DNA from: Nodosilinea sp. LEGE 07298
Lineage (GTDB): Bacteria; Cyanobacteriota; Cyanobacteriia; Phormidesmidales; Phormidesmidaceae
Direction of reading: 5' to 3'
Assembly: GCF_015207265.1 (NCBI RefSeq)
Contig: NZ_JADEXE010000029.1
Coordinates: forward strand, 1-38,623
DNA: 38,623 nucleotides
Under the pieces are notes generated by a model that ran no database searches, was not told the origin of the DNA, and saw only the letters and a list, made by a program, of their open reading frames with translations. Positions 1 through 38,623 of the stretch are shown here, piece after piece (within the stretch, counting starts at the first letter, position 1; every line of letters begins with the position of its first letter). The position numbers were made by a program, and so were the translations under genes.

Positions 1-176
1 TCAACAAATTGCTCGAATAGCGCGTTTATCATGGGACGCTAACTCATTGACTCTAAGCGGCCAGGGGTAACGTCTTTAGCTTATCCAATTGACCGCACTA
101 GTACGAATGATCACCTTAACAGGGGTAAGGCATATCCCTAAGCGGATGTGCCCATTTCCCTTTGCGCTGTGATGGG

Positions 177-944
177 CTAGATGCCGCTGCCATCGAGAAA
201 TTCTTCAATGACTCGATCTTGCAGACGGCAATAGGTGTTGTCTTTAACGTCTATTGCCCCGACCAGTACTGGCTGAAGGCGAGCTTGACCAATCGCTTGT
301 ACCTCTTTTTCTAAGGACTCTATGCGATCGAGGAGTGCCCGAATGACCTGGGCCTCAGAATCGGGCAGGCTGCCGTGCTCTAGGGGGTCGACCCGTTCTC
401 CGGCGCGGTATACAACCCGCCCAGGTACCCCAACTACGGTGCAGTCGGAAGGCACCTCTCGCAACACTACAGAGCCAGCCCCAATCCGCACGTTGTGGCC
501 TACGTAGATGTTGCCGAGTACTTTTGCGCCAGCTCCTACCACGACGTTATCCCCCAGGGTAGGGTGACGCTTGCCGATTTCTTTCCCGGTGCCGCCCAGG
601 GTAACGCCTTGATAGATCAGGGCATAGTCGCCAATAATGGCAGTCTCGCCAATCACCACGCCCATACCATGGTCAATGAAGACCGCCCTGCCGATAGTTG
701 CGCCAGGATGAATTTCTATACCGGTTAAAAATCGAGCCAAGTGGGAAATTAAGCGAGGAACTAACGGCAGGCCCAGGTGCCAAAGCCAGTGGCTGAAACG
801 ATGCAGCGCCAGGGCATGGAAGCCGGGGTAGCAGGTTAAGACCTCTAGCCAATTGCGGGCCGCTGGGTCACGCTCGAAAACGATGCGGAAGTCGGCAAGC
901 AGAGTCTTGAACACGGGCAATGAGGTTAATGGCAGCTTTACCAT
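177..944 (-). CDS. cysE: Serine O-acetyltransferase
   Basis: Transfers acetyl from acetyl-CoA to L-serine to make O-acetylserine, the first committed step of cysteine synthesis in the cytoplasm. The 255-aa product has the N-terminal helical region with the F-E-R-D-P-A-A-R-N motif, then a left-handed beta-helix of hexapeptide repeats holding [12 protein letters not shown] and the [10 protein letters not shown] signature, followed by R-H-P. These are the family's substrate and acetyl-CoA binding features. The C-terminal ~60 residues form an acidic helical extension of the kind seen in longer cyanobacterial forms. The start at 944 gives a slightly longer N-terminus than many homologues, so an internal start is possible. 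It stands alone, transcribed away from the neighbour at 1016. A short GCCCAT/ATGGGC inverted repeat (150-177) overlaps the stop codon and could help termination. Identity is very secure; the exact start is less so. Confidence 0.95.
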
Positions 945-1015
945 CGTAGCGTGGGCTTGCCCTCGGCTAACATCTACTCTCAGGCGAGATTGCTTGGGTG
1001 AAATCTTTTCCCTAA

Positions 1016-1492
1016 CTACGGGCTGACGCTGAGGGAATAGCTGTAGCGCTGCCCCTGGTTGTGAGACCCTACCCAGATGCGATAGGTGCCGGCTGGCCAG
1101 CTTTGGTCTTGAATACGGGCATCGGGGTTGCGGCGATCGCTGTCTTCACCACAGCGGACGCTGCCATCTGGCCCCTGCACCAGCAAACTGGTGTCGTTAC
1201 CGCCGCTGTTGACCTGAAGGGTGAGGGCCGCGAGGTCTTGCTGTAGGTCCATAGTGTGGTCGGGATTGGTGTCGGCAAAGCCAGCGCAAATCATGCCATT
1301 GCGATCGCGTCCAGCTATATTAGACAGCGCAGAAATGCCGTTGGTGAAGCCGCTAACACTGGCTGCAGGGGCAGACTCAGATAGCGTAAACGACTCAAAA
1401 TTGACCTGCTGAGCCAGGGTCGGTAGAGCTACCACAGCGCCCATTGCTAAGCTTACTGCTAGGGCCATTGCCCCCTGCCGTTGAGTCTTCAT
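1016..1492 (-). CDS. Small secreted protein, PPC-like beta-sandwich
   Basis: An uncharacterised exported protein of 158 aa. I chose the ATG at 1492 because it opens a textbook Sec signal peptide: K-T-Q-R-Q-G, a hydrophobic run, then an A-Q-Q cleavage region near residue 28. Upstream in-frame codons would only add an unlikely basic/aromatic leader. The mature part ends in [12 protein letters not shown], followed by an aromatic strand Y-S-Y-S-L-S-V. This resembles the last strands of bacterial pre-peptidase C-terminal (PPC) domains. Two cysteines (in M-I-C-A-G and V-R-C-G-E) could form a disulfide in the periplasm. No catalytic motif is visible. It probably has its own promoter, since it is separated from cysE by about 70 bp. 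Export is confident; the PPC-like fold is inferred from the C-terminal pattern only. Confidence 0.7.
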
Positions 1493-1652
1493 CGTCGTGC
1501 CCCGTCTTCTACAGTTCAGTTCTATGGTGCTGGGTAACCACCATAACTGACCGACATAATAGACAGAAGTTGAAACTGTCTCTAGCGACACCAATCGATC
1601 GGTTGCAGCTCATCTAGTGATGGTCAAATGATGGCCGAAGGAGGCACCAGCG

Positions 1653-1808
1653 ATGGAACTGATCCTGCTGCTGATTTGTATAGCGGGCACCTGGGCGATC
1701 GCCCAGACGGTCGATAGCTTGACGCATCTGGGCAATTTGCTGGTGCCGTCGCCCTGGCTGCTGGGAGGCATAGCCCTGGTAGTCGTCACCTGGCTTATGC
1801 GCGACTGA
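1653..1808 (+). CDS. 51-aa putative two-helix membrane peptide
   Basis: A short ORF with a strong Shine-Dalgarno AAGGAGG at 1638-1644, eight bases before the ATG. The product is two hydrophobic stretches, about residues 3-14 (L-I-L-L-L-I-C-I-A-G) and 35-49 (W-L-L-G-G-I-A-L-V-V-V-T-W-L-M), joined by a short polar turn and ending R-D. That would suit a small membrane protein with one or two transmembrane helices. It lies between two minus-strand genes, in the only open + frame there, and contains a HIP1-like GCGATCGC inside the coding sequence. I do not recognise a family. The perfect ribosome binding site and clean membrane pattern are the reasons for calling it. Confidence 0.6.
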   Translation: MELILLLICIAGTWAIAQTVDSLTHLGNLLVPSPWLLGGIALVVVTWLMRD

Positions 1809-1831
1809 CGGCCTTGGGCCTCACGCTCGGT

Positions 1832-2227
1832 CTAGAGATCGGTAGTGCCGTAGAGTTCGGGCACCTCTCGGGCTGGGGGCAGCGATTTAGCATCACGGGT
1901 CTCGATATAGCCCGTGTAGTAGGCTCCTGGCTCGATTTCTAGGGCACCAGCCACTACGTCGCCCTCTAAGCGGGCCGTGCGGCTGAGCGTGAGCTTGCCT
2001 TCGGCATAGACCCGCGCTTTAAGCACCCCCTGAACCACGATATTTTGAGCCCTGACTTCTGGCCCTTCGATTAGCCCAGAAGAGGAGATCTCGAGATCGC
2101 CTTTGATATCGACGGTGCCGTGGATAACGCCGTCTACCCGCAGCATTCCTTCGGCGTGGAGCACCCCTTCAAACTCGGTTTTTTGACTCAGATAGGTCAA
2201 TAACGGAGCCGGTTTACGTTTGAACAT
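1832..2227 (-). CDS. Bactofilin (polymer-forming cytoskeletal protein)
   Basis: A 131-aa bactofilin. These proteins self-assemble without nucleotide into membrane-associated filaments that organise local cell-wall or polar functions. The body is a run of short beta-helix rungs with alternating hydrophobic and glycine residues, such as F-E-G-V-L-H-A-E-G-M-L-R-V-D-G-V-I-H-G-T-V and L-E-G-D-V-V-A-G-A-L-E-I-E-P-G-A. Flexible polar ends flank it, as is normal for the family. I prefer the ATG at 2227 (M-F-K-R-K-P, a basic hydrophobic tip typical of bactofilin membrane anchors) with a GAGGG upstream. An in-frame ATG at 2269 would add an atypical leader. No M23 peptidase gene is adjacent, though one lies about 4 kb away at 6129; in other bacteria such peptidases partner bactofilins. 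Confidence 0.85.
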   Translation of the reverse strand: MFKRKPAPLLTYLSQKTEFEGVLHAEGMLRVDGVIHGTVDIKGDLEISSSGLIEGPEVRAQNIVVQGVLKARVYAEGKLTLSRTARLEGDVVAGALEIEPGAYYTGYIETRDAKSLPPAREVPELYGTTDL

Positions 2228-2698
2228 CAGAATTGCCCTCATACCTCTAGAGAACAGCACTTCCACCAATGGCCTGAGCGAGATTGACCTTACAGTAACC
2301 GCATCTGTCAGTCTGACAGCCTATCTATGTAACTAAATCTTAAAAGACAATGGCTGCGGCTTGGTCAACAATCCACTAGCTGGTCGAAATTTTCTTATCT
2401 TGGGGAGGATACGCACTGCCGTTTGTCCTGGCTAAGCTTTAAATCAAAAGAAACTTGGAAGAAACGCTCTTTATTCAAAAAGGGCAGGGATCAATATAAA
2501 CAGACGACAAAACTGATTATATTGATCCCCCTTCCCTCTTCTTTTTTCGCTTCGAAACCTTAAAGACATTGTTTTAGCTCCAAAAACTAAGAGCGGATAG
2601 TTTTACTACCCGCGATCGCAACGAGTTCGACAGCAGGCCTTGGCTCGTGCTGTCGCATTTCTACTTCCACCTATAACAAACCCCTTGAGGAACCCACC
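2228..2698. other. Divergent intergenic region, bactofilin/HCP
   Basis: About 470 bp without a convincing gene, between the divergently transcribed bactofilin and carotenoid-protein genes, so it should hold promoters for both. The part from 2330 to 2600 is much more AT-rich than the flanks. The clearest element is the 13-bp perfect inverted repeat at 2487-2529, listed separately. No tRNA and no conserved ORF were seen. Confidence 0.6.
2487..2529. terminator. 13-bp perfect inverted repeat, terminator-like on both strands
   Basis: Arms GGGATCAATATAA (2487-2499) and TTATATTGATCCC (2517-2529) pair perfectly around a 17-nt loop. On the minus strand the stem is followed within five bases by TTTTT (complement of 2477-2481). 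On the plus strand TTTTTT comes at 2542-2547, rather far from the stem. It lies between divergent promoters, where neither flanking gene needs a terminator. It could end a small RNA, act as a 5' UTR structure for the carotenoid gene, or be a regulator site. Confidence 0.5.
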
Positions 2699-3142
2699 AT
2701 GACTGCTATTGATGTTCGCCTTCAGTTTGAGCAAACCGTTCAATCCTTTGAAGCGGTTGATGTAGACTGCAAAATAGCCGTGCTCTGGCAGACCTACGAC
2801 ACGCTGGGCCAGGCCTTTGCGGCGATCGCCCCAGTAGCACTCTTTTCTCAGGCGGTGCAGCAGTTGCTCAGCCAGATTCAGCAGCTCGATCGCAACGATC
2901 AAGCTGCGGTCTTGCGCGACATTCTGGCCGGGGCAGATACTCGCTTTACGGTCGCCTACCAAGCGCTCAATATCAACATGAAGCTGGCCTTCTGGCATCG
3001 CCTGTTTCACCTGATGCCGGCCAGTCGTCTGCCCCTGGCCACCTGCCAAGACGGATCTGTTAGAACCCAGACGTTACTGACCCGTCTAAACACCATGGGG
3101 CTGAATGAGCGCCTTCACTTTTTGCGCCGGGTTGTTAGCTAG
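2699..3142 (+). CDS. Helical carotenoid protein (OCP N-terminal domain homologue)
   Basis: A 147-aa all-helical protein matching the N-terminal, carotenoid-binding domain of the orange carotenoid protein. Helical carotenoid proteins (HCPs) bind a ketocarotenoid and quench singlet oxygen or, in some clades, phycobilisome excitation. Residues that line the carotenoid tunnel in OCP have visible counterparts. L-W-Q-T-Y matches the Trp41/Tyr44 segment, L-A-F-W-H matches the Trp110 segment, and F-L-R-R-V-V-S matches the R155 segment at the C-terminus. There is no NTF2-like C-terminal domain, so this is not a full OCP, and no CTDH partner or FRP gene lies in the window. A GAGG lies shortly before the ATG. 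The opposite strand has an equally long open frame (2606-3049), rejected because the OCP pattern is on this strand. Which HCP clade it belongs to cannot be decided by eye. Confidence 0.82.
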   Translation: MTAIDVRLQFEQTVQSFEAVDVDCKIAVLWQTYDTLGQAFAAIAPVALFSQAVQQLLSQIQQLDRNDQAAVLRDILAGADTRFTVAYQALNINMKLAFWHRLFHLMPASRLPLATCQDGSVRTQTLLTRLNTMGLNERLHFLRRVVS

Positions 3143-3389
3143 GCCTTAACGAAATGGCTGAGGCTAGATATAGCTACCTCCTCCCCCTCATTACTAAGTG
3201 ACTGGACTAAGTAACTGATTGACGGCTTGCGTTAATTTGTGAGCTGTCAGCCTCAGTCCGATAAAGCGCGGGGGCTGATAAAGCGATTAGGTAACGGAAA
3301 TACCTGGAAGAAGTGGTTGGCGGTAAAGTTAAATTTATGGCCCTCACCGGTCTCGTGATCTATCTGCCGTCAACCTTCGCCCGGTTTTT

Positions 3390-4376
3390 ATGCCCAGCAT
3401 CGATGTCAACCAGCTCAGCAAGCGTTACCCCGTAGCCGTGAAAGAATCGGGGTTGGGGGGCACCCTGCGGCACTTTTTTCGCCGCCAGTACCGCATGGTA
3501 GAAGCGGTCCAAAAAATATCGTTTCACATTGAGCCAGGGGAAATGGTGGGGTTTTTGGGGCCGAACGGGGCTGGCAAAACGACCACACTCAAGATGCTAA
3601 CTGGGCTTATTCACCCTTCCGACGGTACTGTGCGGGTGGGCGATCAGGTGCCTTTTCAGCGGCAAGCCGATTTTTTGCAGGATATTACTCTGGTGATGGG
3701 GCAGAAACAGCAGCTGCTGTGGGATCTACCGGCCCTCGATTCCCTGCGCATCAATGCGGCCATCTATGGCCTCTCCGACAAAGAATTTCGCTATCGGGTA
3801 GATGAGCTGACCGAGATGCTCTCCCTTCAAGGCAAGCTCAATCAGCCGGTGCGCAAGCTTTCCCTGGGCGAACGCATGAAGGCCGAAATGATGGCGGCTC
3901 TACTACACCGCCCCCAGGTGCTCTTTCTCGATGAACCTACCCTGGGCTTAGACGTCAATGCCCAGGTGGCGGTGCGCGAGTTTTTGCGCGACTACAACCG
4001 CCGCTACCAGGCCACCATTCTGCTGACCAGCCACTACATGACCGACATTACTGCCCTGTGTCGGCGGGTGCTGCTGATTTACCAGGGGCGGCTAATCTAT
4101 GACGGCAGCCTGGATGGACTGCTCGATCGCTTTGCCCCCTACCGAGAAGTAACCGTAGACCTGGCTACGAACTGTGATGCCGCTACCCTCAGCCGTTACG
4201 GTGAGCTAGAGTCGCTGGAGGGCTGCACCGCCCGATTGATCGTGCGCCGCGAAGCGCTGACTCAGACCGTAAGCCAGCTCTTGGGAGAATTGGACGTGCA
4301 GGATTTAACCGTTAGCGACCCGCCCGTAGAGGAAGTGATTGGGCGAGTATTTGCAGCGGGAGCGGTGAGTGAATAG
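3390..4376 (+). CDS. ABC-2-type transporter ATP-binding protein
   Basis: The 328-aa nucleotide-binding subunit of an ABC exporter. Walker A G-P-N-G-A-G-K-T lies near residue 60, the Q-loop near V-M-G-Q-K, signature L-S-L-G-E-R-M-K-A-E near 155, Walker B V-L-F-L-D-E-P-T-L-G-L-D near 178, and the H-loop T-S-H-Y-M near 210. The extended N-terminal loop (V-K-E-S-G through F-F-R-R-Q-Y) and the long C-terminal accessory region (after residue ~245) are typical of the NatA-like ATPases that work with two ABC-2 permease subunits, often annotated as viologen or daunorubicin exporters. In many cyanobacteria the two permease genes follow directly. Here the next gene is a convergent cupin, so the membrane partners must be elsewhere. 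A TTG/GTG start slightly upstream cannot be excluded. Confidence 0.9.
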   Translation: MPSIDVNQLSKRYPVAVKESGLGGTLRHFFRRQYRMVEAVQKISFHIEPGEMVGFLGPNGAGKTTTLKMLTGLIHPSDGTVRVGDQVPFQRQADFLQDITLVMGQKQQLLWDLPALDSLRINAAIYGLSDKEFRYRVDELTEMLSLQGKLNQPVRKLSLGERMKAEMMAALLHRPQVLFLDEPTLGLDVNAQVAVREFLRDYNRRYQATILLTSHYMTDITALCRRVLLIYQGRLIYDGSLDGLLDRFAPYREVTVDLATNCDAATLSRYGELESLEGCTARLIVRREALTQTVSQLLGELDVQDLTVSDPPVEEVIGRVFAAGAVSE

Positions 4377-4485
4377 GTAGGTGAGGGTGTGAGGAAGATG
4401 AGAAAGTGAAACCTATGCTCTGGGAATACGGCTCAGGCTGATGCCAAGTCCGAGTTCAACAACCCCAGCGCAAAACAGGTATCCC

Positions 4486-4513
4486 GTAGGGGCAAACGGT
4501 CGTTTGTCCTTAG
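4486..4513. repeat. Short palindromic repeat (REP-like)
   Basis: GTAGGGGCAAACG followed closely by CGTTTGTCCTTAG forms an imperfect palindrome centred on CAAACGGTCGTTTG. Palindromes of the pattern G-T-A-G-G-G-G-C-R-A-A-C-G are common interspersed elements in cyanobacterial genomes. It lies between the convergent ABC ATPase and cupin genes, a usual site for such elements, and may serve both as a terminator. Confidence 0.5.
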
Positions 4514-4574
4514 TCAATTGGGGGTAGGTACTCAAGGTTTGTATGAATCGCCAATTCAAAATCTAGGTTTGTCC

Positions 4575-4910
4575 CTAAATTTGGAGACCGAAGTAGGTCA
4601 GAACGAGGTCTTTGGTGCCGGTGTTGGCGACTTCGTGGTATTCGGTGGGTTCTACCGCAATGCAGGTGCCGGGGGTGAGGGGGTAGGGTTGGCCGTCGAT
4701 GGTGATGGTGCCGTGGCCCGATTCGACAAAAAAGACCTCGGCCATATCGGTATGGCTATGGCCGTTGGCGACTTGACCAGGGGCAAAGCGGGCCTGGGCA
4801 AAATTTGTCAGGTGGGGCAGATCGTGCGATCGCAGCAGCACCCGCTTTTTAATCGCCGGGTTGTGGGAGACAGCCTCTTCGGGAACCTGGTTTAAGCCGG
4901 TGATCTTCAT
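4575..4910 (-). CDS. Single-domain cupin protein
   Basis: A 111-aa cupin beta-barrel. The first cupin motif is visible as G-H-S-H-T-D-M-A-E-V-F-F-V-E-S-G (two His and one Glu as metal ligands) and the second as E-Y-H-E-V-A-N-T-G, which gives the third His. The complete 3-His/1-Glu set suggests a bound divalent metal, but small cupins have very varied roles (isomerases, dioxygenases, sugar or metal sensors) and none can be assigned here. It starts 13 bp after the aroC stop on the same strand and is probably translated from the aroC message. No good Shine-Dalgarno precedes the ATG, which fits translational coupling. Confidence 0.85.
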   Translation of the reverse strand: MKITGLNQVPEEAVSHNPAIKKRVLLRSHDLPHLTNFAQARFAPGQVANGHSHTDMAEVFFVESGHGTITIDGQPYPLTPGTCIAVEPTEYHEVANTGTKDLVLTYFGLQI

Positions 4911-4923
4911 GCCGGTGGTTTTG

Positions 4924-6012
4924 CTAGAACAGCTCGCACTGGCCGTGGTGGCGCAGCAGGTGGTCGCACAGCACCAGAGCCATCATCGCTTCGACCATGG
5001 GCACGGCCCGGGGCAGCACGCAGGGGTCGTGGCGACCTCGGGCGGCTAGCACAGTGGCTTCGCCCGTGTTGGTGACGGTATTTTGGGCTTTGCGAATGGT
5101 AGCGGTGGGCTTGAAGGCGACGCGAATGATGATATTTTCACCATTGGAAATGCCGCCCTGGGTGCCGCCCGAGCGGTTGGTGCGGGTGCGCAGGGTGCCG
5201 GTTTCGTCGGTATAAAATTCGTCGTTGTGCTGGCTGCCGGTGAGCAGCGTACCGGCAAAGCCAGAGCCAATTTCAAAACCCTTGCTGGCGGGTAAGGACA
5301 TGACGCCCTTGGCCAAGTCGGCCTCCAGTTTGTCAAACACGGGAGAACCCAAGCCGATGCGAACGCCTCGGGCCACACATTCCACCACACCACCAATTGA
5401 GTCGCCCTGGTCACGAATGGCTTCAACTCGGTCGATCATGCGCTCGGCCGCAACGGGGTCGGGGCAGCGCACGATATTACTTTCGACCTGCTCCAGGGTG
5501 ACGGTGGCCGGGTCAATGGTGCCTTCTAGGTCTTGAATGCGCTTGACGTAGCCGATGATTTCGGTGCCTGCGACTTGCTGGAGAATCTTTTTGGCGATCG
5601 CCCCTGCTGCCACCCGCCCAATCGTTTCTCGCGCCGACGATCGCCCGCCGCCCTGGTAGTTGCGCAGGCCGTACTTGGCATCGTAGGTGGCATCGGCGTG
5701 GGAGGGCCGGTAGGTAGTCACCATCTCGCTGTAGTCCTGAGGGCGAGTGTTCTCGTTGCGGACCAGAATGGAGATGGGCGTGCCCAGGGTTTGGCCCTCA
5801 AACACCCCAGAGAGAATTTCGCAGCGATCGCTCTCTTTGCGCGGGGTGGTAATTTTGCTCTGGCCGGGGCGGCGGCGGTCTAGCTCGGCCTGAATCTCTT
5901 CGGCAGAGATGGCCAGGCGCGGGGGGCAGCCGTCTATTACCACCCCTACCCCACCGCCGTGAGATTCGCCAAAGGTGGTAATGCGAAATAAGTGCCCAAA
6001 GGTGTTGCCCAT
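4924..6012 (-). CDS. aroC: Chorismate synthase
   Basis: Converts 5-enolpyruvylshikimate-3-phosphate to chorismate using reduced FMN, the last step of the shikimate pathway to aromatic amino acids, quinones and folate. The 362-aa length is standard. Family signatures are clear: [14 protein letters not shown] near the N-terminus, R-R-P-G-Q-S, the [10 protein letters not shown] segment near residue 120, and [17 protein letters not shown] near residue 280, which holds the FMN and substrate contacts. It is the first gene of a likely two-gene unit with the downstream cupin. An inverted repeat of CCAAGTCCAG lies upstream at 6064-6121. Confidence 0.97.
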
Positions 6013-6063
6013 AGATTCGGTAATGCCAGCGCTGGCCCAGGTAGTTTTACCGATCCTACTATG

Positions 6064-6121
6064 CCAAGTCCAGCTCAGGATCTGGGGTTTTCCACCGGCA
6101 AAACTCCACTTCTGGACTTGG
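6064..6121. repeat. 10-bp inverted repeat between M23 peptidase and aroC
   Basis: CCAAGTCCAG (6064-6073) and CTGGACTTGG (6112-6121) pair perfectly across a 38-nt spacer. The structure follows the stop of the peptidase gene at 6129 and precedes the aroC start at 6012, both on the minus strand, so it may be a terminator or attenuator-like hairpin. The word ATGCCAAGTCC also occurs at 4441-4451 downstream of the ABC ATPase, hinting at a dispersed repeat. Confidence 0.4.
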
Positions 6122-6128
6122 ATTTGGT

Positions 6129-7004
6129 TTATTTAGTTTCCTCAAGCTTCAAATAATAGCGAGGATTCACCGCCTGCCCGTTGCGGTAGATGCTGTAGTG
6201 CAGATGCGGTCCCGACGACCGGCCGGTGCTGCCCAAGTAGCCCACTACGTCGCCCCGCTGGATGCGATCGCCGATTTTGACCTCGATCTCTGACATATGG
6301 GCGTAGAGAGTTTCGTAGTTGTAGCCGTGGTCAATTTTGACGTGGTTGCCGTAGCCGCCGTTGTAGTCGGCTCTGACGACAACTCCCTCGGCGGTGGCCA
6401 AGATGGGTTTGCCCACCGGCCCGGAAAAGTCGATGCCCTCGTGCATTTCGTAGCTGCGAGTGCCAAAGGGGTTGGGGCGCAGACCAAACTCCGACGAAAC
6501 ATCGGCCTTGCCAGCAATGGGTTGGCCATTGGGAAAGGCGGCGGCCTGTTCCGCCTCAGACTCCAGGGTTTGCTCCAGGGCAGGCTTGACGGCGATCGAG
6601 AGCATCTTCTCTATCCCTGGCAACTGCCGCCGAGCCTCATCCAACATCAGTTCGGCCGGGGCCGCTTCAGCAACGCCACCCCGAGGTGGGATTTTATCAG
6701 CGCTGGGCAGACGCGTGTTCTCAGACTGTTCGTCGGGCAATCCGGCCCGGGTCTTAAGCACCTCAATTTCGTTGCCAATGGCGTTTAGCTCGGTCAGCAC
6801 TTCGCTGGCGGTTTCCGACAAATTTTGGTTGCGCTGGGCAAGCTGCACGTTTTGGTACAGCAGGGCTCCAATCCAGGCGATTGGTAGCCCCACCAGCACC
6901 CCTAAACTCATCACTAGCGGCACCGGACGCAGTCTCAGCGTAATCGGGGCCTTGCCGGTTGCCGTAATCAGAACGGTGTAGGGCTTGATGCAAAGACGGG
7001 CCAT
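6129..7004 (-). CDS. Membrane-anchored M23 family peptidase (LytM-type)
   Basis: A 291-aa cell-wall enzyme or regulator that would act on peptidoglycan cross-bridges or activate amidases in the periplasm. An N-terminal transmembrane helix (about residues 28-50) is followed by a coiled-coil-like stretch (residues ~55-85) and a C-terminal LytM domain. The catalytic set is intact: H188 and D192 in H-E-G-I-D-F, H236 in Y-A-H-M, and H267/H269 in H-L-H-Y-S. That argues for real zinc-dependent endopeptidase activity rather than an EnvC-like degenerate domain. The cytoplasmic N-terminus is short. It is divergent from the MBL-fold gene, with about 150-210 bp of promoter space between them. Such peptidases sometimes work with bactofilins, and one lies 4 kb away, though not in the same operon. 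Confidence 0.92.
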
Positions 7005-7216
7005 AGGCAGAACTAGACGGTGGCAGAACGGCAGTGAATGTTAACCCTCAAACCAAAATGGATTATACGGGGATCAGCGCATTTGTACAATTTCAGGAGA
7101 TATTTGCAGAATAGAACATAGAACTGAGACTGGGTCAAAGCACAATTCTGCAATTGGTAGCTGAGCGAATGCCCCCTCACAGCCGTCAATTCTACCTATG
7201 TAAAGAATCCGTTACA

Positions 7217-8032
7217 ATGCCAGAAGCTGCTCTTATAAAGGCCCTGCCCATGGATGTGACTTGGCTCGACAGTAATTCTTGGCTGCTGACCCTGGGAGGG
7301 CAGCGTATTTTGGTTGACCCCTGGCTGGTGGGTGAACTGGTATTTGGGCAGCAGACCTGGCTATTTAAGGGTGAGCACCCCCAGCCCAGACCTCTACCCG
7401 AGGCCATTGATCTGATCTTGCTGAGCCAGGGGCTGGAAGACCACGCTCACCCGCCGACCCTAAAGGCGCTCGATCGCGCCATACCAGTCGTCGGGTCTCC
7501 CAGCGCGGCCAAGGTGGCTGAAGAGTTGGGCTACAGCCAGGTCACCGCCCTAAACCATGGCGAAACTTTTACTCTGTCTGATCAAGTTACGATCAAAGCT
7601 GTGCCCGGTACCCCGATGGGGCCTATGAGGACTGAAAACGGCTACATCTTGCGCGATCGAATTACCGGAACGTCGTTGTTCTATGAGCCCCACGGCTTTC
7701 ACCAGCCAGAACTCAAGCAAGAAGGCCCGGTAGATGTGGTGATTACACCGGTGCTTGACCTAGCCCTGCCGCTGGTTGGCCCTATTATTCGGGGTCAAAA
7801 GGGCGCGTTGGAACTGGTGGACTGGCTACAGCCGCAGGTGGTGCTGCCCACCGCCGATGCTGGTGCAGTAACCTACAGCGGCGTCTTAATTAACTGGCTA
7901 AAGGCAATTGGTAATCCTCAGGCGCTACAGGCTGCGATCGCCCAAAAGGGCTTAGCGACTCAGGTTCTAAGTCCTGAGGTAGGACAGCCGATCGCCCTCA
8001 ATTTAGCTCCTCGCCAGCCGATTGTGGCCTAA
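7217..8032 (+). CDS. MBL-fold protein with an altered metal motif
   Basis: A 271-aa metallo-beta-lactamase-fold protein of the UlaG-like branch, of unknown substrate. The N-terminal strand order T-W-L-D-S-N-S-W-L-L, then R-I-L-V-D-P-W-L-V is typical. The zinc motif, normally H-x-H-x-D-H, reads Q-G-L-E-D-H here, so the first two histidines are replaced by Gln and Leu while D-H is kept. As far as I recall, a similar Q-G-L-x-D-H motif occurs in a plant/cyanobacterial branch of the fold, so the change is probably ancestral rather than decay. I chose the ATG at 7217 (M-P-E-A-A-L). A longer frame from 7154 adds a non-conserved leader, and an ATG at 7250 is another option. A hairpin at 8095-8118 follows. 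Confidence 0.8.
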   Translation: MPEAALIKALPMDVTWLDSNSWLLTLGGQRILVDPWLVGELVFGQQTWLFKGEHPQPRPLPEAIDLILLSQGLEDHAHPPTLKALDRAIPVVGSPSAAKVAEELGYSQVTALNHGETFTLSDQVTIKAVPGTPMGPMRTENGYILRDRITGTSLFYEPHGFHQPELKQEGPVDVVITPVLDLALPLVGPIIRGQKGALELVDWLQPQVVLPTADAGAVTYSGVLINWLKAIGNPQALQAAIAQKGLATQVLSPEVGQPIALNLAPRQPIVA

Positions 8033-8094
8033 ATTGGCCTATTTCCTTCGGCCTATCTCCCTAGAGTTATTCCTCTGGGCCGATTGGGGATCAC

Positions 8095-8118
8095 GAGGGG
8101 TACCCAGTTGGTACCCTC
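8095..8118 (+). terminator. Hairpin downstream of the MBL gene
   Basis: GAGGGGTACC and GGTACCCTC form a 9-bp stem with one bulged G around the 5-nt loop CAGTT. It begins about 60 bp after the MBL stop and ends about 50 bp before the psb34 start. No long T-run follows directly, so it could be a terminator for the upstream gene or a structure in the psb34 leader. Confidence 0.5.
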
Positions 8119-8124
8119 ATCAGG

Positions 8125-8143
8125 TAACCTTCTTTTAAGGTTA
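8125..8143 (+). promoter_or_regulatory. Leader hairpin upstream of psb34
   Basis: TAACCTT and AAGGTTA form a perfect 7-bp stem around a CTTTT loop, ending about 10 bp before the AAGAAGGA ribosome binding site of psb34. Together with the hairpin at 8095-8118 it makes a tandem structure in the likely 5' UTR. A role in transcript stability or light-dependent control is possible but not shown. Confidence 0.35.
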
Positions 8144-8170
8144 GTCAATTTTTAAGAAGGACTTTTAGTC

Positions 8171-8341
8171 ATGCCTTACACCACCGAAGAGGGCGGTCGC
8201 CTTAACAACTTTGCCACCGAGCCTAAGATGTACGAGGCTGAGCCGCCTAGCGCATCTCAAAAGCGCAACTACTTGATTTTGGGTGGTCTAGGGCTGGCGC
8301 TAGTAGCCGGGCTGATGGTGGTGGCAGTCTCGGTTTCGTAG
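8171..8341 (+). CDS. psb34: Photosystem II assembly protein Psb34
   Basis: A 56-aa single-helix thylakoid protein. The N-terminal half carries the conserved segment E-E-G-G-R-L-N-N-F-A-x-E-P-K-M-Y and the E-P-P motif. The C-terminal half is one transmembrane helix (Y-L-I-L-G-G-L-G-L-A-L-V-A-G-L-M-V-V-A-V). This matches Psb34 (Ssl1498-type proteins), which binds CP47 at the site also used by high-light-inducible proteins during photosystem II assembly or repair. The ribosome site AAGAAGGA is well placed, about 10 bases before the ATG. It is monocistronic: leader hairpins precede it and a perfect 14-bp terminator hairpin follows at 8380. The assignment rests on recalled family sequences, hence moderate-high rather than full confidence. 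Confidence 0.78.
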   Translation: MPYTTEEGGRLNNFATEPKMYEAEPPSASQKRNYLILGGLGLALVAGLMVVAVSVS

Positions 8342-8379
8342 CCTGATCCCTCGTTGACTTGTTGAGTCAGCCAGGAATT

Positions 8380-8420
8380 AAGTGACCTGAGACAGCTGCT
8401 TTGGGAGTCTCAGGTCACTT
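8380..8420 (+). terminator. Terminator hairpin after psb34
   Basis: AAGTGACCTGAGAC (8380-8393) and GTCTCAGGTCACTT (8407-8420) form a perfect 14-bp stem with a 13-nt loop, 38 bp after the psb34 stop. The stem ends in TTTT on the plus strand. This is the strongest intrinsic-terminator candidate in the window and isolates psb34 from the next gene. Confidence 0.8.
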
Positions 8421-8470
8421 TTGGGTGAAACTCAGAGCTAGAGTAGGCAGAGTGCTTCTTTTGGGGTGAT

Positions 8471-10579
8471 ATGGCAGACTGGCCCCGGTGGCTTGAAGGT
8501 GCAACAGGCAGCGGCAAAACCGCCTGGTTGCTCGACCAGGTTGTCGCTGCACCTGGGACTCGCGGCGACTTGGGACCACCCCTGGAACTGGGGCAGAGCT
8601 ACTTAATTTTTGCGGCTAATGGTGATAATCGCTTGCGACTAGCAGCCCGTCTAGCCGATTCGGCTCCCGAGTATGCTGTGGTTACCACCACCCCTAACGG
8701 ATTTATTCAAGACGAAGTAACGCTGTTTTGGCCGCTGCTGGTCAATAGCCTGGGGCTATTACCGCAGTTTCCGCTGCGGTTGCGGCCTGAAAATGAGCAA
8801 GAACTAACCACCGGGCTGTGGCAAGAGAAAATGCTCGATGGCACCATGACCGTCGAGGGCTGGCGGGAAGCCCAAACGGTGCGGCGATCGCTCGATTTTT
8901 TGCAAATGGCGGCAGCATCGGGTATCCCCGCCGAAGATTTGCCGGTGCTGCTGCCCAAAGGGATTCCCTCGGGGTATGCCCCCGAAGCGGTGTGGCAGGC
9001 GATCGGTGAGGCCGTGGTGGACTGGCGTGACTGGTGCCTGGCACGCAGCCTGCTGACCTACGGGGTCATGACCGAGCTGTACTGGCGGCATTTGCTGCCC
9101 CATCCGCTTTACCAGGAAAAGCTGCTGGCTCGCTACGGCGGCGTCTTTGTCGATGACCTAGACGAGTACCCGGCGATCGCAGCCCAGTGGCTTCAGGTCT
9201 TTATCGACCAGGCCCGACCGGTGGCGATCACCTGGAACCGCTACGGCAAAGGGCGGCTGGGCATGGGGGCCAACCCCGACACCCTGGAGCAGCAGATCAA
9301 GCCTCAGTGCCAGGTAGTGCAGCGACCCGAACCGGCGGCTGACTCCCTGGGGTATCGCTGGGGCGACCAGGTGGTGCAGTGGGTCATGGACCCCATGGCC
9401 CTACCCGAACCCCTGCCCTGTTTTCAAACCCTGCAAACGGTGTCGCGGGGAGAGCTGCTGCGGCAGACGGCAGAACGGGTGGCTGAGGTGGTTAAGACCG
9501 GGCAGGCGGCCCCCCACGAGGTGGCGATTATTGGCCCAGGATTAGATGCGATCGCCCGCTACACCCTAGCTGAAATTTTGACCAGTCGCGGGCTGCCCGT
9601 GGCCTCGCTCAACGACCAGCGCCCGGTGATTCACTCGCCGCTGGTGCGGGCCTTACTCACGCTGCTGAGCTTTGTTTACCCTGGGCTGGGTCGGCTGGCC
9701 GATGCTGAAACCGTGGCTGAAATGCTGCTGGTACTCAGCCAAATTCCCCAGGCCCCAGAGGCTGGCCCCTGGTTTGAGTCGGTTCAGATTGACCCGGTGC
9801 GGGCCGAGCTGCTGGTCGACCACTGCTTTGAGCCCGGCTTAGAGCAGCCCGAGCTGCTGCCCGTCGAGCGCTTCGATCGCTGGGATCGGCTGGGCTACAA
9901 AGCCACCGAAGCCTATACTCGCCTGCGCCAGTGGATTGAGCAACAGCGCCAGCAGCGCCAGCGCCGCCTGACCCTAGGGGTAGTCAGCGTGTTAGATCGG
10001 GCCATTCAGACCTTTTACTGGGGCGGTAGCCACCTGCCCCCCGACCAGCTATCCGCCCTGCGGGAACTGATGGAAACCGCCCAGCAGTACTGGGCGATCG
10101 AAGATCGGCTGCGCCAGATTCCGCCGACTTTAGGGACAACTCCAGCCCACCTGCTCAAACCTGCGCTCGAACGGTTCATTCTGCTGCTGCGCCAGGGCAC
10201 CGTCACCGCCGATCCCTATCCGGTTGAGTCGGCTGACCCCAGCCAGCGGGTGATTACGATCGCCACTGTGTATCAGTACCGGCTACAGCGACTGCGCCAC
10301 CGCTGGCACTTTTGGATCGACGCCGGATCGCCCCGTTGGCTGGGCGGCACTGAGGATTTGTTGTTTGGTTATCCCCTATTTTTGAACACCTACACAGGGC
10401 GACCCTGGCGTACCGAAGACCTGGAGGATCTGCACCGCGATCGCCCGGAGCGAATTTTGCGCGATTTGTTAGGTCGAGTGACTGAACGGGTGGTGCTATG
10501 CCACAGTGATTTGGCCGTCAGTGGTCAAGAGCAAATTGGCCCCCTGCTCACCCTGGTCAATGCCAACATTGAGGAGTAA
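8471..10579 (+). CDS. AddB/RecB-like ATPase, putative recombination protein
   Basis: A 702-aa protein with the layout of an SF1 (UvrD/AddB/RecC-like) helicase-related ATPase. Walker A is G-A-T-G-S-G-K-T-A-W-L near residues 10-20, and a Walker-B-like G-V-F-V-D-D-L-D-E-Y lies near 223-233. Around residue ~355 the segment H-E-V-A-I-I-G-P-G leads into R-G-L-P-V-A-S-L-N-D, then S-P-L-V-R-A-L-L-T-L-L-S-F-V-Y. This is the pattern of the second helicase domain in AddB/RecC proteins. No C-terminal PD-(D/E)XK nuclease cysteine cluster is visible and the length is well short of AddB (~1100 aa), so it is either a compact relative or a structural subunit. Context gives no partner. Cyanobacteria generally lack canonical RecBCD, so a role in double-strand break repair is plausible but inferred. 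Also possible: an uncharacterised conserved cyanobacterial ATPase family. Confidence 0.6.
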   Translation: MADWPRWLEGATGSGKTAWLLDQVVAAPGTRGDLGPPLELGQSYLIFAANGDNRLRLAARLADSAPEYAVVTTTPNGFIQDEVTLFWPLLVNSLGLLPQFPLRLRPENEQELTTGLWQEKMLDGTMTVEGWREAQTVRRSLDFLQMAAASGIPAEDLPVLLPKGIPSGYAPEAVWQAIGEAVVDWRDWCLARSLLTYGVMTELYWRHLLPHPLYQEKLLARYGGVFVDDLDEYPAIAAQWLQVFIDQARPVAITWNRYGKGRLGMGANPDTLEQQIKPQCQVVQRPEPAADSLGYRWGDQVVQWVMDPMALPEPLPCFQTLQTVSRGELLRQTAERVAEVVKTGQAAPHEVAIIGPGLDAIARYTLAEILTSRGLPVASLNDQRPVIHSPLVRALLTLLSFVYPGLGRLADAETVAEMLLVLSQIPQAPEAGPWFESVQIDPVRAELLVDHCFEPGLEQPELLPVERFDRWDRLGYKATEAYTRLRQWIEQQRQQRQRRLTLGVVSVLDRAIQTFYWGGSHLPPDQLSALRELMETAQQYWAIEDRLRQIPPTLGTTPAHLLKPALERFILLLRQGTVTADPYPVESADPSQRVITIATVYQYRLQRLRHRWHFWIDAGSPRWLGGTEDLLFGYPLFLNTYTGRPWRTEDLEDLHRDRPERILRDLLGRVTERVVLCHSDLAVSGQEQIGPLLTLVNANIEE

Positions 10580-10651
10580 TCTCCTCAAATAAAAGGGCAA
10601 AACGAAAGGGATACCGATAAGTGGCATCCCCTGTTTGTGGTATTGATTTGG

Positions 10652-10726
10652 GTTTCTAGGCAGGATCTTGACTAAACCAAAATCAGGCCAAGATCAGTAA
10701 CCGCACTGGCAGTAGCGCCTAGAAAC
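10652..10726. terminator. Nested inverted repeats between convergent genes
   Basis: Outer arms GTTTCTAGGC (10652-10661) and GCCTAGAAAC (10717-10726) enclose inner arms GATCTTG (10664-10670) and CAAGATC (10689-10695). The element fills the gap between the convergent ATPase gene (stop 10579) and rpsU (stop 10741), so a bidirectional terminator is the simplest reading. A smaller GAGGAG/CTCCTC hairpin overlaps the ATPase stop codon at 10571-10586. Confidence 0.5.
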
Positions 10727-10740
10727 GGCTTCAAGGCAGC

Positions 10741-10917
10741 TTAGCGGTAGCGCTTCTTACGACGGGCAACAGCTTTGCGCTTGCGCTTTTCCTGGGGCGT
10801 CTCGAAGTGGCGACGACGCTTAACTTCTGAAAAAACCCCTGCCTTAGAGACCTGCCGCTTAAAGCGGCGCAGGGCCGATTCAATGCCCTCGTTTTCACCT
10901 ACAACGACTTGAGTCAT
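10741..10917 (-). CDS. rpsU: 30S ribosomal protein S21
   Basis: Small-subunit protein S21, 58 aa, which helps the 30S subunit with initiation near the anti-Shine-Dalgarno region. The sequence has the family core [15 protein letters not shown] and the very basic tail [16 protein letters not shown] chose the ATG at 10917 (M-T-Q-V-V-V), the conserved family start. An in-frame extension to 11043 is not S21-like. The upstream region to 11194 is about 280 bp and may hold its promoter. It is separate from the other ribosomal operons. Confidence 0.95.
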
Positions 10918-11194
10918 ACGAAATTGCTTCTTTACTCCTTGGGTATGAACTAGTGAACCAATCATCTGGCAGGCCGCTAGACCCGCAAAAATTGGGTTGG
11001 GTTGCCCTGGAACGCTTGAGCCACCTCCCATTGTCCCAGGCAAAGTCGTTAAGGCTGCATAGCAGCACAGTTATTAAAAAACTGCCAGCATACGAATATA
11101 CAGACAGCAAAGCTTGGGCATAACTGCCCAAATATCACTCACACCATAGCACAAAATTAGCTCAGTGACCGCTGCCTGACTGGCCTACTAACGC

Positions 11195-12478
11195 CTAAGC
11201 GGCATAGGTTCTGGGTCTAGGAAAGGGCAGATTTCCGGTGCAGAGAGTTTTTCCTAGGCGCTGTTCGCAGAAGGATTTTTCGTCGGGGGCTAATTCGTCG
11301 TAGCTAATGTCTCGGCGCAGCACAACGCCGTTGTGCCCGGCTAAAAACCTCGGTAACTCGTCGTATTCGATGGTGCGTAGGGTTTGAATGTCGTAGGTCG
11401 TATAAGTGGTCAGTTCGGGATCGTTGAAGTCAATGTCGATCACCGTCAGCACCTTCCAAGCGGGCAGACTGCTGTCGATGAGCAGGCGGGGGCCAGACCC
11501 CAAAATACCCGTGTGCAGCAGCTGTAGCTGGCCTCGGTGGCCGGGGTAGTAGGCGTGCTGATGGCCGCTGATGTAGGTATGTACGTTGTAGCGCTCTAGC
11601 ATGGTCCGCAGCTGATCGGCGTTCTCCATGACTTCGCCGGGTCGGTCACGCCCTACCGCTACGCCATAGAGGGGCAGATGGCTGATCAAAATACGGGCTT
11701 TGGCCTGTTGAGCGGCATCGCTAGCCAGTGCCTGCTTCACCCAGGCCAGTTTGTCTGCCGGAATGCGGCTCGACGACCCATCCCAGGCCATATAGAAAAT
11801 GCCCTGTTGCTCGAAGGTGTAGAAAAAGGGAAAGTCGGTGCGATCGATGAAGTTGACTCCAGAGCTGTGTTCTGGGGCCGTCCAGTAGGCTGTGGCCAGG
11901 TCGCGTTCCTGCTGAAATAAGAACGTATTGTTAGGCCCCCTAGCTCCGGAGGCATCGTGGTTACCGATGGTGAAGCCAAAGGGGATGTTTTGCTCGCGTA
12001 AAGGAGCCGCTACGTGGTCGTCAAAGGCCTGCCACATGGCCTTAATCTGCTCAGGCGTGAGGGATGCCTTTTGCCCAGCGACCATGTCGCCGCTGCACAC
12101 CACCAGATCGGGTTGCCAGTAGGGCAGCAGGGCGATCGCTTTATCGACCTCAGGGTCGTAATCTGTGGATCCGTAGGCGCTGTTGAGGTCACTAATTGCG
12201 ATTAGCCGCACGTCTTTGCGAGGTGGGTTCACCATGCCCCCGGTCGCATTCGCTATCCACTCTTGGGCGACGGCAGATAGTTCTGGGGCAGCAGGGGCAG
12301 ATAGTTCTGCGGCCACCGCTGTACCTTCGCGGGCCTGTTCAGGGGAAATGTTCTCAGCTACAGCATCGGGCGGAGTTGGCACCGCTGGCTCAGACAGCAG
12401 CACTCGCTGAGAGCAGGCCAGGCAAACACTGAGCACTAAACCCAGGCCAATCCCTGTAAAGAAACGCTGATAACCCAT
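11195..12478 (-). CDS. Exported metallophosphoesterase
   Basis: A 427-aa calcineurin-like phosphoesterase, probably exported. With the ATG at 12478 the N-terminus is a signal sequence (G-I-G-L-G-L-V-L-S-V-C-L-A-C-S). The final cysteine could be lipidated, although C-L-A-C is a weak lipobox. A Pro/Ala/Glu-rich linker follows. The metal-site blocks run in order: I-S-D-L-N-S, V-C-S-G-D-M-V, I-G-N-H-D-A-S-G, I-S-H-L-P-L-Y-G and S-G-H-Q-H-A-Y-Y-P-G. The first block normally reads D-x-H, and here it is D-x-N. The remaining ligands are intact, so a two-metal site is still likely. The substrate is unknown: a phosphodiester, nucleotide or phosphoprotein. The 250-bp region upstream holds a striking nested inverted repeat with an 18-bp palindrome, suggesting dedicated regulation. 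Confidence 0.88.
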   Translation of the reverse strand: MGYQRFFTGIGLGLVLSVCLACSQRVLLSEPAVPTPPDAVAENISPEQAREGTAVAAELSAPAAPELSAVAQEWIANATGGMVNPPRKDVRLIAISDLNSAYGSTDYDPEVDKAIALLPYWQPDLVVCSGDMVAGQKASLTPEQIKAMWQAFDDHVAAPLREQNIPFGFTIGNHDASGARGPNNTFLFQQERDLATAYWTAPEHSSGVNFIDRTDFPFFYTFEQQGIFYMAWDGSSSRIPADKLAWVKQALASDAAQQAKARILISHLPLYGVAVGRDRPGEVMENADQLRTMLERYNVHTYISGHQHAYYPGHRGQLQLLHTGILGSGPRLLIDSSLPAWKVLTVIDIDFNDPELTTYTTYDIQTLRTIEYDELPRFLAGHNGVVLRRDISYDELAPDEKSFCEQRLGKTLCTGNLPFPRPRTYAA

Positions 12479-12582
12479 GACACCTTCAGGCCAAACCACA
12501 GGCCTAAACTTACCGCATTCGTCTCGCCTTTGCGCAGGGAGTTAGGCAAGTTTTTGGTACTGGCGAATCGGCGTCTAATCAG

Positions 12583-12685
12583 TATAGCTGTAGCCAATCA
12601 GGTTAGGACATCTGTCAGACTGGCGTTCAAACGTTTGAACGTTTTCAGGCTTATCGATGTCCTAACTCAGGTGTCTCTGGCTATA
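12583..12685. promoter_or_regulatory. Symmetric nested inverted repeat with an 18-bp palindrome
   Basis: Three levels of symmetry share nearly the same centre. At the core, CGTTCAAACGTTTGAACG (12624-12641) is a perfect palindrome. Around it, GTTAGGACATC (12602-12612) and GATGTCCTAAC (12656-12666) are perfect 11-bp arms. Outside those, TATAGC (12583-12588) and GCTATA (12680-12685) sit exactly 13 bp away on each side. It lies upstream of the metallophosphoesterase and after the SDR stop. A dimeric regulator site, a cruciform/terminator, or a miniature inverted-repeat element are all possible. Confidence 0.6.
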
Positions 12686-12728
12686 ACTCTGGCTCCCGTG
12701 GGAGCGATCGCCCCCCGAGAGCCTGCGC

Positions 12729-13499
12729 TTATTTTCCCCCCGCCACATCAATAAATGAACCGGTTGTATAGGATGCCTCCGCTGAGAGTAGCCACAAAAT
12801 TGCCCTGGCCACCTCGATCGCTTGTCCACCCCGCCCCAGCGGAATCGACGCTTTGACTCGCTCGATTCGATTGGGCTCGCCGCCGCTGGCATGAATATCG
12901 GTATCAATAAACCCCGGCCGCACCGCATTGACGCGAATGCCTGCATCGGCCACTTCCTTGGCGAGCCCAATCGTGAACGTATCGATCGCGCCCTTAGCGG
13001 CAGCATAGTCAACATATTCACCGGGGGAACCCAGCCGAGCCGCCACCGACGAGACATTCACAATCGCTCCGCCTGCCCCGCCCCGCTGAGTTGACATCCG
13101 CCGAATCGCTTCGCGCGCGCACAAAAAGCTACCGATTACATTGGCGGCCAAAACGCGGGCAAGGCGGGCAGCATCGATGTCTTCGACCCGCCGCTGCTGC
13201 TCTAAAATGCCAGCGTTGTTGACTAGAGCGGTTACCTGGCCCAGCTGCTCATCTACCGTTTGAAACAGGCGCACCACATCGCTCTCGACGGCGACATCGG
13301 CAGCCACCGCGATCGCCCGAGGCCGGTCTCCGACCATCGCCCGTCCGCCCGACTGGGTAATGGCCTCGACGACAGTACTGGCCGCCGCCTGGTTATGCCG
13401 ATAGTTGACGCACACCGCGTACCCTTGCTCCGCTGCCAACCGGGCCGTCGCCGCCCCAATGCCTCGGCTGCCGCCGGTCACAATCAAGACCTGATTCAT
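12729..13499 (-). CDS. SDR family oxidoreductase
   Basis: A 256-aa classical short-chain dehydrogenase/reductase with an NAD(P)-binding Rossmann fold. Visible are the cofactor motif T-G-G-S-R-G-I-G (residues 8-15 from the chosen start), N-N-A-G, the catalytic Ser in V-N-V-S-S, and Y-x-x-x-K in V-D-Y-A-A-A-K-G. The C-terminus A-G-G-K is typical. R-H-N near position 35, after the second strand, suggests NADP(H) preference, by analogy with FabG-like enzymes. I chose the ATG at 13499 (M-N-Q-V-L-I-V-T-G-G), where the fold begins. An upstream in-frame start at 13526 adds nine unneeded residues. The substrate is unknown. It sits upstream of the metallophosphoesterase but is separated from it by the large inverted repeat. 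Confidence 0.92.
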   Translation of the reverse strand: MNQVLIVTGGSRGIGAATARLAAEQGYAVCVNYRHNQAAASTVVEAITQSGGRAMVGDRPRAIAVAADVAVESDVVRLFQTVDEQLGQVTALVNNAGILEQQRRVEDIDAARLARVLAANVIGSFLCAREAIRRMSTQRGGAGGAIVNVSSVAARLGSPGEYVDYAAAKGAIDTFTIGLAKEVADAGIRVNAVRPGFIDTDIHASGGEPNRIERVKASIPLGRGGQAIEVARAILWLLSAEASYTTGSFIDVAGGK

Positions 13500-13674
13500 A
13501 GTTGAAGTCAATGAAGAATTTCTCAATAATAGAGCGCTTTTAGAAATGGCTCTTATCTTCTCAAAAAAGAGGACTGAAATAAACTGTTGGCGACAATAAA
13601 ATGAGAATTTTTGACATATTTACAGCGTTTGATTGCTGCTGTGCTTTTTGAAAAGAGGCGTTGTATCTTTTGGG

Positions 13675-14067
13675 CTATTGAGGTCGGGAGACTTTGTCTA
13701 ACTCTGCAAAAACATCTTTGGCGACCAGTAGCCCATTAACCGCCGCCGGGAAACCAGCATATATTGCCATTTGCATGATCACCTCAACAATTTCTTCTCT
13801 AGTGCAGCCCACATTGAGACTGCCCTGAATATGCGCCTTTAATTCGGTAGGGGCATTGCCGAGGGTAACCAGGGATGCGATCGTGGCAATTTGCCGCTCT
13901 TTAGGCGTTAACCCCTGCCGCGAGTAAATATCTCCGTAGGGAAACTCAATAATCAGGCGAGCAAAGTCGGGGGCAATATCCCCCAGTGCGTTCATAACGC
14001 CTTCACCAATATGGCCGTGAATTCGAGCTAGGGCGTCCTGACCGCGCGTGTATCGAGTCGAGTCCAT
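13675..14067 (-). CDS. Carboxymuconolactone decarboxylase family protein
   Basis: A 130-aa all-helical protein of the CMD/PcaC family. The pattern Y-S-R-Q-G-L-T-P-K-E-R-Q-I-A-T-I-A-S-L-V-T-L-G, followed by L-K-A-H-I-Q-G-S-L-N-V-G-C-T-R-E-E-I-V-E, is the family core. There is no C-x-x-C, so it is not an AhpD-type peroxidase. The His in A-H-I-Q-G fits the PcaC-like branch. In cyanobacteria, without a protocatechuate pathway, such proteins usually have unknown roles. It lies between AT-rich spacers of about 175 and 280 bp and has no obvious operon partner, although the SDR gene follows on the same strand. Confidence 0.87.
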   Translation of the reverse strand: MDSTRYTRGQDALARIHGHIGEGVMNALGDIAPDFARLIIEFPYGDIYSRQGLTPKERQIATIASLVTLGNAPTELKAHIQGSLNVGCTREEIVEVIMQMAIYAGFPAAVNGLLVAKDVFAELDKVSRPQ

Positions 14068-14346
14068 AGAGCGCTTAAAGTTAGAGTGTAAAATCGATTT
14101 TATCGTATTTTTAAATTCAAATTATTTTTCAGAATAAAGTTCTAAAATAATTTTTTCGAGTGTAATGCAAATTTCTGATTTGGGGAGTTTTTTGGCTGGA
14201 AAATAGCGATCGCCTCGGTGTTTTAGTCCGTCCAATGGACTCAATTTTCTATACAATGTAAAGGCTCTGTCCGCCGCCTGGCCAGCCAAGCTCAAGCCGT
14301 CCTTACTAAGAGCGCTATGCTAAGGCTCTAGCCCTGTAGCTGCCCC

Positions 14347-15204
14347 ATGAGTCAAACCTACAAAACTATTGGCATCAATCTCAAGGCCATGCCTCTGGGC
14401 GAGAGCGATCGCCTGCTCACCATTCTTACCCCCGATCTTGGTTTGGTGCGGGCGGTGGCACCGGGGGCGCGGAAGCACCAGTCGCGGCTGGGGGGGCGTA
14501 GCGGTCTCTTTGTCATTAACGAATGCCTGGTGGTCAAAGGCAAGCGCCTCGACAAACTCATTCAGGCCGAAACCCTGCGCACCTTTCCAAAGCTAAGCCA
14601 GCACCTGGGCCGGCTGACCGCCAGCCAGTACCTGGCAGAGGTGGCCCTGTTGATGGCCCTGAGCGACTGTGCCCAGAGCGATTTGTATACTGTACTAGTA
14701 GAGCACCTAGAGCGCCTTGAAGCCGCTGCTCCTGGAGCGCTGCTGGCGGCTCTTTGCCACGGGCTGTACCACCTGCTAGCCCTAGATGGGGTGGCCCCCG
14801 AGGTGCACCGCTGTACCCGCAGCCGGGTCGATATTGTGCCCAACCTGCTCGACCCCGCCTGGCGAGTCGAGTTTAGCGCCGAAGCTGGAGGGCTGGTGCA
14901 GCTTGCCGTTTCCCCCCAGCTTGCGGAGGCATCAGGGCGCTACGGCCAGGGCCAAAAGGGGCCTACCCTGCTGACCGCCACCGATGTCGCTTTGCTCCAG
15001 CAGTTGAGCAAGCCTGACATTGTTTCTACTCTGCCCACTGGCCTACCTGTGGGCCTGTCCACCGGCTTAGATTCTGCTGGGTCTGAGAAAAGCCAGCAGC
15101 TGTGGTCACGAGTTGAGCGACTGCTGCGAGAGTATACTCAAGACTACTTTGAACGTCCTATCCGGTCGGCAACTTTAGTTGATGTCTGTTTTGCTACCGT
15201 TTAA
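14347..15204 (+). CDS. recO: DNA repair protein RecO
   Basis: RecO promotes loading of RecA onto SSB-coated single-stranded DNA, with RecR and RecF, in gap repair. The 285-aa protein has the N-terminal OB-fold start (Y-K-T-I-G-I-N-L-K-A-M-P-L-G-E-S-D-R-L-L-T-I-L-T), then G-A-R-K, S-R-L-G-G and the helical C-terminal domain beginning near residue 85. The zinc-binding cysteines present in some RecO proteins are not evident: only H-R-C-T-R-S remains of that region. The MFS gene starts 47 bp downstream on the same strand, a probable two-gene operon. The start at 14347 is the obvious one. Confidence 0.93.
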   Translation: MSQTYKTIGINLKAMPLGESDRLLTILTPDLGLVRAVAPGARKHQSRLGGRSGLFVINECLVVKGKRLDKLIQAETLRTFPKLSQHLGRLTASQYLAEVALLMALSDCAQSDLYTVLVEHLERLEAAAPGALLAALCHGLYHLLALDGVAPEVHRCTRSRVDIVPNLLDPAWRVEFSAEAGGLVQLAVSPQLAEASGRYGQGQKGPTLLTATDVALLQQLSKPDIVSTLPTGLPVGLSTGLDSAGSEKSQQLWSRVERLLREYTQDYFERPIRSATLVDVCFATV

Positions 15205-15251
15205 ACTGCTGGGTAGTGAGCTACCTAGTGCCCTGGTTCGTTGGTTAACCC

Positions 15252-16688
15252 ATGCTCCGCGAGTTCGATGCTGATACTGATACTGCTGAGGCAAACTGTT
15301 TGCCTCAGGCCGAGTCTGACAAATCTGCCCCAGATATAGACTCTGCCCCAGACCATCAGGGGGCGGCGCTGAGTGCTGAAGACGGGCCTCCAAAGACAGA
15401 AAATGGTTTTGGGGCTGTATTTAAAAACCGAAATTTTTTAATTTTGTGGGCGGGGCAGCTCTTTTCTCAGCTAGCCGACAAAGTCTATCTGGTGTTGATG
15501 ATCGCGATCATCGCGGCTCGGTTTGAAACCCCTGGCCAAACCATTAGCGGCTGGGTCGCGGCGGTGATGATCGCCTTTACCGTGCCAGCCGTGCTGTTTG
15601 GGGCGCTGGCGGGGGTATTTGTCGATCGCTGGCCCAAGCGCCCGGTGCTCATTTGGTCTAATCTGCTGCGCGGCGGGCTGGTGATGGTGCTGCCCCTCGG
15701 CATTTGGCTCACCTTAGGCTGGGGCACTGTACTGGGGTTGCCGGTGGCCTTTTGGCTGCTGCTGATCGTGACGTTTCTAATTTCTACCCTGACCCAGTTT
15801 TTTGCGCCTGCGGAGCAGTCTATTATTCCGCTGATTGTGGCTGAGGGCGATTTACTCTCGGCTAACTCCCTCTACACCACTACCATGATGGCCTCGGTCA
15901 TTGTTGGGTTTGCGGTGGGTGAACCGCTGCTGGCCCTGGCCGATAAGCTCATGCTCATGCTGGGCATTGCTGATAACGGCCCGGCTATTTTGGTCGGCCT
16001 CAGCTACCTGGTGGCAGGCCTGTGCCTGATGACAATGGCCCCTGGTCAAGAAACCCTCTCTGCCGCCCATGAAGATTTGTCTCAGTTTTGGGCTGACATT
16101 AAAGACGGCTTGCGCTATTTAGGCCAGCAGGTGCAGGTGCGGGTCGCGATTATTCAGCTGGTGCTGCTGTCATCGGTGTTTGCGGCGCTGGCGGTGCTGG
16201 CGGTGCGGCTGGCAGAAATGATTCCGGCGATCAAGGCCTCGCAGTTTGGCTTTTTGCTGGCGGCGGGCGGGCTGGGTCTAGGGTTAGGGGCGGTGCTGGT
16301 CGGTAACTTTGGCCCGCGCTTTCCCAGGCGCTTTCTGAGCCTGTGGGGAGCGATTGGCATCGCGGTATGCCTCGTCGCTCTGGCCTGGACAACAAAGCAG
16401 CTATGGGCCTCAATGGCTATTATTGCCGTCCTTGGCTTGTGTGGTGCCTTTGTGGGTATACCCATGCAGACCCTGATTCAAGAAAAAACGCCAGAAGCCA
16501 TGCGGGGCAAAGTATTTGGCTTGCAAAACAATTTGATAAACATTGCCCTTAGCTTGCCTCTGGCCCTGGCTAGCGTGGTAGAAGCACGCCTCGGTTTGGC
16601 AAACGTTTTTATGGGTATGGGCGCTTTGGTGGGCTTAGGGGGAGTTGTAACCTGGTATATTGCCGATACGGCTATGAGAAAGGTCTAG
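15252..16688 (+). CDS. MFS transporter
   Basis: A 478-aa major facilitator with about 12 transmembrane helices. An acidic cytoplasmic leader of ~55 residues rich in D, E and A precedes the first helix (F-L-I-L-W-A-G-Q-L-F-S-Q-L-A-D). G-V-F-V-D-R-W-P-K-R-P is the conserved loop 2-3 signature (G-x-x-x-D-R-x-x-R/K-R). The overall shape resembles the MFS branch annotated as enterobactin/macrolide-like exporters (MFS_3). The substrate cannot be read from sequence. Its position directly behind recO, 47 bp apart, suggests co-transcription. A hairpin with GCTAG/CTAGC and CCGTT/AACGG arms follows the stop (16696-16730). Confidence 0.9.
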   Translation: MLREFDADTDTAEANCLPQAESDKSAPDIDSAPDHQGAALSAEDGPPKTENGFGAVFKNRNFLILWAGQLFSQLADKVYLVLMIAIIAARFETPGQTISGWVAAVMIAFTVPAVLFGALAGVFVDRWPKRPVLIWSNLLRGGLVMVLPLGIWLTLGWGTVLGLPVAFWLLLIVTFLISTLTQFFAPAEQSIIPLIVAEGDLLSANSLYTTTMMASVIVGFAVGEPLLALADKLMLMLGIADNGPAILVGLSYLVAGLCLMTMAPGQETLSAAHEDLSQFWADIKDGLRYLGQQVQVRVAIIQLVLLSSVFAALAVLAVRLAEMIPAIKASQFGFLLAAGGLGLGLGAVLVGNFGPRFPRRFLSLWGAIGIAVCLVALAWTTKQLWASMAIIAVLGLCGAFVGIPMQTLIQEKTPEAMRGKVFGLQNNLINIALSLPLALASVVEARLGLANVFMGMGALVGLGGVVTWYIADTAMRKV

Positions 16689-16695
16689 GTTCCAC

Positions 16696-16730
16696 GCTAG
16701 GCACCGTTTTTTTACCTTAGAACGGCTAGC
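16696..16730 (+). terminator. Hairpin after the MFS gene
   Basis: GCTAG and CTAGC arms enclose CCGTT and AACGG, with a GCA bulge on the left arm and a T-rich loop of about 12 nt. It begins eight bases after the MFS stop. No T-run follows the right arm, so termination efficiency is uncertain. Confidence 0.45.
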
Positions 16731-16887
16731 GAATTGGTGCAGCGACCCGGGCGATAGCTAGAAAACGGCCCATTGAGGCGATTCGGTAACGGATGCTCAT
16801 CCTGAGTCGGTCCCTGAGCACTGCGCGATCGCGTCAGTGTTCCGCTGGCGCTTGTTTCGGTTGTTTAATGGGATATCGCTACACGGC

Positions 16888-18042
16888 ATGCACATCGCGT
16901 GGCTAGGCAAAAAAACGCCCTTTTGTGGCAACGTTACCTATGGCAGAGAGGTTACTAACGCCCTGCTTGAGCGGGGCTATCGAGTTACCTTTTTGCACTT
17001 CGCTCAACCTCAGGAGGGGCACGCTGCCGACCACCTACCGCGTTCAGAGGAGGTGCCATTACCCTTTCTGTTCAAGTCTCAGATTCTGACTATCCCCTCG
17101 CTCAAGTCGGGCAAATTGCTGGCTGAGGCCCTGGAACGATTACAGCCTGACCTAGTCCATGCGTCGCTGACCCTGTCGCCCCTAGACTTTCGGCTGCCAG
17201 AGATTTGCGCCGAGCTGAATATTCCTCTGGTGGCCACCTTTCACCCCGCCTTCGATCGCCGGGTGCGGAGTCTGACTTCGGGCACCCAACACCTCACCTA
17301 CCAGCTCTATGCTCCCTGTCTGGCCCACTACGATCGCGTGATTGTCTTTTCTGATCTCCAGCGCGACCTGCTGAGCAAGCTGGGGGTACCCGCCTCTACG
17401 CTGGTGGTGATTCCCAACGGGGTGGATACCCGTCGCTACTCGCCGGGGCCATCGGCGGTGAAGGCCGACCTGTACGCCCAGCAGCTATTTGTCTATCAAG
17501 GGCGTATTTCCCTTGAAAAAAATGTGGAGGCTCTGCTGCGGGGCTGGCGGCAGGCCGATATGGGCCACCGCTGCAAGCTAGCGATCGTCGGCAGCGGCCC
17601 GCTAGAAGCCTCTTTAAAGCGGTTTTACGGCGATGAGAACGACATTATCTGGCTAGGCTACCTGGCCAACGAGCAGCGCCGCATCGATATTCTGCGGGCG
17701 GCGGATGGGTTTATACTGCCGTCTTTAGTCGAAGGGCTGTCGCTGTCGCTGCTGGAGGCGATGGCCTGCGGCACGGCCTGCATTGCCACCGATGCCGGGG
17801 CCGATGGCGAGGTGCTGGCCGAAGGGGCGGGCATTGTGCTCGATACCCAGCGGGTGTCGGCGCAGCTGCAAACCATTTTGCCCATTTTGCGCGATCACCC
17901 TGAAATTACTCAGCTTTTGGGACACAAGGCTCGCGAGCGGGTGCTGCTGCGCTACACCCTGCGGGACAATATTTCTGCCCTAGAAGCCCTCTACAGTGAG
18001 GTGACGGCGGAGCAGCGGCTGATGTGCGGCCAGCGAGCCTGA
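16888..18042 (+). CDS. GT4 family glycosyltransferase
   Basis: A 384-aa retaining glycosyltransferase of family GT4 (GT-B fold). I chose the ATG at 16888 because M-H-I-A-W-L-G-K-K begins the first Rossmann strand. The upstream extension to 16837 is not family-like. The acceptor-side N-domain contains F-C-G-N-V-T-Y-G-R-E-V-T. The donor-binding C-domain has V-I-P-N-G-V-D-T, then F-V-Y-Q-G-R-I-S-L-E-K-N, and the E-x7-E motif in V-E-G-L-S-L-S-L-L-E-A-M-A-C-G. The N-terminal G-N-V-T-Y-G-R-E segment is a conserved cyanobacterial form. I have a weak recollection of similar sequences linked to galactolipid synthesis (DgdA-like), but this is not secure and no gene name is given. No hydrophobic helix is present, so it would be soluble or peripheral. 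Confidence 0.85.
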   Translation: MHIAWLGKKTPFCGNVTYGREVTNALLERGYRVTFLHFAQPQEGHAADHLPRSEEVPLPFLFKSQILTIPSLKSGKLLAEALERLQPDLVHASLTLSPLDFRLPEICAELNIPLVATFHPAFDRRVRSLTSGTQHLTYQLYAPCLAHYDRVIVFSDLQRDLLSKLGVPASTLVVIPNGVDTRRYSPGPSAVKADLYAQQLFVYQGRISLEKNVEALLRGWRQADMGHRCKLAIVGSGPLEASLKRFYGDENDIIWLGYLANEQRRIDILRAADGFILPSLVEGLSLSLLEAMACGTACIATDAGADGEVLAEGAGIVLDTQRVSAQLQTILPILRDHPEITQLLGHKARERVLLRYTLRDNISALEALYSEVTAEQRLMCGQRA

Positions 18043-18120
18043 TCGGGGCTGAGCGGGTAGGCTACGGCTTTAGCTGATTTGCCACAATAGGAAATAGTCT
18101 TGTCGCCAGGTTCACGGTGT

Positions 18121-18900
18121 ATGCCTATGCCTTCTCCTTTTCCTGGGATGGATCCCTACTTGGAGCAGGCGACGTTTTGGTCGTCGTTCCATAGCCGTTT
18201 GATTGTGGCATTGGCAGATGCCCTGGCTCCTCAGCTGCGGCCTCGCTACTACGTCGAAGTTGAGACTCGCACCTATACCGATACCCCTGACGGGGGCGAG
18301 GTGCTGGTAGGCATTCCCGATGCGGTGGTTTTGTCTCGGCAGGCCATACCCTCACCTTTGGCTCAATCCTCAGGTTCTATGGCGGTTCAGCCGGTGACCC
18401 TGCCCATACCGACGGAAGTAAAAGAGCGGTACCTTGAGATTCGGGAGGTAGGCAGCAACGCGGTAATCACCGTAATCGAAGTGCTTTCGCCCAAAAAGAA
18501 GCGCTCAGGCAAAGGACGCACTGTCTATCAAGAGAAACGCCAAGCTATTTTGGGCAGCGCCTCTCATCTGGTGGAAATTGATTTGCTGCGGGGCGACTCG
18601 CCCTTGCCGATGGAGGGGCAGATTAATCTGGCTCACTACCGGATTTTAGTCAGTCGAGCCGAGACTCGTCCCCACGCTGAACTTTATGCTGTGACGGTGC
18701 GGGAGGCGTTGCCCTGCTTTCCGCTGCCGTTGCAGGCGGCGGATGGTTCGGTTTTGGTAGACTTATCGGCTATTGTCGGAGGCGTTTATGACCGCGCCAG
18801 CTATGACCTCCGCATCGACTACAGCCAGTCGCCGCCGCCGCCACCGTTTTCGGAGGATGATCAGGTTTGGATGCAGAATTTGTTGAACTCGACTTCCTAG
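18121..18900 (+). CDS. DUF4058 family protein
   Basis: A 259-aa member of DUF4058, a family especially expanded in cyanobacteria and without known function. It has the defining start M-P-S-P-F-P-G-M-D-P-Y-L-E, then H-S-R-L-I-V-A-L-A-D-A-L-A-P-Q-L-R-P-R-Y-Y-V. The central block I-T-V-I-E-V-L-S-P-K-K-K-R is present, and so is Y-Q-E-K-R-Q-A-I-L-G-S-x-x-H-L-V-E-I-D-L-L-R-G. The E-V-L-S-P-x-x-K and E-I-D-L-L-R-G pieces recall restriction-endonuclease-like folds, but no catalytic role is established. Starts at 18121 or 18127 are both possible; the family's usual first residues favour 18127. It is followed by the AT-richer accessory region. Confidence 0.9.
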   Translation: MPMPSPFPGMDPYLEQATFWSSFHSRLIVALADALAPQLRPRYYVEVETRTYTDTPDGGEVLVGIPDAVVLSRQAIPSPLAQSSGSMAVQPVTLPIPTEVKERYLEIREVGSNAVITVIEVLSPKKKRSGKGRTVYQEKRQAILGSASHLVEIDLLRGDSPLPMEGQINLAHYRILVSRAETRPHAELYAVTVREALPCFPLPLQAADGSVLVDLSAIVGGVYDRASYDLRIDYSQSPPPPPFSEDDQVWMQNLLNSTS

Positions 18901-19026
18901 AGGGATGGCCCTAAAGAATACCTCGATCCCACCCTTGGAGCCGAGGGAAAACCTTGGACTCTGCCGTAGAGTTCTACCGTCGCTATTAAGATAGCTCCCC
19001 TAAAATTGGGCAATCTGGAAAAATAG

Positions 19027-19059
19027 CCGAGTTGCCCTTCAACCGTATAAGAAACTCGG
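19027..19059 (+). promoter_or_regulatory. Leader hairpin before the 19076 gene
   Basis: CCGAGTT and AACTCGG pair across a 19-nt loop and end two bases before the ribosome binding site AAGGGAG (19062-19068) of the gene at 19076. It may modulate translation or stabilise the message. Confidence 0.3.
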
Positions 19060-19075
19060 TCAAGGGAGTATCAAA

Positions 19076-19720
19076 ATGCAGACATCACCGATCGCATGTC
19101 GACCGCTTGCCGACTGGGTAGGGCAAACCGTTCGCTTTCAGGGATACCTGAACTACTGGGAAACGGCTAATAGAACTGACGATACAGCGTTTCTACTGCA
19201 ACATGTCAAGGTGGTGCCTTACAAAGGGTGTGAGAAGCAAATAAGAACGCTGGATCATATTTGGTTGTATTCACCCAAAGAAGCCCATGCCAACACCAAG
19301 CTCGAACGGCTCAACGCATACGGAGCGGTTGGAAAAGTAGTCAGCTATATCCGGAGTAATGGCACCAAAGATTTTGCTATTAACGTCAAGTCTTTTGCGC
19401 CGATGGCGTGGCATCTTGAGCTGCTTGATTCGTATGGAGAATCCAAGCTCGATCACATCAAAGCCAGAACATTAGTGCTGGAAGAGACGCTGAACGCATT
19501 AGAATCCGAAGAGTTGCATTTTGATATTCACTTATCCTACGAGGAGGTTTATCAGGACTTTCAGGATGAATATGAGTTTTGTCGCAGACATATTGAAATC
19601 AACGAGCGGTATGAGGTCAACAAACAGCACCGCTCCAAGCCCAAACCGGATATTCTCAAGTTTGCTTCAACATCATCGAAGTCAACCAAGTTAGCCTGCA
19701 AGGGCTTCGCCGCCTCGTGA
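19076..19720 (+). CDS. Hypothetical protein, possibly frameshifted at its 3' end
   Basis: An uncharacterised 214-aa protein with a good ribosome site (AAGGGAG seven bases before the ATG). The first ~105 residues look like an OB-fold: W-V-G-Q-T-V-R-F-Q-G-Y-L, K-V-V-P-Y-K-G, H-I-W-L-Y-S-P, G-A-V-G-K-V-V-S-Y-I and D-F-A-I-N-V-K-S. Residues ~120-190 are helical and charged. The last ~20 residues are low-complexity (S-T-S-S-K-S-T-K), whereas the +1 frame over the same bases (from about 19655) reads N-I-I-E-V-N-Q-V-S-L-Q-G-L-R-R-L-V-I. A third frame continues D-L-S-G-D-E-K-V-H-A-A-I-E-L to a stop at 19796. Both tails look more protein-like than the one in frame, so the gene may be broken. It is AT-richer than the neighbouring DUF4058 gene. 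Confidence 0.6.
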   Translation: MQTSPIACRPLADWVGQTVRFQGYLNYWETANRTDDTAFLLQHVKVVPYKGCEKQIRTLDHIWLYSPKEAHANTKLERLNAYGAVGKVVSYIRSNGTKDFAINVKSFAPMAWHLELLDSYGESKLDHIKARTLVLEETLNALESEELHFDIHLSYEEVYQDFQDEYEFCRRHIEINERYEVNKQHRSKPKPDILKFASTSSKSTKLACKGFAAS

Positions 19721-19823
19721 TCTATCTGGTGATGAAAAAGTGCATGCTGCGATCGAATTGAACTACTTAACGGTTGCAATCACCGAACTTAGATAACCTA
19801 TGCTGCAAACAGAGTTGGTTAGA

Positions 19824-19847
19824 TTGGGTTGAGTTTGCAAAACCCAA
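19824..19847. repeat. TTGGGTT/AACCCAA hairpin
   Basis: TTGGGTT (19824-19830) and AACCCAA (19841-19847) form a 7-bp stem with a 10-nt loop. The same stem sequence forms the core of the dispersed repeat at 19926, so this may be a truncated relative. It lies downstream of the hypothetical gene at 19076. Confidence 0.45.
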
Positions 19848-19925
19848 CCTAAAAAAACGGCGCAACCATTCAGCCAAGAATAATGCAGGAACTGATTAAG
19901 ATATTATCCCTCAAGACACAATGGT

Positions 19926-19997
19926 TTGAGAGTAAGGCCCTTTTGGGCTTGTTGGGTTTCCTTCGTCAACCCAACCAACAGGAAATCTGCGATCGCT
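19926..19997. repeat. Dispersed repeat, copy 1 (about 72 bp)
   Basis: Starts TTGAGAGTAAGGCCC and ends CTGCGATCGCT, with a hairpin core GTTGGGTT/AACCCAAC (19951-19958 and 19968-19975). A second copy in the same orientation lies at 21568-21638 with only a few substitutions and one short deletion. The TTGGGTTTCCTTCG-type hairpin core is a familiar non-coding interspersed motif in filamentous cyanobacteria. This copy ends 15 bp before the stop codon of the minus-strand gene at 20012. Confidence 0.8.
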
Positions 19998-20011
19998 TTT
20001 CTTCGGGAAAA

Positions 20012-20494
20012 TCAGAGTAAGCCTTCAAGGGATTGATCGAGTACGATTCGAGTCAGCAGTTCTTGCACTTTGTTGGCCTCATAGTGAAACGAATAGATGG
20101 TCGCAAAATAAAGCCAACTTAGTGGCCACAATCCCACAATCCCTATGCCTGCAAGAATGATACAAAAGACAATTAGCACTGGCAACAATACCAGAATATT
20201 TTCCATTGATAGCTGTAGAGTGAGGTGAATCCGGGTCTCTTGCCCTGCCGCTTCTAGAGTTCCTGCTGTGCGAAGCCGCCACCGCTTGTTTGCCCAAGGC
20301 CCAATTAATAAAAGGTGATCGCCATCAAGTTGCCCTTGGTAACGCACAGGCCGATAAGACCGACGGGTCAACATAATCTCCTGCTGAAACTGTGAAGCGA
20401 AACGCCGCTCTACCTCCATCAACGATACAGGAAAGACAAGGTGAGTTCGACGATAAGGAATGAGATAACGCGACCAGGATTGTGCAGCAACCAT
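20012..20494 (-). CDS. Hypothetical membrane protein
   Basis: A 160-aa protein of unknown function. Residues ~1-95 are soluble, basic and beta-rich (R-R-S-Y-R-P-V-R-Y-Q-G-Q-L, H-L-L-L-I-G-P-W-A-N-K-R-W-R). They are followed by a transmembrane hairpin at about 98-135 (I-L-V-L-L-P-V-L-I-V-F-C-I-I-L-A-G-I-G-I and W-P-L-S-W-L-Y-F-A-T-I-Y). A short amphipathic C-terminal helix (N-K-V-Q-E-L-L-T-R-I-V-L) closes the protein. I recognise no family. The dispersed repeat lies immediately after its stop. Its long upstream gap contains a frameshifted ORF relic on the other strand. Confidence 0.6.
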   Translation of the reverse strand: MVAAQSWSRYLIPYRRTHLVFPVSLMEVERRFASQFQQEIMLTRRSYRPVRYQGQLDGDHLLLIGPWANKRWRLRTAGTLEAAGQETRIHLTLQLSMENILVLLPVLIVFCIILAGIGIVGLWPLSWLYFATIYSFHYEANKVQELLTRIVLDQSLEGLL

Positions 20495-20947
20495 AGCAAT
20501 GGAATAACGCGGATAGGGTTAAATACAAGGGGGTGATCGCTGCTTCCAGAAATCTACTGGGATTCTGACCTCAAATAGATAAGATACGTAGGCTTAACCT
20601 TGACTCAGACCGATCACCATTGGGGAGTCATCACACAAGTTGATTGCTTCGATGAACTGAACCTTGAACTGGGGGGGCGATCGCACACCCACCGAGCATA
20701 GTCAAACCACCCAACTTGTAGCCTTTCACCAGACAATTACCACAATGCTGAAAACCAGCTAACGGGGCAAAACGCAACGGCGGCAGATAGCCTCGAACTC
20801 AGCACTAGTACTCTGCGGCGCAAGTTTAGATACTATTACTCCGGGGGCTAGGGAGCAGGGGGGCTGAGGAGCCAAGCAATTCGAAATGGTGCACATATTT
20901 CAGCCGTCGAGTACCAGCGGCTCTCGTATGTCCACTGCTGTGACACG
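20495..20947. other. Gene-poor stretch with an ORF relic
   Basis: About 450 bp without an intact gene, between two minus-strand genes. It contains the frameshifted plus-strand relic at 20600-20762. A plus-strand open stretch (20700-20850) reads D-N-Y-H-N-A-E-N-Q-L-T-G, then S-T-L-R-R-K-F-R-Y-Y-Y-S-G-G, but has no start codon. This looks like decaying coding DNA. Confidence 0.5.
20600..20762 (+). pseudogene. Small ORF broken at a run of seven G
   Basis: From a TTG at 20600 the frame reads L-T-Q-T-D-H-H-W-G-V-I-T-Q-V-D-C-F-D-E-L, then N-L-E-L, up to the G7 run at 20671-20677. If one G is dropped, reading continues G-G-D-R-T-P-T-E-H-S-Q-T-T-Q-L-V-A-F-H-Q, then T-I-T-T-M-L-K-T-S, to a TAA at 20762. 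As sequenced, the frame instead hits TAG at 20698. I do not recognise the product. A homopolymer error in the assembly or a true frameshift are both possible. Confidence 0.4.
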
Positions 20948-21487
20948 TTAGCTCGCGTCATGCACCTTGGCATACATAAACGCATCTCTAGGAATTGCTG
21001 AAATATTAGGGCGGATTTGATAGCAACGCAACCTCCCTTCACACACTAAACCACTCTTTTCCAGAACTTTAACTGAAGCATGGTTTTCCGTATCGCAAGT
21101 TGCCCAAACCCGATAAATTTCTGGCAAATTAATTGCCCATTCCACTACAGCACAAGCGGCTTCTGTTGCATAACCTTGTCCCCAATATTTCCGATTAAGC
21201 AGATAACCAAAACCAGCCGCATGCTCTTCTAACCAACAAGCGATCGTGCCAATGGGTCGATTATTTGGCTTGACCGTAAGAACCCACGAAAAGTTCCCTG
21301 ATTCCCACCGTTCAGACTGCCCCTCAAGAAATTTCACAACTTCATCAACATCTGTGCGGGGGAAATAATCCATGTAGTGAATGACTTTGAGATCACTGGC
21401 GTATTCAAAGATTGCCTCTGCGTCTGAAAGGCGAGGACGGCGTAAAACAAGCCTTTTCGTTGTAAATACTTCAGGAGCTTGTAACAC
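20948..21487 (-). CDS. GNAT acetyltransferase, RimJ-like
   Basis: A 179-aa N-acetyltransferase. The opening T-T-K-R-L-V-L-R-R-P-R-L-S-D-A-E-A-I-F-E-Y is characteristic of the RimJ/RimL branch. The acetyl-CoA pyrophosphate loop is Y-W-G-Q-G-Y-A-T-E-A, with V-W-A-T-C-D-T-E-N-H-A-S-V-K-V-L-E-K-S-G-L in the C-terminal half. RimJ-like enzymes acetylate ribosomal protein N-termini or small molecules; the substrate here is unknown. Codon and base use are AT-rich compared with the core genes. It lies inside the segment bracketed by the two direct copies of the dispersed repeat. Confidence 0.88.
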   Translation of the reverse strand: MLQAPEVFTTKRLVLRRPRLSDAEAIFEYASDLKVIHYMDYFPRTDVDEVVKFLEGQSERWESGNFSWVLTVKPNNRPIGTIACWLEEHAAGFGYLLNRKYWGQGYATEAACAVVEWAINLPEIYRVWATCDTENHASVKVLEKSGLVCEGRLRCYQIRPNISAIPRDAFMYAKVHDAS

Positions 21488-21851
21488 GAGAGCAGGTTCA
21501 CCTTTGCGGCAAGTAATGAGTTCAAACGTTTAAGAATATTGGATATAGCCCAACTTTTGAATTTCCCTTGAGAGTAAGGCCCTTTCGGTCTTGTTGGGTT
21601 TCCTTCGTCAACCAAGCAACAGGAGATCTGCGATCGCTCTAAATGATAACCAGTTTTCTGAGTAGAATGTGTCATCGCGCAGCGTAGTGCACCACTGGTA
21701 ATTGTGAGCATTCTAACGGAGAGATTAGTGCATTGCGGTTAGAAGAGTTAATGAGAATTGCCAAAATCTTAGAGTCGACATGCTTCCTTCGTTCACTACC
21801 ATCTCTGTATTTGGATCACTAGAACTTCAAACCTCAAAACGGAAAGCAGGC
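21488..21851. other. Intergenic stretch holding repeat copy 2
   Basis: About 360 bp between the reverse transcriptase stop and the GNAT start, both on the minus strand. It holds the second copy of the dispersed repeat (21568-21638). The rest is AT-rich, and I see no convincing ORF or RNA gene in it. Confidence 0.55.
21568..21638. repeat. Dispersed repeat, copy 2 (about 71 bp)
   Basis: Same orientation as copy 1, from TTGAGAGTAAGGCCC to CTGCGATCGCT. Relative to copy 1 it has a few base changes (for example CCCTTTCGGTC for CCCTTTTGGGC) and has lost one C in the right arm of the hairpin (AACCAAG for AACCCAACC), so its stem is weaker. The two copies bracket about 1.6 kb with two genes and the ORF relic. 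Confidence 0.8.
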
Positions 21852-23459
21852 CTAGAACGGAATAGCATGTTCGTCTTCGTCGGCCTCCTGTTGAGCATCG
21901 TAGCCGTACTTCGATGAACTTATCGCTGCCTTGTTGAATTGCGAGACAGATGTCATGTGCTTGTCAAAGTTTATAAGTTCAACTTCCTTCTCTGCGAGAT
22001 GTTCAAACTCATCTGCAAAGTCGCCGGAGAATTTTGCTTTGGAGTAGTCTAACGACTTCCCAACAAGGTTGTGGAGCCAATTTGAATCAGATGTCGAGAG
22101 ACTTCTTCCAAGGGTAATGGGCGGTTTTTTATTTAACTTGCCTTTTCCATAAGCAGCGATGATCAGCGCACGCAGGTGTGAATTTTGCATCTTGCTCACT
22201 TGGGATATAAGGTCTTCATCAAGATGCAAATTGCATACCAAGGCCGTCCACAAAAGCCATGCTATTTCATGATGCTGATTAAACGCCAAATGTCTTTTGA
22301 TCAACATTGCTACTGTTTCTGACCAACCTGAGCGATCAAAGCTTTGTTGTATTGCGACTCTCTTAGTTAGTAGAAGGCAAACATAGTCAGTACAATGCTC
22401 ATAGTGCCACAAGACACGCTGAAGCATAGCCTCAATGCTTTCCCATAAATCCGATCTATAGCATTTTGCTGTATCAAGACGCCGTAAGATTAATTTTATC
22501 GGGCTCTGTGACTTGACTGATTTTGCAACTTCATGCGCTTTGTCAATCGCATACGAGTATTTGCCTGACCACGATTCGAGCGATATCGCCCTAAGCTCTT
22601 GAGCCCACACATCATCGAACGCCTCAAGACCGCTGATTACTTTCGTCTTAGTGTCATTAATTTGGAGTTCATATGTTTGTAGAATATCGCGCAGAACTGA
22701 CAGAACCACTGCCGCATCGACTTCGCTTCTTACTCCAATATAAAAGTCGTCAACGTGTCGGACCCCCCCAATGATTATATTGGGGTCTATGTTGTTTATC
22801 CTTTCGAGAAGTTGATTGTCAATTTCGCAGCTTATAAATTCAGCAAAAATCCTAAATGCGTCAGGACCAACCGTCACTCCTCTAGTTTGACCGCTTTGGC
22901 ACTGCTGAGTGAACCAGTCAAATGCATTGAAAGTTGCAGTGGTGGAATTATGTTTAAGATTAGCTTTGGCAACATCGCGGCCATGAGCCACCCAAGACAC
23001 CGCATGAGTGTAGATGCTTGGGAAAAACTGCGCAATATCGGCTTTCAATATGTAAGGCGAGAAACGGATCTGAGATGATATTCGATTTGTTAGCTCACTT
23101 AAAGTAGGAACAATAATAGCTCGATCTTCTGTGCCGCGACCTAGTCTGACTTTATCCAAGGATAGCTTCGACGACTTAAACTTAGTCTCAAATATTTCCC
23201 AATTACTGAAGATAAATTGGCAAGCGTTGAAATAGGGAATAGGATTTACTGTCCCATAAGCTCTCCGATGACCATCATGCTTTGTGCCGCTATAGCGAAT
23301 ATAATCCGCTGCTCGATTATGAAACTTTCGCGCTTCTATATCTTGAGTCTTTCCCTGGAAACTTGCGGCTAGATTCTCACTGTCAAAGCAAGGTGGTAAA
23401 ACTTCAGGGAAAAAGCCCTTGTTGAGAAGTAAGTTCCTAATATGAGTTTGCTCTGTCAT
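21852..23459 (-). CDS. UG/Abi-type reverse transcriptase (putative antiviral, DRT-like)
   Basis: A 535-aa stand-alone RNA-directed DNA polymerase. The palm domain is intact. Motif A is K-A-D-I-A-Q-F-F-P-S-I-Y-T-H (D141), followed by V-A-H-G-R-D-V-A-K-A-N. Motif B is Q-T-R-G-V-T-V-G-P-D-A-F-R-I-F-A-E-F-I near residue 200. Motif C is R-H-V-D-D-F-Y-I-G (D237, D238), with K-T-K-V in the following block. The F-P-S-I-Y-T-H...H-G...A-K-x-N and G-x-x-x-G-P-D signatures are those of UG/Abi (DRT) reverse transcriptases, many of which protect against phage. Residues ~285-500 are helical, as expected for the alpha-repeat C-terminal region of that class; the last ~35 are acidic. There is no maturase domain, no DGR template repeat and no retron motif. 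It is AT-rich, with no Shine-Dalgarno and no adjacent accessory gene. Reverse transcriptase identity is secure; the defence role is inferred. Confidence 0.85.
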   Translation of the reverse strand: MTEQTHIRNLLLNKGFFPEVLPPCFDSENLAASFQGKTQDIEARKFHNRAADYIRYSGTKHDGHRRAYGTVNPIPYFNACQFIFSNWEIFETKFKSSKLSLDKVRLGRGTEDRAIIVPTLSELTNRISSQIRFSPYILKADIAQFFPSIYTHAVSWVAHGRDVAKANLKHNSTTATFNAFDWFTQQCQSGQTRGVTVGPDAFRIFAEFISCEIDNQLLERINNIDPNIIIGGVRHVDDFYIGVRSEVDAAVVLSVLRDILQTYELQINDTKTKVISGLEAFDDVWAQELRAISLESWSGKYSYAIDKAHEVAKSVKSQSPIKLILRRLDTAKCYRSDLWESIEAMLQRVLWHYEHCTDYVCLLLTKRVAIQQSFDRSGWSETVAMLIKRHLAFNQHHEIAWLLWTALVCNLHLDEDLISQVSKMQNSHLRALIIAAYGKGKLNKKPPITLGRSLSTSDSNWLHNLVGKSLDYSKAKFSGDFADEFEHLAEKEVELINFDKHMTSVSQFNKAAISSSKYGYDAQQEADEDEHAIPF

Positions 23460-23483
23460 AAAGATTTTTAGTATTTATGAAAT

Positions 23484-23512
23484 TTAATATATAGGGTTTT
23501 TGTCGCTTTCAA
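23484..23512 (-). promoter_or_regulatory. Possible sigma70-type promoter of the reverse transcriptase
   Basis: On the minus strand TTGAAA (complement of 23507-23512) is followed after 17 bases by TATTAA (complement of 23484-23489), about 25 bases before the ATG at 23459. The match is modest and the region is AT-rich, so chance is possible. Confidence 0.3.
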
Positions 23513-23633
23513 TTCAGCTGTGGATTTGTCTTCACTAAATAAATCCTTTAAAGAGATTTTTGTCAGCCTAGCACATCTATCCAAATGGTTAAACGAAATT
23601 TTGTTGGCCCAATACCCCTATTAAAGAGTGATT

Positions 23634-23689
23634 AGGTAGAAAAATATCAGCCTAATTGCCCTAATGGCGCACTAGATAGAAAAATTCAG
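23634..23689. repeat. Imperfect direct repeat AGRTAGAAAAAT
   Basis: AGGTAGAAAAATATCAG at 23634-23650 and AGATAGAAAAATTCAG at 23674-23689 lie 40 bp apart in the same orientation, each preceded by similar bases. The spacing is close to four helical turns, as for paired regulator sites, and they lie 175-230 bp upstream of the reverse transcriptase start. Confidence 0.45.
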
Positions 23690-23705
23690 TATAGCCACTC
23701 CCCCC

Positions 23706-23720
23706 ATTGCAGACTGCAAT
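23706..23720. promoter_or_regulatory. 15-bp palindrome ATTGCAG-A-CTGCAAT
   Basis: Two perfect 7-bp half sites separated by one base, in the divergent spacer between the reverse transcriptase and the gene at 24017. The geometry fits a dimeric HTH regulator. No regulator gene of the local island is visible. Confidence 0.4.
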
Positions 23721-23843
23721 CCTTCAGATTCCCTCTACTAAACAGCTTCCCTCCACGGTTGACACTGAGCGTCTGTATCAGTACTGTTTTACGTTAAGCC
23801 GTTCGACCCGAGCGGTTGACCTACAGAACTCGAAAACTTTAGC

Positions 23844-23878
23844 GCTGTCGGAAGGTGTTCTCAGCACCAACCGACAGC
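23844..23878 (+). ncRNA. Strong isolated hairpin, possible small RNA part
   Basis: GCTGTCGG and CCGACAGC close an outer 8-bp stem. After a two-base internal mismatch, GGTG and CACC extend it around a 7-nt loop. It is followed 47 bp later by the terminator-like hairpin at 23925, so the two could belong to one small plus-strand transcript. The strand is a guess, because the structure forms on either. Confidence 0.3.
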
Positions 23879-23924
23879 TGACCCCGCAAATCTCAGAGGC
23901 AGATTGCGAGGCTAGGCTCATGGT

Positions 23925-23973
23925 ACCCTAGCCCCCTCAGTTTGCACGGCAAGCGCGGGTGGCTAGGGTTTTC
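23925..23973 (+). terminator. Terminator-like hairpin
   Basis: ACCCTAGCC (23925-23933) pairs with GGCTAGGGT (23961-23969). CCC/GGG extends the stem past one bulged T, and the loop contains a further TTGC/GCAA stem. It runs straight into TTTTC on the plus strand. No gene ends here, so it would terminate an unannotated RNA or form part of the leader of the gene at 24017. Confidence 0.45.
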
Positions 23974-23975
23974 GC

Positions 23976-24014
23976 GTTCTGTTTCTTCCGTAACCCATTA
24001 CAAGGAAACAGAAC
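23976..24014 (+). promoter_or_regulatory. Hairpin covering the ribosome binding site of the 24017 gene
   Basis: GTTCTGTTTC (23976-23985) and GAAACAGAAC (24005-24014) form a perfect 10-bp stem with a 19-nt loop. The right arm includes the end of the AAGGA ribosome site (24002-24006) and ends two bases before the ATG. That would restrain translation unless the stem is opened. Confidence 0.45.
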
Positions 24015-24016
24015 CG

Positions 24017-24367
24017 ATGTTTGAATATCAAGAGCCCGACGCCAACGATGATCAAGGCACCGAGTCCCTACCGCTGCCGCCATCTGGAACCATTAACAAA
24101 GGGACCCGGTCCCCAAACCCCGAGAAAGTACGCCACATGCTTTACGGCAGCTTGGCTGCCATAGACCGCACCATCAAAATCCTCCACTCCCTGGGCTACG
24201 CCGACGCCAACGACTGGTCAGAGCCCATGCCCGCGCCAGTGAGCGGTGCTAAGCCCCGGTCGTCGAGCGGAGTCGAGACGCGGTCGCCGAGCGGAGTCGA
24301 GACGCGGTCATCGAGCGGAGCCGAGACGTGGATGGCGATACTGACCAAGACCCTGCTGATTGAGTAG
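24017..24367 (+). CDS. Conserved small cyanobacterial protein with an in-frame repeat insertion
   Basis: A 116-aa protein of unknown function. The conserved core is P-E-K-V-R-H-M-L-Y-G-S-L-A-A-I-D-R-T-I-K, then I-L-H-S-L-G-Y-A-D-A-N-D-W-S, ending M-A-I-L-T-K-T-L. I recall similar short helical proteins in many cyanobacteria. Between D-W-S and M-A-I-L lies a linker containing three tandem copies of an 8-residue unit (R-S-S-S-G-V-E-T), encoded by 24-bp DNA repeats. This interrupts a region that is short in the relatives I remember. I chose the ATG at 24017, with AAGGA about 10 bases upstream. A longer frame from 23942 would run through two hairpins. The gene is divergent from the reverse transcriptase and convergent with uvrB. 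Confidence 0.65.
   Translation: MFEYQEPDANDDQGTESLPLPPSGTINKGTRSPNPEKVRHMLYGSLAAIDRTIKILHSLGYADANDWSEPMPAPVSGAKPRSSSGVETRSPSGVETRSSSGAETWMAILTKTLLIE
24257..24328. repeat. Three tandem 24-bp repeats inside a gene
   Basis: Units at 24257-24280, 24281-24304 and 24305-24328 each contain CGAGCGGAGYCGAGACG and differ at only a few bases. Being 24 bp, they keep the frame and add eight residues each. The G-A-G-C-G-G-A-G-T-C-G-A core resembles a non-coding interspersed repeat that I recall from Leptolyngbya-type genomes. Confidence 0.85.
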
Positions 24368-24377
24368 CTTCTTGCCA

Positions 24378-24439
24378 AGAAACCGGGTGCCTGCTGGTTT
24401 TCCAAAAATTAGGCTACAAGCAGCAGACACCCGGTTTCT
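24378..24439. terminator. Long inverted repeat between convergent genes
   Basis: AGAAACCGGGTG (24378-24389) pairs with CACCCGGTTTCT (24428-24439). After a single mismatch, CTGCTG pairs with CAGCAG, giving 18 paired positions around a 24-nt loop. It lies between the stop codons of the convergent genes at 24367 and 24468 and so probably ends both transcripts. No T-run follows on either side. Confidence 0.7.
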
Positions 24440-24467
24440 AATCGCCAAAACCTAAGATCTAAATTAC

Positions 24468-26471
24468 CTACGATCGCTTGCCGATTAGCTGATCGCGCAG
24501 AGATTTGATGCGATCGCGAAATTTAGCCGCCTCCTCAAAATCGAGGTTCTTGGCGGCCTCTTTCATCTGCTTTTCAAGCTGGCCAATAAATTCGGGGATG
24601 CTTTCCAGGGGCAGCTCGTCTTTGTGCTCGTAGACCTCCTCTAGCTCGTGGGCGTTGAGGCGGCGCGATACTTCGAGGAACGACAAAATCGAGTTGCTGT
24701 TGCGCCGAATGATGGAAGTCGGGGTAATGCCGTTGGCCTCGTTGTGAGCGGTTTGGATGGCGCGGCGGCGCTCGGTTTCGCTGATCGCTCGGGCCATGCT
24801 GTCGGTGAGATTGTCGCCGTAGAGAATGGCTTGACCGCTGATGTGGCGGGCGGCGCGGCCGATGGTCTGAATCAGCGATCGCTCGGCCCGCAAAAACCCT
24901 TCTTTGTCGGCATCCAAAATCGCCACCAGGGAAACCTCCGGCAAATCTAGCCCCTCCCGCAGCAGGTTGACCCCCACCAGCACGTCGTACAGCCCCTCGC
25001 GCAGGTCTTGGATGATCTCAATCCGCTCGATGGAGTGGATCTCGGAGTGCAGGTAGCGCACCCGCACGCCGTGCTCCTCAAAGTATTCGGTCAAATCTTC
25101 GGCCATGCGCTTGGTCAGGGTGGTGATCAGCACCCGCTCTTGCTTGGCGGCCCGCTCGCGCACTTCGCCCAGCAGGTCGTCGATTTGCCCCTCGGTAGGG
25201 CGCACAAAGATTTCGGGGTCGAGCACCCCGGTGGGGCGAATGATCTGCTCGACCACCTTGCCGCCGGAGATCTCCATCTCCCAGTTGCCGGGGGTGGCCG
25301 AGACAAAGATGCACTGGTTCACCTTCTCCCAAAATTCTTCGGCTTTTAGGGGGCGGTTGTCGGCGGCGCTGGGCAGGCGAAAGCCGTGGTCGATCAGCAC
25401 CATCTTGCGGCTGCGATCGCCGTTGTACATAGCGTGAATCTGCGGGATGGTAACGTGGGATTCGTCAATCACCAGCAGCCAGTCTTTAGGGAAGTAGTCG
25501 AGCAGACACTCTGGCGGTGCCCCGGCAATGCGACCAGCCAGGTGGCGGGCGTAGTTTTCTACGCCGTTGCAGTAGCCCACCTCGCGGATCATTTCCAGAT
25601 CGTAGCGGGTGCGCTGCTCTAGCCGCTGGGCCTCCAGCAGTTTGCCCTCTTTCTCTAGCTCCGCCAGCCGCTCTTGCAGCTCATCTTTAATCGCCTGACA
25701 GGCTTCGTCAATGCGATCGTCGGGGGTGACAAAGTGCTTGGCCGGGTAAATGCTGACGGCATCCATGCTTTGCAGGGTGGCTCCGGTAATCGGGTCCACG
25801 TAGCGTACGGCATCGATTTCGTCGCCAAAAAATTCGATGCGAATAATCCGGTCTTCGTAGGCAGGGCCGATCTCCAGCACGTCGCCCTTAACTCGGAACT
25901 TGCCTCGGCCCAGGTCTAAATCGTTGCGCGCATACTGAATTGAGGCTAAGTCGCGCAGCACCTGGCGCTGGTTGACCTCCATGCCGACCTTCAGCGGAAT
26001 TGAGGCTTTCAGGTATTCTGACGGGATGCCGAGGCCGTAGATGCAGCTAATCGAAGCCACCACAATCACGTCTTTGCGCTCGAACAAAGAGCGGGTTGCC
26101 GAGTGCCGCAGCATATCGATTTCGTCGTTGATCGAGGCGGTTTTGGCGATATAGGTGTCGGTGGTGGGAATGTAGGCCTCGGGCTGGTAGTAGTCGTAAT
26201 AGCTAATGAAGTACTCGACGGCGTTGTCGGGGAAGAACTCGCGCAGTTCGTTGCAGAGCTGGGCCGCCAGGGTTTTGTTGTGGGCCAGCACCAGGGTGGG
26301 CTTGCCGATGTTGTCGACAACGCGGGCGATGGTGTGGGTTTTGCCCGTGCCCGTCGCTCCCAGCAGGGTTTGGTACCTGGTGTTGTCTTGCAGAAACTGG
26401 GTTAGGCCCGCGATCGCCTTTGGCTGGTCTCCCGCAGGTTCAAAGGGAGCCTGAATGTTGAAGTCGCCCAT
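24468..26471 (-). CDS. uvrB: Excinuclease ABC subunit UvrB
   Basis: The damage-verification helicase of nucleotide excision repair, which binds UvrA and then UvrC in the cytoplasm. At 667 aa it has the standard length and all signatures. Walker A is G-A-T-G-T-G-K-T near residue 40, and the beta-hairpin is [12 protein letters not shown] near 95. The D-E-S-H box lies near 340 and the helicase motif G-R-A-A-R-H near 540. The C-terminal UVR domain ([15 protein letters not shown]), which contacts UvrC, is also present. It is convergent with the gene at 24017, with a long inverted repeat between the stops. A weak ORF lies immediately upstream on the same strand (26499-26690). Confidence 0.98.
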
Positions 26472-26498
26472 AGGTCAGCAATCGGTACAAAGACACTA

Positions 26499-26690
26499 CT
26501 ACGCCTCCTTATAATGACTGATTTTGCTCCGGATGGTGGTTACGGCCATTACCCAATCGAGCTGTCTGGGTAGGGATTGTAGCCAGCGGGCGATCGCCCC
26601 TAGCGCCCGCATTCGTGACCCTTCCGCCTGAGCAAATCGCTCAATCCCTGCTTGCCCCCGGCCTCGGGCGATAGCGACGGTCAGTTCCAC
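26499..26690 (-). CDS. Doubtful small ORF upstream of uvrB
   Basis: A 63-codon frame ending 27 bp before the uvrB start on the same strand. The product is basic and helical (R-M-R-A-L-G-A-I-A-R-W-L-Q-S-L-P-R-Q-L-D). I do not recognise it. Its position could make it a leader gene of uvrB, but the region equally fits the promoter space between uvrB and the divergent kinase gene. Kept at low confidence because the reading is protein-like. Confidence 0.3.
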   Translation of the reverse strand: MELTVAIARGRGQAGIERFAQAEGSRMRALGAIARWLQSLPRQLDWVMAVTTIRSKISHYKEA

Positions 26691-26725
26691 TAAAATGGGC
26701 TGAGGCTCTGTAACCGAGAATTTGT

Positions 26726-27514
26726 TTGCGAACAGTGTTGCGAACCGTTTTTGCCACCCGATACGTCACTCCCCTGCGGGAGGGAGGCTCTCTCCCCGCC
26801 ATTGTGGAAGCTGACGATGACGGCATGTATGTGCTGAAGTTTCGGGGTGCCGGTCAGGGAGTCAAGTCTCTGATTGCCGAACTTGTGGCTGGAGAAATTG
26901 CGCGGGCCGTCGGCCTGCTGGTGCCCGAAATTGTCCTGATCGAAGTCGATGCCGAACTGGCCCGTACCGAACCCGACCCCGAAATTCAAGACTTGATTCG
27001 AGCCAGTGTGGGCCTCAACCTGGCCCTCGACTACCTGCCCAGCTCCATCACCTTTGACCCCGTTGCCCAACAGCCCGATGCGGCCCTAGCCTCGGCCATT
27101 GTCTGGCTCGACGCCTACGTCACCAATATCGATCGCACCGCCCGCAACACCAATATGCTGATGTGGCACCGCCGCCTCTGGCTGATTGATCACGGCGTTG
27201 CCCTCTACTTTCACCACAGCTGGAACAACTACCTAGAGCGCAGCCGCACCCCCTTCCCCGGCATCAAAGATCACGTCTTGCTGCGGTTTGCCAGTCAGCT
27301 ACCAGAGGTCGATGCCACCATGACGGCCCAGCTAACGCCAGACGTTATCACTGACATCGTCAACCTAATTCCAGAGCCCTGGCTGCTTGAGGGCTCTCCG
27401 TTTACCAATAGCCAACACCATCGCGAGGCTTATATTGAGTATCTGCTGAAGCGGCTAGAGCCACCCCACGCTTTTTTAGAGGAGGCCATTCGTGCACGAT
27501 CACCTCACCTATGA
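26726..27514 (+). CDS. HipA-like kinase
   Basis: A 262-aa protein kinase-fold enzyme of the HipA family, shorter than the HipA toxin (~440 aa). The catalytic pattern is present: K38 in Y-V-L-K-F-R-G and E52 in the following helix. D136 and N141 in N-I-D-R-T-A-R-N-T-N-M have the same five-residue spacing as HipA Asp309/Asn314. The metal-binding D155 lies in L-I-D-H-G. It should therefore be active, with an unknown target. The N-terminus T-R-Y-V-T-P-L-R-E-G-G-S-L-P-A-I-V-E-A-D is typical of this stand-alone branch. The start is uncertain: TTG 26726, GTG 26735 and TTG 26738 are all possible. It overlaps the downstream DUF3037 gene by 23 bp, so the two are translationally coupled. No HipB-like repressor is adjacent. 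Confidence 0.85.
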   Translation: MRTVLRTVFATRYVTPLREGGSLPAIVEADDDGMYVLKFRGAGQGVKSLIAELVAGEIARAVGLLVPEIVLIEVDAELARTEPDPEIQDLIRASVGLNLALDYLPSSITFDPVAQQPDAALASAIVWLDAYVTNIDRTARNTNMLMWHRRLWLIDHGVALYFHHSWNNYLERSRTPFPGIKDHVLLRFASQLPEVDATMTAQLTPDVITDIVNLIPEPWLLEGSPFTNSQHHREAYIEYLLKRLEPPHAFLEEAIRARSPHL

Positions 27515-27902
27515 TTACGCCATCATTCGGGTGGTGCCTAAGGTCGAGCGAGAAGAGTTTGTCAACGTTGGTGCGATCGTTTCATGCGCGAAGCGCAAAT
27601 TTCTCGAAGCCAAAATTGAACTGAATCCTCAACGGCTGCTCGCCCTTGACCCCACCCTAGATTTAGAGACGGTCCAGGGCTATTTAGACGCCATTCCGAT
27701 CATTTGCGCCGGAGAAACCCAGGCTGGCCCCATTGGTCAACTGCCCCAGCGAGAACGGTTTGGCTGGCTGGTGGCCCCCCGCAGCACGATCATTCAAACC
27801 TCACGGGTGCATACCGGCCTGTGTAGAGATCTATCGGCTGTGATCGAACACCTGCTGGCGACTATGGTGCGTCCGCTCCCGTGCCCCCTGGGGAAACGCT
27901 AA
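27492..27902 (+). CDS. DUF3037 family protein
   Basis: A 136-aa DUF3037 protein, partner of the HipA-like kinase. It starts with GTG at 27492 inside the kinase gene, behind a strong GAGGAGG ribosome site. The family core is visible: Y-D-Y-A-I-I-R-V-V-P-K-V-E-R-E-E-F-V-N-V-G-A-I-V-S, then A-K-I-E-L-N-P-Q-R-L-L-A-L-D-P, and R-F-G-W-L-V-A-P-R-S-T-I-I-Q-T-S near the C-terminus. No enzyme function is known for the family. The fixed pairing with a HipA-like kinase suggests substrate, inhibitor or adaptor. A hairpin (ATCGCT/AGCGAT, 27938-27954) follows the stop. Confidence 0.85.
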   Translation: MHDHLTYDYAIIRVVPKVEREEFVNVGAIVSCAKRKFLEAKIELNPQRLLALDPTLDLETVQGYLDAIPIICAGETQAGPIGQLPQRERFGWLVAPRSTIIQTSRVHTGLCRDLSAVIEHLLATMVRPLPCPLGKR

Positions 27903-28298
27903 GCTTGCTGATCCTTTACAGGCTTAGGCGACCTAGAATCGCTGTTGTAGCGATCGCCCCCTGGGTTAGGACATGGACAGCAGCGGGATACATGGAGTGG
28001 CAGCTGTGAGTTAGCCGGTGTCTCAGTCTGGGCTAAGATAGCTCGACCCTGTTTTAAACTAGCTGGCCAACGATATGACCTAAGCCCCAAACTCAGCACT
28101 GGCGTCTGGCGGTATTACCCGGATGATATATCGGCACTAGGGCATAGAAAGCTCGATTGAATACCAACTAGGATGATTAGCGGACTAGTAATGGAGCAAG
28201 TCGGTACAGATCTTCTGGTGGTGAGGCCGTGGCAATCTTCTTCTACACCGTACAAAACAATTCGCAGTGCACCCGTGAGCCATAGTGAGATATGAACG
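27903..28298. other. Intergenic region before the sensor-kinase operon
   Basis: About 395 bp with no convincing gene. It begins with a 6-bp-stem hairpin at 27938-27954 that may end the kinase/DUF3037 transcript, and should contain the promoter of the histidine kinase operon. No clear operator or RNA gene was seen. Confidence 0.5.
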
Positions 28299-30191
28299 GT
28301 GGAAGAAAAGCCTGTAGGATCTAACACTTCGGGTGTGCTAGTTCAGCGAGTGATCTCAACCTTCAAGCAGCCTGCTTCGATTGTGTCTAATCGCTACACG
28401 TTTTCGCTGAAATGGTATTTGATTTTACTGGTGGCGGGAACGCTACTGCCCATTGTGTTGTTCGCTGGTGCAGTTGTTTTCAGGTTGTCAAATCAGGAGC
28501 AGGCCCTGGCAGAACGACGCATGCTGCGAGAGGCTCGTAATCTGGCCGCAACCGTAGATCGCGAGTTCTCAAACACAACCCGCACCCTCCAGGCCCTAGC
28601 GGCCTCTGAAAATCTTTCCGAAGACGACTTGGAGAGTTTTTACAGCGACACCAGGCGAGTAGCGGAAACCCAATCTACCTGGCTAACCGTTATTTTGCTG
28701 TCACCGGATGGTCGACAGCTTTTAAGTAGCAGTCAGCAGCTAGGGGTGCCGCTGCCCCCAGTAAACGAGCCCGCCAGTCTTAAAAAACTGGTCGAGACCA
28801 GGCAGCCTGTTGTTGGCGATCTGGGCCTAGGAAAACAGGGAAACAACCTGGCTTTTCCGGTTCGGATTCCTGTCATCCAGAATGGTAACCTGCGCTACGC
28901 CTTGACTGCGGTGATTACGCCCCAAATGCTGGCTAGCGTGGTTGATAAGCAGCAGCCGGTCGAAGGCGAGTGGACGCGCACAGTGGTCGATGGTCGAGGT
29001 GTGGTGGTAACGCGCACGCTCAATCCCCAGCGCTTTGTGGGGCAGCAGGGCACACCGTCTTTTTTAAGACAAATTGGCGCAACCAACGAGGGCGTCTATC
29101 AAGATCAGACCCTAGAAGGTGTGGATGTCTACGTGGCCTTTAGCCGCATTAGCAATACCCCCTGGACGGCAGCAGTAACGGTGCCGATTCAGGATATTCA
29201 AGGCCCAGCCCGCCGGGCCATGTGGCTGGTGGTCGGCTCAGGCTTAGCTCTGCTGGTGATCAGCAGCACGGGGGCTTTTTTGCTGTCGCGGCAGCTGTCT
29301 CGCAGCATCACTTCGGCGGCCCTGGCGGCAGAGGCGTTGGCCAACAATCAATACCCCCAAGTCAGTTCGCTATCGATCAAAGAAATTGTTCTTTTGGGGC
29401 GATCGCTTGAGCTAGCCGCTAACCTGCTGTCGCAGCGCGAGCAAGAGCGAACCGAACACCTGCGCCATGCCGAAGCGGCCAAAGAAGAAGCCGAGCACGC
29501 CAATCGCATTAAAGATGAGTTTTTAGCCGTGTTGTCTCACGAACTGCGCACGCCGCTTAACCCCATTTTGGGCTGGGCCAGTCTACTGCGCAGCGGTACC
29601 CTAAATGCTGAAAAGACAGCGTTTGCCCTAGAAACGATTGAGCGCAATGCCAAGCTACAAACCCAGCTGATTGACGATCTCTTAGATGTGACCCGCATTA
29701 TGCAGGGCAAAGTGAGGCTGACCATGGTCCCCGTTGACCTGGTCAATATTGTGGTGGCCGCTCTAGAAACGGTGCGGTTAACCGCAGAAGCGAAATCGAT
29801 TCAGATTCAAACAGTTTTTGAGCCTCACCTGGGGCAAGTTTTGGGCGATTCTACGCGCCTACAGCAGGTGATTTGGAACTTGCTAAGCAATGCAATTAAA
29901 TTTACCGACAAAGGCGGCCAGGTGGTTATAACTGTGTCGCAGGTCGATGCTCAGGCCCAGGTACAGGTAGTTGACACCGGCAAAGGCATTCATCCGAATT
30001 TTCTGCCCCACGTTTTTGAATATTTTCGCCAGGAAGATGGCACTACCACTCGTAAGTTTGGTGGCTTGGGGTTAGGATTGGCGATCGTACGAAATTTGGT
30101 GGCGCTGCATGGTGGCACTGTCGCCGCAGATAGCCCCGGTGAGGGCCAGGGGGCAACCTTCACGGTGCGGCTGCCGCTGCTAGAGGGCTAA
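28299..30191 (+). CDS. Membrane sensor histidine kinase
   Basis: A 630-aa sensor. Transmembrane helix 1 is at about residues 39-61, a periplasmic sensing domain of ~245 residues (Cache-like by size and pattern) follows, then helix 2 at about 308-331. A HAMP-like linker with coiled coil (R-E-Q-E-R-T-E-H-L-R-H-A-E-A-A-K-E-E-A-E) leads to the kinase core. The phospho-acceptor is H414 in L-S-H-E-L-R-T-P-L-N-P. The ATPase boxes are N-L-L-S-N-A-I-K-F, D-T-G-K-G-I, F-R-Q-E-D and G-G-L-G-L-G-L-A-I-V. It is apparently complete and active. The GTG start at 28299 has only a weak ribosome site. There is no response-regulator domain in the protein itself; the hybrid kinase two genes downstream could take the phosphate. 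The ligand is unknown. Confidence 0.93.
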   Translation: MEEKPVGSNTSGVLVQRVISTFKQPASIVSNRYTFSLKWYLILLVAGTLLPIVLFAGAVVFRLSNQEQALAERRMLREARNLAATVDREFSNTTRTLQALAASENLSEDDLESFYSDTRRVAETQSTWLTVILLSPDGRQLLSSSQQLGVPLPPVNEPASLKKLVETRQPVVGDLGLGKQGNNLAFPVRIPVIQNGNLRYALTAVITPQMLASVVDKQQPVEGEWTRTVVDGRGVVVTRTLNPQRFVGQQGTPSFLRQIGATNEGVYQDQTLEGVDVYVAFSRISNTPWTAAVTVPIQDIQGPARRAMWLVVGSGLALLVISSTGAFLLSRQLSRSITSAALAAEALANNQYPQVSSLSIKEIVLLGRSLELAANLLSQREQERTEHLRHAEAAKEEAEHANRIKDEFLAVLSHELRTPLNPILGWASLLRSGTLNAEKTAFALETIERNAKLQTQLIDDLLDVTRIMQGKVRLTMVPVDLVNIVVAALETVRLTAEAKSIQIQTVFEPHLGQVLGDSTRLQQVIWNLLSNAIKFTDKGGQVVITVSQVDAQAQVQVVDTGKGIHPNFLPHVFEYFRQEDGTTTRKFGGLGLGLAIVRNLVALHGGTVAADSPGEGQGATFTVRLPLLEG

Positions 30192-30214
30192 GGCACGCCT
30201 GCTGTGCTGCGCCT

Positions 30215-30254
30215 TCTACCTTCTGGTAGATTGGATCGCCATAGCAAACGCTAT
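30215..30254 (+). promoter_or_regulatory. Two small hairpins between kinase and HTH gene
   Basis: TCTACC-TTCT-GGTAGA (30215-30230) and ATAGC-AAAC-GCTAT (30241-30254) are two tetraloop hairpins in the 97-bp gap. They could be an operator or processing sites that allow different expression levels within the operon. Confidence 0.35.
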
Positions 30255-30288
30255 AAGATTTTTGACGGAGTTATTTGCGATCGCGCTC

Positions 30289-30585
30289 ATGCCGTCTAAG
30301 CTCGCTCCTTCTTTATGGCGATCGCTGCCCCGGCATCAGCCGGAGATTGGGCAACTCATTCGCGACCTGCGGCACTGTGCAGGATGTACCCAAGCGCAGT
30401 TTGCCGGTATCTTAGGGGTAAGTTTTAGCACCTTAAACCGCTGGGAAAATGGGCATATGCAGCCGTCTCCTCTGGCTGTGCGACAGGTAGAAAGCGTTTT
30501 AGCAGACTTGAGGCAGTCACCTGATTTGGCCGTGCAGAGTGGCAACAAAGCGCTCTTGAAAAAACACGGAAGCCAAGGCAGTTAA
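30289..30585 (+). CDS. XRE-type HTH regulator, small
   Basis: A 98-aa DNA-binding protein, mostly a single helix-turn-helix domain. The core is I-R-D-L-R-H-C-A-G-C-T-Q-A-Q-F-A-G-I-L-G, then V-S-F-S-T-L-N-R-W-E-N-G-H-M-Q-P-S-P-L-A. The N-R-W-E-N-G-x-x-x-P motif is common in plasmid-type and signalling-linked XRE proteins. I chose the ATG at 30289; an in-frame TTG at 30262 is less likely. It ends eight bases before the hybrid kinase start, so these two are clearly coupled. It lacks a receiver, so it may act as local autoregulator or as an output controlled by protein contact with a kinase. Confidence 0.85.
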   Translation: MPSKLAPSLWRSLPRHQPEIGQLIRDLRHCAGCTQAQFAGILGVSFSTLNRWENGHMQPSPLAVRQVESVLADLRQSPDLAVQSGNKALLKKHGSQGS

Positions 30586-30593
30586 CCCCTTCT

Positions 30594-33500
30594 ATGGCAA
30601 ATTCCGATTCACATAGCGTTCCAAACCCGGCTCAGAACGAGGATCTGCCCAGGACCCGCACTATTTTAGTCATCGATCACGACGCCTGCGGCTGTGCTAA
30701 CGCCTACCAGCATTTGCTGCGATCAGCCAGTGAGGTTAGCTATCATTTCTTAACCGACGGCTATGACGGTCCTATTTTAGACCGGTGCCAACGCCAGCCG
30801 GTCGACGGCATTATTCTAGAGACCCATGCCCCCGATTGGCGCGGCTTTGAGGTGCTCGACTGGCTTCAAGCTCAGTTGGGCCGGTGCCTGCCGATAATTG
30901 TGATCGGCGACAACGATGCCAACCTGGCCAAACGGGCGCTGAGGGCAGGGGCGGTAGACTATCTGGTGCGCGATCAGGTGACGGCTGGTACGCTGGCGCA
31001 CGCCCTGGAGATGGCCCTGCCCAGCCCCAGGGGCACGACTAGCCAAGAATGTGCAGGCTTGCGGCAGCAGCTTCAGGCCACCGAGGCCGCGCTCGATAAC
31101 AGTCGAGATGAACTGGGGCGGCGATCGCGTATTTTTGAGGCTTTGCTCTCGACCATTACCGATTTTGTCTATCTTTTTAATCGCGAAGGGCGCTTTGTTT
31201 TTGTCAACCAGCCCCTGCTCGACCTGTGGGGCCTGACCCTGGACGAGGCTGTCAACAAGAATTTTTTTGACCTCAACTATCCGAACGTGCTAGCGACCAA
31301 ACATCAGCGAGAGATCGAGCACGTATTTGTCAGTGGCGAAACGCTCAAAGACGAGTCGGTTTATATCAGCCCCACGGGCGTCAGCGGTATTTACGAATAT
31401 ATTTTTACCCCGCTGCTGGGCTCAGATGGTTCTGTCCTATCCGTGGCTGGCTCGACCCGCGATATCACCCACCGCAAGCTGGCCGAAGCGGCCCTGCGAG
31501 AGTCGGAAGAAAAATACCGCACGCTATTTAAGTCCATTGACCAGGGCTATTTTCTGGTTGATGTCGTGTTTAATGACAGCGACCAGGCCGTGGATGTTGT
31601 TTGCTTAGAAACCAACTCAGCCGCGATCGAAATCGTCGGAGCAGACTTCACTGGACGGCGGCTTAGCGACATTAGCCCCACCTATGAGCCCCGCTGGTAC
31701 GAAATTTTTGGCAAGGTGGTTCGCACGGGTAGAGGCGAGCGCTTAGAAGAATATGCCGACATCAATCAAAAATGGTACGACTTTTATCTTTCTAAAGTTG
31801 GTGACGGAGATAGCCGCCGGGTTGCGGTAATCTTTCAAAATATTACCAGGCGCAAACGCCGCGAAGCCAACGCGGCCTTTTTGAGCGATATTGCCGCAGA
31901 TTTTGCTCGGCTGTCGGCGGCGGATGAAGTGATGCAGACTGTCGGTGCCAAAATTGGCGCTTACTTGAATCTGTCGGTCTGTGCCTTTGCCGAAATTGAC
32001 GCGATCGAGCAAAACGCGGTTATTGACTATGCCTGGCATCGGCCCGAGGCGCACAACGTGGTTAACGTCTATCACCTCTCGGAGTTTGTGACCGACGAAT
32101 TTTTGCAGGCGGCTCGCAACCAGGAAACCATCGTGGTTAGCAATACGCAGACCGACCTGCGCACGGTGGCTGAAAAGTATGCCGCTCTCAATATCCATGC
32201 GTTTGTGAGCGTGCCTTTTTATAAAGATGGGGAGTGGAAATTTCTGCTCAACATCTATGACTCTTACCCTCGCCACTGGCACTCTGACGAAATTCGCCTG
32301 ATTCAGGAATTATCAAACCAAATCTTTCCGCGCCTGGAGCGGGTTCGGGTCGAAGCGGCGCTGCAAGAAAGCGAAGAACGCTTTCGGCTGTCGACCTATG
32401 CCGTCGATGGCATGGTCTACGACTGGGATCTGCAAACTGGGGAGGTCTATCGCTCGGAGGGCCTCTATCGCCTGATTGATTTACATCCTGAAGATGTCCC
32501 GGCAAACAGCGACTGGTGGGCAACGCGCATTCACCCCGAAGATTTGCTCGACGTTGAGGCAAAGGTGGCCTCTATTCTTAACGGCAGTGGCGATCGCTAC
32601 GAATTTGAGTATCGCGTGCGCCATGCAAACGGGCAATGGATTGACGTTTGGGATCGCGGTTACCTGCTTCACAGTCAGCAGGGGAAGGTGGTTCGGGTGG
32701 TGGGCTCGACCACCGACATTACCAACCGCAAACAGGCCGAGCAGGAGCGCGAACAACTGCTGGCTCGCGAACGCACGGCCCGCGAACAGGCCGAAGCGGC
32801 CAACCGCATCAAAGATGAGTTTTTGGCCGTGGTGTCACACGAACTCAGGTCGCCCCTCAACCCTATTTTGGGATGGTCAAAGCTGCTGCGCACTCGCCAA
32901 CTCAGTGAGCAAAAGAAAGAGTACGCTCTCGAAGTCATTGAGCGCAATGCTCAAATCCAGGCTCAGCTCATCAACGATTTGCTGGATGTGTCTCGCATTC
33001 TGCGCGGCAAGCTGAGCCTAAACAAAACTCAGGTTGATTTAGGGCTAACCATTCAATCTGCCCTAGAAACGGTGCAGCTAGCGCTAGATGCCAAATCCAT
33101 TCAGATCTGCACCGAGATTGATCCAGCGTTGAGGATGGTTTCAGGCGATGCAGACCGGCTGCAGCAGGTGGTGTGGAACCTGTTGTCGAATGCGGTCAAG
33201 TTCACCCCCGAGGGGGGACAAGTCAGCGTACGGCTCGAATACCTGGACTCCCATGCTCAGATTACAATTACCGACACGGGCAAAGGCATTCACCCCAATT
33301 TTTTGCCCCATGTCTTCGATCGCTTTCGCCAAGAAGATGCCACGACCACCCGACAGTTTGGCGGCCTGGGGTTAGGGCTAGCCCTGGTGCGCTACTTGGT
33401 AGAGCTGCACGGCGGCCAGGTGAAGGCCGATAGCCGGGGTGAAGGGCACGGAGCGACGTTTACCGTCAAACTTCCCCTGCTACCGCCGCACTTGACTGCC

Positions 33501-33911
33501 GAGCGAGAGCAACAACCGGCTAAGCCATCGGTAGATTTGAAGGGCACTCAAATTTTAGTGGTCGATGATGACAGCACTACCCGTGAGTTTATTTCCTTTT
33601 TTCTGGAGCTACAGGGTGCCCGCGTGATTACCGCCGCCAGCGCCAGGGAGGCGATCACGGTGCTCACCCGGTTTAGGCCCGATATTATGCTGAGCGATAT
33701 TGGTATGCCCGATATGGATGGCTATATGCTGATGCGCCAGGTGAGATCGCTATCGCCCGAGCAGGGTGGCCAGGTGCCCGCGATCGCGCTGACGGCCTAT
33801 GCTGGCGAAATTGACTACCGACAGGCGATCGCGGCTGGGTTTCAAAAGCACATTACCAAGCCAGTCGAGCTAGACCAGCTAATGGAAGCGATCGCAGAGA
33901 TTGCCCCGTAG
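30594..33911 (+). CDS. Hybrid histidine kinase with degenerate N-terminal receiver
   Basis: An 1105-aa soluble multidomain sensor. The order is a receiver-like domain (~20-140), PAS (~190-300), PAS (~305-420), GAF (~425-590), PAS (~600-725), HisKA (H749 in V-S-H-E-L-R-S-P-L-N-P), HATPase (N-L-L-S-N-A-V-K-F, G-G-L-G-L-G-L-A-L-V) and a C-terminal receiver with D1035 in M-L-S-D-I-G-M-P-D-M-D-G. The first receiver is altered. The acceptor position reads I-I-L-E-T-H-A-P (E76 for Asp), the acidic pair is D-H, and the conserved Lys is Arg in Y-L-V-R-D. It may thus act as a constitutive, phospho-mimic or purely structural module. No membrane helix is present, so cytoplasmic signals are sensed. The kinase core is closely related to the one at 28299, suggesting duplication. 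No effector DNA-binding domain is fused. Confidence 0.94.
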   Translation: MANSDSHSVPNPAQNEDLPRTRTILVIDHDACGCANAYQHLLRSASEVSYHFLTDGYDGPILDRCQRQPVDGIILETHAPDWRGFEVLDWLQAQLGRCLPIIVIGDNDANLAKRALRAGAVDYLVRDQVTAGTLAHALEMALPSPRGTTSQECAGLRQQLQATEAALDNSRDELGRRSRIFEALLSTITDFVYLFNREGRFVFVNQPLLDLWGLTLDEAVNKNFFDLNYPNVLATKHQREIEHVFVSGETLKDESVYISPTGVSGIYEYIFTPLLGSDGSVLSVAGSTRDITHRKLAEAALRESEEKYRTLFKSIDQGYFLVDVVFNDSDQAVDVVCLETNSAAIEIVGADFTGRRLSDISPTYEPRWYEIFGKVVRTGRGERLEEYADINQKWYDFYLSKVGDGDSRRVAVIFQNITRRKRREANAAFLSDIAADFARLSAADEVMQTVGAKIGAYLNLSVCAFAEIDAIEQNAVIDYAWHRPEAHNVVNVYHLSEFVTDEFLQAARNQETIVVSNTQTDLRTVAEKYAALNIHAFVSVPFYKDGEWKFLLNIYDSYPRHWHSDEIRLIQELSNQIFPRLERVRVEAALQESEERFRLSTYAVDGMVYDWDLQTGEVYRSEGLYRLIDLHPEDVPANSDWWATRIHPEDLLDVEAKVASILNGSGDRYEFEYRVRHANGQWIDVWDRGYLLHSQQGKVVRVVGSTTDITNRKQAEQEREQLLARERTAREQAEAANRIKDEFLAVVSHELRSPLNPILGWSKLLRTRQLSEQKKEYALEVIERNAQIQAQLINDLLDVSRILRGKLSLNKTQVDLGLTIQSALETVQLALDAKSIQICTEIDPALRMVSGDADRLQQVVWNLLSNAVKFTPEGGQVSVRLEYLDSHAQITITDTGKGIHPNFLPHVFDRFRQEDATTTRQFGGLGLGLALVRYLVELHGGQVKADSRGEGHGATFTVKLPLLPPHLTAEREQQPAKPSVDLKGTQILVVDDDSTTREFISFFLELQGARVITAASAREAITVLTRFRPDIMLSDIGMPDMDGYMLMRQVRSLSPEQGGQVPAIALTAYAGEIDYRQAIAAGFQKHITKPVELDQLMEAIAEIAP

Positions 33912-34036
33912 CAGGCGTCGCCAGCCTCAGTTCGAGAGTGGGTGCCCTGTAGGCGGGCAGGGGCAAAATCGCTTTACCGTTGCTGAGGCTGTGTTGTGTG
34001 GCGAAGCCCACGCGCGGTTAGGGCTGGGCTAATGCA

Positions 34037-34591
34037 TCACGCCAAATGGTTTACCAAAATAGGCAGCTTAGAGCACTGCATAATCACTCGATGGGCGATG
34101 GGTAACCCTGCGATTGCCTCTTGCCGGCGAATTTGCTGAAACCCTACCGACAACTCAGAGTCATCGAGCATCTGAAATCCTAGCTTTGCGTAAAAAGGCG
34201 CATTCCAGGGAATGTCGCGGAAGGTCGATAACGACAGGGTGCAATACCCTTGATGGCTGGCCCACAGACTAACCGCACTGATTAAAGCAGATCCGATTCC
34301 TCTGCGCCCGTGGGCCGGGTCAACATCAATTTGCTGTAGGTAGAGGGTGCCGTCGATCGCTTGCGTAATGGCATACCCTACAACAGCGGCTGGCAACGCG
34401 ATCGCAACCCACACCTGCCCGGCCTGAAAACGCTGCTGCACAAAATCTAGGGGCAGTGGAGCGGCATCGACCAAAAATGAATAGCAGGTATGACGAAATA
34501 GACCGGCGGCAGACTGTTCGATCGCAGCCAGCCGGGCCAGTTCTTCAACCCGAGCAGAACGAATTTGATAGCCTGGTTCGAGCGGTTTCAT
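34037..34591 (-). CDS. GNAT family acetyltransferase
   Basis: A 184-aa N-acetyltransferase with the acetyl-CoA loop D-V-D-P-A-H-G-R-R-G-I-G-S-A-L-I near residue 90, after the L-Q-Q-I-D-V strand, and N-A-P-F-Y-A-K-L-G-F near residue 133. The N-terminus I-R-S-A-R-V-E-E-L-A-R-L-A-A-I-E-Q-S-A is typical of small-molecule GNATs. The substrate is unknown. It is convergent with the hybrid kinase (125 bp apart) and divergent from the phosphoketolase gene. Its extra ~25-residue C-terminal tail is of unclear function. Confidence 0.88.
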   Translation of the reverse strand: MKPLEPGYQIRSARVEELARLAAIEQSAAGLFRHTCYSFLVDAAPLPLDFVQQRFQAGQVWVAIALPAAVVGYAITQAIDGTLYLQQIDVDPAHGRRGIGSALISAVSLWASHQGYCTLSLSTFRDIPWNAPFYAKLGFQMLDDSELSVGFQQIRRQEAIAGLPIAHRVIMQCSKLPILVNHLA

Positions 34592-34805
34592 GAATAGTTC
34601 GCGGCTGTAATGACTCTGATGATGCCTGATTCAGGTTATGACTCTTTCCGTATCTGCCTAGTAATAGAGAAATTTTAGCCATAACACTGTCATCGGTGGG
34701 AGGAAAGGCGGCGTTCAGCTTTGTACCCTGTGAGAGACAGCCCAGGCCTAGCGGTGGAAACTTCTGCCGTTACAGAACATAGCCGTCGCCCAAGGAGCCT
34801 TTAGC

Positions 34806-37295
34806 ATGATCGCCGCCACGCCCAACAAGCAACAGCCCCTCAGTGCCGATCAACTTGAAAAACTACACGCCTACTGGTGCGCCGCTAACTACCTTTCGGT
34901 GGGGCAAATTTACCTGTTAGACAATCCGCTGCTGCGCGAACCGCTGAAGCTAGAGCACATTAAACCCCGCCTGCTGGGTCACTGGGGCACCACGCCGGGG
35001 CTGAACTTTATCTACGCTCACCTGAACCGGGTGATCAAAGCCCAAGACCTGAACATGATTTATATTGCCGGGCCGGGGCACGGCGGGCCGGGCATGGTGG
35101 CCAACACCTACTTAGAAGGCACCTACAGCGAGCTTTACCCCAACATTTCTCAAGATGCCGAGGGCATGCGGCAGCTGTTCAAGCAGTTTTCGTTTCCGGG
35201 CGGCATTCCCAGCCACGCCGCCCCCGAAACGCCGGGGTCGATTCATGAGGGTGGCGAATTGGGCTATGCCCTGGTGCACGCCTACGGAGCCGCCTTCGAC
35301 AACCCCGACCTGATTGTGGCCTGCGTGGTGGGCGACGGCGAGGCTGAAACTGGCCCCCTGGCCACCAGCTGGCACTCGAATAAGTTTCTCAACCCGGCCC
35401 GAGATGGGGCGGTGCTGCCAATTTTGCACCTGAATGGCTACAAGATTGCCAACCCCACGGTGCTGGCCCGGCTGCCCCATGACCAGCTCGAAAGCCTGTT
35501 TGTGGGCTACGGCTACCAACCCTATTTTGTCGAGGGGTCTGAGCCTGAAGCCATGCACCAGCTGATGGCGAGCACGATGGATGCGGCGATCGCCGACATC
35601 AAGCAGATTCGGCGCGAGGCCCAGGTACACGGGTTTCAGCAGCGGCCCCTGTACCCGATGATTATTCTGCGATCGCCCAAGGGCTGGACCGGGCCAGAGT
35701 CGGTCGACGGCAAAAAGACTGAGGACTACTGGCGATCGCACCAGGTGCCCTTTTCTGAAATGGCCAGCAATCCAGACCACATTGCGCTGCTAGAGAGCTG
35801 GATGAAGAGCTACCAGCCCGAAGAGCGCTTTGATGACGCGGGGCGGCTGAGGGCAGAACTGGCCGAGCTGGCTCCCACAGGCGAGCGGCGGATGGGCGCA
35901 AACCCCCACACCAACGGCGGTCTGCTGCTGCGAGACCTGCACATGCCCAACTTTCGCGACTATGCCGTAGAAATCACCCATCCCGGCACCGAAACGGCTG
36001 AGTCGACCCGCATTTTGGGTCAGTTTTTGCGCGACGTGATGCAGCGCAACTTGGACAGCCGCAACTTTCGGGTGATGAGCCCCGACGAGAACAACTCCAA
36101 TCGGCTGAACGCGCTGCTAGAGGTCACCGATCGCGTGTCCACCGCCGAAATTTTGCCCACCGATGACCACGTTGCCCCCACCGGTCGGGTGATGGAAGTG
36201 CTGAGCGAGCACATGTGCCAGGGCTGGCTGGAAGGCTATTTGCTTACCGGTCGCCACGGCTTTTTCTCCTGTTACGAGGCGTTTATCCACATCGTTGACT
36301 CAATGTTTAACCAGCACGCCAAGTGGCTGGAGAGCTGCATCGATATTCCCTGGCGCAGGCCAATCGCATCGCTCAACTACCTGCTCACCTCCCACGTGTG
36401 GCGGCAGGACCACAACGGCTTTAGCCACCAGGACCCCGGCTTTATCGATGTGGTCACCAACAAAAAAGCGAAAGTAGTGCGGGTCTACCTACCGCCCGAT
36501 GCCAACACGCTGCTCTCGGTGGCCGATCACTGTTTGCGCAGCCGTCAGTACGTCAACGTGATCATCGCCGGTAAACAGCCCCAGCTACAGTGGCTAGACA
36601 TGGATAGCGCGATTAAGCACTGCACCGCTGGCGTCGGCATTTGGGAATGGGCCAGCAACGATCGCGGCGGCGAACCCGATGTGGTAATGGCCTGTGCGGG
36701 CGATGTGCCCACCCTAGAAACGCTGGCGGCGGTAGACTTTCTGCGATCGCAGTTTGCCAACCTCAACATTCGAGTGGTGAATGTGGTCGATTTGATGACC
36801 CTGCAACCCCAGAGCGAACACCCCCACGGCCTCTCCGACTCAGATTTCGACTCTATTTTCACCGCCGATAAACCGGTCATCTTCGCCTTTCACGGCTACC
36901 CCTGGCTGATTCACCGGCTCACCTACCGGCGCACCAACCACCCCAACTTCCACGTGCGCGGCTACAAAGAAGAGGGCACAACCACGACCCCCTTCGACAT
37001 GGTGGTGCTGAACGATTTAGATCGGTTTGATCTGGCCCAGGACGTGATCGATCGCGTGCCCAAGCTGAGAAAATCGGGCGCTTACGTCAAGCAAATCATT
37101 CGAGACAAGCTGATCGAACACAAACACTACATCACCACCCACGGCAAAGATTTGCCTGAGGTTTTAGACTGGACGTGGCAGTATTACAACGCCGACTCTG
37201 ACGATAGCCCCCAGACAAAAGCAGACGCCAGGGCTGGCGATAGCGGTACCCCAGCTCAAAAGGGGGCTGAAGGCACAGCCCAGTCGCGATCGTGA
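34806..37295 (+). CDS. xfp: Xylulose-5-phosphate/fructose-6-phosphate phosphoketolase
   Basis: A thiamine-diphosphate enzyme that cleaves xylulose-5-P or fructose-6-P with phosphate to acetyl-phosphate plus glyceraldehyde-3-P or erythrose-4-P. It offers a carbon-saving route to acetyl-CoA. The 829-aa size is standard. Visible signatures are [11 protein letters not shown] near residue 60, G-P-G-H-G-G-P near 95, [10 protein letters not shown] near 130, the ThDP motif [11 protein letters not shown] from residue 176, and the C-terminal [14 protein letters not shown]. The final ~30 residues are a polar low-complexity tail (D-S-D-D-S-P-Q-T-K). No acetate kinase or phosphotransacetylase gene is adjacent. 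A 7-bp hairpin (CGCGATC/GATCGCG, 37285-37302) places the stop codon in its loop and may assist termination. Confidence 0.95.
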
Positions 37296-37302
37296 GATCG
37301 CG
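37285..37302 (+). terminator. Hairpin overlapping the phosphoketolase stop codon
   Basis: CGCGATC and GATCGCG form a perfect 7-bp stem around GTGA, with the stop TGA inside the loop. It is made from a HIP1-like sequence, so it may be incidental. No T-run follows. Confidence 0.3.
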
Positions 37303-37392
37303 CCAATACCAAATCCTAAGATAACGAATGGCCCAAGGCTTTGAAACAGCGGTTTAGACTGTAGCTTAGACCTGCTAGCCATCTCCCTACGT

Positions 37393-38623
37393 ATGCCTAC
37401 GCTTCCCGGCTCTAAAACGCCTTTTTGGCAGCGCGCCCCCAAGCTGATTCTGCGCCCGCTAGACTACTTTGAAGACAACTATCGTCGCTACGGCTCGGTG
37501 TTTCAGGTGGGGGAAGGGCCGCCGCCCTCAATCTATGTGGCCGACCCGGCAGTGATTCAGGGAATTTTTCAGGCAGATGCGGCCCAGTTTCACGTGCCGC
37601 CCCAAAATGTGGGCAGCGGGTTGACATTCATTCTGGGCGATCAATCCCTGCTGCTGCTGGATGGGGAGCGCCACCGTCGCCACCGGCGGTTGCTGATGCC
37701 GCCGTTTCATGGCGATCGCATGCGGGCCTACGGCGATGTAATCTGCGATCTGACCGAGCAGGTAATGGCGACCTGGCAGCCGGGGGTGGCCTTCAACCTG
37801 CGGGCCGCCATGCAGGAGATTACCCTGCGGGTGATTCTCAAGGCAGTGTTTGGGCTAGGGGATGGCGATCGCTACGATCGCCTGCGCCAATTGCTCAGCA
37901 CCCTGCTGGAGGGGCTGGGCACGCCCTTCAGCGCTTTTTTCATTTTCTTCCCCGGGCTGCAAAAAGATTTGGGGCCGCTCAGCCCCTGGGGCCGGTTCGT
38001 GCGCATCAAGGCCGAAATTGACGCCCTGATCTACGCTGAAATTGAGGATCGGCGGCAGCATCCGCAGCCAGAGCGCACCGATATTCTGTCGCTGATGATG
38101 AGCGCCCGCGACGACCAGGGCCAGCCCCTCAGCGACGGCGAACTCCACGACGAGCTGATGACGCTGCTGGTGGCAGGCCACGAAACCACCGCTTCAGCGC
38201 TAACCTGGGCGCTGTACTGGGTGCACTGGCTGCCGGAGGTGGGCAACCGCCTGCACCAGGAACTCGATCGCCTAGGCCCAGCCCCCGACCCCCTGGCTGT
38301 GGCCAGTCAGCCCTACCTCACCGCCCTCTGCCAGGAGACCCTGCGCATTTATCCGGTGGCACCGACCACGGGCATTCGCATTCTCAGCCAGCCATTGACG
38401 GTGGCGGGCTACGAGTTCCCCGCTGGGGCCGTGCTGTTTCTCAACATTTACCTGGTGCACCACCGCGACGATCTCTACCCTAAACCCGATCGCTTTAGGC
38501 CGGAGCGATTTTTGGAGCGGCAGTATTCGCCCGCCGAGTTTTTGCCCTTTGGGGGTGGCCACCGCAGCTGCATTGGCATGGCCTTTGCGCTGATGGAGAT
38601 GAAGCTGGTGCTGGCCACCGTAC
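37393..38623 (+). CDS. Cytochrome P450, CYP110-like (cut by window end)
   Basis: The first ~410 residues of a soluble bacterial P450, open to the window edge, so roughly 40-50 C-terminal residues should be missing. Marks of the family are A-G-H-E-T-T in the I helix (oxygen activation), E-T-L-R-I-Y-P (E-x-x-R, K helix), P-D-R-F-R-P-E-R-F and the haem-binding loop F-G-G-G-H-R-S-C-I-G with Cys393. The N-terminal half has M-P-P-F-H-G-D-R-M-R-A-Y-G, as in the cyanobacterial CYP110 family, whose members hydroxylate fatty acids, alkanes and terpenoids. Start at ATG 37393 (M-P-T-L-P-G). No ferredoxin or terpene synthase gene is visible within the window. It lies 97 bp after the phosphoketolase on the same strand, possibly with its own promoter. 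Confidence 0.93.
   Translation, partial: MPTLPGSKTPFWQRAPKLILRPLDYFEDNYRRYGSVFQVGEGPPPSIYVADPAVIQGIFQADAAQFHVPPQNVGSGLTFILGDQSLLLLDGERHRRHRRLLMPPFHGDRMRAYGDVICDLTEQVMATWQPGVAFNLRAAMQEITLRVILKAVFGLGDGDRYDRLRQLLSTLLEGLGTPFSAFFIFFPGLQKDLGPLSPWGRFVRIKAEIDALIYAEIEDRRQHPQPERTDILSLMMSARDDQGQPLSDGELHDELMTLLVAGHETTASALTWALYWVHWLPEVGNRLHQELDRLGPAPDPLAVASQPYLTALCQETLRIYPVAPTTGIRILSQPLTVAGYEFPAGAVLFLNIYLVHHRDDLYPKPDRFRPERFLERQYSPAEFLPFGGGHRSCIGMAFALMEMKLVLATV

Follow-up and report, generated by a model that had tools for sequence, protein, structure and literature searches.

An intact DRT6 reverse transcriptase of a well separated sub-lineage in a variable island of a Nodosilinea genome

We analyzed a window of 38,623 nucleotides from Nodosilinea sp. 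LEGE 07298, which carries a reverse transcriptase (RT) gene in a variable island bounded by a glycosyltransferase gene and uvrB (Table 1). The minus strand holds the RT as an uninterrupted frame of 535 codons, and the plus strand is full of stops over the same interval. Upstream of the RT and divergent from it lies a dispersed unit made up of a promoter, a predicted structured leader RNA and a small open reading frame (ORF). The island also holds a gene for a GNAT acetyltransferase that we place outside the system.

Table 1. Features of the window discussed in the text, with window coordinates
Feature	Position	Strand	Remarks
recO	14347-15204		encoded in the window
Variable island between glycosyltransferase gene and uvrB	18041..24466		absent exactly in genome G032
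GNAT acetyltransferase gene	20951..21487	minus	in the island, outside the system; stretch absent at the same locus in genome G045
DRT6 reverse transcriptase gene	21852..23459	minus	535 aa + stop, ATG start
Acidic tail ending ...EADEDEHAIPF, SSB-tip-like	21855..21887	minus	residues 524-535 predicted disordered
AISSSKYGYD, motif A[IL][SE]-x5-Y-[DE]	21897..21926	minus	residues 512-521; candidate priming Y518/Y520
HVDD catalytic motif	22746..22757	minus	residues 235-238
Catalytic Asp141 codon, palm motif A	23037..23039	minus	column invariant in 62-row DRT6 alignment
Dispersed unit (promoter, predicted structured leader, small ORF)	23755..24396	plus	divergent from the RT, on its upstream side
Sigma-70-like promoter TTGACA-N17-TACTGT	23759..23787	plus	
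Predicted structured leader RNA	23798..23980	plus	long-range stem CAGAACTCGAAAA/TTTTCGCGTTCTG
Small protein MFEYxEP...VRHM..YGSLA..DRTIKILH...GY	24017..24367	plus	116 aa
uvrB	24468..26471	minus	conserved island edge

The RT protein has the sequence features that an earlier sequence-only reading had assigned to it. That reading placed a frame at exactly these coordinates, without naming a strand, and described an intact palm. We found all of its blocks as described: D141, H235-V-D-D238, FPSIYTH (residues 146-152), HGRDVAKAN and GVTVGPD. The long helical C-terminal region that it expected is visible in an AlphaFold2 model built from a 62-row alignment (pLDDT 92.8), with helices at residues 300-438 and beyond. 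Pfam returned RVT_1 alone (33.4 bits, cut-off 29.6). The gene is under purifying selection, with dN/dS of 0.104 and 0.064 against two congeners. The description of the surrounding DNA as an AT-rich insert holds in relative terms, with a GC content of 43.2% for the RT, 47.6% for the island and 55.2% for the window. The view of H-V-D-D as divergent was half right. The motif is found in 21 of 93 aligned RTs in the form RHVDD, which is common to the whole clade of this RT (11/11) and to 10 of the 15 members of its sister clade; the other five sisters have LVDD.

Profile and structure comparisons identify the family. The best PADLOC profile for the RT was Drt6 (PDLC03748), with an E-value of 2.4e-140 and 467 bits, and the match runs over nearly its full length (residues 8-529 on profile positions 4-510). 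Models named Drt4 reached up to 295 bits, the UG15 profile PDLC03752 scored 216 and UG30 170; AbiK (125 bits), DRT3b (112) and Abi-P2 (92) were lower still. DRT9 was absent among the 25 families shown in this search. The closest structure to the RT model was PDB 9wy8, entitled "Cryo-EM structure of the hexameric DRT6", with Z 39.8 and 2.2 Å over 483 residues at 25% identity. DRT4 structures followed (9vdo and 9l9s, Z 33.7 and 30.6, 22% identity in the structural alignment), then AbiK (Z about 26) and Abi-P2 (Z 24). The best group II RT gave Z 15.8 over 279 residues, a DGR enzyme 15.4 and a retron 13.7. In a tree of 93 proteins, the RT nests within DRT6-like proteins. This tree was made by a quick method with SH-aLRT support and without bootstrap; outgroup rows L013 and L101 are long-branched, row L100, an intended outgroup, fell inside DRT6, and the DRT6 labels of the other rows rest on the profile scores of 10 of them.

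The RT is thus an intact member of the already described DRT6 family, a class 1 UG/Abi group. DRT6 is reported to be the same as UG12 (Mestre 2022). The sequence-only reading had proposed a stand-alone UG/Abi RT, perhaps of an undescribed subgroup, and had suggested profiles and a tree with other DRTs as checks. The first part is borne out by profile and fold. The second fails, since profile, fold and tree all point to a named family with a solved structure, and the novelty is limited to a well separated sub-lineage within DRT6. Other identities found no support, and none of the outcomes that the earlier reading had named as refuting was seen. A group II intron maturase is contradicted by the lack of maturase or HNH domains in the Pfam result and by the low Z score, DRT4 (UG15) by 216-295 bits against 467 for Drt6, and AbiK and Abi-P2 by their profile scores. 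The profile and fold comparisons gave no sign of a retron or DGR enzyme, and Rfam at gathering scores found no match in the window. Two PADLOC profiles named Drt4 (PDLC02177 and PDLC02179) score some DRT6-like proteins at least as highly as the Drt6 model does, and automatic DRT4 and DRT6 labels may be mixed.

We examined relatives of the RT in a scan of 84,980 species genomes, from which the best 80 of 407 relatives were retained as loci. Eight of these 80 are 44-54% identical to the window protein. Together with the copies from the genus, they form a clade of 11 sequences (SH-aLRT 100, stem of 0.98 changes per site) with three members from the window genus, two from Bacteroidota and six from alphaproteobacteria; the remaining loci reach at most 32% identity. 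The kin belong to Chryseobacterium, Sphingobacterium, Brevundimonas, Novosphingobium, Phyllobacterium, Aminobacter, Aureimonas and Aestuariispira; locus L020, a named record of Tildeniella torsiva, is the G045 contig. Fifteen alphaproteobacterial proteins are the sister group (SH-aLRT 97). Forty-six positions are specific to the clade, being shared by 90% or more of its 11 members and by no more than 10% of 72 other rows. In the tree, the 11 remaining cyanobacterial DRT6 rows stand apart. Because the kin lie in Bacteroidota and alphaproteobacteria, apart from other cyanobacterial DRT6, the genus probably acquired the RT by horizontal transfer, as judged from these sequence relationships. The Drt6 model at E 1e-30 found 12 of 386 cyanobacterial genomes, five of them above 460 bits. 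Carriage by phages or plasmids was considered and rejected, as only distant matches were found: 206 of 72,556 plasmid records and 9 of 50,697 phage records matched at E 1e-5, all below 60% identity and none over more than 80% of the length, and the best identity among 28 viral-contig loci was 29%.

Comparison of the locus among related genomes, another check suggested earlier, showed that the RT is accessory within its genus. It is present in 3 of 26 genus genomes, at two loci. Among the 63 genomes of the order there are four matches: the window genome, G045 (92%), G043 (88%) and a weak one in G021 (25%). One genome, G032, has an exact empty site: window position 18040 aligns to base 970 of its stretch L128, and position 24467 to base 972. 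DNA of the uvrB stretch occurs in 25 of the 26 genomes. The RT was absent from 12 further stretches fetched at the place of uvrB (one of only 1.9 kb), six of which keep the glycosyltransferase gene on the opposite side. Nothing occupies the slot in G032, and in other genus genomes it holds other small genes. In G045 the RT lies at the same place as in the window and the GNAT stretch is missing. By eye, we noticed a direct repeat of about 70 bases (TTGAGAGTAAGGCCCTTT..TTGTTGGGTTTCCTTCGTCAACC.., window 19927-20000 and 21567-21640) that flanks this stretch. In G043 the RT lies elsewhere, and the two loci have only the RT frame and the dispersed repeat unit in common.

We found no conserved partner gene for the RT, in agreement with the earlier remark that it lacks known accessory genes. 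We compared all frames of at least 50 amino acids from 10 clade loci against each other. Besides the RT, sharing was limited to the small ORF of the repeat, which the window and G043 have in common, to uvrB, present in the window and in L025, and to frames antisense to the RT or uvrB. The clade member of Aureimonas flava (L025:5920-10602) directly adjoins uvrB, as in the window. We took this adjacency, seen in 2 of 10 loci, to be a coincidence.

Some neighbors of clade members resemble defense genes. We tested 13 of the 60 non-RT frames from eight loci with PADLOC; these were picked by eye and all came from four loci. Six of the 13 matched (LmuB, two LmuA-like proteins, HerA, SIR2 and SoFic), in three of the four loci. 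Beside the Sphingobacterium clade member is a Lamassu-like set (L022:124-4823), the third gene of which also matches the DRT-associated MBL model RTasMBL at 138 bits. In the window itself, a pair of genes for a HipA-like kinase and a DUF3037 protein adjoins uvrB (26726-27902) and matches the PADLOC defense candidates PDC-M66A (1.5e-23) and PDC-M66B (4.3e-9).

We propose that the RT is a single-gene antiphage DRT6 system, acting as a hexamer that would make single-stranded DNA without a template from a tyrosine primer, and we assign this reading a probability of about 0.75. The observations behind it are the intact palm, the helical second domain, the DRT6 fold, purifying selection, a patchy, mobile distribution, and the failure to find a partner gene or a conserved RNA beside the RT. 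By analogy with DRT6, DRT4 and AbiK, the RT would assemble as a hexamer, and one of its own tyrosines would prime DNA synthesis in which no nucleic acid serves as template. The DNA product would be kept low in uninfected cells. A phage protein that protects the product would allow it to accumulate, and the cell would stop or die before phage release. We propose that priming occurs at the YGYD pair of the flexible C-terminal arm, a location like that in DRT9 and DRT3b, and not at an N-terminal tyrosine like that of AbiK. The reviews PMC13213688 and PMC13314766 liken DRT6 to DRT4 as a system of one gene, which phage ORF55 is able to activate. DRT6 has a structure, yet no resolved product according to these two reviews.

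The C-terminal tyrosines lie in a strictly conserved motif. A[IL][SE]-x5-Y-[DE] is found in all 11 members of the clade and all 15 of the sister clade, and in none of the 56 other DRT6 proteins (82 DRT6 in total). The clade form, AIS-x-x-[KR]-Y-G-Y-D, occurs in 11/11 sequences, so that both Y518 and Y520 are conserved throughout, and the sister form, A[IL]E-x5-Y-[DE], in 15/15. After YGY, the clade tails run for 10-33 residues, counting the D of the motif, and consist of 38-80% D or E. Residues 524-535 of the RT have pLDDT values under 50 in the AlphaFold2 model and are predicted to be disordered. Two tyrosines fixed at the base of a disordered arm offer a sharp prediction for the priming residue. 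C-terminal tail tyrosines serve as primers in DRT9 (according to passages of PMC12483538) and in DRT3b (according to passages of PMC13174585). As 56 of 82 DRT6 proteins lack the strict motif, any priming site shared by the whole family would lie outside it. Another conserved tail block, DEEYFD, with its tyrosine in an acidic stretch, occurs in L047, L077, L142, L143, L145, L146 and the protein of PDB 9wy8, and it is possibly the counterpart of the YGYD motif.

A DRT6 enzyme primed from its N-terminus, at Y53 or Y56, is a serious contender that falls somewhat short of even odds. The YGYD motif and acidic tail would then serve control or hexamer contacts. Y56 is invariant in 11/11 clade members and present in 40% of 72 other DRT6 rows, and passages of PMC9508834 place the priming residues of AbiK (Tyr44) and Abi-P2 (Tyr61) toward the N-terminus, in the loop that joins helices 2 and 3. 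However, the AlphaFold2 model puts Y56 in a strand rather than a loop, and YGYD keeps its fixed place at the base of the disordered arm. From conservation and predicted structure, either the YGYD pair or Y56 could possibly be the primer.

The proposed C-terminal arm of the RT continues into an acidic tail whose end resembles the tip of single-stranded DNA-binding protein (SSB). The C-terminal hexapeptide of Escherichia coli SSB is DDDIPF (PMC5872125). DRT6 proteins end in F or Y in 47 of 82 cases and in PF in 11 of 82. Control frames of at least 150 amino acids from the same 80 loci (586 minus one RT, L099, leaving 585) ended in F or Y in 26 cases, in PF in none and in PY in one. With one protein per 60%-identity cluster, the counts were 30/56 for F or Y and 7/56 for P[FY]; 2000 shuffles of the last 30 residues gave means of 6.6 and 0.33, and the largest values were 16 and 3. 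The pattern was spotted by eye and these statistics come from the same set of proteins. Among 13 later loci that are not near-duplicates (L141-L144, L146, L202-L204, L206-L209 and L212), read by eye, five end in F or Y and one in PF. Three of these (L207, L208 and L212) reach only about 327-333 bits against the Drt6 model and possibly fall outside DRT6 proper; the L208 gene is also recorded as L213, and the L207 gene as L214. Some RT tails lack the terminal aromatic, for example L025, L032, L035 and L036. Outgroup RTs end in Y in 5 of 10 cases and in PF in none; thus an aromatic last residue by itself does not set DRT6 apart, and P-F does.

We compared RT tips with SSB tips from the same hosts. 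Three SSB-like proteins are encoded by the window host: one (L139) ends PSYDDIPF, the best-scoring one SDSEF and the other AQEF; the RT ends HAIPF. The SSB-tip feature of the window RT is its terminal P-F on an acidic disordered tail. Acidic residues just before IPF, which the window RT lacks (H-A), are present in its relatives L039 (DDIPY) and L060 (DDLPF). SSB tails were readable in 19 of 20 other hosts. The SSB tip nearly equals the RT tip in two of the 19, a gammaproteobacterial MAG (G456; SSB FDDLGDDIPF, RT FDLGDDIPY) and a Chitinophagaceae genome (G462; SSB RDDLPF, RT YDDLPF). The other 17 were weaker, at best acidic with F or PF. We found no description of an SSB-like tail in DRTs in the titles, abstracts and SSB passages covered.

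The acidic tail with its terminal aromatic may instead be an internal DNA mimic that fills the product channel until displaced and has no outside partner. We regard this as tentative, with odds clearly on the lower side. The tails are acidic, F/Y ends are far commoner than in control frames, and the outgroup ends suggest that an aromatic last residue may be common to class 1 in general. A plug would not need the nearly letter-for-letter match to the tip of the host's own SSB that is seen in 2 of 19 hosts.

More speculatively, the arm could combine a priming tyrosine with an SSB-tip mimic that docks SSB-binding repair proteins (such as RecO, RecJ, RecQ or PriA, and not ExoI in these hosts) on the nascent DNA. 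Host machinery would then trim or sense the product, and the block would be lifted by a phage that interferes with SSB traffic, so that the mimicry would act as a sensor or leash. In E. coli, RecO binds the SSB tip (PMC7913777). The DRT9 product is trimmed by host ExoI up to the point where a phage protein competes for its 3' end (PMC12483538). ExoI itself was rejected as a partner of the tip in these hosts, as none of 21 DRT6 hosts has the ExoI C-terminal domain PF08411, which the E. coli control has. Because a near-exact tip was found in only 2 of 19 hosts and the best-scoring SSB of the window host has no IPF end, we consider this idea unlikely. Binding of SSB-like tips to host repair proteins, if it occurs, would account for the restraint and the triggering of a single-gene polymerase.

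The dispersed unit beside the RT was examined in its other copies. We read 12 copies, plus fragments, in the window genome; all copies considered are window 23755-24396 and L105-L114, L225, L005, L006 and L127. The promoter, TTGACR-N17-TAnnnT, is present in 14/14 copies (11 from the window genome and three from others). The leader of about 195 nt has a consensus fold of -75 kcal/mol, compared with -23.8 +/- 3.6 in column shuffles. Its opposite strand folds almost equally well (-67 vs -75). Covariation is slight, with both sides changed in 1 of 56 pairs, so support for the predicted structure comes mainly from its stability relative to column shuffles. The small ORF is intact in 15/15 copies (82-136 aa) with pN/pS of 0.38. 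The small protein matches no Pfam family and the leader no plausible Rfam family; the kilobase upstream gave only chance-level eukaryotic and CRISPR-repeat models (E 0.64-3.5 and above). We did not find the unit described in the titles and abstracts covered.

The unit recurs next to divergent genes. In 12/12 copies of the window genome, the closest frame of 180 amino acids or more on the side of the promoter lies on the opposite strand, a count of frames rather than annotated genes with a threshold chosen after looking; in L109, a 97-aa frame on the other strand also overlaps the edge. The divergent genes encode DRT6, a Thoeris-like ThsA macro protein (234 bits), a TIR/ThsB-like protein (166 bits), DUF4365, DUF2867, TPR, WD40 and TENA-like proteins, and unknowns. 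PADLOC at 1e-5 matched 4 of the 11 non-RT divergent genes (two strongly, one, WD40, unspecifically) and none of four genes tested on the other side of the unit. Distant homologs of the small protein occur in seven nostocalean plasmid records, and the upstream gene is divergent in four of the five regions read. From this arrangement, the unit may regulate, mobilize or merely mark the adjoining genes, and it could be a handle on accessory and defense genes in this cyanobacterial genus.

A locally encoded RNA such as the structured leader, used as template or scaffold in the manner of a class 2 DRT, is very unlikely. A structured RNA unit does lie upstream of the RT in all three genus copies. However, the unit carries an outward-facing promoter of its own and is scattered through the genome at places lacking an RT, and of 80 DRT loci only L020, from the same genus, holds similar DNA (blastn, E 1e-3). 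The distance from the RT start codon to the unit is about 295 bases in the window and only about 20 in G043, leaving no room for a conserved 5' RNA, and the intergenic DNA upstream of the RT is not shared with G043. Least credible of all is a domesticated cyanobacterial housekeeping RT or a decayed remnant: the contig carries the housekeeping genes uvrB, chorismate synthase and recO and no phage family was found among 30 window frames scanned with Pfam, but the two loci and exact empty site, the absence of any single locus holding the RT in nearly all of the 26 genus genomes, the kin outside cyanobacteria and the intact frame with dN/dS near 0.1 or below all argue against it.

These results place the RT among known systems. 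Like DRT9 and DRT3b, it has tyrosines in its C-terminal tail, where those enzymes use them as primers; DRT9 requires an ncRNA and DRT3b acts with DRT3a, whereas the window RT is a single gene. Its tail shares an acidic, disordered character and an I-P-F end with the SSB tip, but it has H-A in place of D-D before IPF and lacks an OB fold. AbiK and Abi-P2 have the same two-domain architecture, and template-free, protein-primed synthesis is the model they share with our proposal; they differ in fold score (Z 24-26 vs 39.8 for DRT6) and in priming from an N-terminal loop, where we propose a C-terminal site. DRT4 (UG15) is alike in joining an RT to a helical domain in a single gene. The closest likeness is to the DRT6 of 9wy8, in fold, in the full-length profile match and in being a single gene, and an acidic tail is present in the 9wy8 sequence as well, past its modeled residue 495. 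The window RT differs from it in belonging to its own clade, with RHVDD and the YGYD tail motif, at 25% identity.
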